DNA from: Pseudochrobactrum sp. sp1633
GTDB lineage: Bacteria; Pseudomonadota; Alphaproteobacteria; Rhizobiales; Rhizobiaceae
Length of the DNA stretch: 50,670 nt
Reading direction: 5' to 3'
Assembly: GCF_030376605.1 (NCBI RefSeq)
Contig: NZ_JARRAE010000020.1
Span: 1-50,670, forward strand
Part shown: piece by piece, positions 1 through 50,670 of the stretch
Numbering within the stretch: position 1 is the first letter of the stretch
Layout: the number at the start of each line of letters is the position of its first letter
Notes under the pieces: generated by a model
Databases searched by the model: none
The model's input: the letters and a program-made list of their open reading frames with translations, nothing else
Told to the model about the DNA's origin: nothing
Position numbers and translations under genes: made by a program

Positions 1-132
1 CTTCTCAGCGGCAATCAACAGTCTGGCATGCAGTGGAACCAGATGCGGTATCAATGGACCACATCTGGAAAGCAGGTACAATTCCAACTTTGTTGCAACC
101 GATGCTGTTGGCGGGATTTCGCGCGCACCTGC

Positions 133-402
133 TCAACGATATACTTGCCTACGGTTGCCTATCCGTACGACAAGAATGCACAATTCGGCATCCTCGATAC
201 TGGCGATCACACGATAGTCCCCCACCCGATATTTCCAGAAACTCCCGAGCGAAGAGCCTTTTAAAGCTTCGCCTATGCTACGCGGATCCTCCAGCATTGC
301 CACGCGCCCATGCAGAAAAACCAAGACGCGTTTTGCTACCTGTTTGTCCAGTTTCGACAGTTCCCGCTCAGCTGAACGCTCAAATTTAATCCGCCAGACC
401 AT
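133..402 (-). CDS. RelE/ParE-family toxin
   Basis: This 89-residue basic protein has the RelE-superfamily layout: an N-terminal [13 protein letters not shown] helix, a central segment ending in [14 protein letters not shown], and a C-terminal strand with [12 protein letters not shown]. RelE-type toxins usually cleave mRNA on the ribosome, and ParE relatives poison gyrase. The sequence alone does not decide between them, although YRVGDYRVI and the C-terminal GNRRxVY are typical of the mRNA-cleaving branch. Its start overlaps the 3' end of the upstream antitoxin gene by 17 bp, so the pair is a two-gene operon in the order antitoxin-toxin. The family is clear; the target is inferred. Confidence 0.85.
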
Positions 403-613
403 AACGCAGCATCAGTTCCTCAATGCCTACGACATCAGACTTTCCATTTCTAACGTCGGCCAATCGTTGTTCTGCCAGGTAGAGATCTTCCAGATCCTCA
501 ATGTGATCAACGATGGCTTGGGTAACATAAAACGTTTTGCTACGACCGGTTCGTGATGCAAGATCGTTCAGGCGCGCTTCGACATCGTGAGGTAGCCTAA
601 TCGAAATAGCCAT
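386..613 (-). CDS. Ribbon-helix-helix antitoxin of the RelE pair
   Basis: This 75-residue protein starts [19 protein letters not shown], a typical ribbon-helix-helix DNA-binding beginning (strand, then helix). An acidic C-terminal part ([11 protein letters not shown]) would wrap the toxin. The ATG at 613 was chosen because GGAG lies six bases upstream and the homologous region begins there; the reading frame stays open farther upstream but looks non-coding. It should bind the toxin and repress its own promoter. A perfect 8-bp inverted repeat at 633-652, just upstream, is the likely operator. Confidence 0.85.
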
Positions 614-632
614 GATTATCTCTCCGCCATTA

Positions 633-652
633 ATGCGATACACGTATCGCAT
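633..652. promoter_or_regulatory. Probable operator of the RelE-type toxin-antitoxin operon
   Basis: ATGCGATA and TATCGCAT form a perfect 8-bp inverted repeat around a 4-bp centre, 20-40 bp upstream of the antitoxin start. A partial half-site (GCATACG) follows. The position and symmetry fit a ribbon-helix-helix autorepressor site. Binding is inferred. Confidence 0.55.
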
Positions 653-698
653 ACGTTGCACCACGTCAAGACAGCCAAGCGAAAACCACCTTGCGCAT

Positions 699-1088
699 CT
701 ATTTATCCGGTCCGCCTCGCGTTTCCTCTCGCCCGGATTGATCGCGCCCCAGCTTGGCTGCGAGCTGATGTTCCAGGGCATCCTTGTATAGATTCCGAGC
801 AAACATTGGCGCTGGCATCGCTTCCGTAAACTGATTCACCTTGTGTGCCCAATATCTGTCTGCCGGGTCGCGACTTGCCGCCAGCTCTCTGACAGCAGAT
901 TCGTACAAGCGCTTGACGTCCTGATGGCGAATTCTGGATGCCTGTTCCCTCGGTACATTTTTACGGAGCACTGTCGCACTAAGGCGACACTCATCCGGGA
1001 TGACCGGCCATATCTTCACAAAAGATATGGGTCTGCAGGCCGATATCGCGTGCTGTCTGCCACATAAATTCACTAAAGAATACCCCAC
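699..1088 (-). CDS. Hypothetical protein, possibly a gene 3' fragment
   Basis: The frame is open for 129 codons and overlaps the end of the DUF1612 gene by 16 bp. Only the C-terminal part (from about residue 52, RIRHQDVKRLYESAV onward) looks like normal protein: charged, helical and ending in a hydrophilic QSGREETRGGPDK tail. The N-terminal part is cysteine-rich and unlikely. I do not recognise the family. It may be the 3' remnant of a larger plasmid gene or a short protein starting internally. Confidence 0.3.
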   Translation of the reverse strand: MGYSLVNLCGRQHAISACRPISFVKIWPVIPDECRLSATVLRKNVPREQASRIRHQDVKRLYESAVRELAASRDPADRYWAHKVNQFTEAMPAPMFARNLYKDALEHQLAAKLGRDQSGREETRGGPDK

Positions 1089-2233
1089 GCGCGAAACCGC
1101 CCCCTGCCGGTCATTTCGCGTAAGCTGAGTTCTTCGACCAGGCGAAGGGCTGCGCGGGGCGTGATATCGAGCTTTGCCGCGATCATGCCAGCCGAAACCA
1201 GCGGTCTCGCCAGCACCAGCTCGATGAGCCCCGGCAGATTGGACGAAGCGCGGCGGCCGGTAAGCCGCCGTTCCAGCATCTGCCGCGCCAGTAGTAGCCG
1301 GTCATGCTCCTTGAACCCGAGCTCGATACCGGCAATCAGCCCCTCGAGACTAGCGTGCAACCGGGTTTCGAAATGGCGATGACGCCGCCGTTCGACGCGG
1401 ATGGTTTTCAGGCCGGCATTGAAGGCCAAGAGATGCGCCTGGCTTGTCAGCCCCTCGCGCCGGAGCAAGGAGGCGGCCAACAAACGGCCCAGCCACGGCG
1501 CCCGCTGCAAAACCGCAAGCTCGTTCCAGGCATCGAGCGCCAGGACGGCTTGTAACACCGGCGGCAGATCGCGGATCGACCGCAACACGGTTCGCCATTC
1601 GTCGAGCCGTTCGTCTTCATCCCAGTTGGGATCGCGGATCAGCGCGTCGGCCTCGGGTTTCGGAAACCGATGCGGCTGTCTCGCTTTGACGAGAACGTCT
1701 TCGGACCGTGCCAGTACCGCGTCAATGGCGTCGAGATCGATGCCGGGCAGATCCAGTCCGTCATCCAGACGATTTTTTCTCGCCTCCCCGTCCTGATCCC
1801 GCCGATCGACCGCCGCATCGGACACCGCGACGTTTTCGCTCTCCGCAATGGTGCCGCCGTCCCCAGGAGAGTATGCAGGCCACGCCTGCCCCGCCTGTCG
1901 CAGGCTGCGCAAACCGTTCGGGCTCAGTGCCCAGTCCGGCGCCTGCGCGGCAATGCGCCGCCTTGTCTGCAACACGTCGCGGGCAATGGTCAGCGCGTGA
2001 CTGGGCGAGCGGATATCGCGGGCTGCTTCATGCAGCACCAGATCTTCCATCTCGACCAGTTCGCCATCGAGCCACAGCGAGGCGCAGGCGTCGGCAAAAT
2101 GAAGCCGTTCGATCAGCCCCCTGCCAACAGATGAATGGGCAAGCCGCTCGTCGAGCCGCGCCAGGGCTTCACTGGCGCGGGCCAACGGCGATAGCAGGGT
2201 CTTCAGAGGCAATTGGTCGAGATCGTAACGCAT
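1073..2233 (-). CDS. DUF1612 / RHE_PE00001-family HTH protein
   Basis: This 386-residue protein matches the rhizobial plasmid family with DUF1612 and an associated helix-turn-helix domain, known from many alphaproteobacterial plasmids and without an assigned function. Features visible are an N-terminal helical segment with GRGLIERLHFADACASLWLDGELVEMEDLVLHEA, an acidic central linker (SDAAVDRRDQDGEARKN), a DPNWDEDERLDEWR segment, and a C-terminal winged-helix-like part (LVSAGMIAAKLDITPRAALRLVEELSLREMTGRGRFRAWGIL). It is divergent from the tyrosine integrase at 2316 across an 82-bp gap. A role as DNA-binding regulator is inferred from the C-terminal helix-turn-helix only. Confidence 0.8.
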   Translation of the reverse strand: MRYDLDQLPLKTLLSPLARASEALARLDERLAHSSVGRGLIERLHFADACASLWLDGELVEMEDLVLHEAARDIRSPSHALTIARDVLQTRRRIAAQAPDWALSPNGLRSLRQAGQAWPAYSPGDGGTIAESENVAVSDAAVDRRDQDGEARKNRLDDGLDLPGIDLDAIDAVLARSEDVLVKARQPHRFPKPEADALIRDPNWDEDERLDEWRTVLRSIRDLPPVLQAVLALDAWNELAVLQRAPWLGRLLAASLLRREGLTSQAHLLAFNAGLKTIRVERRRHRHFETRLHASLEGLIAGIELGFKEHDRLLLARQMLERRLTGRRASSNLPGLIELVLARPLVSAGMIAAKLDITPRAALRLVEELSLREMTGRGRFRAWGIL

Positions 2234-2315
2234 TGAATTTATGATAAATGAAGTCTTAAACGGAATCCACTATCTATTTAATGTCCGGCACTGATGATGG
2301 CCTTGGGTTGGGCTT

Positions 2316-3578
2316 ATGACTTTCGATAATTATACAGTATCGATGGTGATTGATTTGAAGCCGCAAATCAGTGAAAGTCGGGGCAAAGCCGTGCCGCAGA
2401 AAGCCCGCTTTCCGGCCAATCAAGGAGTTTTGCTCGTGCCATCAGCGCCCGTCTCCGCCGTCGAAGGACGCGCCGAAACACTCGACACGATTGCCGCCGT
2501 CCTGCCGATGAACCGGCGCGACATGCTGGCAGGCATTTTGGCCGATGAGGATGTCGAAACGCTGCGCCATTTGGTCAAGGAAGGCATGGGCGAAAATACG
2601 CTCCGCGCGCTGACCTCGGATCTGGGCTATCTCGAAGCCTGGTCGCTGGCCGCAACCGGTAGCCCCCTGCCCTTCCCGGCGCCCGAAGCCCTGTTGCTGA
2701 AATTCATCGCCCATCATCTGTGGCGACACCAACAACGCGAGATCGATCCCGATCACGGCATGCCAGCCGGCGTGGAAGAGGCATTGCGCAGCCAGGGTTT
2801 TTTGCGCGCATCCGGACCGCATGCACCGGCAACTGTGCGGCGGCGTCTGTCCAACTGGTCGACATTGACCCGCTGGCGCGGGCTGGACGGATCGTTTTCG
2901 TCACCGTGCGTCAAATCCGCTCTGCGTCTTGCCGTGCGTGCCACCAATCGTCCGCGCAGCCGCAAGAGTGCGCAGGCCATTACCGGCGACATCATGACGA
3001 AACTTCTGGAAACCTGTGTTGGCGACGATTTGCGCACGCTGCGCGATCGGGCCATCCTGATGGTCGCTTTTGCCTCTGGCGGCCGCAGGCGCAGCGAGGT
3101 CGCACGCCTCGCACTGGAACAGTTCACCCTGGAAGAGCCCGTAATCGACAAGGATGGCAGCCCCCTCCCCTCTTTGTCGATCCGCCTCGGGCGCACCAAG
3201 ACGGCCAGTGCCGAGCAAGACGAGGTCGTCTATCTGACCGGTCGCCCCGTCGACGCGCTCCATGCATGGATTGCAGCGGCGAAGATCGAAAGCGGCAGTC
3301 TGTTTCGCGCCGTCGATCGATGGAACAATGTCGGACGCCAGGCAATCGATGCCCAAACGGTCAATGCAATCGTCAAAGCACGGGCCGCGAGCGCCGGTCT
3401 CGATCCGAAGGCGTTTTCGGCGCACGGGCTGCGCTCCGGCTATCTCACCGAAGCGGCCAATCGTGGCATTCCGCTCCCGGAAGCGATGGAACAATCACGC
3501 CATCGCTCCGTGCAGCAGGCATCCGACTATTACAACAATGCCAAGCGGCGCAGCGGACGCGCGTCACGATTGCTTTAG
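2316..3578 (+). CDS. Tyrosine recombinase / site-specific integrase
   Basis: This 420-residue protein has the tyrosine recombinase fold: an N-terminal SAM-like core-binding region (about 60-200) and a C-terminal catalytic domain. Catalytic signatures visible are the first arginine in FASGGRRRSEVARL, the H-x-L-R box in AHGLRSGYLTEAA, a later histidine in SRHRSVQQ and the nucleophile in ASDYYNN. It would carry out strand exchange at a target site; in this genomic setting integration or plasmid multimer resolution are both possible. The start at 2316 has no strong ribosome-binding site, and an in-frame ATG at 2343 is a reasonable alternative. It is divergent from the DUF1612 gene, a common pairing on rhizobial plasmids. 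Confidence 0.85.
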   Translation: MTFDNYTVSMVIDLKPQISESRGKAVPQKARFPANQGVLLVPSAPVSAVEGRAETLDTIAAVLPMNRRDMLAGILADEDVETLRHLVKEGMGENTLRALTSDLGYLEAWSLAATGSPLPFPAPEALLLKFIAHHLWRHQQREIDPDHGMPAGVEEALRSQGFLRASGPHAPATVRRRLSNWSTLTRWRGLDGSFSSPCVKSALRLAVRATNRPRSRKSAQAITGDIMTKLLETCVGDDLRTLRDRAILMVAFASGGRRRSEVARLALEQFTLEEPVIDKDGSPLPSLSIRLGRTKTASAEQDEVVYLTGRPVDALHAWIAAAKIESGSLFRAVDRWNNVGRQAIDAQTVNAIVKARAASAGLDPKAFSAHGLRSGYLTEAANRGIPLPEAMEQSRHRSVQQASDYYNNAKRRSGRASRLL

Positions 3579-3600
3579 CCCCGGAAGCGTAGAGCTTGGA

Positions 3601-3792
3601 TCAGCATGGAAAACCCGGAGGCCCGGAGGAATGCTGCCGGCGGCTCGGGTAATAGAGATAATAGCCCGGGAACAGCGGACAGCAATCATCAAGCACGCGA
3701 TCGATCAGTCCGTCGGCTATGAGCGGAAGCACCTGATCCTCAGTGATATCGGCATTGAAGTGGCGCATATGATCCGCAAGGGCTGCTGGCAT
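3601..3792 (-). pseudogene. LysR-family regulator, C-terminal remnant
   Basis: Sixty-three codons encode a segment matching the C-terminal end of LysR substrate-binding domains: QVLPLIADGLIDRVLDDCC, then PGYYLYYPSRRQ, where functional relatives read roughly WCPPFPGYxLYYPSRRxPSPAFR. The DNA-binding helix-turn-helix half is absent, and the usual C-terminal AFRxLVDAL helix is lost to a frame change after SRRQHS. It is a decayed fragment beside a glycerate kinase fragment; together they look like the relic of a hydroxyacid or tartrate utilisation locus (inference). Confidence 0.6.
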
Positions 3793-3797
3793 GCCAC

Positions 3798-4017
3798 CTA
3801 TCTCTGCTGTGGCAGGATCAGGATTGCCCTTAAATCGTTGACGTTCGTCCCTGTTGGTCCAGTCACGAACAGATCATTCAGCATCGAAAAAACAGAATAG
3901 CTATCGTGCCGTGAGAGCATGTCTCTTGCATCCATGCCATTTTCCAGAATGCGCCTCGCCGTCGTCCCATCGATGAACGCCCCTGCATTCTCCTCAGATC
4001 CGTCGATACCATCCGTA
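3798..4017 (-). pseudogene. Glycerate 2-kinase (MOFRL family), C-terminal remnant
   Basis: The frame reads TDGIDGSEENAGAFIDGTT, then SRHDSYSVFSMLNDLFVTG and TGTNVNDLRAILI, which is the conserved C-terminal end of MOFRL-type glycerate kinases / hydroxypyruvate reductases (TDGIDG..AGA, then TNVNDxRAIL). Everything upstream of TDGIDG is missing: homology stops where the terminal inverted repeat of an IS6-family element begins at 4018. The gene is therefore a 3' remnant of about 70 codons and cannot encode an active kinase. Confidence 0.75.
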
Positions 4018-4826
4018 GGTATTGCCAAGTTATTTGAGGTAGGCGGCACGACCCCGTTGAGCTTTTGCTCATGCGTTCATTTCAGCAGTGTAGTCGTGCC
4101 ATAATGCAAATGCATCGATACGTGCATGGCGGTAGGAACAAGCTGTGAGTTTATGGCGATGTGGACGGAAAATCAGATTAATCTGATCGTGAGCGGCAAG
4201 GAACCTTTGCGCATGTCGCGCTGACTTGAACCGCCCAAATATCTTTTCCCGTTTTCGCGTTGGCCTATGCGAGACTTCGATGGCGTTATTCAGGCCTTTA
4301 TGAGCCCGATGATCCGCATCTGGTGAAAGATTTTGTATTGGCTTAATGTAACTGCGCAGCTTATCCGTCACGACGACACATGGTTGACCGAATTGCTTCA
4401 CCAGTCTGGAGAAAAAGCGTTTGGCAGCCTTGGTGTTACGACGTGTTTGAACCAGAATATCAAGAACATCGCCGTCCGCATCAATTGCCCGCCAAAGCCA
4501 ATACTTCTTTCCTCCGATAGAGATGACGGCCTCATCAATGTGCCATTTATCATTCGGCCTTGGTCGGTCCCTGCGGATACAGTCGGCAAAATGGCGGCCG
4601 AAGCGATTAATCCAGACGCGAACGGTTTCCCGACCGACAAGCACGCCACGCTCAGCGAGAAGATCTTCCACATCGGCCGTGCTTAACGCAAATCGGTGAT
4701 AGGTCCAGACAGCGTAGCCAATAATTTCACGAGGAAAACGAAACCCCTTCAACCGGGGAAAGGAGCTGGGTAATTTCATGCCATATTGATACCGGAAACG
4801 CCAGGCTCAAACAACTTGGCAATGCC
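4018..4826 (-). mobile_element. IS6-family insertion sequence
   Basis: The element is 809 bp, bounded by near-perfect 21-bp inverted repeats at 4018-4038 and 4806-4826 (two differences; the core is ATTGCCAAGTT). It carries one transposase gene. This size and layout are typical of the IS6/IS26 family, which moves by replicative cointegration. The eight bases outside the two ends differ, so no target duplication is present. That suggests it mediated a deletion or rearrangement here and removed most of the glycerate kinase gene. Confidence 0.75.
4069..4779 (-). CDS. IS6-family transposase
   Basis: This 236-residue DDE transposase is of normal length for IS6. It has an N-terminal helix-turn-helix region (STADVEDLLAERGVLVGRETVRVWINRFG) followed by the catalytic core with acidic residues in WHIDEAVISI, VVTDKLRSY and EVSHRPTRKREK, the usual D-D-E signature of the family. 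The gene fills the insertion sequence between its inverted repeats and appears intact. Confidence 0.92.
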   Translation of the reverse strand: MKLPSSFPRLKGFRFPREIIGYAVWTYHRFALSTADVEDLLAERGVLVGRETVRVWINRFGRHFADCIRRDRPRPNDKWHIDEAVISIGGKKYWLWRAIDADGDVLDILVQTRRNTKAAKRFFSRLVKQFGQPCVVVTDKLRSYIKPIQNLSPDADHRAHKGLNNAIEVSHRPTRKREKIFGRFKSARHAQRFLAAHDQINLIFRPHRHKLTACSYRHARIDAFALWHDYTAEMNA

Positions 4827-5396
4827 GAGCTGGACATAGTTGCTTGTGGTAGCGTACTCAGACATGATGGATAGTTATCGGAGGTTATTGATTTGAAGCC
4901 GAAAATCGGTAACTCTATTTTAAGCCCGGTATATGGCGGGCAGCAATGGCTGCCCTCCCCCGTTCGTCATATTTTGGATGAAACCCATCGTTTTGGTCTC
5001 ATTCGTCGCTAAGCGCCTGACGGATCATTCGGCCAAACGCCCTCCTTGCTGCCCTACCCCGTTTTTGAAGTCACCGAGTTCCGGTTCTCTATTTCGGCTG
5101 TCATGCTTGCTGAACATGACAAACGAACGACGAGCACGATCAATATATTCCAGGCAATTGGGCAAATTCCGGTAATCCTGGAAAACGAGTAGTACTATCA
5201 ATTCAATGGAAATGTCTCCGCTTAACCAGGCAGACTGACAACCGACCATGCTATGGCTGCATGACTCAAACCAAACAGCCTCCGGCAATCCTGATACGGT
5301 TCAGGAGAATGTTGAATAACAGTCGATCGGGCTGTTCGAAGCGAGTTGTTTTTACTTATTTTCCGCCTATTATTGCATCGAAATATTGGGGGGAAC
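4827..5396. other. Intergenic stretch with one possible very short gene
   Basis: No convincing gene of normal size. At 4893-5012 a 39-codon frame starts with TTG eight bases after a GGAGG (4880-4884) and ends in a run of basic residues (RFGLIRR). The sequence just before and at its start (about 4872-4910) resembles the 5' end of the tyrosine integrase gene at about 2335-2372, which suggests a shared leader or a broken second copy. The rest, 5013-5396, shows nothing I can name. Confidence 0.3.
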
Positions 5397-7190
5397 ATGC
5401 TCCTTGAGCTCCAGAATGTCATTTTGAAAATGGTCGCGAGGGGAGTTTCGCTGGAGACTACCCTTGAAGCCTTGTGTCGGGAGGTGGAAAACCTATTACC
5501 AGACGCGATCGTCAGTGTTTTGACTGTGGACAAGGCAGGGCGGCTGCATCCCGCGGCCTCCCCCAGTTTGCCGGTTTCTTATTCTCAATCTTTGGAGGGC
5601 ACCAAGATTGGAACAAAAGGCGGTTCTTGTGGTGCTGCTGCCTATTACAAAAAATCAATCGCTGTTCTCGATATATCAACGGACCCTCGTTGGGAACAAT
5701 ACAAGGAGTTGGCCTTACCGCACGGCTTGAAAGCGTGCTGGTCAAGCCCGATATTCGGCACGACAAGCGACGTAATCGGCACGCTTGCTCTTTATTACAA
5801 GCAATCGCGGCAACCGACTGCACTGGAGCAAAGCATCATAGAGGGATGTTTGCCATTGTGCATGATCGTGCTGGAGCATCATGAACGTCGAGAGAAAGAG
5901 CGTCACCTTGCGTTCACCGATATCACTACCGGCTTGGGAAACCGGGCAGCCTTCAGCAATGTCAGTAACATGGTTACTGACGCGCCGCTAACGCTACTTT
6001 TAATTGATATTGATAATCTCAAGGTCGTTAACGATACCTTTGGACACGCAGCTGGCGATGATTTAATTAAAACTGTTGCACACAGATTAGCAGCTTTAAA
6101 TCCAAAACTGGAGGTTTATCGACTAGGCGGCGATGAATTCGCGGTGTGTGTCAGATCGATCTCTTCTAAGAATCTAGAAACGATCCTAAAGCAAATATTT
6201 GGCACCATTGTTCAACCTGCCCCATGCCATGGCAGTATCATTTCTCCTTCAATAACGATTGGCGTCGCTAAAAGAACCCAACACAGGCAATCGACTGAAG
6301 AGCTTTACCGTCAGGCCGACCTGGCGCTTCATCATGCCAAGGAGATCTCTCGAGGCAGCTTTGTGCTTTATGAGAAATCGATGTCCACCGCCATTTCTCA
6401 AAGGCGCGAGAAAATTCGAATGGTTGTGAGAGCCATACGCGATAATCGCGTCGAGGCGTGGTATCAACCGATCATTCGCCTTGCCACGCAAGAGATAGTC
6501 GGCGTCGAGGCGCTTGCACGGATCCGGACTGAGGAGGGCTCCGTACTCTCCGCATCGCAATTCCACGAGGCTACTGCAGATGTTCAGGCTGCAAATGCAC
6601 TTACAAGCCGAATGATCAGCCTGATCGCGCGTGATTTATCGATTTGGTCAGACGAAGGCATCGACATCGCGCACGTCGGAATAAACGTCTCTGCGGTCGA
6701 TATTCGAGAGGGTACTGTCAGCAGATTTTTACAATCTAGTTTCACGGCCCACGGTGTCCCCCTTAATAAAGTTGTACTCGAACTGACCGAGTCCTTTTTC
6801 ATTGGACGCAAAGACGAGAGAATAGCAGAAGAGATCGAAACCCTTCGCTCAATGGGCGTGAAAGTAGCTCTCGATGACTTTGGGACAGGTTTTGCTTCGC
6901 TAACGCATTTGCTCACCGTCCCTCTAGATATCATCAAGATCGATAAATCTTTTGTAGAACATATTGGATTGGACATCGCGGGGGATGGCATAATTGAGGG
7001 AGTTTTGCATATCGCAAAGGGGCTTCGTATTGATTGCATTGCAGAGGGGGTAGAAACGCGGGAACAGGCCGTACGACTGCAAGAGATGGGCTGTAAACTT
7101 GGGCAGGGCTTTCTTTATTCCCAAGCGGTTCCCGCACAAGTAATTGTATCTTCGCTGAAGAAATCGAACTGGGGCCAGCGTGTTGAATGA
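5397..7190 (+). CDS. GAF-GGDEF-EAL cyclic-di-GMP protein
   Basis: This 597-residue cytoplasmic protein has three domains: GAF (about 15-160), GGDEF (about 170-325) and EAL (about 340-590). The diguanylate cyclase motif is intact (RLGGDEF, 244-248). The phosphodiesterase signatures are intact too: EAL (371-373), LDDFGTG, IKIDKSF and AEGVET. It could therefore make and degrade cyclic-di-GMP, with the GAF domain sensing a small ligand. There is no membrane segment. The ATG at 5397 was chosen because GGGGGGAA lies directly upstream; the frame is also open from a weaker TTG at 5346. No operon partner is visible. Confidence 0.93.
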   Translation: MLLELQNVILKMVARGVSLETTLEALCREVENLLPDAIVSVLTVDKAGRLHPAASPSLPVSYSQSLEGTKIGTKGGSCGAAAYYKKSIAVLDISTDPRWEQYKELALPHGLKACWSSPIFGTTSDVIGTLALYYKQSRQPTALEQSIIEGCLPLCMIVLEHHERREKERHLAFTDITTGLGNRAAFSNVSNMVTDAPLTLLLIDIDNLKVVNDTFGHAAGDDLIKTVAHRLAALNPKLEVYRLGGDEFAVCVRSISSKNLETILKQIFGTIVQPAPCHGSIISPSITIGVAKRTQHRQSTEELYRQADLALHHAKEISRGSFVLYEKSMSTAISQRREKIRMVVRAIRDNRVEAWYQPIIRLATQEIVGVEALARIRTEEGSVLSASQFHEATADVQAANALTSRMISLIARDLSIWSDEGIDIAHVGINVSAVDIREGTVSRFLQSSFTAHGVPLNKVVLELTESFFIGRKDERIAEEIETLRSMGVKVALDDFGTGFASLTHLLTVPLDIIKIDKSFVEHIGLDIAGDGIIEGVLHIAKGLRIDCIAEGVETREQAVRLQEMGCKLGQGFLYSQAVPAQVIVSSLKKSNWGQRVE

Positions 7191-7450
7191 ATGATATCAC
7201 ATGGGGTATTGCGACTATGTCGTGATTACCAACAGCGAACTTACGCAATTTATGTCGTCAACGCCGTAAACGCAGTGTCGATTTGGCCGGGTTGTGGTGA
7301 CGACTTAAGGCTCTGAGAGACCCTTTCGGGTCGCAAATCAGATTCAAACTAATTTTTGGAGATCAGCAATAGATTGTGATCTGCTTTAGGACGACCCGTG
7401 GAAAGGATCATGAGCGTTGTGCTGGGCGGCACGAGATGCGTGTCGCCGCC

Positions 7451-8057
7451 TCAGCCAATATCGACGTTCATGGCGAAGTCCCAGGATCCGACCCCGTTTT
7501 TGCCCAGACCGATCATCATCAGGCCGAGCGCCTCCAGCGTCTGGCCATGTGCAGGCCGCCGACATCGAACGGACGCAGCCCGAGACTTTCGAGGAACGTT
7601 GGACGCGCGCCTTTGCCTCCGCATCGTCGGCCGCGTTGAATGCGTCGAGCGGGCCGCCCTTAGCAAGAATGTGACCAAAGATGGTGTTGAACGCCTTAAC
7701 GACACTCTCACCGGCGGCGACGATCCTGGCCATCTCCTGCGCACCAGAACTGTCGTGGGAGGTGACGAGGCCCGAGAGGTCGGGGGCAACCGGATTGGCG
7801 ATGTCTATGATCGTCTTGCCGTCGAGCGCGCTTCCATAGTCAGCTACCGCTGCCGCCGCACCGGAATACGGCACGGCAAGGATGACGATGTCGCCCGCCG
7901 GCGTGGCGCCATAGGTCCCCGTGGTCGCACCGGCTGTCCGTTTGTCGGCCAGCGCCCGGGTCCTGGCGGGGGCACGGCTGACCACCTCGACGGTGCGTCC
8001 CGCTTTGACGATACGGCTGGCGATCGCTGTGGCCGGCAAAAACACGCCGCGAGACAA
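7451..8057 (-). pseudogene. F420-dependent NADP oxidoreductase-like gene, decayed
   Basis: The minus strand encodes most of a Rossmann-fold NADPH-dependent F420 reductase-like protein: TAIASRIVKAGRTVEVVSR, then GDIVILAVPYSGAAAAVADYG, GKTIIDIANPV and VVKAFNTIFGHILA. The glycine-rich GxGxxG beginning is replaced by unrelated residues (SRGVFLPA). After about 7630 the frame is lost; the C-terminal end (LGLMMIGLGKNGVGSWDFAM) continues in another frame down to a stop at 7451. An N-terminal truncation plus a frameshift make it a pseudogene. Confidence 0.7.
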
Positions 8058-8602
8058 AGGTCCATCAACTTCTTTCGAGGCCTTATTGCGAAAAGCAGCG
8101 AGTTGCTGTTCTTGACTATCCGTCTTAACAATCGCCGACGGATTATACGCGGATATTCAACATTCGAGCCTTCAGCAGCCATATAATGGAACGTTGCAAT
8201 TTGCAGATCGAAGGCCCCTGCATGGCTATCGTAGTCATCAATCATACCCTGTTAAAAGGAGGGGCTGATACAGATCGACATCAATGGAGCTTCGAAGAAG
8301 GCCGAAGCCATTGCTCACGGCGATAATCGCTTTGTGGAGAACTTCAATTTTTCGAACCGAGATGCCGGATGCCTTCCAGTCAGCATTCTCGCTGCCATCA
8401 ACAAGGAAACAACCCCGAGCTCAAGCGCAATCTTAGAACGTGCCAAGTTCGTCGGAGAGACAGAAGAGCCCCACAACTATACGCACTAGAATGCGATTGG
8501 CGTGGAGATCGTCATTCAACCACGACCTTAAGCGAACGGACGTAAGACTGACTTCGCGCAAAATCGATATCGCGGGGCATCATTTTGGTGTTGATTATAA
8601 AA
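8058..8602. other. Intergenic stretch upstream of the repABC operon, with one gene remnant
   Basis: Between the decayed oxidoreductase and the first parS site there is one coding-like remnant at 8265-8489 on the plus strand: 74 codons with even amino-acid use (for example AEAIAHGDNRFVENFNFSN), preceded by AAAAGGAGGG but lacking an ATG. I do not recognise the family; it may be the 3' end of a lost gene. Nothing else is seen. Confidence 0.3.
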
Positions 8603-8618
8603 GTTGGCCATGGCCAAC
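8603..8618. promoter_or_regulatory. parS: parS partition site 1
   Basis: The perfect 16-bp palindrome GTTGGCCATGGCCAAC lies upstream of repA. It has the GTT...AAC outer arms of repABC partition sites and occurs identically at 8646 and 10071, always near repAB. RepB (the ParB homologue) is expected to bind it. The function is inferred from sequence and position. Confidence 0.85.
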
Positions 8619-8645
8619 AATAATTATTTGCATCGGAAATTGAAG

Positions 8646-8661
8646 GTTGGCCATGGCCAAC
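8646..8661. promoter_or_regulatory. parS: parS partition site 2
   Basis: An identical copy of the 16-bp palindrome, 43 bp after the first (start to start). Both sit in the leader of the repABC operon, where RepB binding could serve both partition and control of the operon. Confidence 0.85.
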
Positions 8662-8785
8662 TCATTTTTCATCAAGCTCAACCTGCTGAAATCATTACGA
8701 TTTGCTATGGTTTACGAATCATGTAAAACTGGATACGGATTATTCACAATTTCTGCTTATAAAGCGCATCGACAGGAGTTATTCG

Positions 8786-9997
8786 ATGCTACAAGACAAA
8801 AGCGCTTTTGCGCAACTTTCGTCCGATGCGCGCATTCAGCGACATGCAAAACAGCTGTCTAAGCAATTGCAGCTGCTGCGTGAGAGATTGTTCCCACCGA
8901 CAGCAGAAAAGCTTCTCCGGACGTTCACTTCTGGAGAGGCAGCACAGCTAGTTGGCGTGTCCGATGGTTTTCTTCGTACCCTATCAAATGAGGGGCGAGG
9001 ACCTATACCTGAACAATCTTCTTCTGGCCGCCGCTCCTACACACTCGCTCAGGTGAATGAACTACGAGAGTATATGGCAAATGCGAAACCGAAGGACGTT
9101 TTGAGTTATCTCCCGCGCCGCCAGCCGGGCGAAAAGCTGCAAACTATCGCAGTGTCTAATTTCAAGGGCGGCAGCGCCAAGACGACGACGACCATCTATC
9201 TTGCACAGTATTTAGCTTTGCAAGGATATCGCGTTCTGGCCGTCGATCTTGATCCGCAAGCTTCACTCTCAACTATGCTTGGAATTCAACCCGAGTTCGA
9301 CCTTGATGATGGCGATACACTTTATGGTGCAATCCGCTACGACGATCAAAAACGACCGATGAAAGATATCATCCGCAAGACATACTTTACCGGACTAGAT
9401 CTGGTTCCAGGCAATCTCGAATTAATGGAGTTTGAACACGAAACGCCAACGGCGCTTCTGGAACGCAAGACTTCTAACACCGATATATTTTTTAAGCGCG
9501 TAGGGAATGCGCTCAGTGAAGTGGAAGCGGATTATGATATCGTCGTTATCGATTGTCCGCCACAGCTTGGATATCTGACGCTCGGTGCCGTTTGTGCCGC
9601 GACTAGCATCCTAATTACCGTTCACCCGCAAATGGTAGACGTAGCTTCGATGTCGCAATTCCTTCTGATGACATCAGATCTGCTTTCCGTTGTGCACAAA
9701 GCAGGCGGTGAACTTCAGCACGACATGATCAAGTACGTTATCACTCGACACGAACCTCATGACGGCCCTCAGGCTCAGATCGTCGGGCTCCTGAGAAGCC
9801 TATTTGGCGAAGAAGTTCTTGCTGCGACGGTACTTAAATCAACGGCGATTTCGGATGCCGGTCTCAGCAAACAGACCTTGTACGAAATAGAAAAAGGCCA
9901 GGTTCGGCGTCAAACATATGATCGAGCTATCGAGTCATTAGATGCAGTCAACAGTGAAATTCTCACCGGAATACAGAAAGCATGGGGGAGATCATGA
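8786..9997 (+). CDS. repA: RepA, ParA-type plasmid partition ATPase
   Basis: This 403-residue RepA is of normal length for repABC plasmids. An N-terminal helix-turn-helix region (about 40-110, FTSGEAAQLVGVSDGFLRTL) precedes a ParA/MinD ATPase domain with a deviant Walker A motif in SNFKGGSAKTTTT, the A' motif VDLDPQASLS and the Walker B motif VVIDCPPQLG. RepA drives plasmid segregation with RepB and represses the operon. ATG 8786 was chosen because AGGAG precedes it by six bases and it gives the family start. The stop overlaps repB by ATGA, indicating translational coupling. Confidence 0.97.
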   Translation: MLQDKSAFAQLSSDARIQRHAKQLSKQLQLLRERLFPPTAEKLLRTFTSGEAAQLVGVSDGFLRTLSNEGRGPIPEQSSSGRRSYTLAQVNELREYMANAKPKDVLSYLPRRQPGEKLQTIAVSNFKGGSAKTTTTIYLAQYLALQGYRVLAVDLDPQASLSTMLGIQPEFDLDDGDTLYGAIRYDDQKRPMKDIIRKTYFTGLDLVPGNLELMEFEHETPTALLERKTSNTDIFFKRVGNALSEVEADYDIVVIDCPPQLGYLTLGAVCAATSILITVHPQMVDVASMSQFLLMTSDLLSVVHKAGGELQHDMIKYVITRHEPHDGPQAQIVGLLRSLFGEEVLAATVLKSTAISDAGLSKQTLYEIEKGQVRRQTYDRAIESLDAVNSEILTGIQKAWGRS

Positions 9998-11025
9998 GCC
10001 GCAAGAGTATGCTCGCTGACATCATTGCCACCACTGCGCATGAAGCATCACAAGACGACAAGTCTGACGAGTTGGCCATGGCCAACTCGGAAAACGCATC
10101 TCATACAGAGAAACGCGTATTAGCTGGCTCGGTTAGAACTATGGGGCTAGCCCTTGATCGCATGGAGAACGAAAGTAAGGCACTTCATGAAGCTCTAGCG
10201 GCGGGAGAAACAGTTTTAGAACTCGACACAGATTTGATCGAAGGCTCATTTATTCGTGATCGTCTAGACAGCAACCTGGATGAGAGCGATGAACTTGTGC
10301 AATCCATTTTAACAAATGGCCAAGAAGTTCCCATTCTTGTTCGACAGCACCCTTTAAAACCTGAGCACTTCCAGGTCGCTTATGGCCATCGACGTTTGGC
10401 GGCCCTTCGACTACTTAGAAAGAAGGTGCGGGCGGTAGTTCGTACATTGAGCGATGAGCAGTTGGTCATTGCACAAGGTGTAGAGAATACAGCCCGAAAA
10501 GATCTGAGTTACATCGAGAAGGCGCTCTTCGCATACGGATTGGAGAATAAAGGCTTTTCGCGTGACATTATCGGACAAGCAGTTTCGCTAGACAAAGGCG
10601 AGCTTTCAAAGCTCATTTCAGTTGCCAAGCGCGTGCCTGACGATCTTATTAGAAAGATAGGGCCTGCTCCTGCAGCTGGTCGGCGTCGCTGGCAAGAACT
10701 CGCCGATTTGCTTGATGATAGCAAGCGGTCGGAAAATGCTCACACGCTCTGTTCTGATCCAAAATTTAGAGAGCTTAGCACTGATGATAGATTCATAACT
10801 GTCCTCAAAGCGTTGACTGTGCGTCCCGAAAAAGCTGCTGCGCCATCAAAGTCTTGGAGATCACATGATAATAGCGCAGCCTTCAGCATTACCAACAAAG
10901 TGAAAAAGGTCTCTATCGAGTTGTCCGACCCAAGTGGAGTTCTATTCGGAGAATGGTTATCCGACCATCTCGATTCACTCTACGAGGATTTCAAACGTGC
11001 CGAAAAGCTAAAAAACGGAGCTTAA
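9994..11025 (+). CDS. repB: RepB, ParB-type centromere-binding protein
   Basis: This 343-residue protein has a ParB N-terminal domain (SFIRDRLDSNLDESDELVQSILTNGQEVPILVR and YGHRRLAALRLL) and a central helix-turn-helix region (SRDIIGQAVSLDKGELSKLISVAKRVP). It should bind the three parS palindromes and work with RepA in partition. ATG 9994 overlaps the repA stop as ATGA and has GGGGGAG just upstream; an in-frame ATG at 9982 inside repA is less likely. One of the parS sites (10071-10086) lies inside this coding sequence, near its 5' end. Confidence 0.96.
   Translation: MSRKSMLADIIATTAHEASQDDKSDELAMANSENASHTEKRVLAGSVRTMGLALDRMENESKALHEALAAGETVLELDTDLIEGSFIRDRLDSNLDESDELVQSILTNGQEVPILVRQHPLKPEHFQVAYGHRRLAALRLLRKKVRAVVRTLSDEQLVIAQGVENTARKDLSYIEKALFAYGLENKGFSRDIIGQAVSLDKGELSKLISVAKRVPDDLIRKIGPAPAAGRRRWQELADLLDDSKRSENAHTLCSDPKFRELSTDDRFITVLKALTVRPEKAAAPSKSWRSHDNSAAFSITNKVKKVSIELSDPSGVLFGEWLSDHLDSLYEDFKRAEKLKNGA
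10071..10086. promoter_or_regulatory. parS: parS partition site 3, inside repB
   Basis: A third exact copy of GTTGGCCATGGCCAAC, placed in frame within codons 26-31 of repB where it encodes LAMAN. Keeping a full palindrome inside coding sequence argues for selection on the DNA site itself. Confidence 0.8.
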
Positions 11026-11033
11026 TACCAAAA

Positions 11034-11086
11034 GAAAAAGGCCCCCAAACGTTGCCGTCGTGGAAGCCTCTCTCGATCTTTAGCAA
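11034..11086 (-). ncRNA. repABC antisense RNA (ctRNA, incompatibility determinant)
   Basis: Between repB and repC the minus strand has a -35 TTGACA (11115-11120) and a -10 GATTCT (11092-11097) 17 bp apart. They are followed by a roughly 50-nt transcript that ends in a GC-rich hairpin (AGGCTTCC...GGGGGCCT) and a T run at about 11034. This is the usual place and design of the repABC counter-transcribed RNA, which pairs with the repC leader and lowers RepC synthesis. The exact ends are estimates. Confidence 0.8.
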
Positions 11087-11179
11087 GTCTGAGAATCGCA
11101 TTTCCATGAATCAGTGTCAAGAGTCATAGACGTCATTTTGGCGGGTGGATTTCTTTTGCCTTTTGAAAGGTGAGAAGGA

Positions 11180-12403
11180 ATGCAAATTCTGCAGACTGTC
11201 ACGTCCACTTTGCGTGGGCGATTGAAGTTGTTTGCCCAAAATCCAGATCTGCCGAAGAAGCAGGGAAGTGGGGTAAACAGATGGGTGATCTACAAACAGC
11301 TCTGTGTGGCCAAGTCAGCCTTTGATCTAAATGATCGGTGCCTGGCGGTACTCAGTTCGCTTTTGTCATTTCTCCCTGACGATGACATGAATGAGAAAAC
11401 CGGTCTGGTTGTTTTCCCATCCAATCGTCAGCTTTCGCTGCGCGCCCATGGCATGCCGGAATCAACATTGCGCCGCCATCTCGCTTCACTCGTTGAAGCA
11501 GGGATTATCGCGCGTAAGGACAGCCCAACCCGCAAACGCTATGCACATAAGGATAGGGAAGGGGGCATTGAACTTGCCTTCGGCTTTTCCTTTGCCCCTT
11601 TGTTCGATCGTGCCTGCGAAATCGCCACCGTTGCGGATCAGGTTCTCAGTGATCAAAAAGCCCTGAAACGGCTTCGCGATGAAGTATCCGTCATACGACG
11701 AGATATTGCGGCGGCGTTTGCAGACAACACCGATATTTCCGGGAACCTTAGTGTTGATCTTCAAGAGATGTTTGTCCGTTTCCGTCATGTTGTGGATGCC
11801 ATTCCGCGCCGTGCATCATTCGACGAACTGACCGTCATCAAGGCCAATCTTGACGCTATTGGCGATGAAGTAGCTATCGCTTTGAATAATATGGAAAATG
11901 TTCCGGAAATGAGCGGCAGCGTCGCTCAATCTGAGCGGCAGCATAATGAATCCCTGCCAGAATCCCTTTTTGAATCTCAAAATGGCAAAAAGATTGATTT
12001 GAAGGTGTTTTCTTCGGAAGCCACTGTTCCTGTGAATCTCGAAAGAGAGGACCGAGTTCAGGTTACTCCTTCAATCTCTCTCGATCAGGTGCTTCGAACA
12101 TGCCCGGATATCCGCGAATATGGTGCAAACGGGATTGCCTCATGGCGTGATCTCCATGATGCTTCACGAATGGTCTCTGGTTTCCTCGGCATCAGCCACT
12201 CGGCCTATCAGGAAGCGATATCCTCCATGGGCGCGGAAACTGCATCGACCGCTATTGCCTGGATTCTCCAGAAACTGGCAACCATCAATTCGCCTGGCGG
12301 CTATTTGCGATCTCTGACCCAGAAGGCAAGGCGAGGGGGCTTTTCAATCAGTCAGCTTCTGTTTTCCGGGATGAGGGCGAACCAGGCGCTCTACCAAGCA
12401 TGA
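11180..12403 (+). CDS. repC: RepC replication initiator of the repABC operon
   Basis: This 407-residue RepC has the conserved N-terminal winged-helix region (VNRWVIYKQLCVAKSAFDLNDRCLAVLSSLLSFLP and FPSNRQLSLRAHGMPESTLRRHLASLVEAGIIARKDSPTRKRYA) and the C-terminal region with TASTAIAWILQKLATINSPGGYLRSLT. It is the initiator of replication, and in this family the origin usually lies within the repC gene. GAGAAGGA directly precedes the ATG. Expression is probably limited by the antisense RNA in the repB-repC gap. The stop overlaps the next gene by ATGA. Confidence 0.96.
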   Translation: MQILQTVTSTLRGRLKLFAQNPDLPKKQGSGVNRWVIYKQLCVAKSAFDLNDRCLAVLSSLLSFLPDDDMNEKTGLVVFPSNRQLSLRAHGMPESTLRRHLASLVEAGIIARKDSPTRKRYAHKDREGGIELAFGFSFAPLFDRACEIATVADQVLSDQKALKRLRDEVSVIRRDIAAAFADNTDISGNLSVDLQEMFVRFRHVVDAIPRRASFDELTVIKANLDAIGDEVAIALNNMENVPEMSGSVAQSERQHNESLPESLFESQNGKKIDLKVFSSEATVPVNLEREDRVQVTPSISLDQVLRTCPDIREYGANGIASWRDLHDASRMVSGFLGISHSAYQEAISSMGAETASTAIAWILQKLATINSPGGYLRSLTQKARRGGFSISQLLFSGMRANQALYQA

Positions 12404-12681
12404 GTGCGAAACGTTCTCCGAAAATTGCCCGCAAAATTGGCTCGGGCCTCGTCGTGGGAATGATTTTCTGGTTGGTTTGGGAGGGCGTGCACGGGCTCAT
12501 GCGCATAATACAAGACGGTAGGATCATTAATCGCCGGGGACCTGACGTCTATATCGGCGACAGCCCCTTCATTTTCTGGGCTCTAAGCGGGTTTTTTGCG
12601 CTCGGCATAATCCTTACGATCGGTTTAGGGGTGATTTGTTTGTTGGACCTGCTCTCGCTCTTCCGACGTTCTGACTACTAG
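12400..12681 (+). CDS. Small two-helix membrane protein
   Basis: This 93-residue protein has two predicted transmembrane segments, about residues 13-35 (IGSGLVVGMIFWLVWEGVHG) and about 58-86 (FIFWALSGFFALGIILTIGL), with a basic N-terminus (MSAKRSPKIARK). The ATG overlaps the repC stop as ATGA, so it is probably translated from the repABC message. I do not recognise the family. Confidence 0.55.
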   Translation: MSAKRSPKIARKIGSGLVVGMIFWLVWEGVHGLMRIIQDGRIINRRGPDVYIGDSPFIFWALSGFFALGIILTIGLGVICLLDLLSLFRRSDY

Positions 12682-12726
12682 ATGGTGACTATTCCACAAT
12701 GACAAGGGTTAGGATCGATTATACCG

Positions 12727-12900
12727 ATGACTGGCGCAGATAAGACGAGGCGCGGAAAACTCTGGGGCATTAAGCAGGCGATTGCTACCGCGATGGACGC
12801 GCAAAGAATGGCACTGAAACTTTCCAGCGACCATGGATTGCCATCGCTGGATGTTGAGGACATTGATCGTCAGAGTGGTGTGATATTCAGTGTTTCGTAA
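12727..12900 (+). CDS. Small hypothetical protein
   Basis: A 57-codon frame (starts MTGADKTRRGKLWGIKQAI, ends GVIFSVS) with normal amino-acid use and a likely amphipathic helix at residues 10-35. There is no strong ribosome-binding site. It follows the membrane protein by 45 bp on the same strand. Function unknown; existence uncertain. Confidence 0.3.
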   Translation: MTGADKTRRGKLWGIKQAIATAMDAQRMALKLSSDHGLPSLDVEDIDRQSGVIFSVS

Positions 12901-12966
12901 ACCACAGAAGGCGAACTATTTGTTGTGATTAAAGTTCATTCAAACTGTGCGCAGTGGTCCGCTTTC

Positions 12967-13143
12967 TTAAAGGATGCCGCGCAGTGGCGTGTTTGAGGTC
13001 AACAGACTGTACACGACAACCATGATGGCGATCAAAGCCATCGACATGACAAAAACGGCGACGAATAGCCGTACGTGTCGCCGGTGACTGAAGGATGATT
13101 GGCCAATCCAATCGATCTTTGACGGAGGATGGTTGTCGTTCAT
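12967..13143 (-). CDS. Small single-span membrane protein
   Basis: A 58-residue product from the ATG at 13143 (an in-frame GTG at 13191 would add 16 residues) has a basic stretch (SHRRHVRLF) followed by one strong hydrophobic span, VAVFVMSMALIAIMVVVYSL. It probably sits in the inner membrane. No family was recognised and no clear ribosome-binding site is visible. Confidence 0.4.
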   Translation of the reverse strand: MNDNHPPSKIDWIGQSSFSHRRHVRLFVAVFVMSMALIAIMVVVYSLLTSNTPLRGIL

Positions 13144-13326
13144 TTGTCCATATTGCGCGCAAAACCTCAAAAACAGCTCACGATTGAACACTGTGCTTGC
13201 AAAATATTCATGAACGCAGGAGTGTCAGAAAACGCATGAACTCTATCGCCAAGCGCTACCGCACATCGAAACGTATGCCGCCTTTTGACAGCTTCAATAA
13301 GCTTTGTCAGCCTTACGAGTAAAAAA

Positions 13327-13794
13327 TCAACTACGCAGTCTCCCGAGGAGGGAGGCCCGGATCAAATCTCTTTTGTTTTCTGCTGCTGGAACAGTGGAGG
13401 TGACAATTCCAGGCTCTGGCGCTTGGCTGGTTTGCTGTATGAAGGTTTGCAGCCACTTATGAGCATTTTGCCTGTCAGCATCTGACACAGGTTCAACGGG
13501 ATTGCCGTCGCCGTCATGACGCATGGCGCCTTCATGGCTACAGCTGAGATAGTAGCGCTTGGAACGAACATAAGCGCCAATCGCACGACGAAGAGCCTTA
13601 ACGCTGGCTTCAGGCTTGAGGAGAGGCGAAAGCTGCTGAAAGAAGCCGATCGATACGGAACGGATCGGATCGCCAGTCTCGCTGGGCAAAACGCCCAGGG
13701 GCTGTGTCAACAGTGCTTCAATTGCCTTGGATCTACGCAGATCCTTTTCTGTCGCGCGTATTGGCTTCGCGATGACTGCGGTGTTAGTGTTCAT
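13327..13794 (-). CDS. ProQ/FinO-family RNA chaperone
   Basis: This 155-residue protein carries a ProQ/FinO domain at about residues 20-115. Signatures are IEALLTQPLGVLP, the conserved core VKALRRAIGAYVRSKRYY, and HEGAMRHDGDGNPVEPVSDADR. Members bind structured RNAs and help sRNA or antisense RNA regulation; FinO itself stabilises the FinP antisense RNA that represses F-plasmid transfer. The ATG at 13794 follows a GGGGGGA ribosome-binding site. A plasmid-borne copy close to two antisense-controlled rep genes suggests a role in copy-number or transfer control, which is inference. Confidence 0.85.
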   Translation of the reverse strand: MNTNTAVIAKPIRATEKDLRRSKAIEALLTQPLGVLPSETGDPIRSVSIGFFQQLSPLLKPEASVKALRRAIGAYVRSKRYYLSCSHEGAMRHDGDGNPVEPVSDADRQNAHKWLQTFIQQTSQAPEPGIVTSTVPAAENKRDLIRASLLGRLRS

Positions 13795-14337
13795 TTCATA
13801 TATCCCCCCGCGTCGGATGCTCTGATGAGGCCTATGGATAGAATGTGGGCAGAGTTTGACCGTTGTTGATGTTACCGCAATGTAAAAAGGTCCCGAAATT
13901 TCAATCAAACCACTGCATAGGCAATGCGTTCTTGGACAGTGACTAGGCCGTCACAAATTGGGCGCTTGCTTTTTATTGCAAGCATGAAATAATTGTTGAA
14001 ATAAAAAACGATGGCCTGAAACTCTCGTTTTCAGGATGGAATCGATAGGAAACACTGATAAATAAGGTTTTAGGGGGCTAGCTATGCATAATAATATTCT
14101 AATATTCTAGGTTTTACCAGTCAGGAAAGAGAAGGGGGGGGTGAATGTATAAGAGTCATAAATATAAGAGGTACTTTTAGTAAAAGTGATCTTTAAATTA
14201 ATAGAAAGTAGTATAATTAATTATAATTATATGATATTATAAATTATAAATATTTGGTATTTTTTGTTAGGGGAATTTTGGGGCCAAATACAGTGTATGC
14301 AAAAGAGTTCAATTAATAGCTGGCGTGAGTTCTAATT
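13795..14337. other. AT-rich intergenic region
   Basis: No gene seen. About 14080-14280 is unusually AT-rich, with long runs of A/T only near 14195-14265. It contains a tandem AATATTCT pair (about 14093-14108) and an ACTTTT/AAAAGT inverted repeat (14173-14187). A G8 run lies at about 14135. This could hold promoters, protein-binding sites or an origin-type unwinding region; nothing in it proves a function. Confidence 0.4.
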
Positions 14338-14734
14338 TTGGTGGCGGCAGTGGCGGTCTTCGATAATTCAAATATACTTCTCAACCCCTTTGTCGTCCTG
14401 TCGATTAATCCGTCGGCCACGAAAGAACAGGTTGCCGAAGCTTATGACGAAAAACAAGCGGATGGTGACGTTAACGATCAATTACTGCGCGACTCTCGGA
14501 GAGTTCTTCTTATTCCCAATCAGCGCTTGAGCGCTGAGTTATCCTATCTGATAGATACACCAGAGCGTACAGCCCAACATACGTTAAAGCGGCTACGTAA
14601 ATCTACCGATACTTCGGACACGTTGTCATCGGCATTGGCTTTGTCACCGGTCTCTCGTTTGAATGTCCTTGGACACATTGGATCCATCTCAAGCACAAGT
14701 GAATTGGCCTGCTGCCGGTTTTTCGGACGCGAGG

Positions 14735-15595
14735 TTAAGCTAATCCCACCTTGGTTTCAAAGTCATTGGGGCTGAGATAGCCCAGTGTCGAGTGGCGCCG
14801 CTTAGGATTGTAGAAGCGCTCAATGTAATCGAACACATCTGCTTTGGCATCACTCCTCGTTCGATATACCTTCCGTGCTGTTCTTTCCGTTTTCAACGAT
14901 GAGAAGAAGCTCTCCATTGCGGCGTTATCCCAGACATTTCCAGATCGGCTCATTGAGCATGTAATTCCTTGGTCTCCTATGAGACGCTGGAACTGCTCGC
15001 TCGTATATTGGCTTCCTTGATCAGAATGATGCAGGAGCGCATCTGGTTTTCCTCGACGCCAGATCGCCATGATCAGTGCATCAGTGACGAGTTGAGCCGT
15101 CATATTGGCATTCATTGACCAGCCAACGACACGGCGTGAGAACAGATCGATGACTGCTGCGACATACAGCCAACCTTCTGCCGTCAAAATATAGGTGAAG
15201 TCCGCTACCCATTTCTGGTTCGGACGCTCTGCCGAGAACTGGCGGTCCAGCACATTTGGCATGATGACAGCACGATCACCGGCATCCTTTGGCAAACCAC
15301 GCCGCCTCGGCCTGGCTCTCAGCGCATTCAAGCGCATTAGTCGCTCGATACGATGAAGACCACAGCATAACCCTTCCGCCAGAATATCGTGCCAGACTCG
15401 CCTGGCACCATAAGTGCGGTCACTGGACTGGAAACTCTGCTTGATCATTTCCAGCAGCACTCCATCATAGCGTGCACGTTCACTCGGAGAACGATTGAAC
15501 CAGGCGTGAAAGCCTGAACGAGAAACTCCTAGCGTTTCGCATAGCCATGCCACCGGCCAGATCGAGCGGTGCTTTGCAATAAACGCAAACTTCAT
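14735..15595 (-). CDS. IS3-family transposase OrfB
   Basis: This 286-residue catalytic subunit has a HTH_21-type N-terminal part (CETLGVSRSGFHAWFNRSPSERAR) and an rve integrase core. Acidic residues are visible in WVADFTYI, HHSDQGSQYTSEQF and DNAAMESFFSSLKTE, the D-D-35-E arrangement. It is full length. Its ATG overlaps the orfA stop as ATGA; in IS3 elements the two products are often fused by frameshifting. Confidence 0.93.
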   Translation of the reverse strand: MKFAFIAKHRSIWPVAWLCETLGVSRSGFHAWFNRSPSERARYDGVLLEMIKQSFQSSDRTYGARRVWHDILAEGLCCGLHRIERLMRLNALRARPRRRGLPKDAGDRAVIMPNVLDRQFSAERPNQKWVADFTYILTAEGWLYVAAVIDLFSRRVVGWSMNANMTAQLVTDALIMAIWRRGKPDALLHHSDQGSQYTSEQFQRLIGDQGITCSMSRSGNVWDNAAMESFFSSLKTERTARKVYRTRSDAKADVFDYIERFYNPKRRHSTLGYLSPNDFETKVGLA

Positions 15596-15886
15596 ATCGC
15601 GTCCCTGGCAAAGTAGGCTGCGGCCTTTTTTAGGATATCACGCTCCGCTTTAAGCTTTGCGACCTCGCGACGAAGCTTTTCAATTTCAAGCTGCTCCGGC
15701 TTCATCTGTCCTTTTCCAGGAAAGGACTGGCTTGGGTCATCGTCGTATTCCCTAGCCCATTTGCGCAGGACACTCACGTGGACATCCAGATCACGTGCCG
15801 CCTGGGCAACTGCAACCCCACGTTCTCTGACCAGTTTAACTGCCTCAAGCTTATATTCGCGACTGAATATTCTTCTCTACATTCAT
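15592..15886 (-). pseudogene. IS3-family OrfA, apparent frameshift near the start
   Basis: The protein reads SREYKLEAVKLVRERGVAVA, then VLRKWAREYDDDPSQSFPGKG and a leucine-rich C-terminal helix (LEIEKLRREVAKLKAERDILK), which is a normal IS3 helix-turn-helix plus leucine zipper. The expected ATG at 15886 gives MNVEKN and then runs into a stop: the distance to the end of the gene is not a multiple of three, so one extra base near 15868 breaks the frame. This may be a real inactivating change or a sequence error. Confidence 0.65.
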
Positions 15887-16661
15887 ATTCTCCGGTTTCA
15901 CGAGAAGCATCTTAACTCGATGTCCATGAAACCGGCAGCAGGCCAATAAGCTAGATCAGGCGCTTAGCGTAAGGGTCGGTAAAGAAGTAAGTGAGCTTAG
16001 AAAGCGCTTTGAAAAGCGCAGAGAACAGTTAACCCTGACAAACGATGCCGACGTGAGGCGGTCAGTCGTAGAGGATTGTCGAGCCATTCGGCAGGAAATT
16101 AGCAACATTAAAAGCCGGCCTGACAATGTAAGACTGGTGCTCAAAGACGACATTGAAGAGTTCGCTAACCGAGTATCGTCTTTCAACAGTGATTTAATTG
16201 ATGAAGCTACCGCTGCGAAGATTGGTCGCCTGGCTGCTCATGCTCGCACTGTATTGGACGACAATAGCGGAGTGGCATTGGGGGAAAGCATTAAGTCATT
16301 GCAAGAAGCGCGTTCGCTTGCCTTTACGTCGCTAGCGAAAAACCCAGGATTCTGGGTAGGACTTTTCGAAGAACTCGCCGTGGAAAGATCAAATGCCGTA
16401 AATAAAATAATACATGATGAGCTGGTCGCAAAAGGACAGCATGCTATCAATGCAGATGATATCGATACCCTCCGTTCTGTAGTCTTCGATATGAGAGCTA
16501 ATTCGATAAAAGAGCCATCATCAGGAAGCAGCGCAATTTCAGGACTAATGAAGGGGTAAGACAAGGGTTTTCCGGACGACCCTGTCTTCTGGAAGAAATC
16601 AGAGTGGTTCGAAACACTTCATCTACGGTAAACCGGATATCGCTTTGGCTGAACTCAACCA

Positions 16662-17045
16662 TTATAGAACCGAGCGCAGGTCCGTCTGAACGAAGTCATC
16701 TCCTACATAGAGCAATGGACAGCCATGCTCGTGAGCAACTTCATAGGAAAAGCAGTCACCATAGTTGAGCGAGGCTGGGTGAATGCCTTTGCCCCATCTG
16801 GCGTAAGCGTTGGCCACCCGGCGTGCGGAAGCGGCTGTCACGGATACGATTTCGAAGCCGAGCCCGGAAATCAACGCGTCAACCTCTTCGCCGACATTAC
16901 GTCGCGCAGCAACAATTAGGGCTTCAGTAACTGTTCCGGCGGAAATCAATAGCTCATCAGCCTGTTCGATTGCCGTCATGCAAGCTTCGCCTTTGGGCTC
17001 ATTGAGCACGATCGCCATGAGCGCGGATGTATCGACAGCAATCAT
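16662..17045 (-). CDS. vapC: VapC-type PIN-domain ribonuclease toxin
   Basis: This 127-residue PIN-domain protein starts MIAVDTSALMAIVLNEP, which holds the first catalytic aspartate. It has the mid-domain acidic residues in VTEALIVAARR and a C-terminal NYGDCFSYEVA and GDDFVQTDL, matching the quartet of acids that bind magnesium. VapC toxins cleave tRNA or rRNA. The start overlaps the antitoxin gene by 4 bp, giving antitoxin-toxin order on the minus strand. Confidence 0.92.
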   Translation of the reverse strand: MIAVDTSALMAIVLNEPKGEACMTAIEQADELLISAGTVTEALIVAARRNVGEEVDALISGLGFEIVSVTAASARRVANAYARWGKGIHPASLNYGDCFSYEVAHEHGCPLLYVGDDFVQTDLRSVL

Positions 17046-17299
17046 ACGGGCATCCCATCGTCGTCATAAAGAAAGTCCTGGCTACGCGCAGCATTAGCCC
17101 CGGGTAATGCTTTAGTCGCTGCCGTTGCCCTCACCCTTTCCATCAAAGCGCGTCGGCCCTTGGGGCCGGGCGCTGCCGCAACGGCTACAAGGCGTGCGAT
17201 CTCATGGCCGCGACGAGTCAAAATGACCTCATCCCCGGCTTCCGCCCGCTTAACCAGTTCGGTGAGCTGTCCTTTCGCGTCACTGACAGATACGCGCAT
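17042..17299 (-). CDS. Phd/YefM-type antitoxin of VapC
   Basis: This 85-residue protein begins MRVSVSDAKGQLTELVKRAEAGDEVILTRRGHEIARLV, the Phd/YefM DNA-binding fold. A C-terminal tail (LPGANAARSQDFLYDDDGMPV) would thread into the PIN toxin. It neutralises VapC and should repress the operon at the repeated ATGGTCCAT boxes just upstream. Confidence 0.9.
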   Translation of the reverse strand: MRVSVSDAKGQLTELVKRAEAGDEVILTRRGHEIARLVAVAAAPGPKGRRALMERVRATAATKALPGANAARSQDFLYDDDGMPV

Positions 17300-17363
17300 G
17301 GTCCATGTTCCTTTGGGTTTCGTTCATACTTAGCGTAAGAAATGGTCCATGTTGTGGTCCATG
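17298..17363. promoter_or_regulatory. Repeated ATGGTCCAT boxes upstream of the vapBC-type operon
   Basis: TGGTCCATG occurs three times, at 17299-17307, 17343-17351 and 17355-17363; the last two are 12 bp apart. The core ATGGTCCAT is itself palindromic (ATGG/CCAT). The first box covers the antitoxin start codon. This is a plausible autoregulatory operator for the Phd-type antitoxin. Confidence 0.6.
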
Positions 17364-17760
17364 TCAATAGTGACCGGCGAACAGAGTTTGGATCTGTTCA
17401 TTCCTTTCTGCAAATTGACACGAAGAGAGCGAAGCGAACGTAGTTGCCGGAGGCACCCGCGCTTTCATATCGCGCTGTAGGGTTGCCGGAGGCCCGAATC
17501 GCGCAGCGACAGATTGAAAACCTCGCCGCTTATGAAAGTTACCGAAATGGTAAATTGACTGATACGGCACCAGGAGCATCGCCGGCCATATAACTACGGT
17601 TTCTCCCTTGAAATACCCATAAAATCCCGAAATGTCCGCTATAAAAGCAAGAGCGTCCATATGGTATAGCACAATTAGGGTTGTCGGAGAGGGCCAAATC
17701 GGTAACATTGATCCGATGCAATTCATAACCATCTCAAGGAGAAATCTGACCAGGTTATAA
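17364..17760. other. Intergenic stretch without a convincing gene
   Basis: No supported gene. A long minus-strand frame here has low-complexity, cysteine- and aromatic-rich translation and no ribosome-binding site. GTTGCCGGAGGC occurs twice (about 17439 and 17482). The region forms the upstream part of the second repC locus. Confidence 0.35.
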
Positions 17761-17762
17761 AA

Positions 17763-17816
17763 GAAAAACCGCTCCCGAAAAAATCCGGAAGCGGGGTGCA
17801 AATTACAAACATTCAG
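17763..17816 (-). ncRNA. Candidate antisense RNA of the second repC
   Basis: The minus strand carries TTGACT (17847-17852) and GATTTA (17823-17828) as a possible promoter with an 18-bp spacer. Downstream is a hairpin (CCGCTTCCG at 17786-17794 pairing with CGGGAGCGG at 17769-17777) and a T run at 17762-17768. It lies in the leader of the second repC, just as the ctRNA does in repABC. An approximately 54-nt antisense RNA is inferred; the ends are estimates. Confidence 0.6.
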
Positions 17817-17914
17817 TTCTTCATAAATCGCACTCCCAACTTCCAAAGTCAAACAAAAACGCTTTTCGGCGAACGGGAAAGCTTTGCCTGGTCCTCAATA
17901 AGGAGACGAGGAGG

Positions 17915-19195
17915 ATGGGGGAAACCCTACAGACAGCGCGGCAGGTTGGCCGCAAACAGACACCACAACGAACCGAGTTTCGGCGGCTGGCCCAGTCCAC
18001 GGAAATCGGATCGGTGACGCGTGGCCAGCTGATCGGCCTTGCGCAGTCTCTTCCTTGCCTTGGCCTCATCAATGGCATCGAAGCGCACTTGCTTGTGGCC
18101 CTGATCAATACTGCTCCAGCCGAGAGCTATGACAAGGGCGGACGACCGATCGTGTTCAAATCCAATGCAGCGCTTGCCTTCGAGGTCGGCCGATCCGAGG
18201 GCCGCGTCAGCCGAATGTTGTCTCGGCTGTTTGACGCCGGTGTCATCACCATGCAGGACAGCGGCAACTACAAGCGCTATCCGGTCCGAAATGCGGACGG
18301 CAGTATTGCCGACGCTTGCGGTATTGATCTACGCGTTCTCATTGCCCGCTTCGCGGAGCTTGACGGAATGGTCCGGCAGGCAAAGGCGGAAAAGAACGCA
18401 CTCACTGCAAACCTGCGTCGCTATCGCGGCGCCGTTCGCAATTTGCGTTACGCGCTCGCCTCCGTCGAGGACCTACCCGCGCGGCTGCGCGCCATGATCG
18501 AGAAGCGTTTTGCGCGTGTTCTCGAAGCAGTAGGCATCGCGAGCAAGGCATCAAGCGCTGTTCTGCGACGCGCGACAAGCTTGATTGAATGGATCGTCGA
18601 GCGGGTGATGCAGCTGCCTGGCCGTCATCAGTCTTCCGATAGAAACGAAGATTCGACATGCCCGCATGCCGGAAACGACATGCACAAACAGATTACAAAC
18701 CCCTATTCCCTTGAGGATAGTAGTGAGGAAATGCGTTCGGCTTATGCCGAACAACTCGGTATCTTAAAGACCGGCTTCGCCAGTAAGAGGGCTTTCGAAA
18801 AAAGCCTGGGAGGCAAATCGAGCCTAGTCAATCAACCGCACCACCCGCCACAAACGTTAGTGGCCCTGCAGGATCTGTTACGGGCAATACCGGCGCTGAA
18901 CACCTATGGAATATCGCGCCCCCGCACCTGGACTGATTTTGCCCGTCTCGCCCCGCAAATCTGCCGCATGGCCGGGATTTCCGAAGATGCACGCCGCCGC
19001 GCGGTCGATCAGATGGGGGAACAGGCCGCCGCGATTGCTATCGCAATCACGCTGCAGAAGTTCGACGAGAGGCAAGTGAAGTCGCCGGGCGGCTATTTGC
19101 GGGCCATGACAGAGCGCGCCGCTGCCGGCGAATTGCATCTTGCCCGCTCGGTTTTCGGGCTTGCTGCCCGACATGGAATGGAGGGTATACAGTGA
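17915..19195 (+). CDS. repC: Second RepC replication initiator, without repAB
   Basis: This 426-residue protein has the RepC N-terminal domain (SVTRGQLIGLAQSLPCLGLINGIEAHLLVALINTAP, FKSNAALAFEVGRSEGRVSRMLSRLFDAGVI and DSGNYKRYPVRNADG) and the conserved C-terminal region (AAAIAIAITLQKFDERQVKSPGGYLRAMTERAAAGELHL). It differs strongly from the repABC copy at 11180, so it is a separate replicon rather than a recent duplication. No repA or repB is next to it. GAGGAGG directly precedes the ATG. The stop overlaps the nuclease gene as GTGA. Confidence 0.93.
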   Translation: MGETLQTARQVGRKQTPQRTEFRRLAQSTEIGSVTRGQLIGLAQSLPCLGLINGIEAHLLVALINTAPAESYDKGGRPIVFKSNAALAFEVGRSEGRVSRMLSRLFDAGVITMQDSGNYKRYPVRNADGSIADACGIDLRVLIARFAELDGMVRQAKAEKNALTANLRRYRGAVRNLRYALASVEDLPARLRAMIEKRFARVLEAVGIASKASSAVLRRATSLIEWIVERVMQLPGRHQSSDRNEDSTCPHAGNDMHKQITNPYSLEDSSEEMRSAYAEQLGILKTGFASKRAFEKSLGGKSSLVNQPHHPPQTLVALQDLLRAIPALNTYGISRPRTWTDFARLAPQICRMAGISEDARRRAVDQMGEQAAAIAIAITLQKFDERQVKSPGGYLRAMTERAAAGELHLARSVFGLAARHGMEGIQ

Positions 19196-19710
19196 TCTTT
19201 CGTTGCATTTTCTCCGCCGCGATAGCCCTGCTGCTGACTGTCGGGCTAGCTGCCGCTGAACAATGGTCGGGTTCCGTTGCCGGAACCGCCCGCGTCATCG
19301 ATGGCGATACGATCAGCATACGACAACAGCGCGTGCGGATTGCCGCAATCGACGCTTGCGAAAAGAAGCAGAGTGGCTTTGTGAACGGCAAGACGTGGCC
19401 GTGCGGCTTGGTTGCGCGCAGGTACCTTCGCATAATGATCGACGGCATGCATGTGTCCTGCCGGATCATTGACGTCGATCGCTATAACCGGTCCGTCGGT
19501 CAGTGCTTTCTCGGGAATACGGATATCGGCATTGCAATGGTGCGCGCGGGTCAGGCTGAAGCGATGTTGCGCTACTTGCCGCGAAACCACGGCATCGACA
19601 TTGCCAAATATGGGTATGCCGAGAACGAAGCACGCGAACGTTTGCTTGGAATATGGGCGGCGGACGTAGAGAGCCCGCATCTATATCGACGGACCCAAGC
19701 TTCCAGATAA
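19192..19710 (+). CDS. Secreted thermonuclease-family (SNase-like) nuclease
   Basis: This 172-residue protein has a signal peptide (MIFRCIFSAAIALLLTVGLAAAEQ, cleavage probably after AAA) and an SNase-like fold. Motifs are ARVIDGDTISIRQQRVRIAAIDACEKKQ, ARRYLRIMIDG, VDRYNRSVGQCFL and IGIAMVRAGQAEAM. It probably acts in the periplasm on DNA or RNA. The GTG start overlaps the repC stop by four bases, so the two genes are translationally linked. Such nuclease genes are common plasmid accessory genes; the link to transfer is inference. Confidence 0.85.
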   Translation: MIFRCIFSAAIALLLTVGLAAAEQWSGSVAGTARVIDGDTISIRQQRVRIAAIDACEKKQSGFVNGKTWPCGLVARRYLRIMIDGMHVSCRIIDVDRYNRSVGQCFLGNTDIGIAMVRAGQAEAMLRYLPRNHGIDIAKYGYAENEARERLLGIWAADVESPHLYRRTQASR

Positions 19711-20112
19711 GCCCCTCCAACATAGCCAAATTGGCATTGTCGAATATTCAGAGCGGAGAACCGTTATGGTTATAGAAATTTGCCGCTATTACACAAGACC
19801 CGTTGAAATTGCGCTATATCCGGCTATCATGCGTTGCACAATCGGTATTGTATCAACGGTCTATGCCAACGAGAAGAGTTGCCATATTGGCGCATAGAGC
19901 ACACCTCTAATTCGGTTGCTTTTGACGCTCGTTCGCACGTCGACGCAGTTGCCGCAAAGCCGGAAGCCTGAAAAATTTCCCCGCGTGCGGCTCCTCGCGC
20001 GACAAATTTTTCGGCCCTCGCCTTCCTTCGCTGCGCTCCGGCCCAAGGGTGCAACACTGCTTACCGCCGTGCCTTGGAACGATCATCGCAACCACATAGA
20101 GGAGTGAATACC
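19711..20112. other. Long leader / intergenic region before the DUF736 gene
   Basis: No gene seen. The second half (about 19980-20045) is GC-rich with TCGCGCGACAAATTTTTCGG followed by a C/G-rich stretch able to form hairpins. It reads as a structured leader upstream of the DUF736 gene. No other signal was identified. Confidence 0.3.
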
Positions 20113-20454
20113 ATGACCAACGAAATCACCAACTTCATCCAGTTTGATAGCGAAGACCTCGACACCGCATCCGGCAAAGGTCGCATCTCCACCCTGACTG
20201 ACGACATCGACATCGAGGTCGTGCCCTTCAATTCGGACAACCCGGACGCCCCTACGCATCGCGTTTTCGCCAAGTCCCCGCGTGGCTTCAATATTGAGGT
20301 CGGTGGTATCTGGAGAAAAGCTAAGGCCGATGGCGAAGGTTTCAAACGGAACCTCTCGATCCGCCGCCTGAACTACAACGCCAACCTAGGCCGCTTCGGG
20401 GGGCAGGACGACCCAAGCCTTCAGGCCGTTCTCGAATGGGAACCGCGTAATTGA
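20113..20454 (+). CDS. DUF736-family plasmid protein
   Basis: This 113-residue protein matches DUF736: an N-terminal NEITNFIQFDSE segment, THRVFAKSPRGFNIEVGGIWRK, KRNLSIRRLNYNANLGRFGGQDDPS and a final LEWEP. The family is found almost only on alphaproteobacterial plasmids and integrative elements, close to transfer genes, and has no known function. ATG 20113 is preceded by AGAGGAGTG. The protein is acidic, soluble and without membrane segments. Confidence 0.88.
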   Translation: MTNEITNFIQFDSEDLDTASGKGRISTLTDDIDIEVVPFNSDNPDAPTHRVFAKSPRGFNIEVGGIWRKAKADGEGFKRNLSIRRLNYNANLGRFGGQDDPSLQAVLEWEPRN

Positions 20455-20574
20455 TAGCGCAACAGCGCCCGGCTGAGTGCCGGGCGCACTATACCGAAAG
20501 TCTCGGAAATCCCTTTGTTTTCTGGATTTTGTGCGCATTTTGTGCTAGGAGTTGTCACAATAGGAGTTTTGAAG

Positions 20575-20775
20575 ATGAACTTTCATGCCCCCCGTCCGGA
20601 TCGATCTCCAGAAGCTGTTGCCAAGCGCAAAAAGGCTACGGATCAGGCGCGTGCTGCAAACATGCGGCAGGGCTATGTCCACGACCCACTGTTGGAAGCA
20701 GCGACGGCGGCCTACGTCGCGGGCGATATCACACGCGACGAATACAGAGAGCGTGTTGTCCGCAAACCGCAATAG
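20575..20775 (+). CDS. VbhA-like antitoxin of the Fic protein
   Basis: This 66-residue protein aligns without gaps, over about 33 residues, with my recollection of VbhA of Bartonella (helix-helix-helix with DPLLEAATAAYVAGDITRDEY at its C-terminal half). VbhA blocks its Fic partner through an inhibitory helix with the motif S-x-x-x-E-G; here the aligned residues are A-x-x-x-Q-G (in AANMRQGYV), so both key residues are changed. AGGAG lies about ten bases before the ATG. TTTTGTGC occurs twice just upstream (about 20527-20545), a possible operator. It precedes fic by 67 bp. Confidence 0.75.
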   Translation: MNFHAPRPDRSPEAVAKRKKATDQARAANMRQGYVHDPLLEAATAAYVAGDITRDEYRERVVRKPQ

Positions 20776-20801
20776 CTCACGCTTATCCTTTTTAATTTGA
20801 T

Positions 20802-20829
20802 GCCGCCTGCCTTGAGTAGGCGGCTTTTT
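20802..20829 (+). terminator. Hairpin with T run between antitoxin and fic
   Basis: GCCGCCT and AGGCGGC form a perfect 7-bp stem (20802-20808 with 20818-20824) followed by TTTTTATT. It is a good intrinsic terminator placed between the antitoxin stop and the fic start, so it would lower toxin transcription relative to antitoxin. Confidence 0.8.
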
Positions 20830-20842
20830 ATTGGTCTTCGCT

Positions 20843-21892
20843 ATGGCTGAAACGGAACCCAAGGGCTCCTATACCTATCCAAACACATCTGACGATCCCG
20901 ACCGCAGGGACGTGCTGCGTAATAAACTTGGAATCCGGTTCCATAAGGAACTACGCGTCGAAGAATATCGCGCGACAGCTTTCCGGATGGCTGAAATCGC
21001 CGAAGGAGACGGTCCAAAGGGCGCTTTTGATGCGCAACATCTGAAGGCCATCCATAACCATATTTTCCAAGATGTTTATGAATGGGCCAGTCATACGCGC
21101 AATGAAAGCCCTGTTGTCGATGGCCAGAGGGTGGAGCCGATTGGCAATCTGTCGAAAGGTGGGAGCTCATTTCTTCACGGCTCGCGCATCGAGATGGGCT
21201 TGGACGAAGCCTTTAGACCGATCAGGAATCCGGAAATATTGCATGGATTGTCGGTCGAGCAGTTCGCCGAAATCGCCGGTAAAGTTTTGGCAGAGTTGAA
21301 TTATGTGCACCCCTTCCGAGAAGGAAACGGACGGGCGCAGGAGGCACTGCTAGCATCCATCGGACGCGAATATGGTCATGATGTTGACTTCACCGTCATC
21401 ACCAAGCCGCGCATGATCGAAGCGTCGATCGCGACGACCAACGACCCCTCCAGTCCAGCTATGAAACATGTCTTTGAAGACGCGATCGATCCAAACCGGC
21501 AGGAAGCCATAAGAGCTGCTTTCATCGATCTGGAAATGCGCGGTGAGAATGCTTTCGAGCACAACGTGCGCAGCGCCAGGCCGGGCGAACAGATTTCAGG
21601 TCAGGTTCTCGGTCACGATATCCGCGTTGCCAGCCTTGTTACCGACCACGGGATTGTCGCAGTCGATCGCGCTGATCTTCCAGAACGGTTACCCGATGAC
21701 AACACCGAAATCACATTCACCGCTCGTTCTGACTTCTCCCGCCTGTTGCGTCCGGATCAGGTCAGAAATGCGGATGGTCCCGCCGTCGAGCGAATGTCAC
21801 CAGAGCAGAAAAGCGCAGCGGTCCCATCCCGGCTTTCAGAGCTGTCGACGCACAAGCAGCCCGAGCGGGATTCCGACGACCGCGAACGATAA
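20843..21892 (+). CDS. Fic-domain AMP-transferase toxin with C-terminal OB-like domain
   Basis: This 349-residue protein has a Fic domain (about 40-200) with the catalytic motif HPFREGNGRAQE (His about 156). Fic enzymes transfer AMP to hydroxyl groups of target proteins; VbhT-type toxins act on gyrase and topoisomerase IV. The last motif position is Glu instead of the usual Arg, which normally contacts nucleotide phosphates. The C-terminal part (GEQISGQVLGHDIRVASLVTDHGIVAVDRADLP) looks like the small beta-barrel seen at the end of some relaxases and Fic proteins. No ribosome-binding site is seen before ATG 20843; a terminator hairpin lies just upstream. Confidence 0.88.
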   Translation: MAETEPKGSYTYPNTSDDPDRRDVLRNKLGIRFHKELRVEEYRATAFRMAEIAEGDGPKGAFDAQHLKAIHNHIFQDVYEWASHTRNESPVVDGQRVEPIGNLSKGGSSFLHGSRIEMGLDEAFRPIRNPEILHGLSVEQFAEIAGKVLAELNYVHPFREGNGRAQEALLASIGREYGHDVDFTVITKPRMIEASIATTNDPSSPAMKHVFEDAIDPNRQEAIRAAFIDLEMRGENAFEHNVRSARPGEQISGQVLGHDIRVASLVTDHGIVAVDRADLPERLPDDNTEITFTARSDFSRLLRPDQVRNADGPAVERMSPEQKSAAVPSRLSELSTHKQPERDSDDRER

Positions 21893-22104
21893 GCGGTACA
21901 TCTTCCGCGCAGAGATCTGGTCCGTTTGCTCCGGTGGGTGATATTTGGGCCGCCCCACCTGTTGGCTGATTGACGGACAAGCTGCGATAGCCCCTCCCCA
22001 ATGCAACCGCTTCGCGGTCCTCCACTTCCGTTGCGGCCAATAGGTGCATGGGCTCGTCTCGGCTATCTCCGTTTTTTGCCGTCAACCAACGAATGGAGAC
22101 GGCC

Positions 22105-22803
22105 ATGAACAACGTCATCGACACCTATCAGCGCATTACCGACCTCATCATCGAGGCGCTGGAAGCCGGCACCAAGCCTTGGGTTCGCCCGTGGCACGGA
22201 AATACCCGCCCGAGCTCCATCATCCCCCGCCGATCCAGCGGCGAAGCCTATCGCGGCATCAATGTTCTCATGCTCTGGATCGCGGCGCAGATGAACGGCT
22301 ACGAACAGACCACCTGGATCACCTATCGTCAGGCGCAGGATCTCGGCGGTCAAGTCCGGAAGGGCGAACGTGGATCGCTTGTCGTCAAATTCGGCACCTT
22401 TACCCCGAAGGATCAGGACGCCGATGACTACCGTTCGATCCCTTATCTCAAGGGCTACACGGTATTCAACGTAGAGCAGATCGAGAACCTGCCGACTGAC
22501 TATTACAGCCCAGCCGAACCGATGCCGATGGCGCCCGTGCCTCACAATGAAACCGTCGACACCTTTGTTCGCCAGACCGGAGCCGTCATTCACTATGGCG
22601 GCACGAAGGCTTGCTATCGTCCTGGACCTGACGACATTCTCATGCCCGACCGGGAGCGTTTTTTAAGCGACGTCCACCTGTACTCGTCGCTTCTCCACGA
22701 AATTGGTCATTGGTCAGGCGCAAAGTATCGCCTTGATCGCGATCTGTCTGGCCGCTTCGGTACCAACGCTTACGCGGTCGAAGAGCTCGTTGCCTTATCT
22801 TGA
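22105..22803 (+). pseudogene. ardC: ArdC-type antirestriction protein, 3' truncated
   Basis: This 232-residue product has the ArdC N-terminal ssDNA-binding domain (about 1-130: AGTKPWVRPWH, YRGINVLMLWIAA, TWITYRQAQDLGGQVRKGERGS) and the start of the zincin metallopeptidase domain with LLHEIGHWSG. The third zinc ligand and the rest of the domain should follow EELVA, but the frame runs into LS and a stop: homology ends at about 22794, where the recombinase-trio element begins. ArdC proteins protect incoming plasmid DNA from restriction. This copy is probably inactive as a peptidase; the DNA-binding half may survive. Confidence 0.85.
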
Positions 22804-22861
22804 CAGTCTGTACCGCCTCCAGAGCCCTACTCATTTTGGTGTAATAGCAGTGAAGGATGTT

Positions 22862-22916
22862 CAATTCAGGCCAGCCGAAGCGCTCCCACATAGCTGGCGG
22901 AGGCTGGCCTGAATTG
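22862..22916. repeat. Perfect 15-bp inverted repeat before the recombinase trio
   Basis: CAATTCAGGCCAGCC (22862-22876) and its exact complement (22902-22916) flank a 25-bp centre that includes a further TAGCTGGCGG echo of the arm. It ends 11 bp before the likely TTG start of the first recombinase. It could be a recombinase-binding or end site of the element, or an RNA hairpin controlling translation. Confidence 0.7.
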
Positions 22917-22927
22917 CTCTGGACAAG

Positions 22928-24206
22928 TTGAACTCCTTCGTTGAAGCTGGTTTTCTGGATGGGAGCCAGAGGAAGGTTAGGCAGCTTTTGAGCAAGGGAA
23001 TTACAGCTTCGAATATCACTCTTCAGGAACGCAGATTTAGCGAAGGCCCAGATGCTTATATTCCGATGATTTTGCATAACGGAGCACTTTACGATGCTGA
23101 GCTGGATCGCTTTTTCTGTGATCTTCCTCTGAATGGCGTCCGCTCTCGCCATTCTCTTCGCGCATATGGCTACGACGTTCTTGTTTGGGTTCGTTTTCTT
23201 TCAGAGGCTTGTAAAAAGACTATATGGCAAGCCGACCGTTATGATGTTCTTGCCTATCATCGTGTTCGGCGTCGTGTCGTGGCTGAACAGCGCATCTCCG
23301 GAGCTTCTTGGAATCGAGCTGTCGCTTGCCTTGATCGTCTATATAGATGGGGCGTCCAAAAAGGTTTAATAACGCAAGCGCCATTTACGCATCGATCAGT
23401 TTGGCGGCAAGGATATGCAGGTCAGCGAATTCAGATAACAGCACGAAACGATGCTTATGAACCAGCTGCGCGCAGGGCAGATGTCAGTTTTGTAACTCTT
23501 GACGACTATCGGTGTTTTCGGGATGTCGGTTTGAAAACACTTCTACCAGACGGTCGAACACGACCTGGAGCGCGAGATCGCAATGGTATTCGCAATTCGC
23601 TGTTTTCCGATCTTTTAGTGACGACAGGTCTTCGGCTTGAAGAAGCTTCGTCCCTTTTCGCGTCTGATTTTGTTTTCACTGATCAACGTTCAAGCCGACA
23701 GATATGGCTTGATTTGCCAGATGCTCAGACTAAAGGTGATCGTGGTCGCCAGATTCTCATACCTAGCCGTCTGCTTGAACAGGTGCGAGCCTATGTCGAT
23801 GTTGAACGTTCCTATGCGGTCGCAAAATTCCAGCAGCGCTCGTTGTGGCGATCAATCGTTCAACCAATTTTTGTTCGACGAGAGCGCAACACTACTCATA
23901 TACGATTGCTCAATGGCGGTGATATAGCACTCGATCTGCTTGATCCCGAGGAACGAAGCCGGATCATTATTTGCGAGAAGGATGGTACACCGAGCGAACC
24001 GGCTGCATTGTGGCTTTCAGAAATTGGCATGCCAGTGCAGCCCAACACTTGGGAGGTTATCTTTGCCCGTGCCTCTAATCGGTGCAAATCTTTTGAATTT
24101 AATATCTGTATCAGCCCGCACCAACTCCGTCACACCTTCGCTGTCCACATGCTAGCGATGCTCATTCAGCACCGTATTCGAGACGCAACACTACCTACAG
24201 GTTCAA
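22928..24206 (+). pseudogene. Tyrosine recombinase A of a three-recombinase module, 5' part
   Basis: The first 426 codons of a tyrosine recombinase are followed by the left end of a Tn3-family transposon. Joined to 43214-43389 with one TTCAA removed, the frame is continuous: 484 residues. The 5' part holds the first catalytic arginine (TTGLRLEEA, about residue 236) and the H-x-L-R-H box (SPHQLRHTFA). The only plausible start is TTG 22928; no strong ribosome-binding site is present. The gene order and ATGA overlaps with the next two recombinases resemble Tn554-type and recombinase-in-trio elements. As it stands the product ends in transposon-derived residues and lacks the tyrosine. Confidence 0.88.
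24202..24206. repeat. 5-bp target duplication (TTCAA), left copy of outer Tn3
   Basis: TTCAA directly precedes the left 38-bp terminal repeat and occurs again directly after the right one (43209-43213). A 5-bp duplication is the rule for Tn3-family insertion. Confidence 0.95.
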
Positions 24207-24244
24207 GGGGTCGGTTCCGGCTGGGGGCGGAATGACACCCTAAG
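24207..24244 (+). repeat. Left 38-bp terminal inverted repeat of outer Tn3
   Basis: Begins GGGGTCGGTTCCGG and ends TGACACCCTAAG. Its inner end overlaps the tnpA stop codon at 24240-24242. It pairs with 43171-43208. Confidence 0.95.
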
Positions 24245-27137
24245 CGTTTGCCTCCGTGGGCCAAAGATATTCGCCGGTCAGCAGGATATGCGCCCAGCCC
24301 AGAGGAGAGATGTGGGCTAAAAGTTCGGGTGGCACATCGAGGCCTTCGTTTCGCCGTTCGGCGACGGCGTGGCCAAGGTGGACGGTATTCCAGTAGATGA
24401 TGATCGCCGTCAGCAGATTCAGCCCGGCGATCCGGTAATGCTGCCCCTCAGTGGTTCGATCACGGATTTCACCTTGACGGCCGATGCGCAGGGCACTCTT
24501 GAGGGCATGGTGGGCTTCGCCCTTGTTGAGGCCAATCTGGGCGCGGCGCTGCATATCGGTATCGAGGATCCACTCGATGATAAAGAGAGTGCGCTCGACG
24601 CGGCCGACTTCCCGAAGCGCGGCCGCAAGATCGTTCTGTCGGGGATAGGATGCGAGTTTCCGGAGCAACTGGCTCGGTCTGATCTTTCCGGCGGCCATCG
24701 TGGCAGCACAGCGGAAGAGATCAGGCCAGTTTGACACAATCAGTTCTTCGCGGATTTTGCCGCCCACCAGCTTGCGTAAATCTTTGGGTGTCCCCGCGGG
24801 ATCGAAGACATAAAGCCGTTTCGACGGTAAGTCGCGGATGCGCAAGACGAGCCGGTAGCCGAGCATGGCACTGGTCCCGAACAAATGATCGGTAAACCCC
24901 GCCGTATCGGCGTATTGCTCGCCGACCTGCCTGCCGACTTCATTCATCAGCAGGCCATCGAGGATGTACGGCGCTTCACTGACGGTTGCGGGAATAGTCT
25001 GTGAGGCGAACGGCGCGAACTGGTCATTGACGTGGGTATAAGCCTTGAGCCCAGGCTCACTGCCGTACTTGGCGTTGATCATGTTCATGGCCTCGCCCTG
25101 TCGTGCCGAAGGGAAAAACTGACCATCGCTTGATGCGGTTTTTCCCATGCCCCAGAACCGGGACATCGGCAGCTTGCCCTGCGCGGCCACGACCATCGCC
25201 AGCGCCTGGTTCATGCCCTCGCTTTCGACATGCCAGCGGGCAAGGCGCGAGAGCTGCCAGTAATCATGCGTGTTCGAGGCTTCCGCCATTTTTCGAAGGC
25301 CTAGGTTCAGCCCTTCGGCGAGCAGAACGTTCAGCAAGCCGACCCGATCGCTGCATGGCGCTCCGGTTCTGAGATGGGAAAAGGCGTCCGAGAATCCGAC
25401 CGCCGCGTCAACTTCCAGCAAGATGTCAGTGATCCGCACAGGCGGCATTCGACGATAAAGATCGAGGACCAGTTCCTCTGCGCTTTCGGGAACGTCTGCG
25501 GTCAACCGGTCGATCCGCAACGTTCCATCTTCAATGCTACCATGGGGGATGGTCCCGTCGCGAGCGGCACGTGCCAGCCGCTTCAGACCATCCGCAAGGC
25601 GACCCTTGCGGTCAGCCAGCCAAGCTTGAGGATCGAGAGGAACAGCCATCCTGGCATTCGCCTGCGCCGAGGTCATCGGAACAAGCACCTGCTTGAGATC
25701 GCCGTAGCGGCGGGAATGATCCAGCCATATGTCTCCAGACCGGAAAGCATCGCGAAGATGAAACAGCACCGCGACCTCCCATAAACGACCATCGCCTCGG
25801 TCTTGCGCTCGGAGATGGCGATGCCATTTCGAATTCGGCCGCAGGAATGATATACCTGTTGATGTCGGCGCACGTGTTTCGCCGATGGCTTTCGCGGCTG
25901 CAATCAATGGCTCCGCCACCGACGCAGCCTTGAGCTTCAGGCATCGCAACATCCGCGGCGCATATCGGCGAAAACGATGATACCCTTGTCCGACGTGAGC
26001 CAACGGCTCGTCTGCCAATGTACTGGTGAGTTGCGTCCCTACGGCAACCAGCTGTTCAAGCTGATGCCATTCGGCCGACCGTGCCAACACATTGTCCAAC
26101 GGAACACCATCGTCGCGAGCTTCCAGCAAAGAGGCTCCCAATGCCGTGAAAGCGCGAAGCGTATCGGTGACTGCGGCCTTGGAACCGGCAATCCGCTCGT
26201 CATGTAGCCGTTTCGCCTCTCGCCAAGTTTTCCCAACGATGCGGTCGTGGGTTTCGATGATGGCATCGGCGATCGCGGCTTCCCATTCGACGACGCAAAC
26301 GGCGAGGATCGCCCACCGCCGATCCGAACTGATGTCGCGCAGGCCATCCGTGAAGTAACGCTCGCCCTGCCGACGCAGGCGCGCGATGCGGTGTGGCGGT
26401 ACGCCTAGGAGGATCTGGGGATCGACTTCCAGACCGCGCAGGAACTCCAGCCGATCAAGCAAGCGGTTCGCTGATGCGGAATTGCTGCCGACTTCGAACT
26501 GGCGAAGCCAGATGAAACGGCTGATGTTTCCGTCAACCATTTCGGTCAGAAGCCCGTCCAGTTGCTCGCGCACACTAAAGTCGAGCCTTTCCGCTATCCG
26601 TGTCTCAATGCATCGCTCGGCGGCAACAAGGGCATCGGCGCACAGACGCTCGATCGTTGACGCCGCCGGCAGGATGGTCACCATTTTCCTGCATTGCGCG
26701 ACGAAGCGCCGCGCCAGATCTTCGTTCGACCTGGCATCTTCAGCCTGATCGAAAAGCCAATCCCGCAGATCACGGGCCCCGCGCCCCGTGAATGTCTTGT
26801 AGCCGTAGATCTCGCGCAACGCCTCCATATGTTGCTGGCGGGTCTGACGCCGGGCGGCATAGGTGAGAAGCGCATCGGCCGGAACGCCGAGCTGAGCTCC
26901 GATGAAGGAAAGGACTTCATGCGGAATCATTTCGCCCGGAGCCAGCGCGCGCCCTGGATAGCGTAGTGCACAAAGCTGCAGGGCGAAACCCAGCCTGTTT
27001 TCTGGTCTGCGGCGTTCCTGAATGTTTGCCAGATCGTCGTCGCCCAATGTGTAATGCTTCAGCAGTGATAACTCGTCCGTCGGCAGGTCGAGCAACGCCG
27101 AGCGCTGTCGCTCGGCGAGAATATGTCGTCTTGGCAT
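24240..27137 (-). CDS. tnpA: Tn3-family transposase of the outer element
   Basis: This 965-residue transposase has normal family length. The N-terminal DUF4158 region (about 1-160: PTDELSLLKHYTLGDDDLANIQERRRPENRLGFALQLCALRYPGRAL) binds the terminal repeats. The C-terminal DDE domain includes ASSDGQFFPSARQGEAMN, KYGSEPGLKAYTHVNDQ, and RQGEIRDRTTEGQHYRIAGLNL with the catalytic glutamate. The ATG at 27137 was chosen over an upstream in-frame ATG at 27194 because the family sequence begins at MPRRHILAERQRS. The stop lies inside the left terminal repeat. It is divergent from tnpR; the 95-bp gap between them is the likely res region. Confidence 0.96.
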   Translation of the reverse strand: MPRRHILAERQRSALLDLPTDELSLLKHYTLGDDDLANIQERRRPENRLGFALQLCALRYPGRALAPGEMIPHEVLSFIGAQLGVPADALLTYAARRQTRQQHMEALREIYGYKTFTGRGARDLRDWLFDQAEDARSNEDLARRFVAQCRKMVTILPAASTIERLCADALVAAERCIETRIAERLDFSVREQLDGLLTEMVDGNISRFIWLRQFEVGSNSASANRLLDRLEFLRGLEVDPQILLGVPPHRIARLRRQGERYFTDGLRDISSDRRWAILAVCVVEWEAAIADAIIETHDRIVGKTWREAKRLHDERIAGSKAAVTDTLRAFTALGASLLEARDDGVPLDNVLARSAEWHQLEQLVAVGTQLTSTLADEPLAHVGQGYHRFRRYAPRMLRCLKLKAASVAEPLIAAAKAIGETRAPTSTGISFLRPNSKWHRHLRAQDRGDGRLWEVAVLFHLRDAFRSGDIWLDHSRRYGDLKQVLVPMTSAQANARMAVPLDPQAWLADRKGRLADGLKRLARAARDGTIPHGSIEDGTLRIDRLTADVPESAEELVLDLYRRMPPVRITDILLEVDAAVGFSDAFSHLRTGAPCSDRVGLLNVLLAEGLNLGLRKMAEASNTHDYWQLSRLARWHVESEGMNQALAMVVAAQGKLPMSRFWGMGKTASSDGQFFPSARQGEAMNMINAKYGSEPGLKAYTHVNDQFAPFASQTIPATVSEAPYILDGLLMNEVGRQVGEQYADTAGFTDHLFGTSAMLGYRLVLRIRDLPSKRLYVFDPAGTPKDLRKLVGGKIREELIVSNWPDLFRCAATMAAGKIRPSQLLRKLASYPRQNDLAAALREVGRVERTLFIIEWILDTDMQRRAQIGLNKGEAHHALKSALRIGRQGEIRDRTTEGQHYRIAGLNLLTAIIIYWNTVHLGHAVAERRNEGLDVPPELLAHISPLGWAHILLTGEYLWPTEANA

Positions 27138-27232
27138 GCGCGCGTTGTCCCTGTTGAAGTACAGTCTGTTTTGGACAACAATCGCCCCATGCAAATCAAG
27201 GCTTTGCGAGCCACAAAACCACGAGGGTTCAA

Positions 27233-27859
27233 TTGGGACAGCGCGTGGCCATCTATTGCCGGGTTTCGACGGCTGATCAGTCCTGCGAACGACAGGAGCG
27301 AGATCTGACCGCCTTCGCCGGACGTGCCGGATATAAAATTGCCGGCATATATAAAGAGACGGGCTCGGGCGTGAAGCTGGACCGGGCCGAGCGCAAGAAG
27401 ATCATGGCGCTCGCTCAGGCCAGACATATCGACGCCATCCTGGTCACAGAACTCTCCCGCTGGGGACGCTCGACGATCGATCTCCTCAACACGTTGCGCG
27501 AGCTGGAAAGCTGGAAGGTCTCAGTCATCGCCATGAACGGCATGACCTTCGATCTGTCATCTCCTCATGGCCGTATGCTGGCGACTTTCCTCTCCGGTAT
27601 CGCTGAATTCGAACGCGATCTTATCAGCGAACGGGTCAAATCGGGCTTGGCCGTTGCCAAAGCGCGCGGCAAGAAACTCGGTCGACAGCGGGGGCAGCGC
27701 CCGAAGTCGGACCGTCTGGCTCCGCGAGTTCTGGCGCTCGTTGCTGAAGGCCGCAGCTATCGGCTCATTGGTCGCGAACTTGGGCTCAGCAAGAACACCG
27801 TCTCCGATATCGTGCAACGTAACCGCAACGCTATCGTCGCTCGCGAGCCAAATCGTTGA
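27233..27859 (+). CDS. tnpR: Serine resolvase of the outer Tn3 element
   Basis: This 208-residue serine recombinase has the catalytic serine in YCRVSTADQ, the conserved LVTELSRWGRSTIDLL, FLSGIAEFERDLISERVKSGLAVAKARGKKLGR, and a C-terminal helix-turn-helix (GRSYRLIGRELGLSKNTVSDIVQR). It resolves transposition cointegrates at a res site, expected between it and tnpA. The likely start is TTG 27233 with GAGG upstream. The gene appears intact. Confidence 0.93.
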   Translation: MGQRVAIYCRVSTADQSCERQERDLTAFAGRAGYKIAGIYKETGSGVKLDRAERKKIMALAQARHIDAILVTELSRWGRSTIDLLNTLRELESWKVSVIAMNGMTFDLSSPHGRMLATFLSGIAEFERDLISERVKSGLAVAKARGKKLGRQRGQRPKSDRLAPRVLALVAEGRSYRLIGRELGLSKNTVSDIVQRNRNAIVAREPNR

Positions 27860-27991
27860 GCCCGATAAAGGTCCCGATGACATCGAGCGAGAACCGGAAC
27901 GCCGGTTGATCGCCGGGCAACGCCGGCTCCATGACCAGAGATACGCCTACATCGTCTCCCGTTCGCCAAAAGCGAACTGATTGTTTCGGTG

Positions 27992-28389
27992 TTACCGGCT
28001 CCTTAGCTGGCGTACTCTGAGCCAGACATTGAGAAAACTGGCGGCGATCAAACCAGAGATGCCGACGTAGGCCAGGACAAGGCTTGGCATGAGACCGAGA
28101 AACACGACCGCTATCGCCAGCGTACTGAGCCCCCGATGATGAGAGCCCACGGTTGATGATGGCTGCGTGTTCCAAGATATAGCCCGAGTAGGGTGACGGC
28201 CAGAAACGCTGCTAACAATGGGAACAGGATCGCATCTCTTTTGATGAAGCCAAGCCCGACGGCCGATACAATCGAAAGGAGTACCGGGGAACCGAGGCAG
28301 CAGAGCGCCGCGAAGACCGATCCGGCGGCCCCGAATTTGTCCAGGTGCCGTTTCCAAAAGGTACTTTGCTCGATGGTGTTCGCGGCCAT
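27992..28389 (-). pseudogene. merC: MerC-type mercury uptake protein, frameshifted
   Basis: The first part encodes KFGAAGSVFAALCCLGSPVLLSIV, the MerC transmembrane segment with its Cys-Cys pair, followed by a second span (LFPLLAAFLAVTLLGLYLG). After ALIIGG the frame is lost at a run of five C on the plus strand (28130-28134). One more base there would continue into LSTLAIAVVFLGLMPSLVLA and a final span ending RQLRSR at 27992. MerC moves Hg(II) across the inner membrane; this copy as read lacks half of its spans. A homopolymer sequencing error is a real alternative. Confidence 0.75.
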
Positions 28390-28540
28390 AGCTGCAGTCT
28401 CCTACACACCTGCAACTTCGCACCCGCCGGGTGGATATTTTCGACGGCGCCGTTCACCCTTTGAGGCAGCAGCGTGCCGATGTGGAGCAGCGAAGAGAGG
28501 TGATACCGCTCTCCGCCCGCCGCCGCCAATCAGCCGGCGG

Positions 28541-28834
28541 CTATTGCGCCACATGCGACGGATAGCCGGCGTTGGTCGTCGCAGCAATGAGGGTCGGTAC
28601 GCCGGTGACTGCGTCATCGAAAGAGACCGTGGCGACAGCACCCGACATTGCGTCGGCTTCCTTTGCCTGGACCGCTGTGACACCCGAGACACGAGAGAGG
28701 GCCGTTTTGACGATGGGGGCGCAGAGCGCGCAGGTGGCGTTGTCAACGTTCAGTATAACAGTCTTCTCGCCGGCCACGGCGGCGAGCGGGGAAAGCAGAG
28801 CGAGGAGAACGGCAACTGCGACAGGGCGGATCAT
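28541..28834 (-). CDS. merP: Periplasmic mercury-binding protein MerP
   Basis: This 97-residue protein has a signal peptide (MIRPVAVAVLLALLSPLAAVAGE) and a heavy-metal-associated domain with the metal site in NATCALCAPIVK, closing with TTNAGYPSHVAQ. MerP captures Hg(II) in the periplasm and hands it to MerT. ATG 28834 follows AAAGGAGA. The gene sits 19 bp after merT and 151 bp before merC. The short loop before the cysteines (NATCxxC instead of GMTCxxC) is shared with the nested copy. Confidence 0.93.
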   Translation of the reverse strand: MIRPVAVAVLLALLSPLAAVAGEKTVILNVDNATCALCAPIVKTALSRVSGVTAVQAKEADAMSGAVATVSFDDAVTGVPTLIAATTNAGYPSHVAQ

Positions 28835-28853
28835 GGGATCATTCTCCTTTGGC

Positions 28854-29276
28854 TTAGAGGAACAGGGGCGCAAGTCTCGGGAACCCTAGTCCGACGATGA
28901 CGAGGACGGTGGCAACCCAGAGGCCGGCTTTGGCGATCCGTCCCGACTTGGGCTGGGCGCAATAGGAGCCCTCAGCGCAGGCGACCTTTGGCTCGCGATA
29001 GACGAGATAGAACCCGTAGCCGAGGATACCGAACGTCATGGCGGCAAAAATCGGTTGATACGGTTCGAGGGCGGTGAGGTTGCTGATCCAGGCTCCGCCG
29101 ATGCCCACGGTGAACAGGGCAAACGGGATGACGCAGCAACTCGAGACGGCGATCGCCCCGAGAATGCCGCCGGCGGCGAGCAGTTGCTGGCGTCCGCCCC
29201 GCTGGTGTTCCGATGTCACGTGGATGGCGGCGGTCGCCGACGTTCGGGATCCTTTGAGACCTGATGATGCCTCCAT
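28854..29276 (-). CDS. merT: Mercuric transport protein MerT
   Basis: This 140-residue inner-membrane protein has three spans. The first contains the Cys-Cys pair in IAVSSCCVIPFALFTVG. Then come GAWISNLTALEPYQPIF, a cytoplasmic loop with a second cysteine pair (CAEGSYCAQP), and a last span WVATVLVIVGLGFP. It receives Hg(II) from MerP and carries it inwards. A MerR-type promoter lies upstream at 29319-29349, but no merR is next to it. Confidence 0.93.
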   Translation of the reverse strand: MEASSGLKGSRTSATAAIHVTSEHQRGGRQQLLAAGGILGAIAVSSCCVIPFALFTVGIGGAWISNLTALEPYQPIFAAMTFGILGYGFYLVYREPKVACAEGSYCAQPKSGRIAKAGLWVATVLVIVGLGFPRLAPLFL

Positions 29277-29318
29277 AATTGCTCACTTTCTGCATCGTTG
29301 AACAGCGATTTGCGAAGT

Positions 29319-29349
29319 AGCCTACGCCTTGTAGTCACTACAGACTCAA
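29319..29349 (-). promoter_or_regulatory. MerR-type promoter/operator of merT-merP-merC (no adjacent merR)
   Basis: On the minus strand TTGAGT (29344-29349) and TAGGCT (29319-29324) are separated by exactly 19 bp, the overlong spacer typical of MerR-controlled promoters. The spacer holds the dyad GTAGTGACTAC. The same design recurs at 39688-39718 and 42706-42736 next to merR genes. Confidence 0.8.
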
Positions 29350-29717
29350 GGGGGATTTCAACGATTTGCGATCACGCTTCTGTGAGGGCGTTGGAAAGTG
29401 GAACCCGTTGAGCAGTCGCTGTCGTCTGAAGACCGTAGCTGGGGTTTTCAAGCATCATGAACCGTGGCGCTACCAATCTCTGTTTCCGCAGTGCCTACGT
29501 GGCCAAGCGATCAAGATTTTGTCTTGACCCTGTACCGAGTACAGGGTGTAACGAATCTCTTTGGCAGCGATCGCGTCATCGGGATACCCGACGCGGTCGT
29601 GCTTGTGATTAATGGACCGCGCCGCAGCGATGCTATGGATCTGCGATCAGAACGGAGAGCGCCTTGGACGACAAACCGACCGCCGGCATCGTGACCGCGA
29701 TCATCATCGCGCCTTTA
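29350..29717. other. Stretch without a recognised gene next to an orphan Tn3 end
   Basis: Short overlapping frames on the plus strand (about 29464-29700) have no recognisable motifs and no ribosome-binding site. The region lies between the orphan mer promoter and an orphan Tn3-type terminal repeat and may be residual flanking DNA where a merR gene once stood. Confidence 0.3.
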
Positions 29718-29755
29718 GGGGCAGCGACAAGAACTGTGCGGAATCATACGGTAAG
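29718..29755 (+). repeat. Orphan 38-bp Tn3-type terminal repeat
   Basis: A 38-bp stretch starts GGGGCAGCGACAAGAAC and ends GGAATCATACGGTAAG. It has the GGGG...TAAG ends and the GCGGAAT...TACG body of Tn5393-like terminal repeats, and differs from both other end types in this window. It lies 33 bp from the 3' end of the resolvase gene at 29789. No matching right end was found up to 33413. Confidence 0.6.
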
Positions 29756-29788
29756 TTAGAACGGATGGCGAACAGCTGGGATTGCAGC

Positions 29789-30355
29789 TCAATCCGGGCT
29801 GGAAATCGAGCTGCGAAGCACACGGTAAATGGTTGAGGAGTGAACGTTGAGGACCTTGGCGACATCACGGGGTGAATTGCCTTCGACTAGGAGCTTCTGT
29901 CCAAGTACAATTTGCTCGGTCTTTAGTGCTGGTGGCCGTCCGAAACGGACACCCTTCTGCTTGGCAATCGATCGTCCGGCGCTTGTCCGTTGGTGAATAA
30001 GCGCGCGTTCAAATTCGGCGATGCCTCCAAAGATAGTCAGCACCATTCGCCCGGCTGGCGACGTTGTATCCGCCCATGGCTCAGCGATTGAACGCAGTCC
30101 AGCGCCGAGTACGTTCAGTCTCTCGGCGATGTCGAGGAGATCACGCGTTGAGCGCGCTAATCGGTCCAAGCGGGTGACCACCACCACATCGGTATCACGC
30201 AATTGATCAAGCATGCGTTCGAGTTGTACCCGATCGCGTTTTGCACCGGAGACTTTCTCCTCATAGATTTTCTTGCAACCGACCTCAGTGAGAGCAGCTC
30301 TTTGCTGTTCAAGGTTCTGGTCGTCGGTGGAGACCCGAGCATATCCAATAAGCAT
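29789..30355 (-). CDS. tnpR: Serine resolvase of a third, otherwise missing Tn3 element
   Basis: This 188-residue resolvase has the catalytic serine in YARVSTDDQNLEQQ, VVTRLDRLARSTRDLL, FGGIAEFERALIHQRTSAGRSIAKQKGVRFGRP, and a C-terminal helix-turn-helix (SPRDVAKVLNVHSSTIYRVL). It is full length, with a clear ATG start at 30355. No transposase accompanies it. With the orphan terminal repeat at 29718 it is probably what remains of a third Tn3-family transposon. Confidence 0.93.
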   Translation of the reverse strand: MLIGYARVSTDDQNLEQQRAALTEVGCKKIYEEKVSGAKRDRVQLERMLDQLRDTDVVVVTRLDRLARSTRDLLDIAERLNVLGAGLRSIAEPWADTTSPAGRMVLTIFGGIAEFERALIHQRTSAGRSIAKQKGVRFGRPPALKTEQIVLGQKLLVEGNSPRDVAKVLNVHSSTIYRVLRSSISSPD

Positions 30356-30364
30356 GTCATATCC

Positions 30365-30414
30365 GTTGCAAAAATCGTTCGCATAACTTTACTTTTGCGC
30401 CTGACTTTTGCAAC
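30365..30414. promoter_or_regulatory. Candidate res site of the orphan resolvase
   Basis: GTTGCAAAA (30365-30373) and TTTTGCAAC (30406-30414) form a perfect 9-bp inverted repeat directly upstream of the resolvase gene, with further TTTTGC-like half-sites between. The location and spacing fit part of a resolution site. Confidence 0.5.
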
Positions 30415-30509
30415 AGAAAAATCGCAATCATTACAATGAGCGGGTGAAGTGTTCTAAAACTTAGGACTTGCGCGACAAGGCTATGAGGTGATGAACTGTA
30501 TAGCGTCGC

Positions 30510-30537
30510 TTGACACTATACGTTTAGCTTGATAGTG
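30510..30537 (+). promoter_or_regulatory. Promoter/operator of the higBA operon
   Basis: TTGACA at 30510-30515 with GATAGT 16 bp downstream is a good promoter. CACTAT (30514-30519) and ATAGTG (30532-30537) form a dyad covering it. The higB start is at 30545, so the transcript would have almost no leader unless transcription starts elsewhere. Autorepression by HigA at this dyad is inferred. Confidence 0.5.
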
Positions 30538-30544
30538 ACGGCAC

Positions 30545-30835
30545 ATGAGAATCCGAAACGTGGTCCATAAGGGGTTACGCCGCTTCATCGAAGATGATGA
30601 CGCCACCGACTTGGAGGTGGCCGTAGTGCCGAAAGTCCGTCGCATCGCCACCTTCCTCCAAGATATGGAGCGGGAAGACGAGCTGCGCACGGTCCCGAGC
30701 TGGAAGGCCCATCAGCTCACCGGCGATCGAAAAGGCACCTGGAGCCTGTTCGTCACCAAGAACTGGCGGATCACGTTCCGGATCGACCAAACCGAAATCG
30801 AGATCATCGACATCGACTATGAAGATTACCACTAG
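30545..30835 (+). CDS. higB: HigB-type toxin (RelE superfamily)
   Basis: This 96-residue protein matches HigB/plasmid maintenance killer proteins: HKGLRRFIEDDDATDL, VRRIATFLQDMEREDELRTVPSWKAHQLTGDRKGTWSLFV and NWRITFRIDQ. HigB toxins cleave mRNA at the ribosome. The toxin precedes its antitoxin, the order that defines higBA. ATG 30545 is used. Confidence 0.92.
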   Translation: MRIRNVVHKGLRRFIEDDDATDLEVAVVPKVRRIATFLQDMEREDELRTVPSWKAHQLTGDRKGTWSLFVTKNWRITFRIDQTEIEIIDIDYEDYH

Positions 30836-30844
30836 GAGGTGGCT

Positions 30845-31177
30845 ATGAGTGCGATGCAGGGCATCCGTATGAAAAATCCCGCCCACCCCGGCGGCTTCGT
30901 CAAAAGTGAGATCATCGAGCCGCTTGGCCTTTCGGTCACGAGCGCCGCGCAAGTTCTCGGTGTTACGAGGGCGGCGTTGTCGGCCGTGCTGAACGAGCGC
31001 GCGCACCTTTCGCCGGAAATGGCGCTCCGGGTCGAAAAGGCTTTCGGCGTGTCGATGGATACGCTCATGCGGATGCAGAACAGCTATGACATTGCCCAAG
31101 CCCGCAAGCGGGAAGGGGAGATCAACGTCGCGCCCTTCAAGGGAAAGCCGCTCGATCCGCAAGCGGCTCTGGTCTGA
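30845..31177 (+). CDS. higA: HigA-type XRE antitoxin
   Basis: This 110-residue protein contains a helix-turn-helix of the XRE type (HPGGFVKSEIIEPLGLSVTSAAQVLGVTRAALSAVLNERAHLSPEMALRVEKAFG), the usual HigA pattern. It should neutralise HigB and repress the operon. AGGAGG lies six bases before ATG 30845, and the gene starts nine bases after the higB stop. Confidence 0.93.
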   Translation: MSAMQGIRMKNPAHPGGFVKSEIIEPLGLSVTSAAQVLGVTRAALSAVLNERAHLSPEMALRVEKAFGVSMDTLMRMQNSYDIAQARKREGEINVAPFKGKPLDPQAALV

Positions 31178-31239
31178 TCCGACAACAATACGAATACGGC
31201 CGCGCCGAGAAGTAGCGGCAGCTAGTGAGAGGGGCGATC

Positions 31240-32688
31240 ATGAGTGATGACGAAATATTTTCCGTCGCCAAGGAGATATCGGACAGGTTTGTTGCCGAAT
31301 GGGATCGCTTGAAAGGTGATCGCGTCCCATGGCACATGTCCGAAGTGCAAGAGCGCGTTTTCTTCGAAATATTTCTGCATGTCGTCAACGCACGACATAT
31401 GACGACCAACGATGTCGTAGAAGTAATAAAGGTCTATCTCCGTCATGCGGATTGGATAGGACTGCTAATTTGTGATTCCTCGCCTTCGAACGGGAATGGT
31501 TCGCATGGCCCTACTTGGGCTCTCGTTCGACCAAGAGGTCTTCTGGCAAGTTTTGGCGGCAGTCCGTTTCAGGCGATCTACGAGCCATTATATGAAATAC
31601 ACGGTGAAGAGGACGACCAGGATAGTGAGGAATTCTGGGATGATGACGAGCAAGACCTAACACCGGAGGAACGCAAGAAGCGGTCGAATGAGGTTGCCGA
31701 GAATTACCTCCGAAGCCACTTCGGCATTCCATATGAAGATGAGGATAACCCGGAAAACAGCTATATTACCACGCTTCCGGATGGGTTTCGAAATCCGCTC
31801 ATAATTGAAGAATTCGCCAACGGCGGATCAAATCAGGACGTTATAGGCGTCTCTCGTCGTCTTCTTATGAGAGATCGAGCCGACAGTGAGCAAAATTGGC
31901 TCGAAAAACACCGTAACAATCAAGGAGTCGCTTCGAATTTCGATATTCTGACCGCTGCGGCGCTAGATTATCATCAAAAGCGGCCGCTCGTTCGGCAGCT
32001 CCGCTCATGGACTGAAGACCAGTACATCGGGGTCCAAGAAGCCGTTATGATCATGGCCGCTGTTTGGCCCGAATTCCTGGCAGGGCGGCTCACATTCGCT
32101 TCCTCTCACCACCGATCCTGGATCGTAGTTGAACAGAAGAGCGACAAACCCTTGCTCTTCGAACGTGAGAACTGGCCGATTAACACCTCGCTTTCGCGCA
32201 TTCTTGCGGTGCTTTCTGGATTGCAATCTTTTCGCGGCATGACATGCCGGTTCGACCTATCGCAGGCAGGACAAGTCGTTTTTGATGGTCAGAGCGGTAA
32301 AATCTTGCGTGTGATCACAAAGGACTTTGAGCCGTCAGAAGAAGAAACCAGGAGCGCGCTCGGGCGGCTAACGCAACATCTCGTCAGCCTGGGGCACGAT
32401 CATGAAGCCGTTCGCTCCTCGATATCTGATCCATCTCGGTTAGGAGAGTTGATTGATCCTGCCGGCCGCCTCTTACGCACCAATCGCTCCGATCCCGAAC
32501 AGCGCCTCTTCGAAATGGCCGTCTCGATTTCAGATCGAAAACCTAGCCGGAGGAGCGCCAGCCCTATTCTAGGACACCGTACGGATGCGTTGTATAACGC
32601 GATCGGGGGAGACGGCCGCGACGACGCCTATCTTTCGGATGGTCTGTGGATATCGCCCGATGGACACCTTTCCGACAAGGGACGCTAG
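31240..32688 (+). CDS. Unknown 482-residue acidic protein, first gene of a pair
   Basis: I do not recognise this family. The protein is soluble and acidic, with a very acidic linker at about 125-150 (EEDDQDSEEFWDDDEQDLTPEE), an N-terminal helical part (EIFSVAKEISDRFVAEWDRLK), a possible globular middle (ALDYHQKRPLVRQLRSWTEDQYIGVQEAVMIMAAVWP), and a short C-terminal tail YLSDGLWISPDGHLSDKGR. A nearly identical tail pattern ends the next gene, 190 bp downstream. GAGAGGGG precedes the ATG. It lies 63 bp after higA on the same strand and may be co-transcribed. GC use matches the transposon. Confidence 0.75.
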   Translation: MSDDEIFSVAKEISDRFVAEWDRLKGDRVPWHMSEVQERVFFEIFLHVVNARHMTTNDVVEVIKVYLRHADWIGLLICDSSPSNGNGSHGPTWALVRPRGLLASFGGSPFQAIYEPLYEIHGEEDDQDSEEFWDDDEQDLTPEERKKRSNEVAENYLRSHFGIPYEDEDNPENSYITTLPDGFRNPLIIEEFANGGSNQDVIGVSRRLLMRDRADSEQNWLEKHRNNQGVASNFDILTAAALDYHQKRPLVRQLRSWTEDQYIGVQEAVMIMAAVWPEFLAGRLTFASSHHRSWIVVEQKSDKPLLFERENWPINTSLSRILAVLSGLQSFRGMTCRFDLSQAGQVVFDGQSGKILRVITKDFEPSEEETRSALGRLTQHLVSLGHDHEAVRSSISDPSRLGELIDPAGRLLRTNRSDPEQRLFEMAVSISDRKPSRRSASPILGHRTDALYNAIGGDGRDDAYLSDGLWISPDGHLSDKGR

Positions 32689-32877
32689 GCGCTGTTGCAA
32701 GCGAGCGAGACAAAACTCACCCACCTGCATTTGCAGAGGTGCAGCAACGTAAGAGAAAACCCTGTGGCTACAATTTCTTCGTCGGACAAATTTGATTCTA
32801 GTCAGGCTCAATACTGCTTGTCGTCAGATAGTTTTGTGCTTCTGAGAATAGTTCGGTTCCAAGCATCCTATACTGTT

Positions 32878-33210
32878 ATGACAGCGACAGCCGGAGAAGA
32901 CGACAGAAGTAAAGCCCCATATCCAAATCAAGAACGCCTCATCGAACATGCGGCCAGCATCTTTTCCGCATTTGGGGCGTCGGCCCGACATGCAAGCGAC
33001 CTCCATGGCAGGCGCTACGTCGAATTTACTGGCTTGAGCCAAACCCAAATCGAGCAAGGAGGGCAATCCTTGGCAAATGCCCTCGGCTTGGAACTGTCGG
33101 ATATGGCTGAGATATGGGCGGAGCTTTCCGATGCCGCCGACGAAGATGGGCTAGTTTACCTATCAGATGGTATGTATCTAACGGATGATGGTCAGTTAAT
33201 CGAACGGTGA
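32878..33210 (+). CDS. Unknown 110-residue protein sharing a C-terminal motif with its neighbour
   Basis: This is a small soluble protein (NQERLIEHAASIFSAFGASARH, RRYVEFTGLSQTQIEQGGQSLANALGLELSDMAEIW) ending GLVYLSDGMYLTDDGQLIER. The closing YLSDG-x4-DG-x-L matches the end of the upstream 482-residue protein. ATG 32878 was chosen because normal-looking protein begins there; the frame is open up to a TTG at 32695, but that part reads as non-coding. Family not recognised. The shared tail suggests a common partner or a common processing signal. Confidence 0.55.
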   Translation: MTATAGEDDRSKAPYPNQERLIEHAASIFSAFGASARHASDLHGRRYVEFTGLSQTQIEQGGQSLANALGLELSDMAEIWAELSDAADEDGLVYLSDGMYLTDDGQLIER

Positions 33211-33218
33211 CTTGGAGC

Positions 33219-33410
33219 CTAAGTGATCTCTACACTTGTTTGCCGAGTGAAAACGCCGATCATTCCGTCGCTTTCACGGTGATGGTGCAACGCTGATCCT
33301 CCGGACGTGCGCGCGGCCTCCCAACAAGCCGCTACCGAGTCCCTGTTCGCCTCAATGAGCTGGTCGGCCGACGCCACCCGCTGCCATGCTTCCGGGCTGC
33401 CGAACGCCAT
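33219..33410 (-). other. Possible gene fragment at the nested transposon edge
   Basis: A 63-codon frame (PEAWQRVASADQLIEANRDSV) has normal amino-acid use but begins at an ATG only four bases from the left end of the nested Tn3 element and has no ribosome-binding site of its own. It may be the leftover 3' part of a gene cut by that element. Not recognised. Confidence 0.25.
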
Positions 33411-33413
33411 GAG

Positions 33414-33451
33414 GGGGTCAGAACAAGAGCTGCTCGAAATCGTACGCTAAG
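33414..33451 (+). repeat. Left 38-bp terminal repeat of nested Tn3
   Basis: It is identical over all 38 positions to the complement of 40190-40227. Different from the outer element's ends apart from the GGGGTC and TAAG tips. Confidence 0.95.
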
Positions 33452-33470
33452 ACCGAACGGAGCGGGAACG

Positions 33471-36446
33471 TCATGCAGCGCGGAGGATTCTTCCAGGAAG
33501 TCGCAATGGCCTGAAGCCTTCGGGCATCTGCTGCTCGGTGTCCCAGGAATAGATGCCGGTGAGATTTATGTGCTCCCAGCTGAGTGGCGAGACATGCTTG
33601 AGCAATATGTCGGGGATAGTTCGACCACTTTGACGCAGATGGGCTACGGCACGGCTGAGATAAACGGTATTCCAGTGGACGATGGCGCTGACGACAAGGT
33701 TGAGGCCCGAGGCACGGAATGCCTGACTTTCGAACGATCGGTCGCGGATTTCGCCGCGCTCATGGAAGAAAACGGCCCGCTTGAGCTTGTGGGCGGATTC
33801 TCCTTTGTTAAGACCGGCTTGACATCGCCGGCGAAGTGCCGGGTTGGAATACCATTCGATCATAAACAGGGATCGCTCGATGCGCCCGAGCTCACGCAGG
33901 GCTTTCGCCAACTGGCTCGGTTTCGAGGATGCCGCCAGCTTTTTGAGGATCATTGAGGGCGCAACAGAGCGTGTCGTGATTGATGCCGCCAGATGGAGAA
34001 GGTCATCCCAGTGTTCCAGAATGAGGGCGGTATTGATCGGCGCGCCGATATGGTTGGCCAGTGCTGGATATGAGTCGGCCTTTTCGAAAGTATGGAACTT
34101 CCGGTCCTTGAGATTGCGCAGCCGAGGCGCAAAACGCTTTCCGATCAGAGTGAAGAGGGCAAATACATGATCGCTCGCACCTCCGGTATCGGTAAAGTGC
34201 TCCTCGATCTCCAGGATGGTGTCGTGGTCGAACAGGCCGTCGAGAACATAGGCTGCCTCGCTCTCGGTCGGGCTGATCGGCAGAATGCTGAAATAGCCGT
34301 ACTGATCGGAAAGGTGGCTGTAAAATTTCGAGCCTGGCTCGCTGCCATAATGCAGGTTGATATCACCGCGTTTGGCGGCACGATCACTGGCCCGGAAGAA
34401 CTGACCATCAGATGATGCGGTCGTCCCTGTTCCCCAGAGCTGGGCGTGGGGATGACGCGCATGGGCGTCGGTCACACATGCCTGCGCTGCGCGATAGGTT
34501 TCCGTGCGGGCATGGAACATGCGCATCCATCCGATCTGATGGGCGCTGATCCCCTTGGAGGCTCCGGCCATACGTTTCGGGCCAAGATTGGTGGCGTCCG
34601 CGAGCGTGCCGGCGAGCATGGCCGGAATGTTTTGCGGTGAATCGCCCGTTCGAACATGGGTGAACTGGTCGGCAAAGCCGGTCCACTCATGCACGTCTCT
34701 TAAGAGATCCGGCACTTCGACAAGCGGATACATTTCGCTGAGTTCGATATTTAGTTCATCGGCTGCAGCGGGCACTTCGCTCGCCAGCGGTGTTACAATC
34801 AGGGTTCCGGCATCGAGACGGACGCCTTCAAGTTTGCCGTTGCGGGCGCGATGGGCGAGACGTTTCAGATTGAAGTCCAGCAATTGTTGCATTTCGGTGA
34901 GCCAAGCCACCCCGTCGCGCTGCACACCGAGCCCAAGCTGGTCAGTTTCCTTCAGCTTGGTAAAAGTAGGGCGGGGCATGAAATTTTCATTTATCGGCCG
35001 GAACGCCCTGCTGCCTTCGACCCAGATGTCGGCCGAACGAAGCCGCTCGCGCAACGCTGCCAGTGTTGCAATCTCATAGAGACGGCGATCGGCCTTTGCC
35101 TGCCCGAAGATCAGTTTACGCTCCGCCGCGCCGAGATGAGCGATCGGGACACGTTCGGGAAGCACGCGCCTTCCTTCCGCGTAAAGGGATCTGAGTGTTT
35201 CGATCGCTGCCAGCAAAGGATCATACCGACGACTTGAATGGAATGTGAAGGTCAGGAGGAACCGGCCTGCATAATTGCGAACATTGGCATATTGCTCAGC
35301 TGCAATAAGCAAGGGTGAGGCGTCATTGTCTTCCACCATCGCCGCAAGCGTCGGCTTTGCCTGCACCAAGCGATGCCAGCCGACGTGGCGGTCGAGCGTT
35401 TCAATTGCATCTTCATCATTGTCATTGGCGCACTGAAGAGCCGATATCGTGTCGAGAAACAGCCGTAGTGCCTTAGCCGTCTCCATCCGGGTGTTCACAT
35501 GGCGCTGCTTCTTGCGGTTATTCGCCTGCGAAAACAGCCTGCCGATCAGCTTGATGAACATGGTGACTGCGGCGTCGGTGAGCTTTTGCCCAAGCTTGAT
35601 GATCTGCGCGATGATCGTCGCGCGCCGCCGACTGGCGTTGAAGTCGGCGGCAAGCCATGCCGGTGTCACATCGCCCTCCCGGACCATCTGCTCCCAGCGA
35701 CCGGAGTGGATGCGGGCTTGTAGTCGGGGATCGATATCGAGCGCGCGGATGAAAGCGATCCTGTCGGTCAGCGTGACCAGGTTGGTTGCTCCCGGAGCAT
35801 CTGGCGCAGATCGCAGCCAATGGAATCGCGTCTGTCGTATCTCGGGATCAACCGTCAAAAGATCATCGAGGGATTGGAGCTTTTCGGCTGAAAGGCCCGA
35901 TATCAGGGCAGCCTCGGCGCGACGGCGGGCTATTACGCGGCCGGCAAAGCCGATCCGCTCTATTGTGTCAGGTGCGGGAAGTAACACCTTCCGCTCCCGC
36001 AGCGTGGTGACAATAGCTTGGGCAATAGAATGGCCCTTGTCCGTTGCGGTCGCCGTTTCGACGGCGGATAGTAAGGCGGCGCGCCGGTCCTGTGCTGTTG
36101 CTGTTCGTTTTCCAAAATAGGAAAGCAAATGCGCGATATGCTCGCGGCGAGTTTCCTCCCGCCTGGCATAGGAACGGAAACTCTCCGGATCAGCATCCAA
36201 TTGTTCGGCTATATAATTGAGCATCGCCCTCGGCGGAATTTCGTGCACCATGAGAGCCCGGCCCGGATGCCGCATCATGCAAAGCTGGACAGCAAAGCCG
36301 AGCTGGTTATGTTTTCGCCTGCGGACTTCGATCTCCAGCCGGTCCGATGGAGATAGAGTGTAGTGACGGATCAGACTATCCTCATCGGTCGGTACGCCGA
36401 ACAGCTCCTGTTGATCCTGAATTTTGAGAAACTTCCGCCGCGCCAT
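33471..36446 (-). CDS. tnpA: Tn3-family transposase of the nested element
   Basis: This 991-residue transposase is full length. The N-terminal DUF4158 region reads VPTDEDSLIRHYTLSPSDRLEIEVRRRKHNQLGFAVQLCMMRHPGRAL. The DDE part has TTASSDGQFFRASDRAAKRGDINLHYGSEPGSKFYSHLSDQYG, DTGGASDHVFALFTLIGKRFAPRLRNL and ERGEIRDRSFESQAFRASGLNLVVSAIVHWNTVYL. It is clearly diverged from the outer transposase, so the two elements are different lineages rather than a duplication. It is divergent from tnpR, with res between. Confidence 0.96.
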   Translation of the reverse strand: MARRKFLKIQDQQELFGVPTDEDSLIRHYTLSPSDRLEIEVRRRKHNQLGFAVQLCMMRHPGRALMVHEIPPRAMLNYIAEQLDADPESFRSYARREETRREHIAHLLSYFGKRTATAQDRRAALLSAVETATATDKGHSIAQAIVTTLRERKVLLPAPDTIERIGFAGRVIARRRAEAALISGLSAEKLQSLDDLLTVDPEIRQTRFHWLRSAPDAPGATNLVTLTDRIAFIRALDIDPRLQARIHSGRWEQMVREGDVTPAWLAADFNASRRRATIIAQIIKLGQKLTDAAVTMFIKLIGRLFSQANNRKKQRHVNTRMETAKALRLFLDTISALQCANDNDEDAIETLDRHVGWHRLVQAKPTLAAMVEDNDASPLLIAAEQYANVRNYAGRFLLTFTFHSSRRYDPLLAAIETLRSLYAEGRRVLPERVPIAHLGAAERKLIFGQAKADRRLYEIATLAALRERLRSADIWVEGSRAFRPINENFMPRPTFTKLKETDQLGLGVQRDGVAWLTEMQQLLDFNLKRLAHRARNGKLEGVRLDAGTLIVTPLASEVPAAADELNIELSEMYPLVEVPDLLRDVHEWTGFADQFTHVRTGDSPQNIPAMLAGTLADATNLGPKRMAGASKGISAHQIGWMRMFHARTETYRAAQACVTDAHARHPHAQLWGTGTTASSDGQFFRASDRAAKRGDINLHYGSEPGSKFYSHLSDQYGYFSILPISPTESEAAYVLDGLFDHDTILEIEEHFTDTGGASDHVFALFTLIGKRFAPRLRNLKDRKFHTFEKADSYPALANHIGAPINTALILEHWDDLLHLAASITTRSVAPSMILKKLAASSKPSQLAKALRELGRIERSLFMIEWYSNPALRRRCQAGLNKGESAHKLKRAVFFHERGEIRDRSFESQAFRASGLNLVVSAIVHWNTVYLSRAVAHLRQSGRTIPDILLKHVSPLSWEHINLTGIYSWDTEQQMPEGFRPLRLPGRILRAA

Positions 36447-36523
36447 TTTTTACTCCATACAAACTTGCGTCGATGGTTCCGGGCATGTCCGGAAACGGTC
36501 GTTTGAGTACAGGCCTAAATCAC

Positions 36524-36560
36524 CCTGTCCACAAATTATCTTGACTTATTTGTGGACAGG
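36524..36560. promoter_or_regulatory. res subsite of the nested Tn3 element
   Basis: CCTGTCCACAAAT and its exact complement (13 bp each) flank 11 bp in the 155-bp gap between tnpA and tnpR. Such spaced dyads are resolvase-binding subsites; here they would also cover the divergent promoters. Additional TCCGGA/TCGGAC repeats lie on both sides. Confidence 0.7.
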
Positions 36561-36601
36561 CATCACCTTTCGGACAACCTATTCGGACGAAATTGAACCT
36601 T

Positions 36602-37189
36602 ATGCCACGCACCTTTGCCTATGTCCGTGTCTCCACGACCGGACAGACCACCGAAAACCAGATTCAGGAAATCGAAGCGGCCGGCTTCCACGTCGAGCCA
36701 CGCCGTATAGTCACCGAGACCATCTCGGGCAGCGTCGCCATTGCGCAGCGCCGGGGTTTCTCGCGACTGATGGATAAACTCGAAGCCGGGGACGTGCTCA
36801 TCGTCACCAAGCTCGATCGGCTCGGCCGAGATGCGATCGATGTCAGTACGACGGTCAGGAAACTGGAGGAGCTGGGCGTGCGGGTCCATTGTCTGGCCCT
36901 CGGCGGCGTCGATCTGGCGAGTTCCGCCGGGAAGATGACGATGAGCGTCATCAATGCCGTCGCTCAGTTCGAGCGTGATCTGCTGATCGAACGCACGCAG
37001 TCGGGCCTCAAACGAGCCAAGTCGGAAGGCAAGACCCTCGGCCGTCCCGCTCGGCTCAATGAGAAGCAGAAATTGGATGTTCTCTCGGATTTGGCGGGCG
37101 GGATGAGCGTTTCCGCACTCGCCAGAAAATTTGACACCAGCCGCCAGACCATCATGCGTGTCAGGATCGAGGGCGACCGCTCCGTTTAA
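36602..37189 (+). CDS. tnpR: Serine resolvase of the nested Tn3 element
   Basis: This 195-residue resolvase has the catalytic serine in YVRVSTTGQTTENQ, LIVTKLDRLGRDAIDV, VINAVAQFERDLLIERTQSGLKRAKSEGKTLGRP, and a C-terminal helix-turn-helix (MSVSALARKFDTSRQTIMRVR). It resolves cointegrates at the adjacent res. ATG 36602 was chosen; an in-frame TTG at 36593 is possible. It converges with merA, whose end is 37 bp away. Confidence 0.94.
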   Translation: MPRTFAYVRVSTTGQTTENQIQEIEAAGFHVEPRRIVTETISGSVAIAQRRGFSRLMDKLEAGDVLIVTKLDRLGRDAIDVSTTVRKLEELGVRVHCLALGGVDLASSAGKMTMSVINAVAQFERDLLIERTQSGLKRAKSEGKTLGRPARLNEKQKLDVLSDLAGGMSVSALARKFDTSRQTIMRVRIEGDRSV

Positions 37190-37225
37190 GCCGTGACTTG
37201 AGTAGGCACCCGTTTCCCTTTCGCC

Positions 37226-38668
37226 TCACCCCGCGCAGCAGGACAGTTTTTTCACATCCCTGTCGAAGGTCTGAGCCGCAAGCTTCAAACCTTCGACAGT
37301 CGTCAGATATGGAAAGATCGTCTCCGAGAGATCATCGATCGTCAGGCCGCAGCGGATGGCCAAGGCTGCCGTCTGAATGCTGTCAGCACCCTCTGGTGCA
37401 AGGATGTGAGCGCCAAGGAGTTTCCGGGTTGACCCGTCGGCGACCAGCTTGATCAGGCCGCGCGTGTCGCGCGCCGCCAGCGCCCGCGGCACATTGTCGA
37501 GGGAAAGGACGGAGGTGCGAACCGAATGTCCGGCAGCCCGCGCCTGCGCTTCGGTCATGCCGACGCTCGCCACCTGCGGATCGGTAAAGACCACGGCGGG
37601 CATTGCGGTGTTGTCGTAACTCAGGCTGTTGCCGTTCAATGCGTTCTTGGCGGCGAGCTTTGCGCCATAGGCGGCCATGTAGACGAACTGATCTTTTCCG
37701 GTTACATCGCCGGCGGCATAGACGCCCGCCTTCGAGGTGCGCATTCGATCATCAACGATGATGGCCCCGGCCGGTGTCAGGTCTATACCGGTTTCAGCAA
37801 GCCCAAGGGCTTCAGTGTTCGAGCGGCGTCCCGTCGCCACAAGAATCCGCTCGGCAGTCAAGATTTCCGGACGTCCGTCCCGCGCGATGGCGAGGGCAAC
37901 ACCACCATCATCGGTCTTGCGGGCGGACTCGTAGGTAATGCCGCTGACGATTTTAATCCCCTCATCGGCCAGATAGGTGGCAAGCGCAGCGCCGATTTCG
38001 GGTTCAGCCTCCGGCAGAAGCCGGCTGCGGAACACGAGTGTCACTTCGACACCGGCCCGTGCGAAAGTCTGGGCAAGCTCCACGCCGATGTAGCCGCCGC
38101 CAAGCACTATCATCGAGCGTGGCAGCTCGGTCAGGGCGAGCGCTGTCGTGCTGTCGAGCGGCGATACGTCAGCGATCCCCGGAATCCCCGGCAACGCCGG
38201 ACGCGCACCGGTGGTGATGATAATTCGCTCGGAGCCGATGTGCTGGCCCGCGACCTGGACACCGCCGTCAACGAGGCGGGCCGGACCTTCGTGGTAGACC
38301 ACATTGTTGTACTCCGGCAGCAGATCAGCGTATTTCGCCTGTCGCAGACCGGCAACCAAAGCGTCTTTCTGGGCGATCTGAGCGGCCCAATCAACCACGC
38401 GCGCGCCGCTTTCGATCCCATCAAACCGGGCAGCCGCATCGTTGGCGTGACGTACAGCCTCCGTGGCCCGGATCAGGGCTTTCGAGGGCACGCAGCCGAT
38501 GTTGACGCATGTACCGCCGATCGTGCCATGCCCGACAAGAGCCACTTGGGCGCCTAGTTCGGCGGCCGTGATCGCGGCGGAGAAACCGGCCGAGCCAGCT
38601 CCGACGACCACAAGATCATAACGGCCGTTGCCTTTGTTGGAAGTTGGAACGTCGCAAGCTTCACACAT
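37226..38668 (-). CDS. merA: Mercuric reductase MerA (nested element)
   Basis: This 480-residue flavoprotein reduces Hg(II) to volatile Hg(0) with NADPH in the cytoplasm. It has the FAD-binding start (DLVVVGAGSAGFSAAITAAELGA), the redox site GGTCVNIGCVPSK, the NADPH-binding GGGYIGVELAQ, the second FAD motif VYAAGDVTG, the dimerisation domain and the C-terminal Cys-Cys pair in KLSCCAG. The N-terminal metal-binding domain of longer MerA proteins is absent; only a short CEAC leader is present. The start abuts the merF stop (TGAATG). Confidence 0.96.
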   Translation of the reverse strand: MCEACDVPTSNKGNGRYDLVVVGAGSAGFSAAITAAELGAQVALVGHGTIGGTCVNIGCVPSKALIRATEAVRHANDAAARFDGIESGARVVDWAAQIAQKDALVAGLRQAKYADLLPEYNNVVYHEGPARLVDGGVQVAGQHIGSERIIITTGARPALPGIPGIADVSPLDSTTALALTELPRSMIVLGGGYIGVELAQTFARAGVEVTLVFRSRLLPEAEPEIGAALATYLADEGIKIVSGITYESARKTDDGGVALAIARDGRPEILTAERILVATGRRSNTEALGLAETGIDLTPAGAIIVDDRMRTSKAGVYAAGDVTGKDQFVYMAAYGAKLAAKNALNGNSLSYDNTAMPAVVFTDPQVASVGMTEAQARAAGHSVRTSVLSLDNVPRALAARDTRGLIKLVADGSTRKLLGAHILAPEGADSIQTAALAIRCGLTIDDLSETIFPYLTTVEGLKLAAQTFDRDVKKLSCCAG

Positions 38669-38926
38669 TCAATTCACCTTTGTTGTCTTGTTATTCATCG
38701 AGCAGCAATTGGCATCCGCTGATGAGGCGGAACGCCGACGCCGGTAAAGATAAAGTGCGGACGCCCCAATCGCGGCGAGAGCGATCGGGATCAGCACATA
38801 GCCGGCCGCTGCGAACCATGCGGAAAAGCCAAAAGAGCCAGCGGCGACCAAAAGAAATGGCGCGGCGCAACAGATGACGGCGAGAAACCCGACTCCGCCA
38901 AGGCCGATGAACTTTCCATCTGTCAT
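38669..38926 (-). CDS. merF: Mercury transporter MerF (nested element)
   Basis: This 85-residue inner-membrane protein has two spans. The first holds the Cys-Cys pair (FLAVICCAAPFLLVAAG); the second is AGYVLIPIALAAIGASALYL. A second cysteine pair lies near the C-terminus (NCCSMNN), as in MerF. It passes Hg(II) into the cytoplasm. GGAGG lies six bases before the ATG. It sits between merP and merA. Confidence 0.92.
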   Translation of the reverse strand: MTDGKFIGLGGVGFLAVICCAAPFLLVAAGSFGFSAWFAAAGYVLIPIALAAIGASALYLYRRRRSASSADANCCSMNNKTTKVN

Positions 38927-38937
38927 GCTGAACCTCC

Positions 38938-39225
38938 TTACTGCGAAACGCCGGACGGATAGCCAGCATTGGTGGTTGCGGTGATCAGCGCGGCGACATT
39001 CGTCTGGCTGTCGTCAAAGCGCACCTTCGCGATCGCCGCGCCGGTCGCCTCCGATACATCAACATCGAGCACGCCTGGAACGTTGCTGAGCGCCCGCTTC
39101 ACAATCGGGCCGCAGAGTTCGCAGGTGGCATTGGCAACATTCAAGGTTACGGTCTGCTCGGCGGCAAAAGCGTGACCACCCGTCAGCAGGGACGCAGTAA
39201 GGGCAATGAGGGGCAGGATTTTCAT
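38938..39225 (-). CDS. merP: Periplasmic mercury-binding protein MerP (nested element)
   Basis: This 95-residue protein has a signal peptide (MKILPLIALTASLLTGGHAFAAE) and a heavy-metal domain with NATCELCGPIVKRAL and a final TTNAGYPSGVSQ. ATG 39225 follows AAGGAGA. It resembles the MerP at 28541 closely (same NATCxLC loop, same TTNAGYPS end), so these two mer sets share an origin, while the third MerP (41920) is more distant. Confidence 0.94.
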   Translation of the reverse strand: MKILPLIALTASLLTGGHAFAAEQTVTLNVANATCELCGPIVKRALSNVPGVLDVDVSEATGAAIAKVRFDDSQTNVAALITATTNAGYPSGVSQ

Positions 39226-39241
39226 GAGATTCTCCTTGGGA

Positions 39242-39655
39242 TTAAGCATCGAGGACAAGGCGGGCGGCGTAGGGAAAGCCCACGGCGATAATGATCAAGA
39301 CAGTTGCGACCCAAAGGCCGATCTTGGCGTTCCGATGGGATGATGGACGCGCGCAGTAGGAACCCTCGGCGCATTCAGCCGCCTTCGGCCTGCGATAGAC
39401 GAGATAGAAACCGTAGCCGAGGCAGGCGAGCGCGATCGTGATAAACACAGGCTGGTAGGGTTCGAACGCGGTCAAATTGCCGATCCACGCGCCGCTGATG
39501 CCAGCGAAGAACAAGGCAAAGGGCAGCACGCAACAGGTTGCTGCGCCCAGTGCCGCAACGATGCCGCCGACCGACAGCAATGCTGCCCGATCAAAACCCT
39601 TTTCGGCTGGCTCTGTGACTGTATTTGCCAGCGTCCGTGTTTCATCCTGCATCAT
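39242..39655 (-). CDS. merT: Mercuric transport protein MerT (nested element)
   Basis: This 137-residue protein has three transmembrane segments: the first with ALGAATCCVLPFALFFAGISGAWIGNL, a cytoplasmic cysteine pair (CAEGSYCARP) and a third span WVATVLIIIAVGFP. It is the first gene of the merTPFA operon and is divergent from merR. Confidence 0.94.
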   Translation of the reverse strand: MMQDETRTLANTVTEPAEKGFDRAALLSVGGIVAALGAATCCVLPFALFFAGISGAWIGNLTAFEPYQPVFITIALACLGYGFYLVYRRPKAAECAEGSYCARPSSHRNAKIGLWVATVLIIIAVGFPYAARLVLDA

Positions 39656-39687
39656 CGTTCACATGCTCCCGCAATTGATCTATCGTG

Positions 39688-39718
39688 ACCCTAGTGCCTG
39701 TAGCGACTACAGGGTCAA
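39688..39718 (-). promoter_or_regulatory. MerR-controlled promoter/operator (nested element)
   Basis: TTGACC (39713-39718) and TAGGGT (39688-39693) on the minus strand are 19 bp apart. The spacer holds the perfect dyad CTGTAG-TCG-CTACAG (39698-39712). MerR should hold this promoter shut without mercury and untwist it with Hg(II). Confidence 0.88.
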
Positions 39719-39753
39719 GCGAGAAATTTTCACGGATTTGTGCGAGCTATGTG

Positions 39754-40194
39754 ATGACACAGAATGATGAATTTTCGATCGGCGTGCTGTCCGAGCGCAG
39801 CGGCGTCAACATAGAGACGATCCGCTATTACGAGAAAATCGGCGTCATGCCGAAGCCCGCCCGCAGCGCAGCGGGTTATCGTATCTACACAACTGAACAC
39901 GCAAGGCGGCTGCATTTCGTGCGGCGCGGCCGTGAACTCGGCTTCAGCCTGGACGAGTTGCGCGGCCTGCTTCGCCTGGTCGATGGGCATACCTACACCT
40001 GCCGGGAGGTCCATGCGCTCACCATCGAACATTTGAAAGATATCCGTCAGAAAATCGCCGATTTGCGGCGTCTGGAGCGGGCCATGTCGAATATGGCGGC
40101 GCAATGCACCGGCGATCAGGTTCCAGAATGTCCGGTCATAGATGCCCTTTTTGAAATGCGGTCAATCAAGCGTTCCCGCTCCGTTCAAGCTTAG
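39754..40194 (+). CDS. merR: Mercury-responsive regulator MerR (nested element)
   Basis: This 146-residue MerR has the N-terminal winged helix (SIGVLSERSGVNIETIRYYEKIGVMPKPARSAAGYRIY), a dimer helix, and the three mercury-binding cysteines in YTCREV, AAQCTGD and PECPVI. It controls the divergent merTPFA promoter. ATG 39754 was chosen; GTG 39751 is directly in front of it. The stop codon lies inside the right terminal repeat. Confidence 0.95.
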   Translation: MTQNDEFSIGVLSERSGVNIETIRYYEKIGVMPKPARSAAGYRIYTTEHARRLHFVRRGRELGFSLDELRGLLRLVDGHTYTCREVHALTIEHLKDIRQKIADLRRLERAMSNMAAQCTGDQVPECPVIDALFEMRSIKRSRSVQA

Positions 40195-40227
40195 CGTACG
40201 ATTTCGAGCAGCTCTTGTTCTGACCCC
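40190..40227 (-). repeat. Right 38-bp terminal repeat of nested Tn3
   Basis: Exact inverted copy of 33414-33451. It overlaps the last codons of merR. Confidence 0.95.
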
Positions 40228-40256
40228 TATCCGTTCGAAGGTTCCATCGAAGCCTC

Positions 40257-41687
40257 CTATCCGGCGCAGCATGACAGCTTCGCCACGTCCTTGCCGAAGC
40301 CCTGCGCCGCCAGTTTCAACCCTTCGACCGTGGTGAGATAAGGGAAGATTGTCTCGCCGAGCGCCTTCGCCGTCATGCCGTGCTTGATGGCCAACACCAC
40401 CGTCTGGATGCTGTCGGCGCCCTCGGGCGCGAGGATCTGTCCACCAAGCAATCGGTCGCTTTTGGCGTCGGCAACCAGTTTGATGAGCCCGCGCGTGTCG
40501 CGCGCGGCCAGCGCCCTCGGCACCTGGTCAAGAGATACGATCGAAGTCTTGGTCTCGAAGCCGGCGTCGCGAGCCGCCTGTTCGGTCAGGCCGACGCCCG
40601 CGACCTGCGGATCGGTGAACGTCACCCACGGCATGGCCGCATTGTCATAGACAAGGCTGTCACCGTTCAGTGCGTTTTGGGCAGCGAGCTTGGCGCCATA
40701 GGCTGCCATATAGACGAACTGGTCGCGACCGGTGACATCACCTGCCGCATAGACGCCAGGCTTTGAGGTGCGCATCCGCTCATCAACCAAGACGCCGCCA
40801 TTACCGCATAGCTTAACTCCCGCCTCGGCAAGGCCAAGACCGCCGGTGTTCGGGGACCGCCCAGTGGTCAAAAGCACCTGCTCGGCCGCGATCACTTCGT
40901 CCGCTCCGTCGATGGCGACCGTCAGTTCGACACCGCGGTCCGTGCGCGCGATCCGGCGATAGGAGAGGCCGGTTAGGACGGTAATGCCCTCGTCGCGAAG
41001 ATAACCGGTCAATGCTGCGGAGATTTCCGGCTCGGCTTCCGGCAACAGGCGGCGGCGGGTTACAAGTGTCACTTCCGCCCCGGCACGGGCGAACATCTGC
41101 GCCAGTTCACAGCCGATATAGCCACCGCCGATCACCAGCAGCGAACGCGGCAGCTCGGAAAGCTCGAGCGCGGTCGTGCTGGTGAGGTAAGGCACATCCC
41201 CAATGCCGGGAATGTCCGGCAGGGCCGGCGCTGATCCGGTAGCAATGATGATTTTGCCAGCCATGATCGGATCGCCGTTCACAATCAGAGCGCCCTGCCC
41301 ATTCAGGCGCGCTTTCCCTTCCAGATAGGCGACGCCGTTGTATTGTGGCAGAAGGTCGACATATTTCTTCTGCCTGAGCGTGGTCACCAGGTCGTCCTTG
41401 GCGGCGACCAAACGGCCCCAGTCAGCGACGTTGGCTTCCCCGGCAAGACCGGGAAAGCGATGCGCGGCGCGTGCACCATGCAGCGCCTCGGCAGCGCGGA
41501 TCATCGTCTTCGACGGTACGCAGCCGACATTGACACAGGTGCCGCCGATCGTGCCGTGGCCGATCAGGGCGACATTCGCCCCCTGCTCAGAGGCCGTGAT
41601 TGCGGCCGAGAACCCTGCCGAACCGGCACCGATCACCGCAAGATCGTAGCGGCCATTGCCTTTTTGGGGCGCACAGCAGTCAGACAT
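40257..41687 (-). CDS. merA: Mercuric reductase MerA (outer element)
   Basis: This 476-residue enzyme carries DLAVIGAGSAGFSAAITASEQGA for FAD, GGTCVNVGCVPSK as redox site, GGGYIGCELAQ for NADPH, VYAAGDVTG and the terminal Cys-Cys in KLSCCAG. It lacks an N-terminal metal-binding domain. It is similar to, but clearly distinct from, the nested MerA at 37226; both appear intact. It is the last gene of the merTPFA operon, and its end lies 30 bp from the nested transposon. Confidence 0.96.
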   Translation of the reverse strand: MSDCCAPQKGNGRYDLAVIGAGSAGFSAAITASEQGANVALIGHGTIGGTCVNVGCVPSKTMIRAAEALHGARAAHRFPGLAGEANVADWGRLVAAKDDLVTTLRQKKYVDLLPQYNGVAYLEGKARLNGQGALIVNGDPIMAGKIIIATGSAPALPDIPGIGDVPYLTSTTALELSELPRSLLVIGGGYIGCELAQMFARAGAEVTLVTRRRLLPEAEPEISAALTGYLRDEGITVLTGLSYRRIARTDRGVELTVAIDGADEVIAAEQVLLTTGRSPNTGGLGLAEAGVKLCGNGGVLVDERMRTSKPGVYAAGDVTGRDQFVYMAAYGAKLAAQNALNGDSLVYDNAAMPWVTFTDPQVAGVGLTEQAARDAGFETKTSIVSLDQVPRALAARDTRGLIKLVADAKSDRLLGGQILAPEGADSIQTVVLAIKHGMTAKALGETIFPYLTTVEGLKLAAQGFGKDVAKLSCCAG

Positions 41688-41696
41688 GAAAATCTC

Positions 41697-41915
41697 CTAA
41701 TGTTTCCTGGTATCGATGTGTGAACGATGTCGCCACAGCAGGTAACCGGCTGCGGCAATGATGAGGATGAGAATTGGCACCAGACCGTAGACCGCTGTTG
41801 TCAGCGCTCCCACGCCGATCAAACCTGCCGCCACCAGCAGGATCGGCACCAGACAGCACAGCGCCGCGATCAAGACGCCAACCACTCCGACGCCAAGCAT
41901 GGACCGGTCAGGCAC
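41697..41915 (-). CDS. merF: Mercury transporter MerF (outer element)
   Basis: This 72-residue protein has two spans, the first with the Cys-Cys pair (VLIAALCCLVPILLVAAG) and the second AVYGLVPILILIIAAAGYLLW. Unlike the nested MerF, the basic tail (RHRSHIDTRKH) has no second cysteine pair. GTG 41915 has GGGAG upstream, overlapping the merP stop region; ATG 41900 is an alternative start. Confidence 0.85.
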   Translation of the reverse strand: MPDRSMLGVGVVGVLIAALCCLVPILLVAAGLIGVGALTTAVYGLVPILILIIAAAGYLLWRHRSHIDTRKH

Positions 41916-41919
41916 GGAC

Positions 41920-42258
41920 TCAACTCCCGATCGCCTTGGCAGGATAGCCAACATTGGTGGAAGCAGCGGCAATGGCCGCGACCGTCGCGGTCGACGGGTC
42001 ATAGGCAACCGTCGCCGTCTTGGCCTCGAAATCCACCTTGACCGACTTCACGCCCGCAACGCCTTCCATGGCCTTGCGCACGGTGACCGGACAAAGGGCA
42101 CAATACATGTTCTCGATTGCGAAGGTCTGCGTCAGCTCCTTGACGGTAACCGTTTCCGACGCGGATTGTGCGGACGCGGGAAGGGCAAGTGGCAGCATAA
42201 TAGTACCGCTCAAGCCAAGCGCAGCCGCGGCGACCAGATGTTTCGACAGGTATTTCAC
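41920..42258 (-). CDS. merP: Periplasmic mercury-binding protein MerP (outer element)
   Basis: This 112-residue protein has a long signal sequence (SKHLVAAAALGLSGTIMLPLALPASAQS) and a heavy-metal domain with ENMYCALCPVTVRKAMEGVAGV. The likely start is GTG 42258, eight bases after GAGGAG. The YCALC metal site is the form common in Gram-negative mer operons with MerF, unlike the NATCxxC of the other two MerP proteins here. Confidence 0.93.
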   Translation of the reverse strand: MKYLSKHLVAAAALGLSGTIMLPLALPASAQSASETVTVKELTQTFAIENMYCALCPVTVRKAMEGVAGVKSVKVDFEAKTATVAYDPSTATVAAIAAASTNVGYPAKAIGS

Positions 42259-42275
42259 GTGGTTATCTCCTCGTT

Positions 42276-42674
42276 TCAATAGAACAGCGGCGCCCACCAG
42301 CCGATGGTGCTGGCGAGCACGATGAGGATCGTTGCGATCCAAAGCGCGGTCTTGGTGATGATGGCGGAGCGCGGACGGGCGCAGTAGGAACCCGGCTCGC
42401 ACGCGGCTTTGGGCTTGAAATAGACCTGCCAGAAGCCAAACCCGAGCGGCACGAGTGTCGCCGCCGCGATATAGGGCTTATAGGGTTCGAGCATCGTCAG
42501 GTTGCCGATCCATGCGCCCGATACACCGAGTGTCACCAGGAGCAGCGGGACGATGCAACAGGCCGATGCCAGAAAAGCGCCGATAACGCTTATCGCCGCG
42601 AGCCCGCCCTCGCGCCGATCCGGTTCGGCGGCCGCCTTCGAAGAATTCAATGTCTTGCTACCAATTTCGTTCAT
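42276..42674 (-). CDS. merT: Mercuric transport protein MerT (outer element)
   Basis: This 132-residue protein has three spans with the Cys-Cys pair in FLASACCIVPLLLVTLGVSGAWIGNL, the loop cysteines in CEPGSYCARP, and a last span LWIATILIVLASTIGWW. It starts the second complete merTPFA operon. ATG 42674 has GAGGA upstream. Confidence 0.93.
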   Translation of the reverse strand: MNEIGSKTLNSSKAAAEPDRREGGLAAISVIGAFLASACCIVPLLLVTLGVSGAWIGNLTMLEPYKPYIAAATLVPLGFGFWQVYFKPKAACEPGSYCARPRSAIITKTALWIATILIVLASTIGWWAPLFY

Positions 42675-42705
42675 CGCAAACCATCCTCGATTTCTGACTG
42701 AAAAC

Positions 42706-42736
42706 AGGATAGGCTCTGTAGCCAGTACAGACTCAA
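42706..42736 (-). promoter_or_regulatory. MerR-controlled promoter/operator (outer element)
   Basis: TTGAGT (42731-42736) and TATCCT (42706-42711) on the minus strand are 19 bp apart, around the dyad CTGTA-CTGGC-TACAG (42716-42730). It is the third MerR-type promoter in the window. Confidence 0.87.
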
Positions 42737-42750
42737 GAGGTATTTTCACC

Positions 42751-43164
42751 ATGAATTCTCTTCTTTCCGCCAAGGGACTGCAGCGCCACCAATTGGCCCG
42801 TGCGACCGGCTGCCATCTGGAGACCATCCGCTATTACGAGAAGATCGGCCTGCTACCCGACCCGCCGCGCAGCGCCAGCGGTTATCGCATCTATGACGAA
42901 ACCGACGTCCGCCGCCTGCGCTTCATCCTCAGGGCGCGCGAACTCGGCTTTGGCATCGACGAGGTCCGCGGCCTGCTTCATCTTGTCGATTGCAGAAGCC
43001 AGACCTGCGCGGAGGTGCAGCGCCGGACCGAACCGCATCTAGCCGAGGTTCGCGCCAAGATTGCCGACCTCCAGCGCATTGAAGCGGTGCTCGTGACAAT
43101 GATCTCGCAATGCTCTGGCGAAGACGTGCCGGAATGCCCGATCCTTAACGCGCTCGCCGCTTGA
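42751..43164 (+). CDS. merR: Mercury-responsive regulator MerR (outer element)
   Basis: This 137-residue protein has the MerR winged helix (HQLARATGCHLETIRYYEKIGLLPDPPRSASGYRIY) and the mercury-binding cysteines in QTCAEV, SQCSGED and PECPIL. It is divergent from merT and ends seven bases before the right terminal repeat of the outer transposon. Confidence 0.95.
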   Translation: MNSLLSAKGLQRHQLARATGCHLETIRYYEKIGLLPDPPRSASGYRIYDETDVRRLRFILRARELGFGIDEVRGLLHLVDCRSQTCAEVQRRTEPHLAEVRAKIADLQRIEAVLVTMISQCSGEDVPECPILNALAA

Positions 43165-43170
43165 CGGGCG

Positions 43171-43208
43171 CTTAGGGTGTCATTTCGCCCCATACCGGAA
43201 CCGACCCC
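43171..43208 (-). repeat. Right 38-bp terminal inverted repeat of outer Tn3
   Basis: Matches the left end (24207-24244) at 34 of 38 positions; the differences cluster in the middle. The following TTCAA (43209-43213) is the second copy of the target duplication. Confidence 0.95.
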
Positions 43209-43213
43209 TTCAA

Positions 43214-43389
43214 TGGAAGGCTACCGACAAATCCTTGGCGATCCTCTCCAACAGGTACAAAGGCTTCTTGGTCATGCTAGCTTGACGACCACCTACATTT
43301 ATCTCAATCATATTGCGTCACGAGCGGATACTGTGGATGCCGCGGTTGAGGAGTTACTGGCACTACTTCCTTCGGAGGTCTCGTTATGA
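43214..43389 (+). pseudogene. Tyrosine recombinase A, 3' part after the transposon
   Basis: This segment continues the recombinase broken at 24206: GYRQILGDPLQQVQRLLGHASLTTTYIYLNHI contains the second histidine (LLGH) and the nucleophilic tyrosine of the catalytic domain. Joined to 22928-24206 with a single TTCAA the frame is continuous (GS then MEGYRQ). On its own it has no proper start. Its stop overlaps the next gene's ATG as ATGA. Confidence 0.92.
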
Positions 43390-45173
43390 GGGGGCGGCCT
43401 AGGAAGGGAACCTCAGTCCATTTTGAGCCCACAGATGGTATTGCGCCGGTGCAAGAGCGGGATACGGTATTGGGTCTGCGTTTCAATATCGAAGCGCGCT
43501 ATGGTGGGGTTGTCGAGATTGATCTTGTAGATGTGCATCCGCGGCAGATTGTAATTGCTTTTGCCGGTGCTCTTCGTAGGCAATCTGAGCTTGGCGGGTC
43601 GTTGGGCGCGCGGAGCACGATCAAACAGCACTTGCAGGGTTATTTGAAGTTTTTCGCCTTTCTGCGTGAACACACCATAATCAAGACGCTGCAGGATCTG
43701 CGCGCTGAGGATATTGAAGGATACGAAACTTTTCTCAAGAGCGGAGGAATGAAACCTATTCACCTTCACTCAGTTCTCGCCAAGGTTATTCTTGCCTTAC
43801 GCTCAATTGATGCCGATCATCCAGGTCTTCTCGCTGAAGGGGTGCGTCGACGGCTGAATTACACTAGTGCGCATCCCATTGGTCGATCGCAACCGCGTGA
43901 CGCCTATAGTCCGTTCGTTGCAAGACAACTTCGAGATGCTGCCCGCGCTGATATTACCAACATATTCAAGCGGGTTGGCAAGCCGTTTGATGAAGACGAT
44001 GACTATCCCTATCTTCGTGAAATAACCGACGAGGCCAACGCTCGGATTGCCGCCGCTGGCAGGATCAGCAGTGGGGATCGCATTTTCAAAAAAGTCTATT
44101 TCATGAGGCTGCGCCGCGGTCTTTCTGTGTCAACCTTAGCCGAAGATTTGCATGCGCGTTTTCATCTTCGCGCCTTTGATATTCCTCCCCTCATAAGCTT
44201 TCTTTCCCTAGAAACTGGTTTGGAAATTGAGTGCTGTAAGACATTGACGATAGAGTGTCTTCAAAATCCTCGACCTGGGACAGTCGAGATCGCTTATGTA
44301 AAGCGCCGCGCCCGTGGCTCCGAGTACAAAAATATTAGAGTGCGTGATGGTGGAATCGGAACGCCGGGTGGTCTCATCCGAAAATTGATCGAAGTTACTG
44401 CTTTTACAAGGCAGTTTGTGCCGAGTGATTGCCTTTGGCTTTACTATTATACAGGAAGGAAACAGCTCCGTGCAGGTATCGCTTATCCGCATGAGCTTGT
44501 TGATCGATGGACTAGGAGTCACAACATTCTTAATGACAATGGTGAACCTCTTCGCCTTGTCCTTTCTCGCCTACGTAAGACACATAAAGCGCTCTGGTAT
44601 CTTAAGACCGAAGGTCATATGGCTCGTTTTGCTGTCGGACATACATCTGAAATTGCAGCTCGCCACTATGCTGATATTCCTTCACTACGTCCTCTTCACG
44701 AAGCCACTGTAGCGGAAGCATTTACTGAGGCTGCGGCCGTATTAGGTCCGACCATCTTGGCTTCCGGCAACGAGGATTCTTGGCGCAAAAACCACTCTGC
44801 TTCCGAAGGTGGCACTAATGTTGATACTCTTCTAAATGGTGAGCAGGATGTCTGGTTGGCTGCATGCTCCGGATTTACCAGTAGCCCTTTTGGAAAGCAG
44901 GGAGCTCCTTGTCCGCAGCCCTTCTGGGGGTGTCTCGAATGCAGTAATGCGGTTATTACCGAGCGCAAACTTCCCGCGATAATCGCGTTCTTGCAGTTTA
45001 TTGAAGATCAACGGATAGGACTGGCTGCAATGGATTGGGCAATGAAGTTCGGCCGCGTACATGATCGTATTGTGAAGCAAATTCTCTCTGCTTTCCCCGA
45101 AAGTGTGATTGCTATCGCCCGTCTCGAGGCGGAGAGGAGCGCCCTTTATCTCCCGCCGGAGGCTAGGCAATGA
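43386..45173 (+). CDS. Tyrosine recombinase B of the trio, with altered catalytic residues
   Basis: This 595-residue protein has a core-binding domain (about 70-150: SLGARSTIKQHLQGYLKFFAFLREH, DIEGYETFLK) and a C-terminal recombinase fold. Where the first catalytic arginine is expected it reads SLETGLEIECCKTL, with Glu instead of Arg; the H-x-L-R box reads SRLRKTH, with Ser instead of His. The later histidine and tyrosine persist in AVGHTSEIAARHYADI. Its size is close to TnpB of Tn554. It overlaps both neighbours as ATGA. A cysteine-containing tail (CPQPFWGCLECSNAV) may bind metal. Confidence 0.85.
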   Translation: MRGRPRKGTSVHFEPTDGIAPVQERDTVLGLRFNIEARYGGVVEIDLVDVHPRQIVIAFAGALRRQSELGGSLGARSTIKQHLQGYLKFFAFLREHTIIKTLQDLRAEDIEGYETFLKSGGMKPIHLHSVLAKVILALRSIDADHPGLLAEGVRRRLNYTSAHPIGRSQPRDAYSPFVARQLRDAARADITNIFKRVGKPFDEDDDYPYLREITDEANARIAAAGRISSGDRIFKKVYFMRLRRGLSVSTLAEDLHARFHLRAFDIPPLISFLSLETGLEIECCKTLTIECLQNPRPGTVEIAYVKRRARGSEYKNIRVRDGGIGTPGGLIRKLIEVTAFTRQFVPSDCLWLYYYTGRKQLRAGIAYPHELVDRWTRSHNILNDNGEPLRLVLSRLRKTHKALWYLKTEGHMARFAVGHTSEIAARHYADIPSLRPLHEATVAEAFTEAAAVLGPTILASGNEDSWRKNHSASEGGTNVDTLLNGEQDVWLAACSGFTSSPFGKQGAPCPQPFWGCLECSNAVITERKLPAIIAFLQFIEDQRIGLAAMDWAMKFGRVHDRIVKQILSAFPESVIAIARLEAERSALYLPPEARQ

Positions 45174-47341
45174 CGAGACAGAGGTCAGTAGTTCGTACTT
45201 TTTTGCAACTTGATCTTCGCCCAGTTCTCTTAACGGCGCCATTAAAGTCTGGTTTTGAACGAAGTGCACTGTCGCGCTACAGTGATCCGAGTTGGGATCT
45301 TGGGCCGGCTGTGTTTCGTGAAAACGCTCGGCGCTGTCATGTTACTGTGCACTTTGGCTCGGTAGATGATGCGAGTGTCCGTGAGGCGGTTCGTGAATTT
45401 CTTTATGCTCGACTCAACATTAATATACCAGGGTACCGCAAAATGCTCCCTCCGGCCAGTGTCCGGCAGGTATTCAATCGCGCACGACGTTTTTTTGAGT
45501 TCGTGCATAGGGAACTGGGTGTTGTTGATCTTCAACGTATTGGCCAGTCCCATCTGGATCGCTATGCTCATTTCCTCATGGCTGATCGTAATCGCCGCCC
45601 TATTATTATAGCGCAATTGCTGGAGATCCCTGCTGATCTCTATATCTATAGGGATCATCTTTCCTCTGGAGGTTTGTCATTTCAGCCTTGGGCAGGAACT
45701 TCGCCAACGCGAGTTGCGGGGGGATGTCATGTCAGAGAGAACCGAACACCGCGAATACCCGAGGAGATCATATCGCCACTTCTGGCTTGGTCGATCCAAT
45801 ATTTGAACCAATTCGCTTCCGATATATTCGCTGCTCGTGATGAAATGGACTGTCTGGAAGCTAAATGTGCAGCGATTGTAAAAGCGGATCGATTTTTGGA
45901 TCACAAGCAACGTCGAGAACGACAGTGCAAACGGCTCAAGAATTATTTTGAACGTCTACGTAACGATGGGCGTGGGGTCCCAATTTGGGTAAACACACAC
46001 AATGGTACGTTTCTACAACATCCCCAAACTGGCAATATCTCTCCACCGATTAATTCACATTTACTAAATTTGCATATCGGGATTGATGTTAAAGCTGAGC
46101 CCAAAATGCATATCCAATTGTCAGGCGATATGTCCCGTCAGATCAAGGCTGCTGTGAGCGAGCTTGGTGTGGAGGCTGGTGGAATGAATACACCAATTTC
46201 TTATTTAGCGGAGTCTGGCAAACCTTGGCGATCTCGCTTTGATATTAAAGCTCTCGCCCAGGAAGAGAGGATGTTGCAGTCGGCTGCCTATATAGTCTGT
46301 GCCTATTTGACCGGCATGCGGGACTGCGAGGTTCAAGCGATGCAGCGCGGGTGTCTTTCACTGACGCGTAGCGAAGACGGTATAATCATGCGCCATCGTG
46401 TGCGTTCAGTCGCTTATAAGGGGAAATCTAGTCAGGGTGAACCCGCTGATTGGATTACTATTGAGCCTGTTGCCAGAGCTATACAAGTTCTGGAGCGTTT
46501 GTCGTTTAGAGCTGCATCTGCTCGCGGATTGACAACGCTCTGGCCTGTACTCGCGGCTAAATCGGTTAGTAAGGATCACCTTTCGGCTGAAATCGTTCCT
46601 CAGCTCAATCATTACCGTGACCATCTTAATGATTTATTCGGCACGCCTGACCAGCCCGTAATTCCGAATGACGCAGAGGGAAAACCATGGCGGATTACAA
46701 CGCGGCAGTTCAGACGAACGATCGCATGGCACATTGCCAACCGCCCGTTCGGAACTATTGCGGGCATGATACAATATAAGCATGCGTCCGTCGCTGTCTT
46801 TGAAGGATATGCTGGCTCCAGTCGATCTGATTTCAAGGCGGAAGTCGAGAGTCAGCACAGTCTCGGTCAGATTGATGATTTGTTGATCTATTTCGATCAA
46901 CGAAAAGCGGGAGAGTCGTTGTCAGGGCCTGCGGCTACACGTATAGCGAAAACACTTGATCATATATCAGGCGATCTTGATGCGTTGCCAGCTATGATTG
47001 CTGACAGGTCTCGATTGCGAACTATGCTTGCAAGTCTCGCACGGACATTACATGTTGGCGTTTTAGCTGATTGTTTCTTTGATCCCGGAACAGCTCTATG
47101 TTTGAAGCAAGTGAGCTCTACGAATGATAAGATACCTTTGCCGTCACTTTGCCAACCTACACATTGTCCTAATGCATGTATAACGGCAAGGCATAGGCCG
47201 GCTTGGTTGCGTTCTGCCAATGAGATTAGTGAGTTGTTGAAGGAAAGGCGTTTGCCTCTACTACAGCGCAAAGTTCTTCAGCAAGAGCTTGAAAGAATTA
47301 AAAAAACACTGAATATTATAGATGCTAACAACACGACATAG
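45170..47341 (+). CDS. Tyrosine recombinase C of the trio
   Basis: This 723-residue protein has an N-terminal core-binding part (about 75-150: RKMLPPASVRQVFNRARRFFEFVHRE), a charged middle and a C-terminal catalytic domain with Arg in AYLTGMRDCEVQAM. The box reads RQFRRTIAWH, so the first His of H-x-x-R is Arg, and the end reads YKHASVAVFEGYAG with His and Tyr kept. A cysteine-rich tail (CFFDPGTALCL, CQPTHCPNACIT) may bind zinc. The start overlaps recombinase B as ATGA. It is the last gene of the module, followed by AT-rich cargo. Confidence 0.82.
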   Translation: MTRQRSVVRTFLQLDLRPVLLTAPLKSGFERSALSRYSDPSWDLGPAVFRENARRCHVTVHFGSVDDASVREAVREFLYARLNINIPGYRKMLPPASVRQVFNRARRFFEFVHRELGVVDLQRIGQSHLDRYAHFLMADRNRRPIIIAQLLEIPADLYIYRDHLSSGGLSFQPWAGTSPTRVAGGCHVRENRTPRIPEEIISPLLAWSIQYLNQFASDIFAARDEMDCLEAKCAAIVKADRFLDHKQRRERQCKRLKNYFERLRNDGRGVPIWVNTHNGTFLQHPQTGNISPPINSHLLNLHIGIDVKAEPKMHIQLSGDMSRQIKAAVSELGVEAGGMNTPISYLAESGKPWRSRFDIKALAQEERMLQSAAYIVCAYLTGMRDCEVQAMQRGCLSLTRSEDGIIMRHRVRSVAYKGKSSQGEPADWITIEPVARAIQVLERLSFRAASARGLTTLWPVLAAKSVSKDHLSAEIVPQLNHYRDHLNDLFGTPDQPVIPNDAEGKPWRITTRQFRRTIAWHIANRPFGTIAGMIQYKHASVAVFEGYAGSSRSDFKAEVESQHSLGQIDDLLIYFDQRKAGESLSGPAATRIAKTLDHISGDLDALPAMIADRSRLRTMLASLARTLHVGVLADCFFDPGTALCLKQVSSTNDKIPLPSLCQPTHCPNACITARHRPAWLRSANEISELLKERRLPLLQRKVLQQELERIKKTLNIIDANNTT

Positions 47342-47518
47342 ATTTGATGTGGACATATCGCTTCAATCTATCACAGGATCATAAAAATATCGAATTCGTA
47401 ATAATCTAGTAGAATCTTTGCATGGCACTTAGAGAGTTATTATGAGTTCCTCTTAAGTCGAGATATAAACAGAAATTCCCATTTTTCTACAATGTATAAT
47501 TTATTCTAACGAGGCAGT

Positions 47519-47707
47519 ATGCAGCATCATCCGGACAGTCATTTACTAGACGATTGGCACCTTTATGGGCCAATAAATCCAAATATTTTTAGACTAATAT
47601 CACAATTAGCTCATAGTAAGGGCATGAGAGTTAATGAGATAGAAGATGTGATCGAAGCAGCATTGCGTAAAAAATGGGAGGAACTTTCAGAAGTGGCTTC
47701 TGATTAG
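47519..47707 (+). CDS. Small hypothetical protein
   Basis: This 62-residue acidic, helical protein (HPDSHLLDDWHLYGPINPNIF, then GMRVNEIEDVIEAALRKKWEEL) has GAGG four bases before its ATG. It follows the recombinase trio by 177 bp and converges with the KTSC gene, sharing a symmetric terminator. Family not recognised; a DNA-binding or regulatory role is only a guess. Confidence 0.5.
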   Translation: MQHHPDSHLLDDWHLYGPINPNIFRLISQLAHSKGMRVNEIEDVIEAALRKKWEELSEVASD

Positions 47708-47708
47708 T

Positions 47709-47746
47709 AAAAAATACTATAATGGATTATTGAATTTAGTATTTTT
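47709..47746. terminator. Bidirectional terminator between convergent genes
   Basis: AAAAAATACT (47709-47718) and AGTATTTTT (47738-47746) form an inverted repeat whose ends are A and T runs, so it can act in both directions. It separates the 62-residue gene from the KTSC-HerA-SIR2 operon. Confidence 0.65.
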
Positions 47747-47748
47747 GT

Positions 47749-47961
47749 TTATCCAACTCTACTGAAATTATACGTACTTCTTACTCTTTGTGCAAAATAA
47801 CGCCCCACTGATGATGCGCTTATTAATTCCTGGTAAACATTCTCTGGCACGTTGTAATACTCATATATCCCCCCAGATAAGAATTCTATTTCAAGAGTCT
47901 GTGATATTTCATCATACCCTACGGAAGCGATATTCGAAGAACTAACGGATTGACGATCCAT
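47749..47961 (-). CDS. KTSC-domain protein
   Basis: This 70-residue protein consists entirely of a KTSC domain: VSSSNIASVGYDEISQTLEIEFLSGGIYEYYNVPENVYQELISASSVGRYFAQRVRSTY. The domain resembles part of lysyl-tRNA synthetase and has no established function. Its start is eight bases after the stop of the HerA gene on the same strand, so it is very likely the third gene of the SIR2-HerA operon. The low GC content matches those genes. Confidence 0.88.
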   Translation of the reverse strand: MDRQSVSSSNIASVGYDEISQTLEIEFLSGGIYEYYNVPENVYQELISASSVGRYFAQRVRSTYNFSRVG

Positions 47962-47969
47962 GATTTTCC

Positions 47970-49742
47970 CTACTGTACACTATCTTGGTTTCTCCAAGCC
48001 TGAACAAGTTTTGAGTAATCTTCATCACCTCGTTCAGTATTCCATTTTTCACCAATTTGGGGATCCCCGCTGTTGGGGTATTTATCAGCTGGTAAGACAT
48101 TGAATCTGCAACGCGTGGGAAGCTGTGCTGCCTCACCTACTATTATGGCTTCACCAGTTCTAAGAACAGGTAATGAATCAACAATTCCAGCTAAGCCATC
48201 TGACATTGCTGCTTTAACTATGCCACGATCAGTTGAATTATTAATTCTTAAGGATATAATAGTTCCACACTGAGATAAGATTGTTTCATCTATCTCAGAG
48301 GGACGCTGGCTAACTATCATTGCACCGACTCCGAACTTTCGTCCCTCTTTAGCAATCCGTTGTACCATTTCTTTCGAATGTCCATTTTCGGCCTTTCCTA
48401 GATAGCGGTGTGCTTCTTCAAGAACAATTAAAAGTGGACGTTCGCGCATTCCTTCCGCAACATTTCTCCCCCAGAGTGCTGCCTCAAAAATAATATCAAG
48501 TAAGGCTCCTAGAAGTAATGATAATCGAGCCGATGGCATCCCAGATAAATCAAAAATTGTTATAGGTTTATCATGTCCAAGCCAATCCTCAAGAAGTTGA
48601 TCTAAGTCTTTATTAATCTTTCCATCGGGATTTGGGTTCCAATCACCTGGTTCCAAAAGAAATGAATATTGAGAATCGAGTAATCTTGATTTCATTAAAT
48701 CAAGTTGTCTTTTCATAGACCCAGTGCCACCTTTTTTCGGCAATGCTGAACCAATCCCAGGAGGGGTGAACTTAGGAGCAACTAATTCTTCAAATGATCC
48801 TTGACCATTTTCTGTATAGGCCGGTGTAGTCATGGCATTGTCACTATAGGTTATGCCGTCTTCATGGCAGAGATCATACCATATTTTTTTCAATCGATAA
48901 GGAAGAGGAGTATTGTTGGTTACTTTTTCGGGCTCAATATTTTGTATGTTGTTTTCTATTATACTTAATTTTTTTTCTTCAACAGTTTTGTCTAAAAAGA
49001 GAGTTCTTTGAGTTTCGTTGGGATTGTTTGAAAGAAAATCGATCAATTTATCGGGTGAAATGCTCCAAAAGGGTATGTAAAGTTGGTTTTCTCCCGATGG
49101 CAAAATTGAGAATGTTTTTGCTACATCGCTGAGAGCAGGGCCATATTCGCCATGTATATCTATTAGAAGAACTCTCGCTGATGGTAATGGTGTCTCATCA
49201 GATTTTATAACCATTGATCGCAGAAGACTTGCTGTACTGGTGGACTTGCCGGATCCGGTAGATCCTAGTATGGCAGAGTGTCGTGCAATAAGTTTATCCA
49301 AGTCTAAACTGATTTCAATTCCTTCTGAACTAGATAAACGACCAACTTGAAAATGACTATTTAAGCGCTTGCTGAATATTGTTTCCAAATCACTATCGAC
49401 AACAAAATGAACTTGATCACCAATGCTTGGATATTCACTGATACCTCTGTCAAAGTGACCACCAATGGCTTCCCCCACGAGTTCGACTTTGATCCACTTT
49501 CTTTCGGAGGCCATTTCGGAATCTGCATTAATCTTTGATGTTTCACTGGATTCGGAAATAACACCGTAAAGATGATTATATCCCAAAGGAATTTTTACAA
49601 AACTTCCAACCTGTCCAATTCTATAATTGCGCCCTTCTAATACTACGATTCCTGACTCAACAGACGCAGCAAGATCAACCGTTACTGATGCACTTGAAAC
49701 GGAGCTTACAACGCCTAAAAATGTTGGTTGCAGAGTTGTCAT
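47970..49742 (-). CDS. HerA-type ATPase/translocase of a SIR2-HerA defence pair
   Basis: This 590-residue protein starts with a HAS-barrel-like beta domain (about 1-140, FLGVVSSVSSASVTVDL and VGSFVKIPLGYNHLYGVI) followed by a DUF87/FtsK-HerA ATPase domain. The Walker A motif is GSTGSGKS (160-167), Walker B LLIVLEEAHRYL (437-448), then VSQRPSEIDETILSQCGTIISLRINN with the sensor and arginine-finger region. HerA ATPases form hexamers that move along DNA. With a SIR2-like partner the pair forms the known SIR2-HerA anti-phage NADase system. It overlaps the SIR2 gene as ATGA. Confidence 0.92.
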   Translation of the reverse strand: MTTLQPTFLGVVSSVSSASVTVDLAASVESGIVVLEGRNYRIGQVGSFVKIPLGYNHLYGVISESSETSKINADSEMASERKWIKVELVGEAIGGHFDRGISEYPSIGDQVHFVVDSDLETIFSKRLNSHFQVGRLSSSEGIEISLDLDKLIARHSAILGSTGSGKSTSTASLLRSMVIKSDETPLPSARVLLIDIHGEYGPALSDVAKTFSILPSGENQLYIPFWSISPDKLIDFLSNNPNETQRTLFLDKTVEEKKLSIIENNIQNIEPEKVTNNTPLPYRLKKIWYDLCHEDGITYSDNAMTTPAYTENGQGSFEELVAPKFTPPGIGSALPKKGGTGSMKRQLDLMKSRLLDSQYSFLLEPGDWNPNPDGKINKDLDQLLEDWLGHDKPITIFDLSGMPSARLSLLLGALLDIIFEAALWGRNVAEGMRERPLLIVLEEAHRYLGKAENGHSKEMVQRIAKEGRKFGVGAMIVSQRPSEIDETILSQCGTIISLRINNSTDRGIVKAAMSDGLAGIVDSLPVLRTGEAIIVGEAAQLPTRCRFNVLPADKYPNSGDPQIGEKWNTERGDEDYSKLVQAWRNQDSVQ

Positions 49743-50670
49743 GCTTGCACCTCATGTGCGTCTGACGCCCCTGTGTTCTGTTCTTCTTCTGGAGCGTTTG
49801 GCTGCACGATGTCTTGAGATATATTACTACCCGCTGTTGCTAAAAAACGAGCGAGACGGACAAAATCTCCAAGTAAAAATTTATTTTCTTGGTAATATTC
49901 AGATCGAATTTCTGGCCAGTTTTTTGTTGGAGGAGTGCCAAGTTTCCATTTCGCTTCTACGCCGTTTATTACTGCACCATCTGTACAAAAAACACTCACG
50001 CCTGAGCATCTCAAGGCTAATTCTTTAGCCGCTTTTTCGTCCGCTAGGCTATTGAATTGGAATGCTAGTAATGCTGCTGTAGGGTTTGCCATTAAACTCT
50101 CAAGTAGTCGAGATGAGATGTGCGCGTCGGCAAAAGAAAACCCTGTACATAAAATCAATGTGTCTGGTTCCAGGATGAAATTTTTTAAGCGCTCGAACAA
50201 AGATGAAAATGGAGCTGCTTGTGTCTGATCATACTTGATGTGTGATGGATAGACCATATTAGCATTGTCTGAATTTGGTACGCGCACGACCTCGCCATTT
50301 TCTGTTGATTCCCAGCCAATGGATCCATGAAGCTTCCATAGTCTTACCCAACGGGGTGGAAGGTCATTCTTAGAAATACTCGAAGGATCAAAAAATGCGC
50401 ATTTTGATCCACTGAAACCATCAAAATAAGGTGTTCGTGCTCTCTCTAATGCATTTTCAATTAAAAGGTCATAATTAGTTGTAAAAATTTCAACTGCGTA
50501 TTTTCGATTAATACCGGTAATCCATGATACCAGTTCAGAATAAGGGTTTGGTTCACTAGGTAAATCTTGTGCAACTACATCTCTTATTGAAGAGCATATT
50601 TTCTGAGATAGCTCATTAAAATCTTTGGCTGTAAAGTCGAAAAGAGTACCTACATCAATTACTTCAGCAA
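49739..50670 (-). CDS. SIR2-like protein, 5' end beyond the window
   Basis: The frame is open from the right edge for about 310 codons. It contains VEIFTTNYDLLIENALE (the TTNYD motif), VRLWKLHGSIGWES, and FILEPDTLILCTGFSFADAHI, which are the conserved blocks of SIR2-like domains found in defence proteins. Such domains degrade NAD+ on phage infection. The true start lies upstream of the window's end; the GTG at 50287 is internal. The stop overlaps the HerA start as ATGA. Low GC content sets the operon apart from the rest of the window. Confidence 0.88.
   Translation of the reverse strand, partial: AEVIDVGTLFDFTAKDFNELSQKICSSIRDVVAQDLPSEPNPYSELVSWITGINRKYAVEIFTTNYDLLIENALERARTPYFDGFSGSKCAFFDPSSISKNDLPPRWVRLWKLHGSIGWESTENGEVVRVPNSDNANMVYPSHIKYDQTQAAPFSSLFERLKNFILEPDTLILCTGFSFADAHISSRLLESLMANPTAALLAFQFNSLADEKAAKELALRCSGVSVFCTDGAVINGVEAKWKLGTPPTKNWPEIRSEYYQENKFLLGDFVRLARFLATAGSNISQDIVQPNAPEEEQNTGASDAHEVQA

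What the first reader, a model, noticed from the sequence alone, without database searches (positions are those of the whole stretch)
47749..50670. SIR2-HerA defence operon with a KTSC-domain gene as possible third component
Three tightly spaced genes (SIR2-like, HerA-type ATPase overlapping by ATGA, KTSC protein 8 bp downstream) share strand, low GC content and a common terminator at 47709-47746. SIR2-HerA is a known anti-phage NADase pair, but I know of no description of a KTSC protein as part of it. KTSC resembles a piece of lysyl-tRNA synthetase, so it could sense, inhibit or feed the NADase complex.
Basis: partly seen in the sequence, partly recalled or inferred. Interest (0 to 1): 0.8.

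Follow-up and report, generated by a model that had tools for sequence, protein, structure and literature searches.

The report
Third gene in a phage-defence NADase operon
Next to a known pair of bacterial anti-phage genes sits a tiny third gene that accompanies one branch of this system almost without exception and in some relatives is fused to the motor protein, so it is best read as a detachable piece of the machine rather than a chance neighbour.

Summary
The three genes are real. The KTSC gene (47749-47961, -) follows HerA by 8 nt; SIR2 is cut by the contig end, its first 93 residues lying at the edge of contig C16. KTSC is a component of one HerA clade: of the best 80 HerA loci of a genome scan, 47 carry KTSC directly after HerA (45 separate, 2 fused), and KTSC+ HerAs form one side of one branch. 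HerA-first surveys agree: 8 of 8 close HerAs in the window's own phylum and 11 of 12 matches in L058's phylum (Bacteroidota); the exception has a shortened HerA. KTSC is also the C-terminal domain (629-696) of the HerA in the solved SIR2/HerA complex 8wld. KTSC divergence tracks HerA (partial r 0.47), not SIR2 (0.02). Best reading: KTSC is the trans-encoded C-terminal module of HerA, probably a DNA-binding clutch on the ring. Prior art: one sentence in PMC9503650 couples HerA, KTSC and an endoDNase 'in lieu of' sirtuin. Seen here: in this branch the three-gene form is the rule, and an extra gene with a PD-(D/E)xK-like motif follows KTSC in 12 loci, 11 of which visibly keep the sirtuin.

The parts
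47749..47961 (-). KTSC-domain protein, 70 aa; trans-encoded equivalent of the C-terminal domain of 8wiv-type HerA
   Evidence: PF13619 E 2.9e-25; 8wiv_A 629-696 E 7.2e-17; AlphaFold2 pLDDT 95; Foldseek TM 0.97 to 7x8c and 0.73-0.90 to KTSC domains within ten HerA chains of 8wld, 8wof, 8wiv and 8wj3
47970..49742 (-). HerA-type hexameric ATPase/translocase, 590 aa
   Evidence: DUF87 7.8e-35; PDLC04105 505 bits; 8wiv_A E 7.7e-145; Walker A Lys166 and acidic Glu443 invariant in 57 of 57 aligned rows
49739..50670 (-). SIR2-family NADase, C-terminal 309 codons; the first ~93 residues are on contig C16 of the same genome
   Evidence: SIR2_2 1.3e-16; PDLC04094 424 bits; 8w9l_A 1.2e-63; Asn65 in 46 of 47 and His114 in 47 of 47 rows with a letter there, of 50 rows; N-terminus at C16:6-284
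47710..47746 (.). A+T-rich 10-nt inverted repeat between the operon and a convergent 62-aa ORF; possible but unproven terminator
   Evidence: fold z-scores -1.16 and -0.86; not called by the terminator scan

Best explanation
The window carries a SIR2-HerA-KTSC anti-phage operon, a three-gene subtype of SIR2-HerA (Nezha). HerA is a ring-forming ATPase that pulls DNA; SIR2 is an NAD+-destroying effector that HerA switches on. KTSC is the C-terminal module of HerA, made here as a separate, probably translationally coupled subunit. It most likely sits on the HerA hexamer as in the fused, solved relative, where it helps hold or release a resting ring state and contacts (single-stranded) DNA. On engagement of phage DNA the ring state changes, SIR2 is activated, NAD+ falls and the phage burst fails. 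Shown: operon anatomy, clade-wide linkage, fusions, an ordered KTSC domain in solved HerA chains, KTSC-HerA co-divergence. Inferred: binding in trans, DNA contact, clutch role, defence by this very operon.
For: Linkage: 47 of 80 scanned loci are KTSC+ (45 separate, 2 fused); HerA-KTSC gap median 9 nt, -20 to 42, n = 55 unfused loci of several searches, start codons chosen by script; KTSC+ is one side of one HerA branch, 51 of 84 rows, SH-aLRT 99. HerA-first: 8 of 8 close HerAs among 398 genomes of the window's phylum and 11 of 12 matches among 296 genomes of L058's phylum. KTSC-first: 8 of 69 KTSC matches abut HerA, the same 8. Viral contigs: 5 of 6 HerA loci have KTSC (one fused); in the sixth, L186, HerA runs to the contig end. 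Fusion: HerA-KTSC in one frame in L037, L038 and L184, and PDB 8wiv_A 629-696. Order in 3D: KTSC is found inside HerA chains of 8wiv, 8wj3, 8wld and 8wof. Co-divergence over 48 systems: KTSC-HerA r 0.66, partial 0.47; KTSC-SIR2 partial 0.02. Signature: Asn10 in 47 of 55 system KTSCs and 5 of 57 others. One KTSC in the whole genome.
Against: No HerA-KTSC complex was modelled: the fused AlphaFold2 monomer has a poorly predicted linker (561-576 and 601-614 under pLDDT 50) and superposes on 8wld chains with rmsd about 20 A over ~690 columns, so docking is not reproduced. Some HerA chains of the same solved entries lack the domain, so its position is not uniform. SIR2-HerA can do without KTSC elsewhere: the E. 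coli complex 8sub/8j4u gives no KTSC match, and 5 of 33 KTSC-less scanned loci keep SIR2. Two-gene V. cholerae Nezha sufficed when the rest of its island was deleted (PMC11559045 passages), but whether its HerA bears a KTSC was not examined. ssDNA binding is known to me from a paper title only. That a C-terminal extension stabilises a split-spiral HerA is recalled from an abstract (Liao 2024) not held here. System KTSCs are not one clean clade (8 changes in a poorly resolved 69-column tree).
Confidence: 0.62

Rival explanations
1. KTSC is a free ssDNA/RNA-binding sensor that delivers phage nucleic acid or recruits the complex, without being a stable HerA subunit.
For: KTSC has a free-standing relative of near-identical fold (7x8c, TM 0.97) and a KTSC protein of Euryarchaea is titled a single-stranded DNA-binding protein (title in a reference list). 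Most KTSC matches surveyed (61 of 69) are not next to HerA, so the fold works alone.
Against: Fusions with HerA, the ordered domain inside HerA chains and co-divergence with HerA favour a bound subunit. Sensor and subunit are not exclusive.
Confidence: 0.2
2. KTSC is an antitoxin-like brake on the SIR2 NADase.
For: Small downstream gene, nearly constant presence.
Against: The fusions found are to HerA, none to SIR2; KTSC-SIR2 partial correlation given HerA is 0.02. In L221 SIR2 persists without KTSC, though beside a shortened HerA, so that case is ambiguous.
Confidence: 0.1
3. KTSC acts on translation or tRNA, as its name (lysyl-tRNA synthetase C-terminus) suggests.
For: Annotation history of the domain; jumbo-phage KTSC proposed for ribosome rescue or phage translation (PMC7824862 passage).
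Against: Nearest solved relatives are free KTSC proteins and HerA-borne KTSC; no tRNA gene in the window; linkage is to HerA.
Confidence: 0.04
4. KTSC is a passenger gene carried on the same mobile element.
For: The locus lies beside recombinase-like and mobilisation genes.
Against: Clade-wide linkage in many hosts, plasmids and an archaeon, repeated fusion to HerA.
Confidence: 0.02

Closest known systems
SIR2/HerA complex of PDB 8wld/8woc/8wod/8wof and HerA 8wiv (recalled: Paenibacillus sp. 453MF, Liao et al. 2024 NAR; paper not held)
   Same: Nearest solved HerA (E 7.7e-145) and SIR2 (1.2e-63); the same KTSC domain, at HerA 629-696
   Different: There KTSC is fused to HerA; here and in 45 of 47 scanned relatives it is a separate third gene
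E. coli-type SIR2-HerA / Nezha (8j4u, 8sub; V. cholerae Nezha, PMC11559045)
   Same: SIR2 NADase plus HerA motor
   Different: E. coli type: distant HerA (114 bits), no KTSC match in the PDB search; window proteins fall far below the NCBIfam equivalog cut-offs. V. cholerae proteins were not compared
HerA + DNA-binding KTSC + endoDNase variants (Iyer et al. 2022, PMC9503650, one sentence, unpublished observations; passages seen)
   Same: KTSC coupled to a HerA-like ATPase
   Different: [quoted passage not shown] here the sirtuin is kept, and 11 of 12 loci with the extra PD-(D/E)xK-like gene visibly have both (the twelfth, L075, starts at a contig end)
KTSC-family protein 7x8c (Methanolobus vulcani)
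   Same: Same fold (TM 0.97) and length
   Different: Its genomic context was not examined here

Membership tests
SIR2-HerA (Nezha) anti-phage system | SIR2-family NADase gene with catalytic Asn and His | tested here: met
   SIR2_2 and PDLC04094 hits; Asn65 in 46 of 47 and His114 in 47 of 47 rows with a letter; GAG motif on contig C16. Which residues are catalytic is recalled, not from a call
SIR2-HerA (Nezha) anti-phage system | Adjacent HerA ATPase with Walker motifs | tested here: met
   ATGA overlap with SIR2; PDLC04105 505 bits; Walker A Lys and the EAH motif invariant in 57 of 57 rows
SIR2-HerA (Nezha) anti-phage system | NCBIfam equivalogs SIR2_antiphage and HerA_antiphage | tested here: not met
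   74.6 of 500 bits (SIR2 truncated to 309 aa, so somewhat underscored) and 248.7 of 850 bits: a different branch from those equivalogs
SIR2-HerA (Nezha) anti-phage system | Phage protection, NAD+ loss, SIR2-HerA supercomplex | not testable with these tools
   Known only for relatives (PDB titles)
8wld-type SIR2-HerA branch | KTSC domain attached to or encoded directly after HerA | tested here: met
   8 nt after HerA here; all KTSC+ loci fall on one HerA branch that also holds the window. The 8wiv sequence itself was not placed on the HerA tree; it is the nearest solved HerA
KTSC family (PF13619) | Domain score over curated cut-off, KTSC fold | tested here: met
   88.2 bits against 25, positions 1-58 of 58; TM 0.97 to 7x8c
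Lysyl-tRNA synthetase | Aminoacyl-tRNA synthetase catalytic domain | tested here: not met
   70-aa protein with KTSC as the only Pfam match at E 0.1 or better

The most novel reading that the evidence does not exclude
KTSC is a detachable DNA-sensing clutch of HerA and also a docking point for further effectors. Six KTSC copies ring the HerA mouth, hold the motor in a resting state until they meet ssDNA, and in a recurrent four-gene form hand DNA to an undescribed PD-(D/E)xK-like nuclease encoded right after KTSC, so one motor drives both NAD+ depletion and DNA cutting.
Probability: 0.25. Interest if true: 0.75.

Novelty: new variant of a known kind. Interest (0 to 1): 0.56.

Why it matters
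SIR2-HerA is described as a two-component system (passages), and PADLOC-DB 2.0.0 gives no match for this KTSC. If KTSC is an obligate HerA subunit in this branch, clones that leave out the ~210-bp third gene may be inactive or misregulated, and the solved fused structure can be mined at once for what the domain does. It also offers a handle on the open question of what turns the complex on: a domain from a family reported to bind ssDNA, attached to the DNA motor. The extra nuclease-like gene widens the system further.

Tried and rejected
Independent promoter for KTSC: 11 promoter-like sites against 9.2 (sd 3.4) in shuffles of the region, no support. Common terminator: inverted repeat present but no better than shuffles. 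KTSC as one of several housekeeping copies: only one KTSC in the genome, this one. KTSC system genes as one clade: not shown, 8 changes against 37.8 in shuffles in a tree with few columns. Docking from the fused model: not informative. E. coli population test of KTSC loss: only 1 of 5426 genomes carries a near copy, so no test was possible. Phage-borne copies of this HerA: none in 50,697 phage records at 1e-30. Common origin of the two nuclease-like neighbours (A8 and DUF2130): profile comparison not significant (probability 0.2%), although it aligns GD...ExK to GD...ExK. Neighbours of non-HerA KTSC genes: ten flanking ORFs from seven loci gave no common partner. Papers on the solved complex and on the ssDNA-binding KTSC are not held. 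The claim that a three-gene form is not in print rests on searches (listings, with passages opened in some of the papers) of one open-access library, which lacks most subscription papers and all preprints.
Full report
OBSERVATION. The minus strand of the window's right end carries SIR2 (49739-50670, cut), HerA (47970-49742) and KTSC (47749-47961), with a 4-nt ATGA overlap and an 8-nt gap. Pfam finds all three and PADLOC the first two; PADLOC has no match for KTSC. The contig ends at 50670. A relative's SIR2 used as query finds residues 1-93 at C16:6-284 and 95-376 at C13:49823-50668, and C16 reads a GAG motif in the right frame, so the gene seems interrupted only by the assembly. GC falls to 40% in this part. 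The inverted repeat at 47710-47746 exists, but its role as terminator is not supported.

RECURRENCE. A genome-contig scan with a three-HerA profile kept its best 80 loci of 576. Local profile searches show KTSC directly after HerA in 47 of 80: 45 as separate genes and two fused in frame, L037 and L038. SIR2 is seen in 46 of these 47; the exception, L075, starts at a contig end. None of the other 33 has KTSC next to HerA; five of them have SIR2. On a HerA tree of 84 rows the 51 KTSC+ rows are one side of a single branch (SH-aLRT 99). By record titles and NCBI ranks the hosts of KTSC+ loci include Pseudomonadota, Campylobacterota, Thermodesulfobacteriota, Bacteroidota, Spirochaetota, Nitrospinota, Actinomycetota, Omnitrophota, Eremiobacterota and Patescibacteria; a plasmid of the archaeon Natrinema zhouii carries the set too. 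Several of these are metagenome bins, whose naming can err.

TWO-WAY CONTROLS. KTSC-first: 69 KTSC matches in 51 of 398 genomes of the window's phylum; 8 of 69 abut HerA. For 22 of the 61 others only about 1.5 kb of flank was examined, enough to see an abutting gene. HerA-first in the same phylum draw: nine matches at 1e-60; the eight close ones (1e-140 or better) are exactly those eight places, and the ninth (30% identity) has neither KTSC nor SIR2 within its 1.5-kb flanks. HerA-first in 296 genomes of L058's phylum: 12 matches in 10 genomes, 11 with KTSC; the twelfth (L221) has a HerA matched only to residue 477 of 590 and no KTSC. One of the 11 (L220) has a stop codon inside HerA and one (L223) is a fragment. 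Earlier, in 385 genomes of the class, the two matches with 41-45% identity over nearly the full length had KTSC and none of the other 27 non-self loci fetched did; the match table was longer than the 30 loci fetched. Viral contigs: of six HerA loci five have KTSC and in the sixth HerA runs to the contig end. Plasmids: 33 records with HerA at 1e-60. Nine regions were opened and all nine show KTSC after HerA; in one of them, Agrobacterium pusense, a transposon-like insert splits HerA and KTSC follows its second half. For ten more (H1-H4, H7-H11, H33) the coordinates put KTSC next to HerA. Fourteen were not opened.

FUSION AND STRUCTURE. A third fusion is in viral contig L184. The PDB search gives the nearest solved HerA as 8wiv_A (E 7.7e-145), whose residues 629-696 are a KTSC domain (E 7.2e-17 with the window's KTSC). 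The window's KTSC folds confidently (pLDDT 95) and matches 7x8c, 4rgi and then KTSC domains inside ten HerA chains of 8wof, 8wld, 8wiv and 8wj3 (TM 0.73-0.97). The SIR2 sequence of this complex is in 8wld, 8woc, 8wod and 8wof but not listed for 8wiv or 8wj3, so the domain is seen both with and without SIR2. 8woc and 8wod chains are absent from the KTSC matches and their listed chains hold 354-560 residues, too few to include it; but some chains of the other entries also lack it (8wld_A 481, 8wof_D 547, 8wiv_A 411 residues). The domain's order therefore varies between subunits and perhaps states; this is a hint, not proof. The library keeps one chain per set of identical sequences, so the census is incomplete. 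The fused AlphaFold2 model (pTM 0.77) does not reproduce the relative placement (rmsd about 20 A). I recall, without having been able to read it, that the abstract of Liao et al. 2024 speaks of a split-spiral HerA stabilised by a unique C-terminal extension; if that extension is this domain, the clutch idea follows.

CO-DIVERGENCE. Over 48 of 57 systems (nine dropped because HerA or SIR2 was missing or short) pairwise distances correlate KTSC-HerA 0.66, KTSC-SIR2 0.53 and HerA-SIR2 0.79. Partial correlations are 0.47 for KTSC-HerA given SIR2, 0.02 for KTSC-SIR2 given HerA, and 0.69 for HerA-SIR2 given KTSC. KTSC is short, so its distances are noisy, and fused pairs were not excluded beforehand. 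KTSC thus follows HerA. System KTSCs share features that are rarer elsewhere: Asn10 in 47 of 55 against 5 of 57, Tyr/Phe36 in 41 of 55 against at most 20 of 57, Tyr33 in 55 of 55 against 40 of 57. The system set left out the two divergent members L076 and L078; the 57 others are non-HerA matches of the survey with short ones dropped.

EXTRA GENES. Comparing flanking ORFs of KTSC+ loci gave two recurrent neighbours. The first is a ~345-aa protein encoded directly downstream of KTSC: L004, L033, L051, L055, L057, L066, L070, L075, L122/L198 and L185, plus Paracoccus zhejiangensis (L203) and L215, 12 independent loci. It has invariant D137 and E153-C-K155 in seven aligned members, an insignificant PDDEXK_11 hit (E 0.033, beside other equally weak hits), no PADLOC, NCBIfam or PHROGs match and no solved relative (best E 0.49). 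Most of these loci were fetched for their HerA or KTSC, so the unbiased evidence is this: in 398 phylum genomes two copies at 1e-5, both after KTSC; in 72,556 plasmid records one, after KTSC; in viral contigs one locus, the same operon. It needs six changes on a 54-row HerA tree (shuffled mean 7.6, as low in 16 of 500), so it behaves as an exchangeable add-on. The window's genome lacks it. The second is a DUF2130 protein: upstream of SIR2 in L045, L049, L059, L063, the window's own genome (C16:339-1532, about 54 nt before SIR2) and its close relative L193, but downstream of KTSC in another close relative, G567 (L114/L194). Its GD...ExK residues are invariant in the five rows aligned. That either is a nuclease is inference from motifs. 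PMC9503650 (passages) argues that sirtuin and endoDNase are mutually exclusive in HerA systems; if the first protein is a DNase, that does not hold in this branch, since 11 of its 12 loci visibly keep SIR2.

MECHANISM. Shown for relatives: SIR2-HerA forms a large complex with several enzyme activities (review passages), and in V. cholerae SIR2 active-site mutation or herA deletion abolishes protection. Inferred here: KTSC is the separately made C-terminal module of HerA, bound to the ring and to DNA, and acts as clutch or loading factor. Since other branches lack it, it probably tunes rather than creates the core activity.

CONTEXT. Left of the operon lie two large ORFs, of which the 723-aa one has a weak integrase match (E 8.7e-4) and the 595-aa one none, and a 70-codon recombinase C-terminal fragment. 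One of six same-genus genomes searched has the 723-aa ORF at 77% identity. Beyond the C16 edge lie HTH, RHH, ParA-like, MobC/NikA, relaxase, AbiEi/AbiEii and type IV coupling protein genes. The operon is therefore probably cargo of a mobile element beside another defence pair.

VERDICT. A new variant of a known kind: third-component status strongly supported, mechanism plausible but untested, prior mention in one sentence and in a solved fused relative.

Noticed in passing
L033:8002-9039, L004:109-1143, L215:3522-4556 and nine more loci; not in the window: Uncatalogued ~345-aa family with an invariant D-x15-E-C-K motif, encoded directly downstream of KTSC in all 12 places found; the searches of 398 phylum genomes, 72,556 plasmid records and viral contigs found no copy outside this operon.
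   Followed up: partly
L206:339-1532 (contig C16 of the window's genome): DUF2130 protein with a GD...ExK motif about 54 nt upstream of SIR2 on the same strand; also upstream of SIR2 in L045, L049, L059, L063 and L193, and downstream of KTSC in L114/L194.
   Followed up: partly
window 43177-47341: Two large overlapping ORFs (595 and 723 aa), the second with a weak integrase match, preceded by a 70-codon recombinase C-terminal fragment that may be a truncated gene; a same-genus genome (L209) has a 77% identical copy of the second ORF next to another long ORF.
   Followed up: partly
L206:1864-11998: Mobilisation genes (MobC/NikA, relaxase, coupling protein) and an AbiEi/AbiEii pair next to the defence operon: probably a mobile element with several defence cargoes.
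   Followed up: partly
phage records H35-H74: KTSC matches in 76 of 50,697 phage records although none has this HerA at 1e-30; could be replication proteins or decoys for HerA-KTSC.
   Followed up: no
plasmids H75, H77, H81: In haloarchaeal plasmids KTSC matches lie over features annotated both as KTSC and as ThiF-family adenylyltransferase, perhaps another KTSC-linked system.
   Followed up: no
L190:5663-6755 (Natrinema zhouii plasmid): SIR2-HerA-KTSC of an archaeon followed by two ORFs annotated as ADP-ribosylglycohydrolase.
   Followed up: no
L210:11992-22887 (Agrobacterium pusense plasmid pB): A transposon-like insert with phosphonate genes splits HerA; KTSC still follows the second HerA piece.
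   Followed up: no
L221 (G1019): The only match in the survey of L058's phylum without KTSC also has a shortened HerA frame.
   Followed up: no
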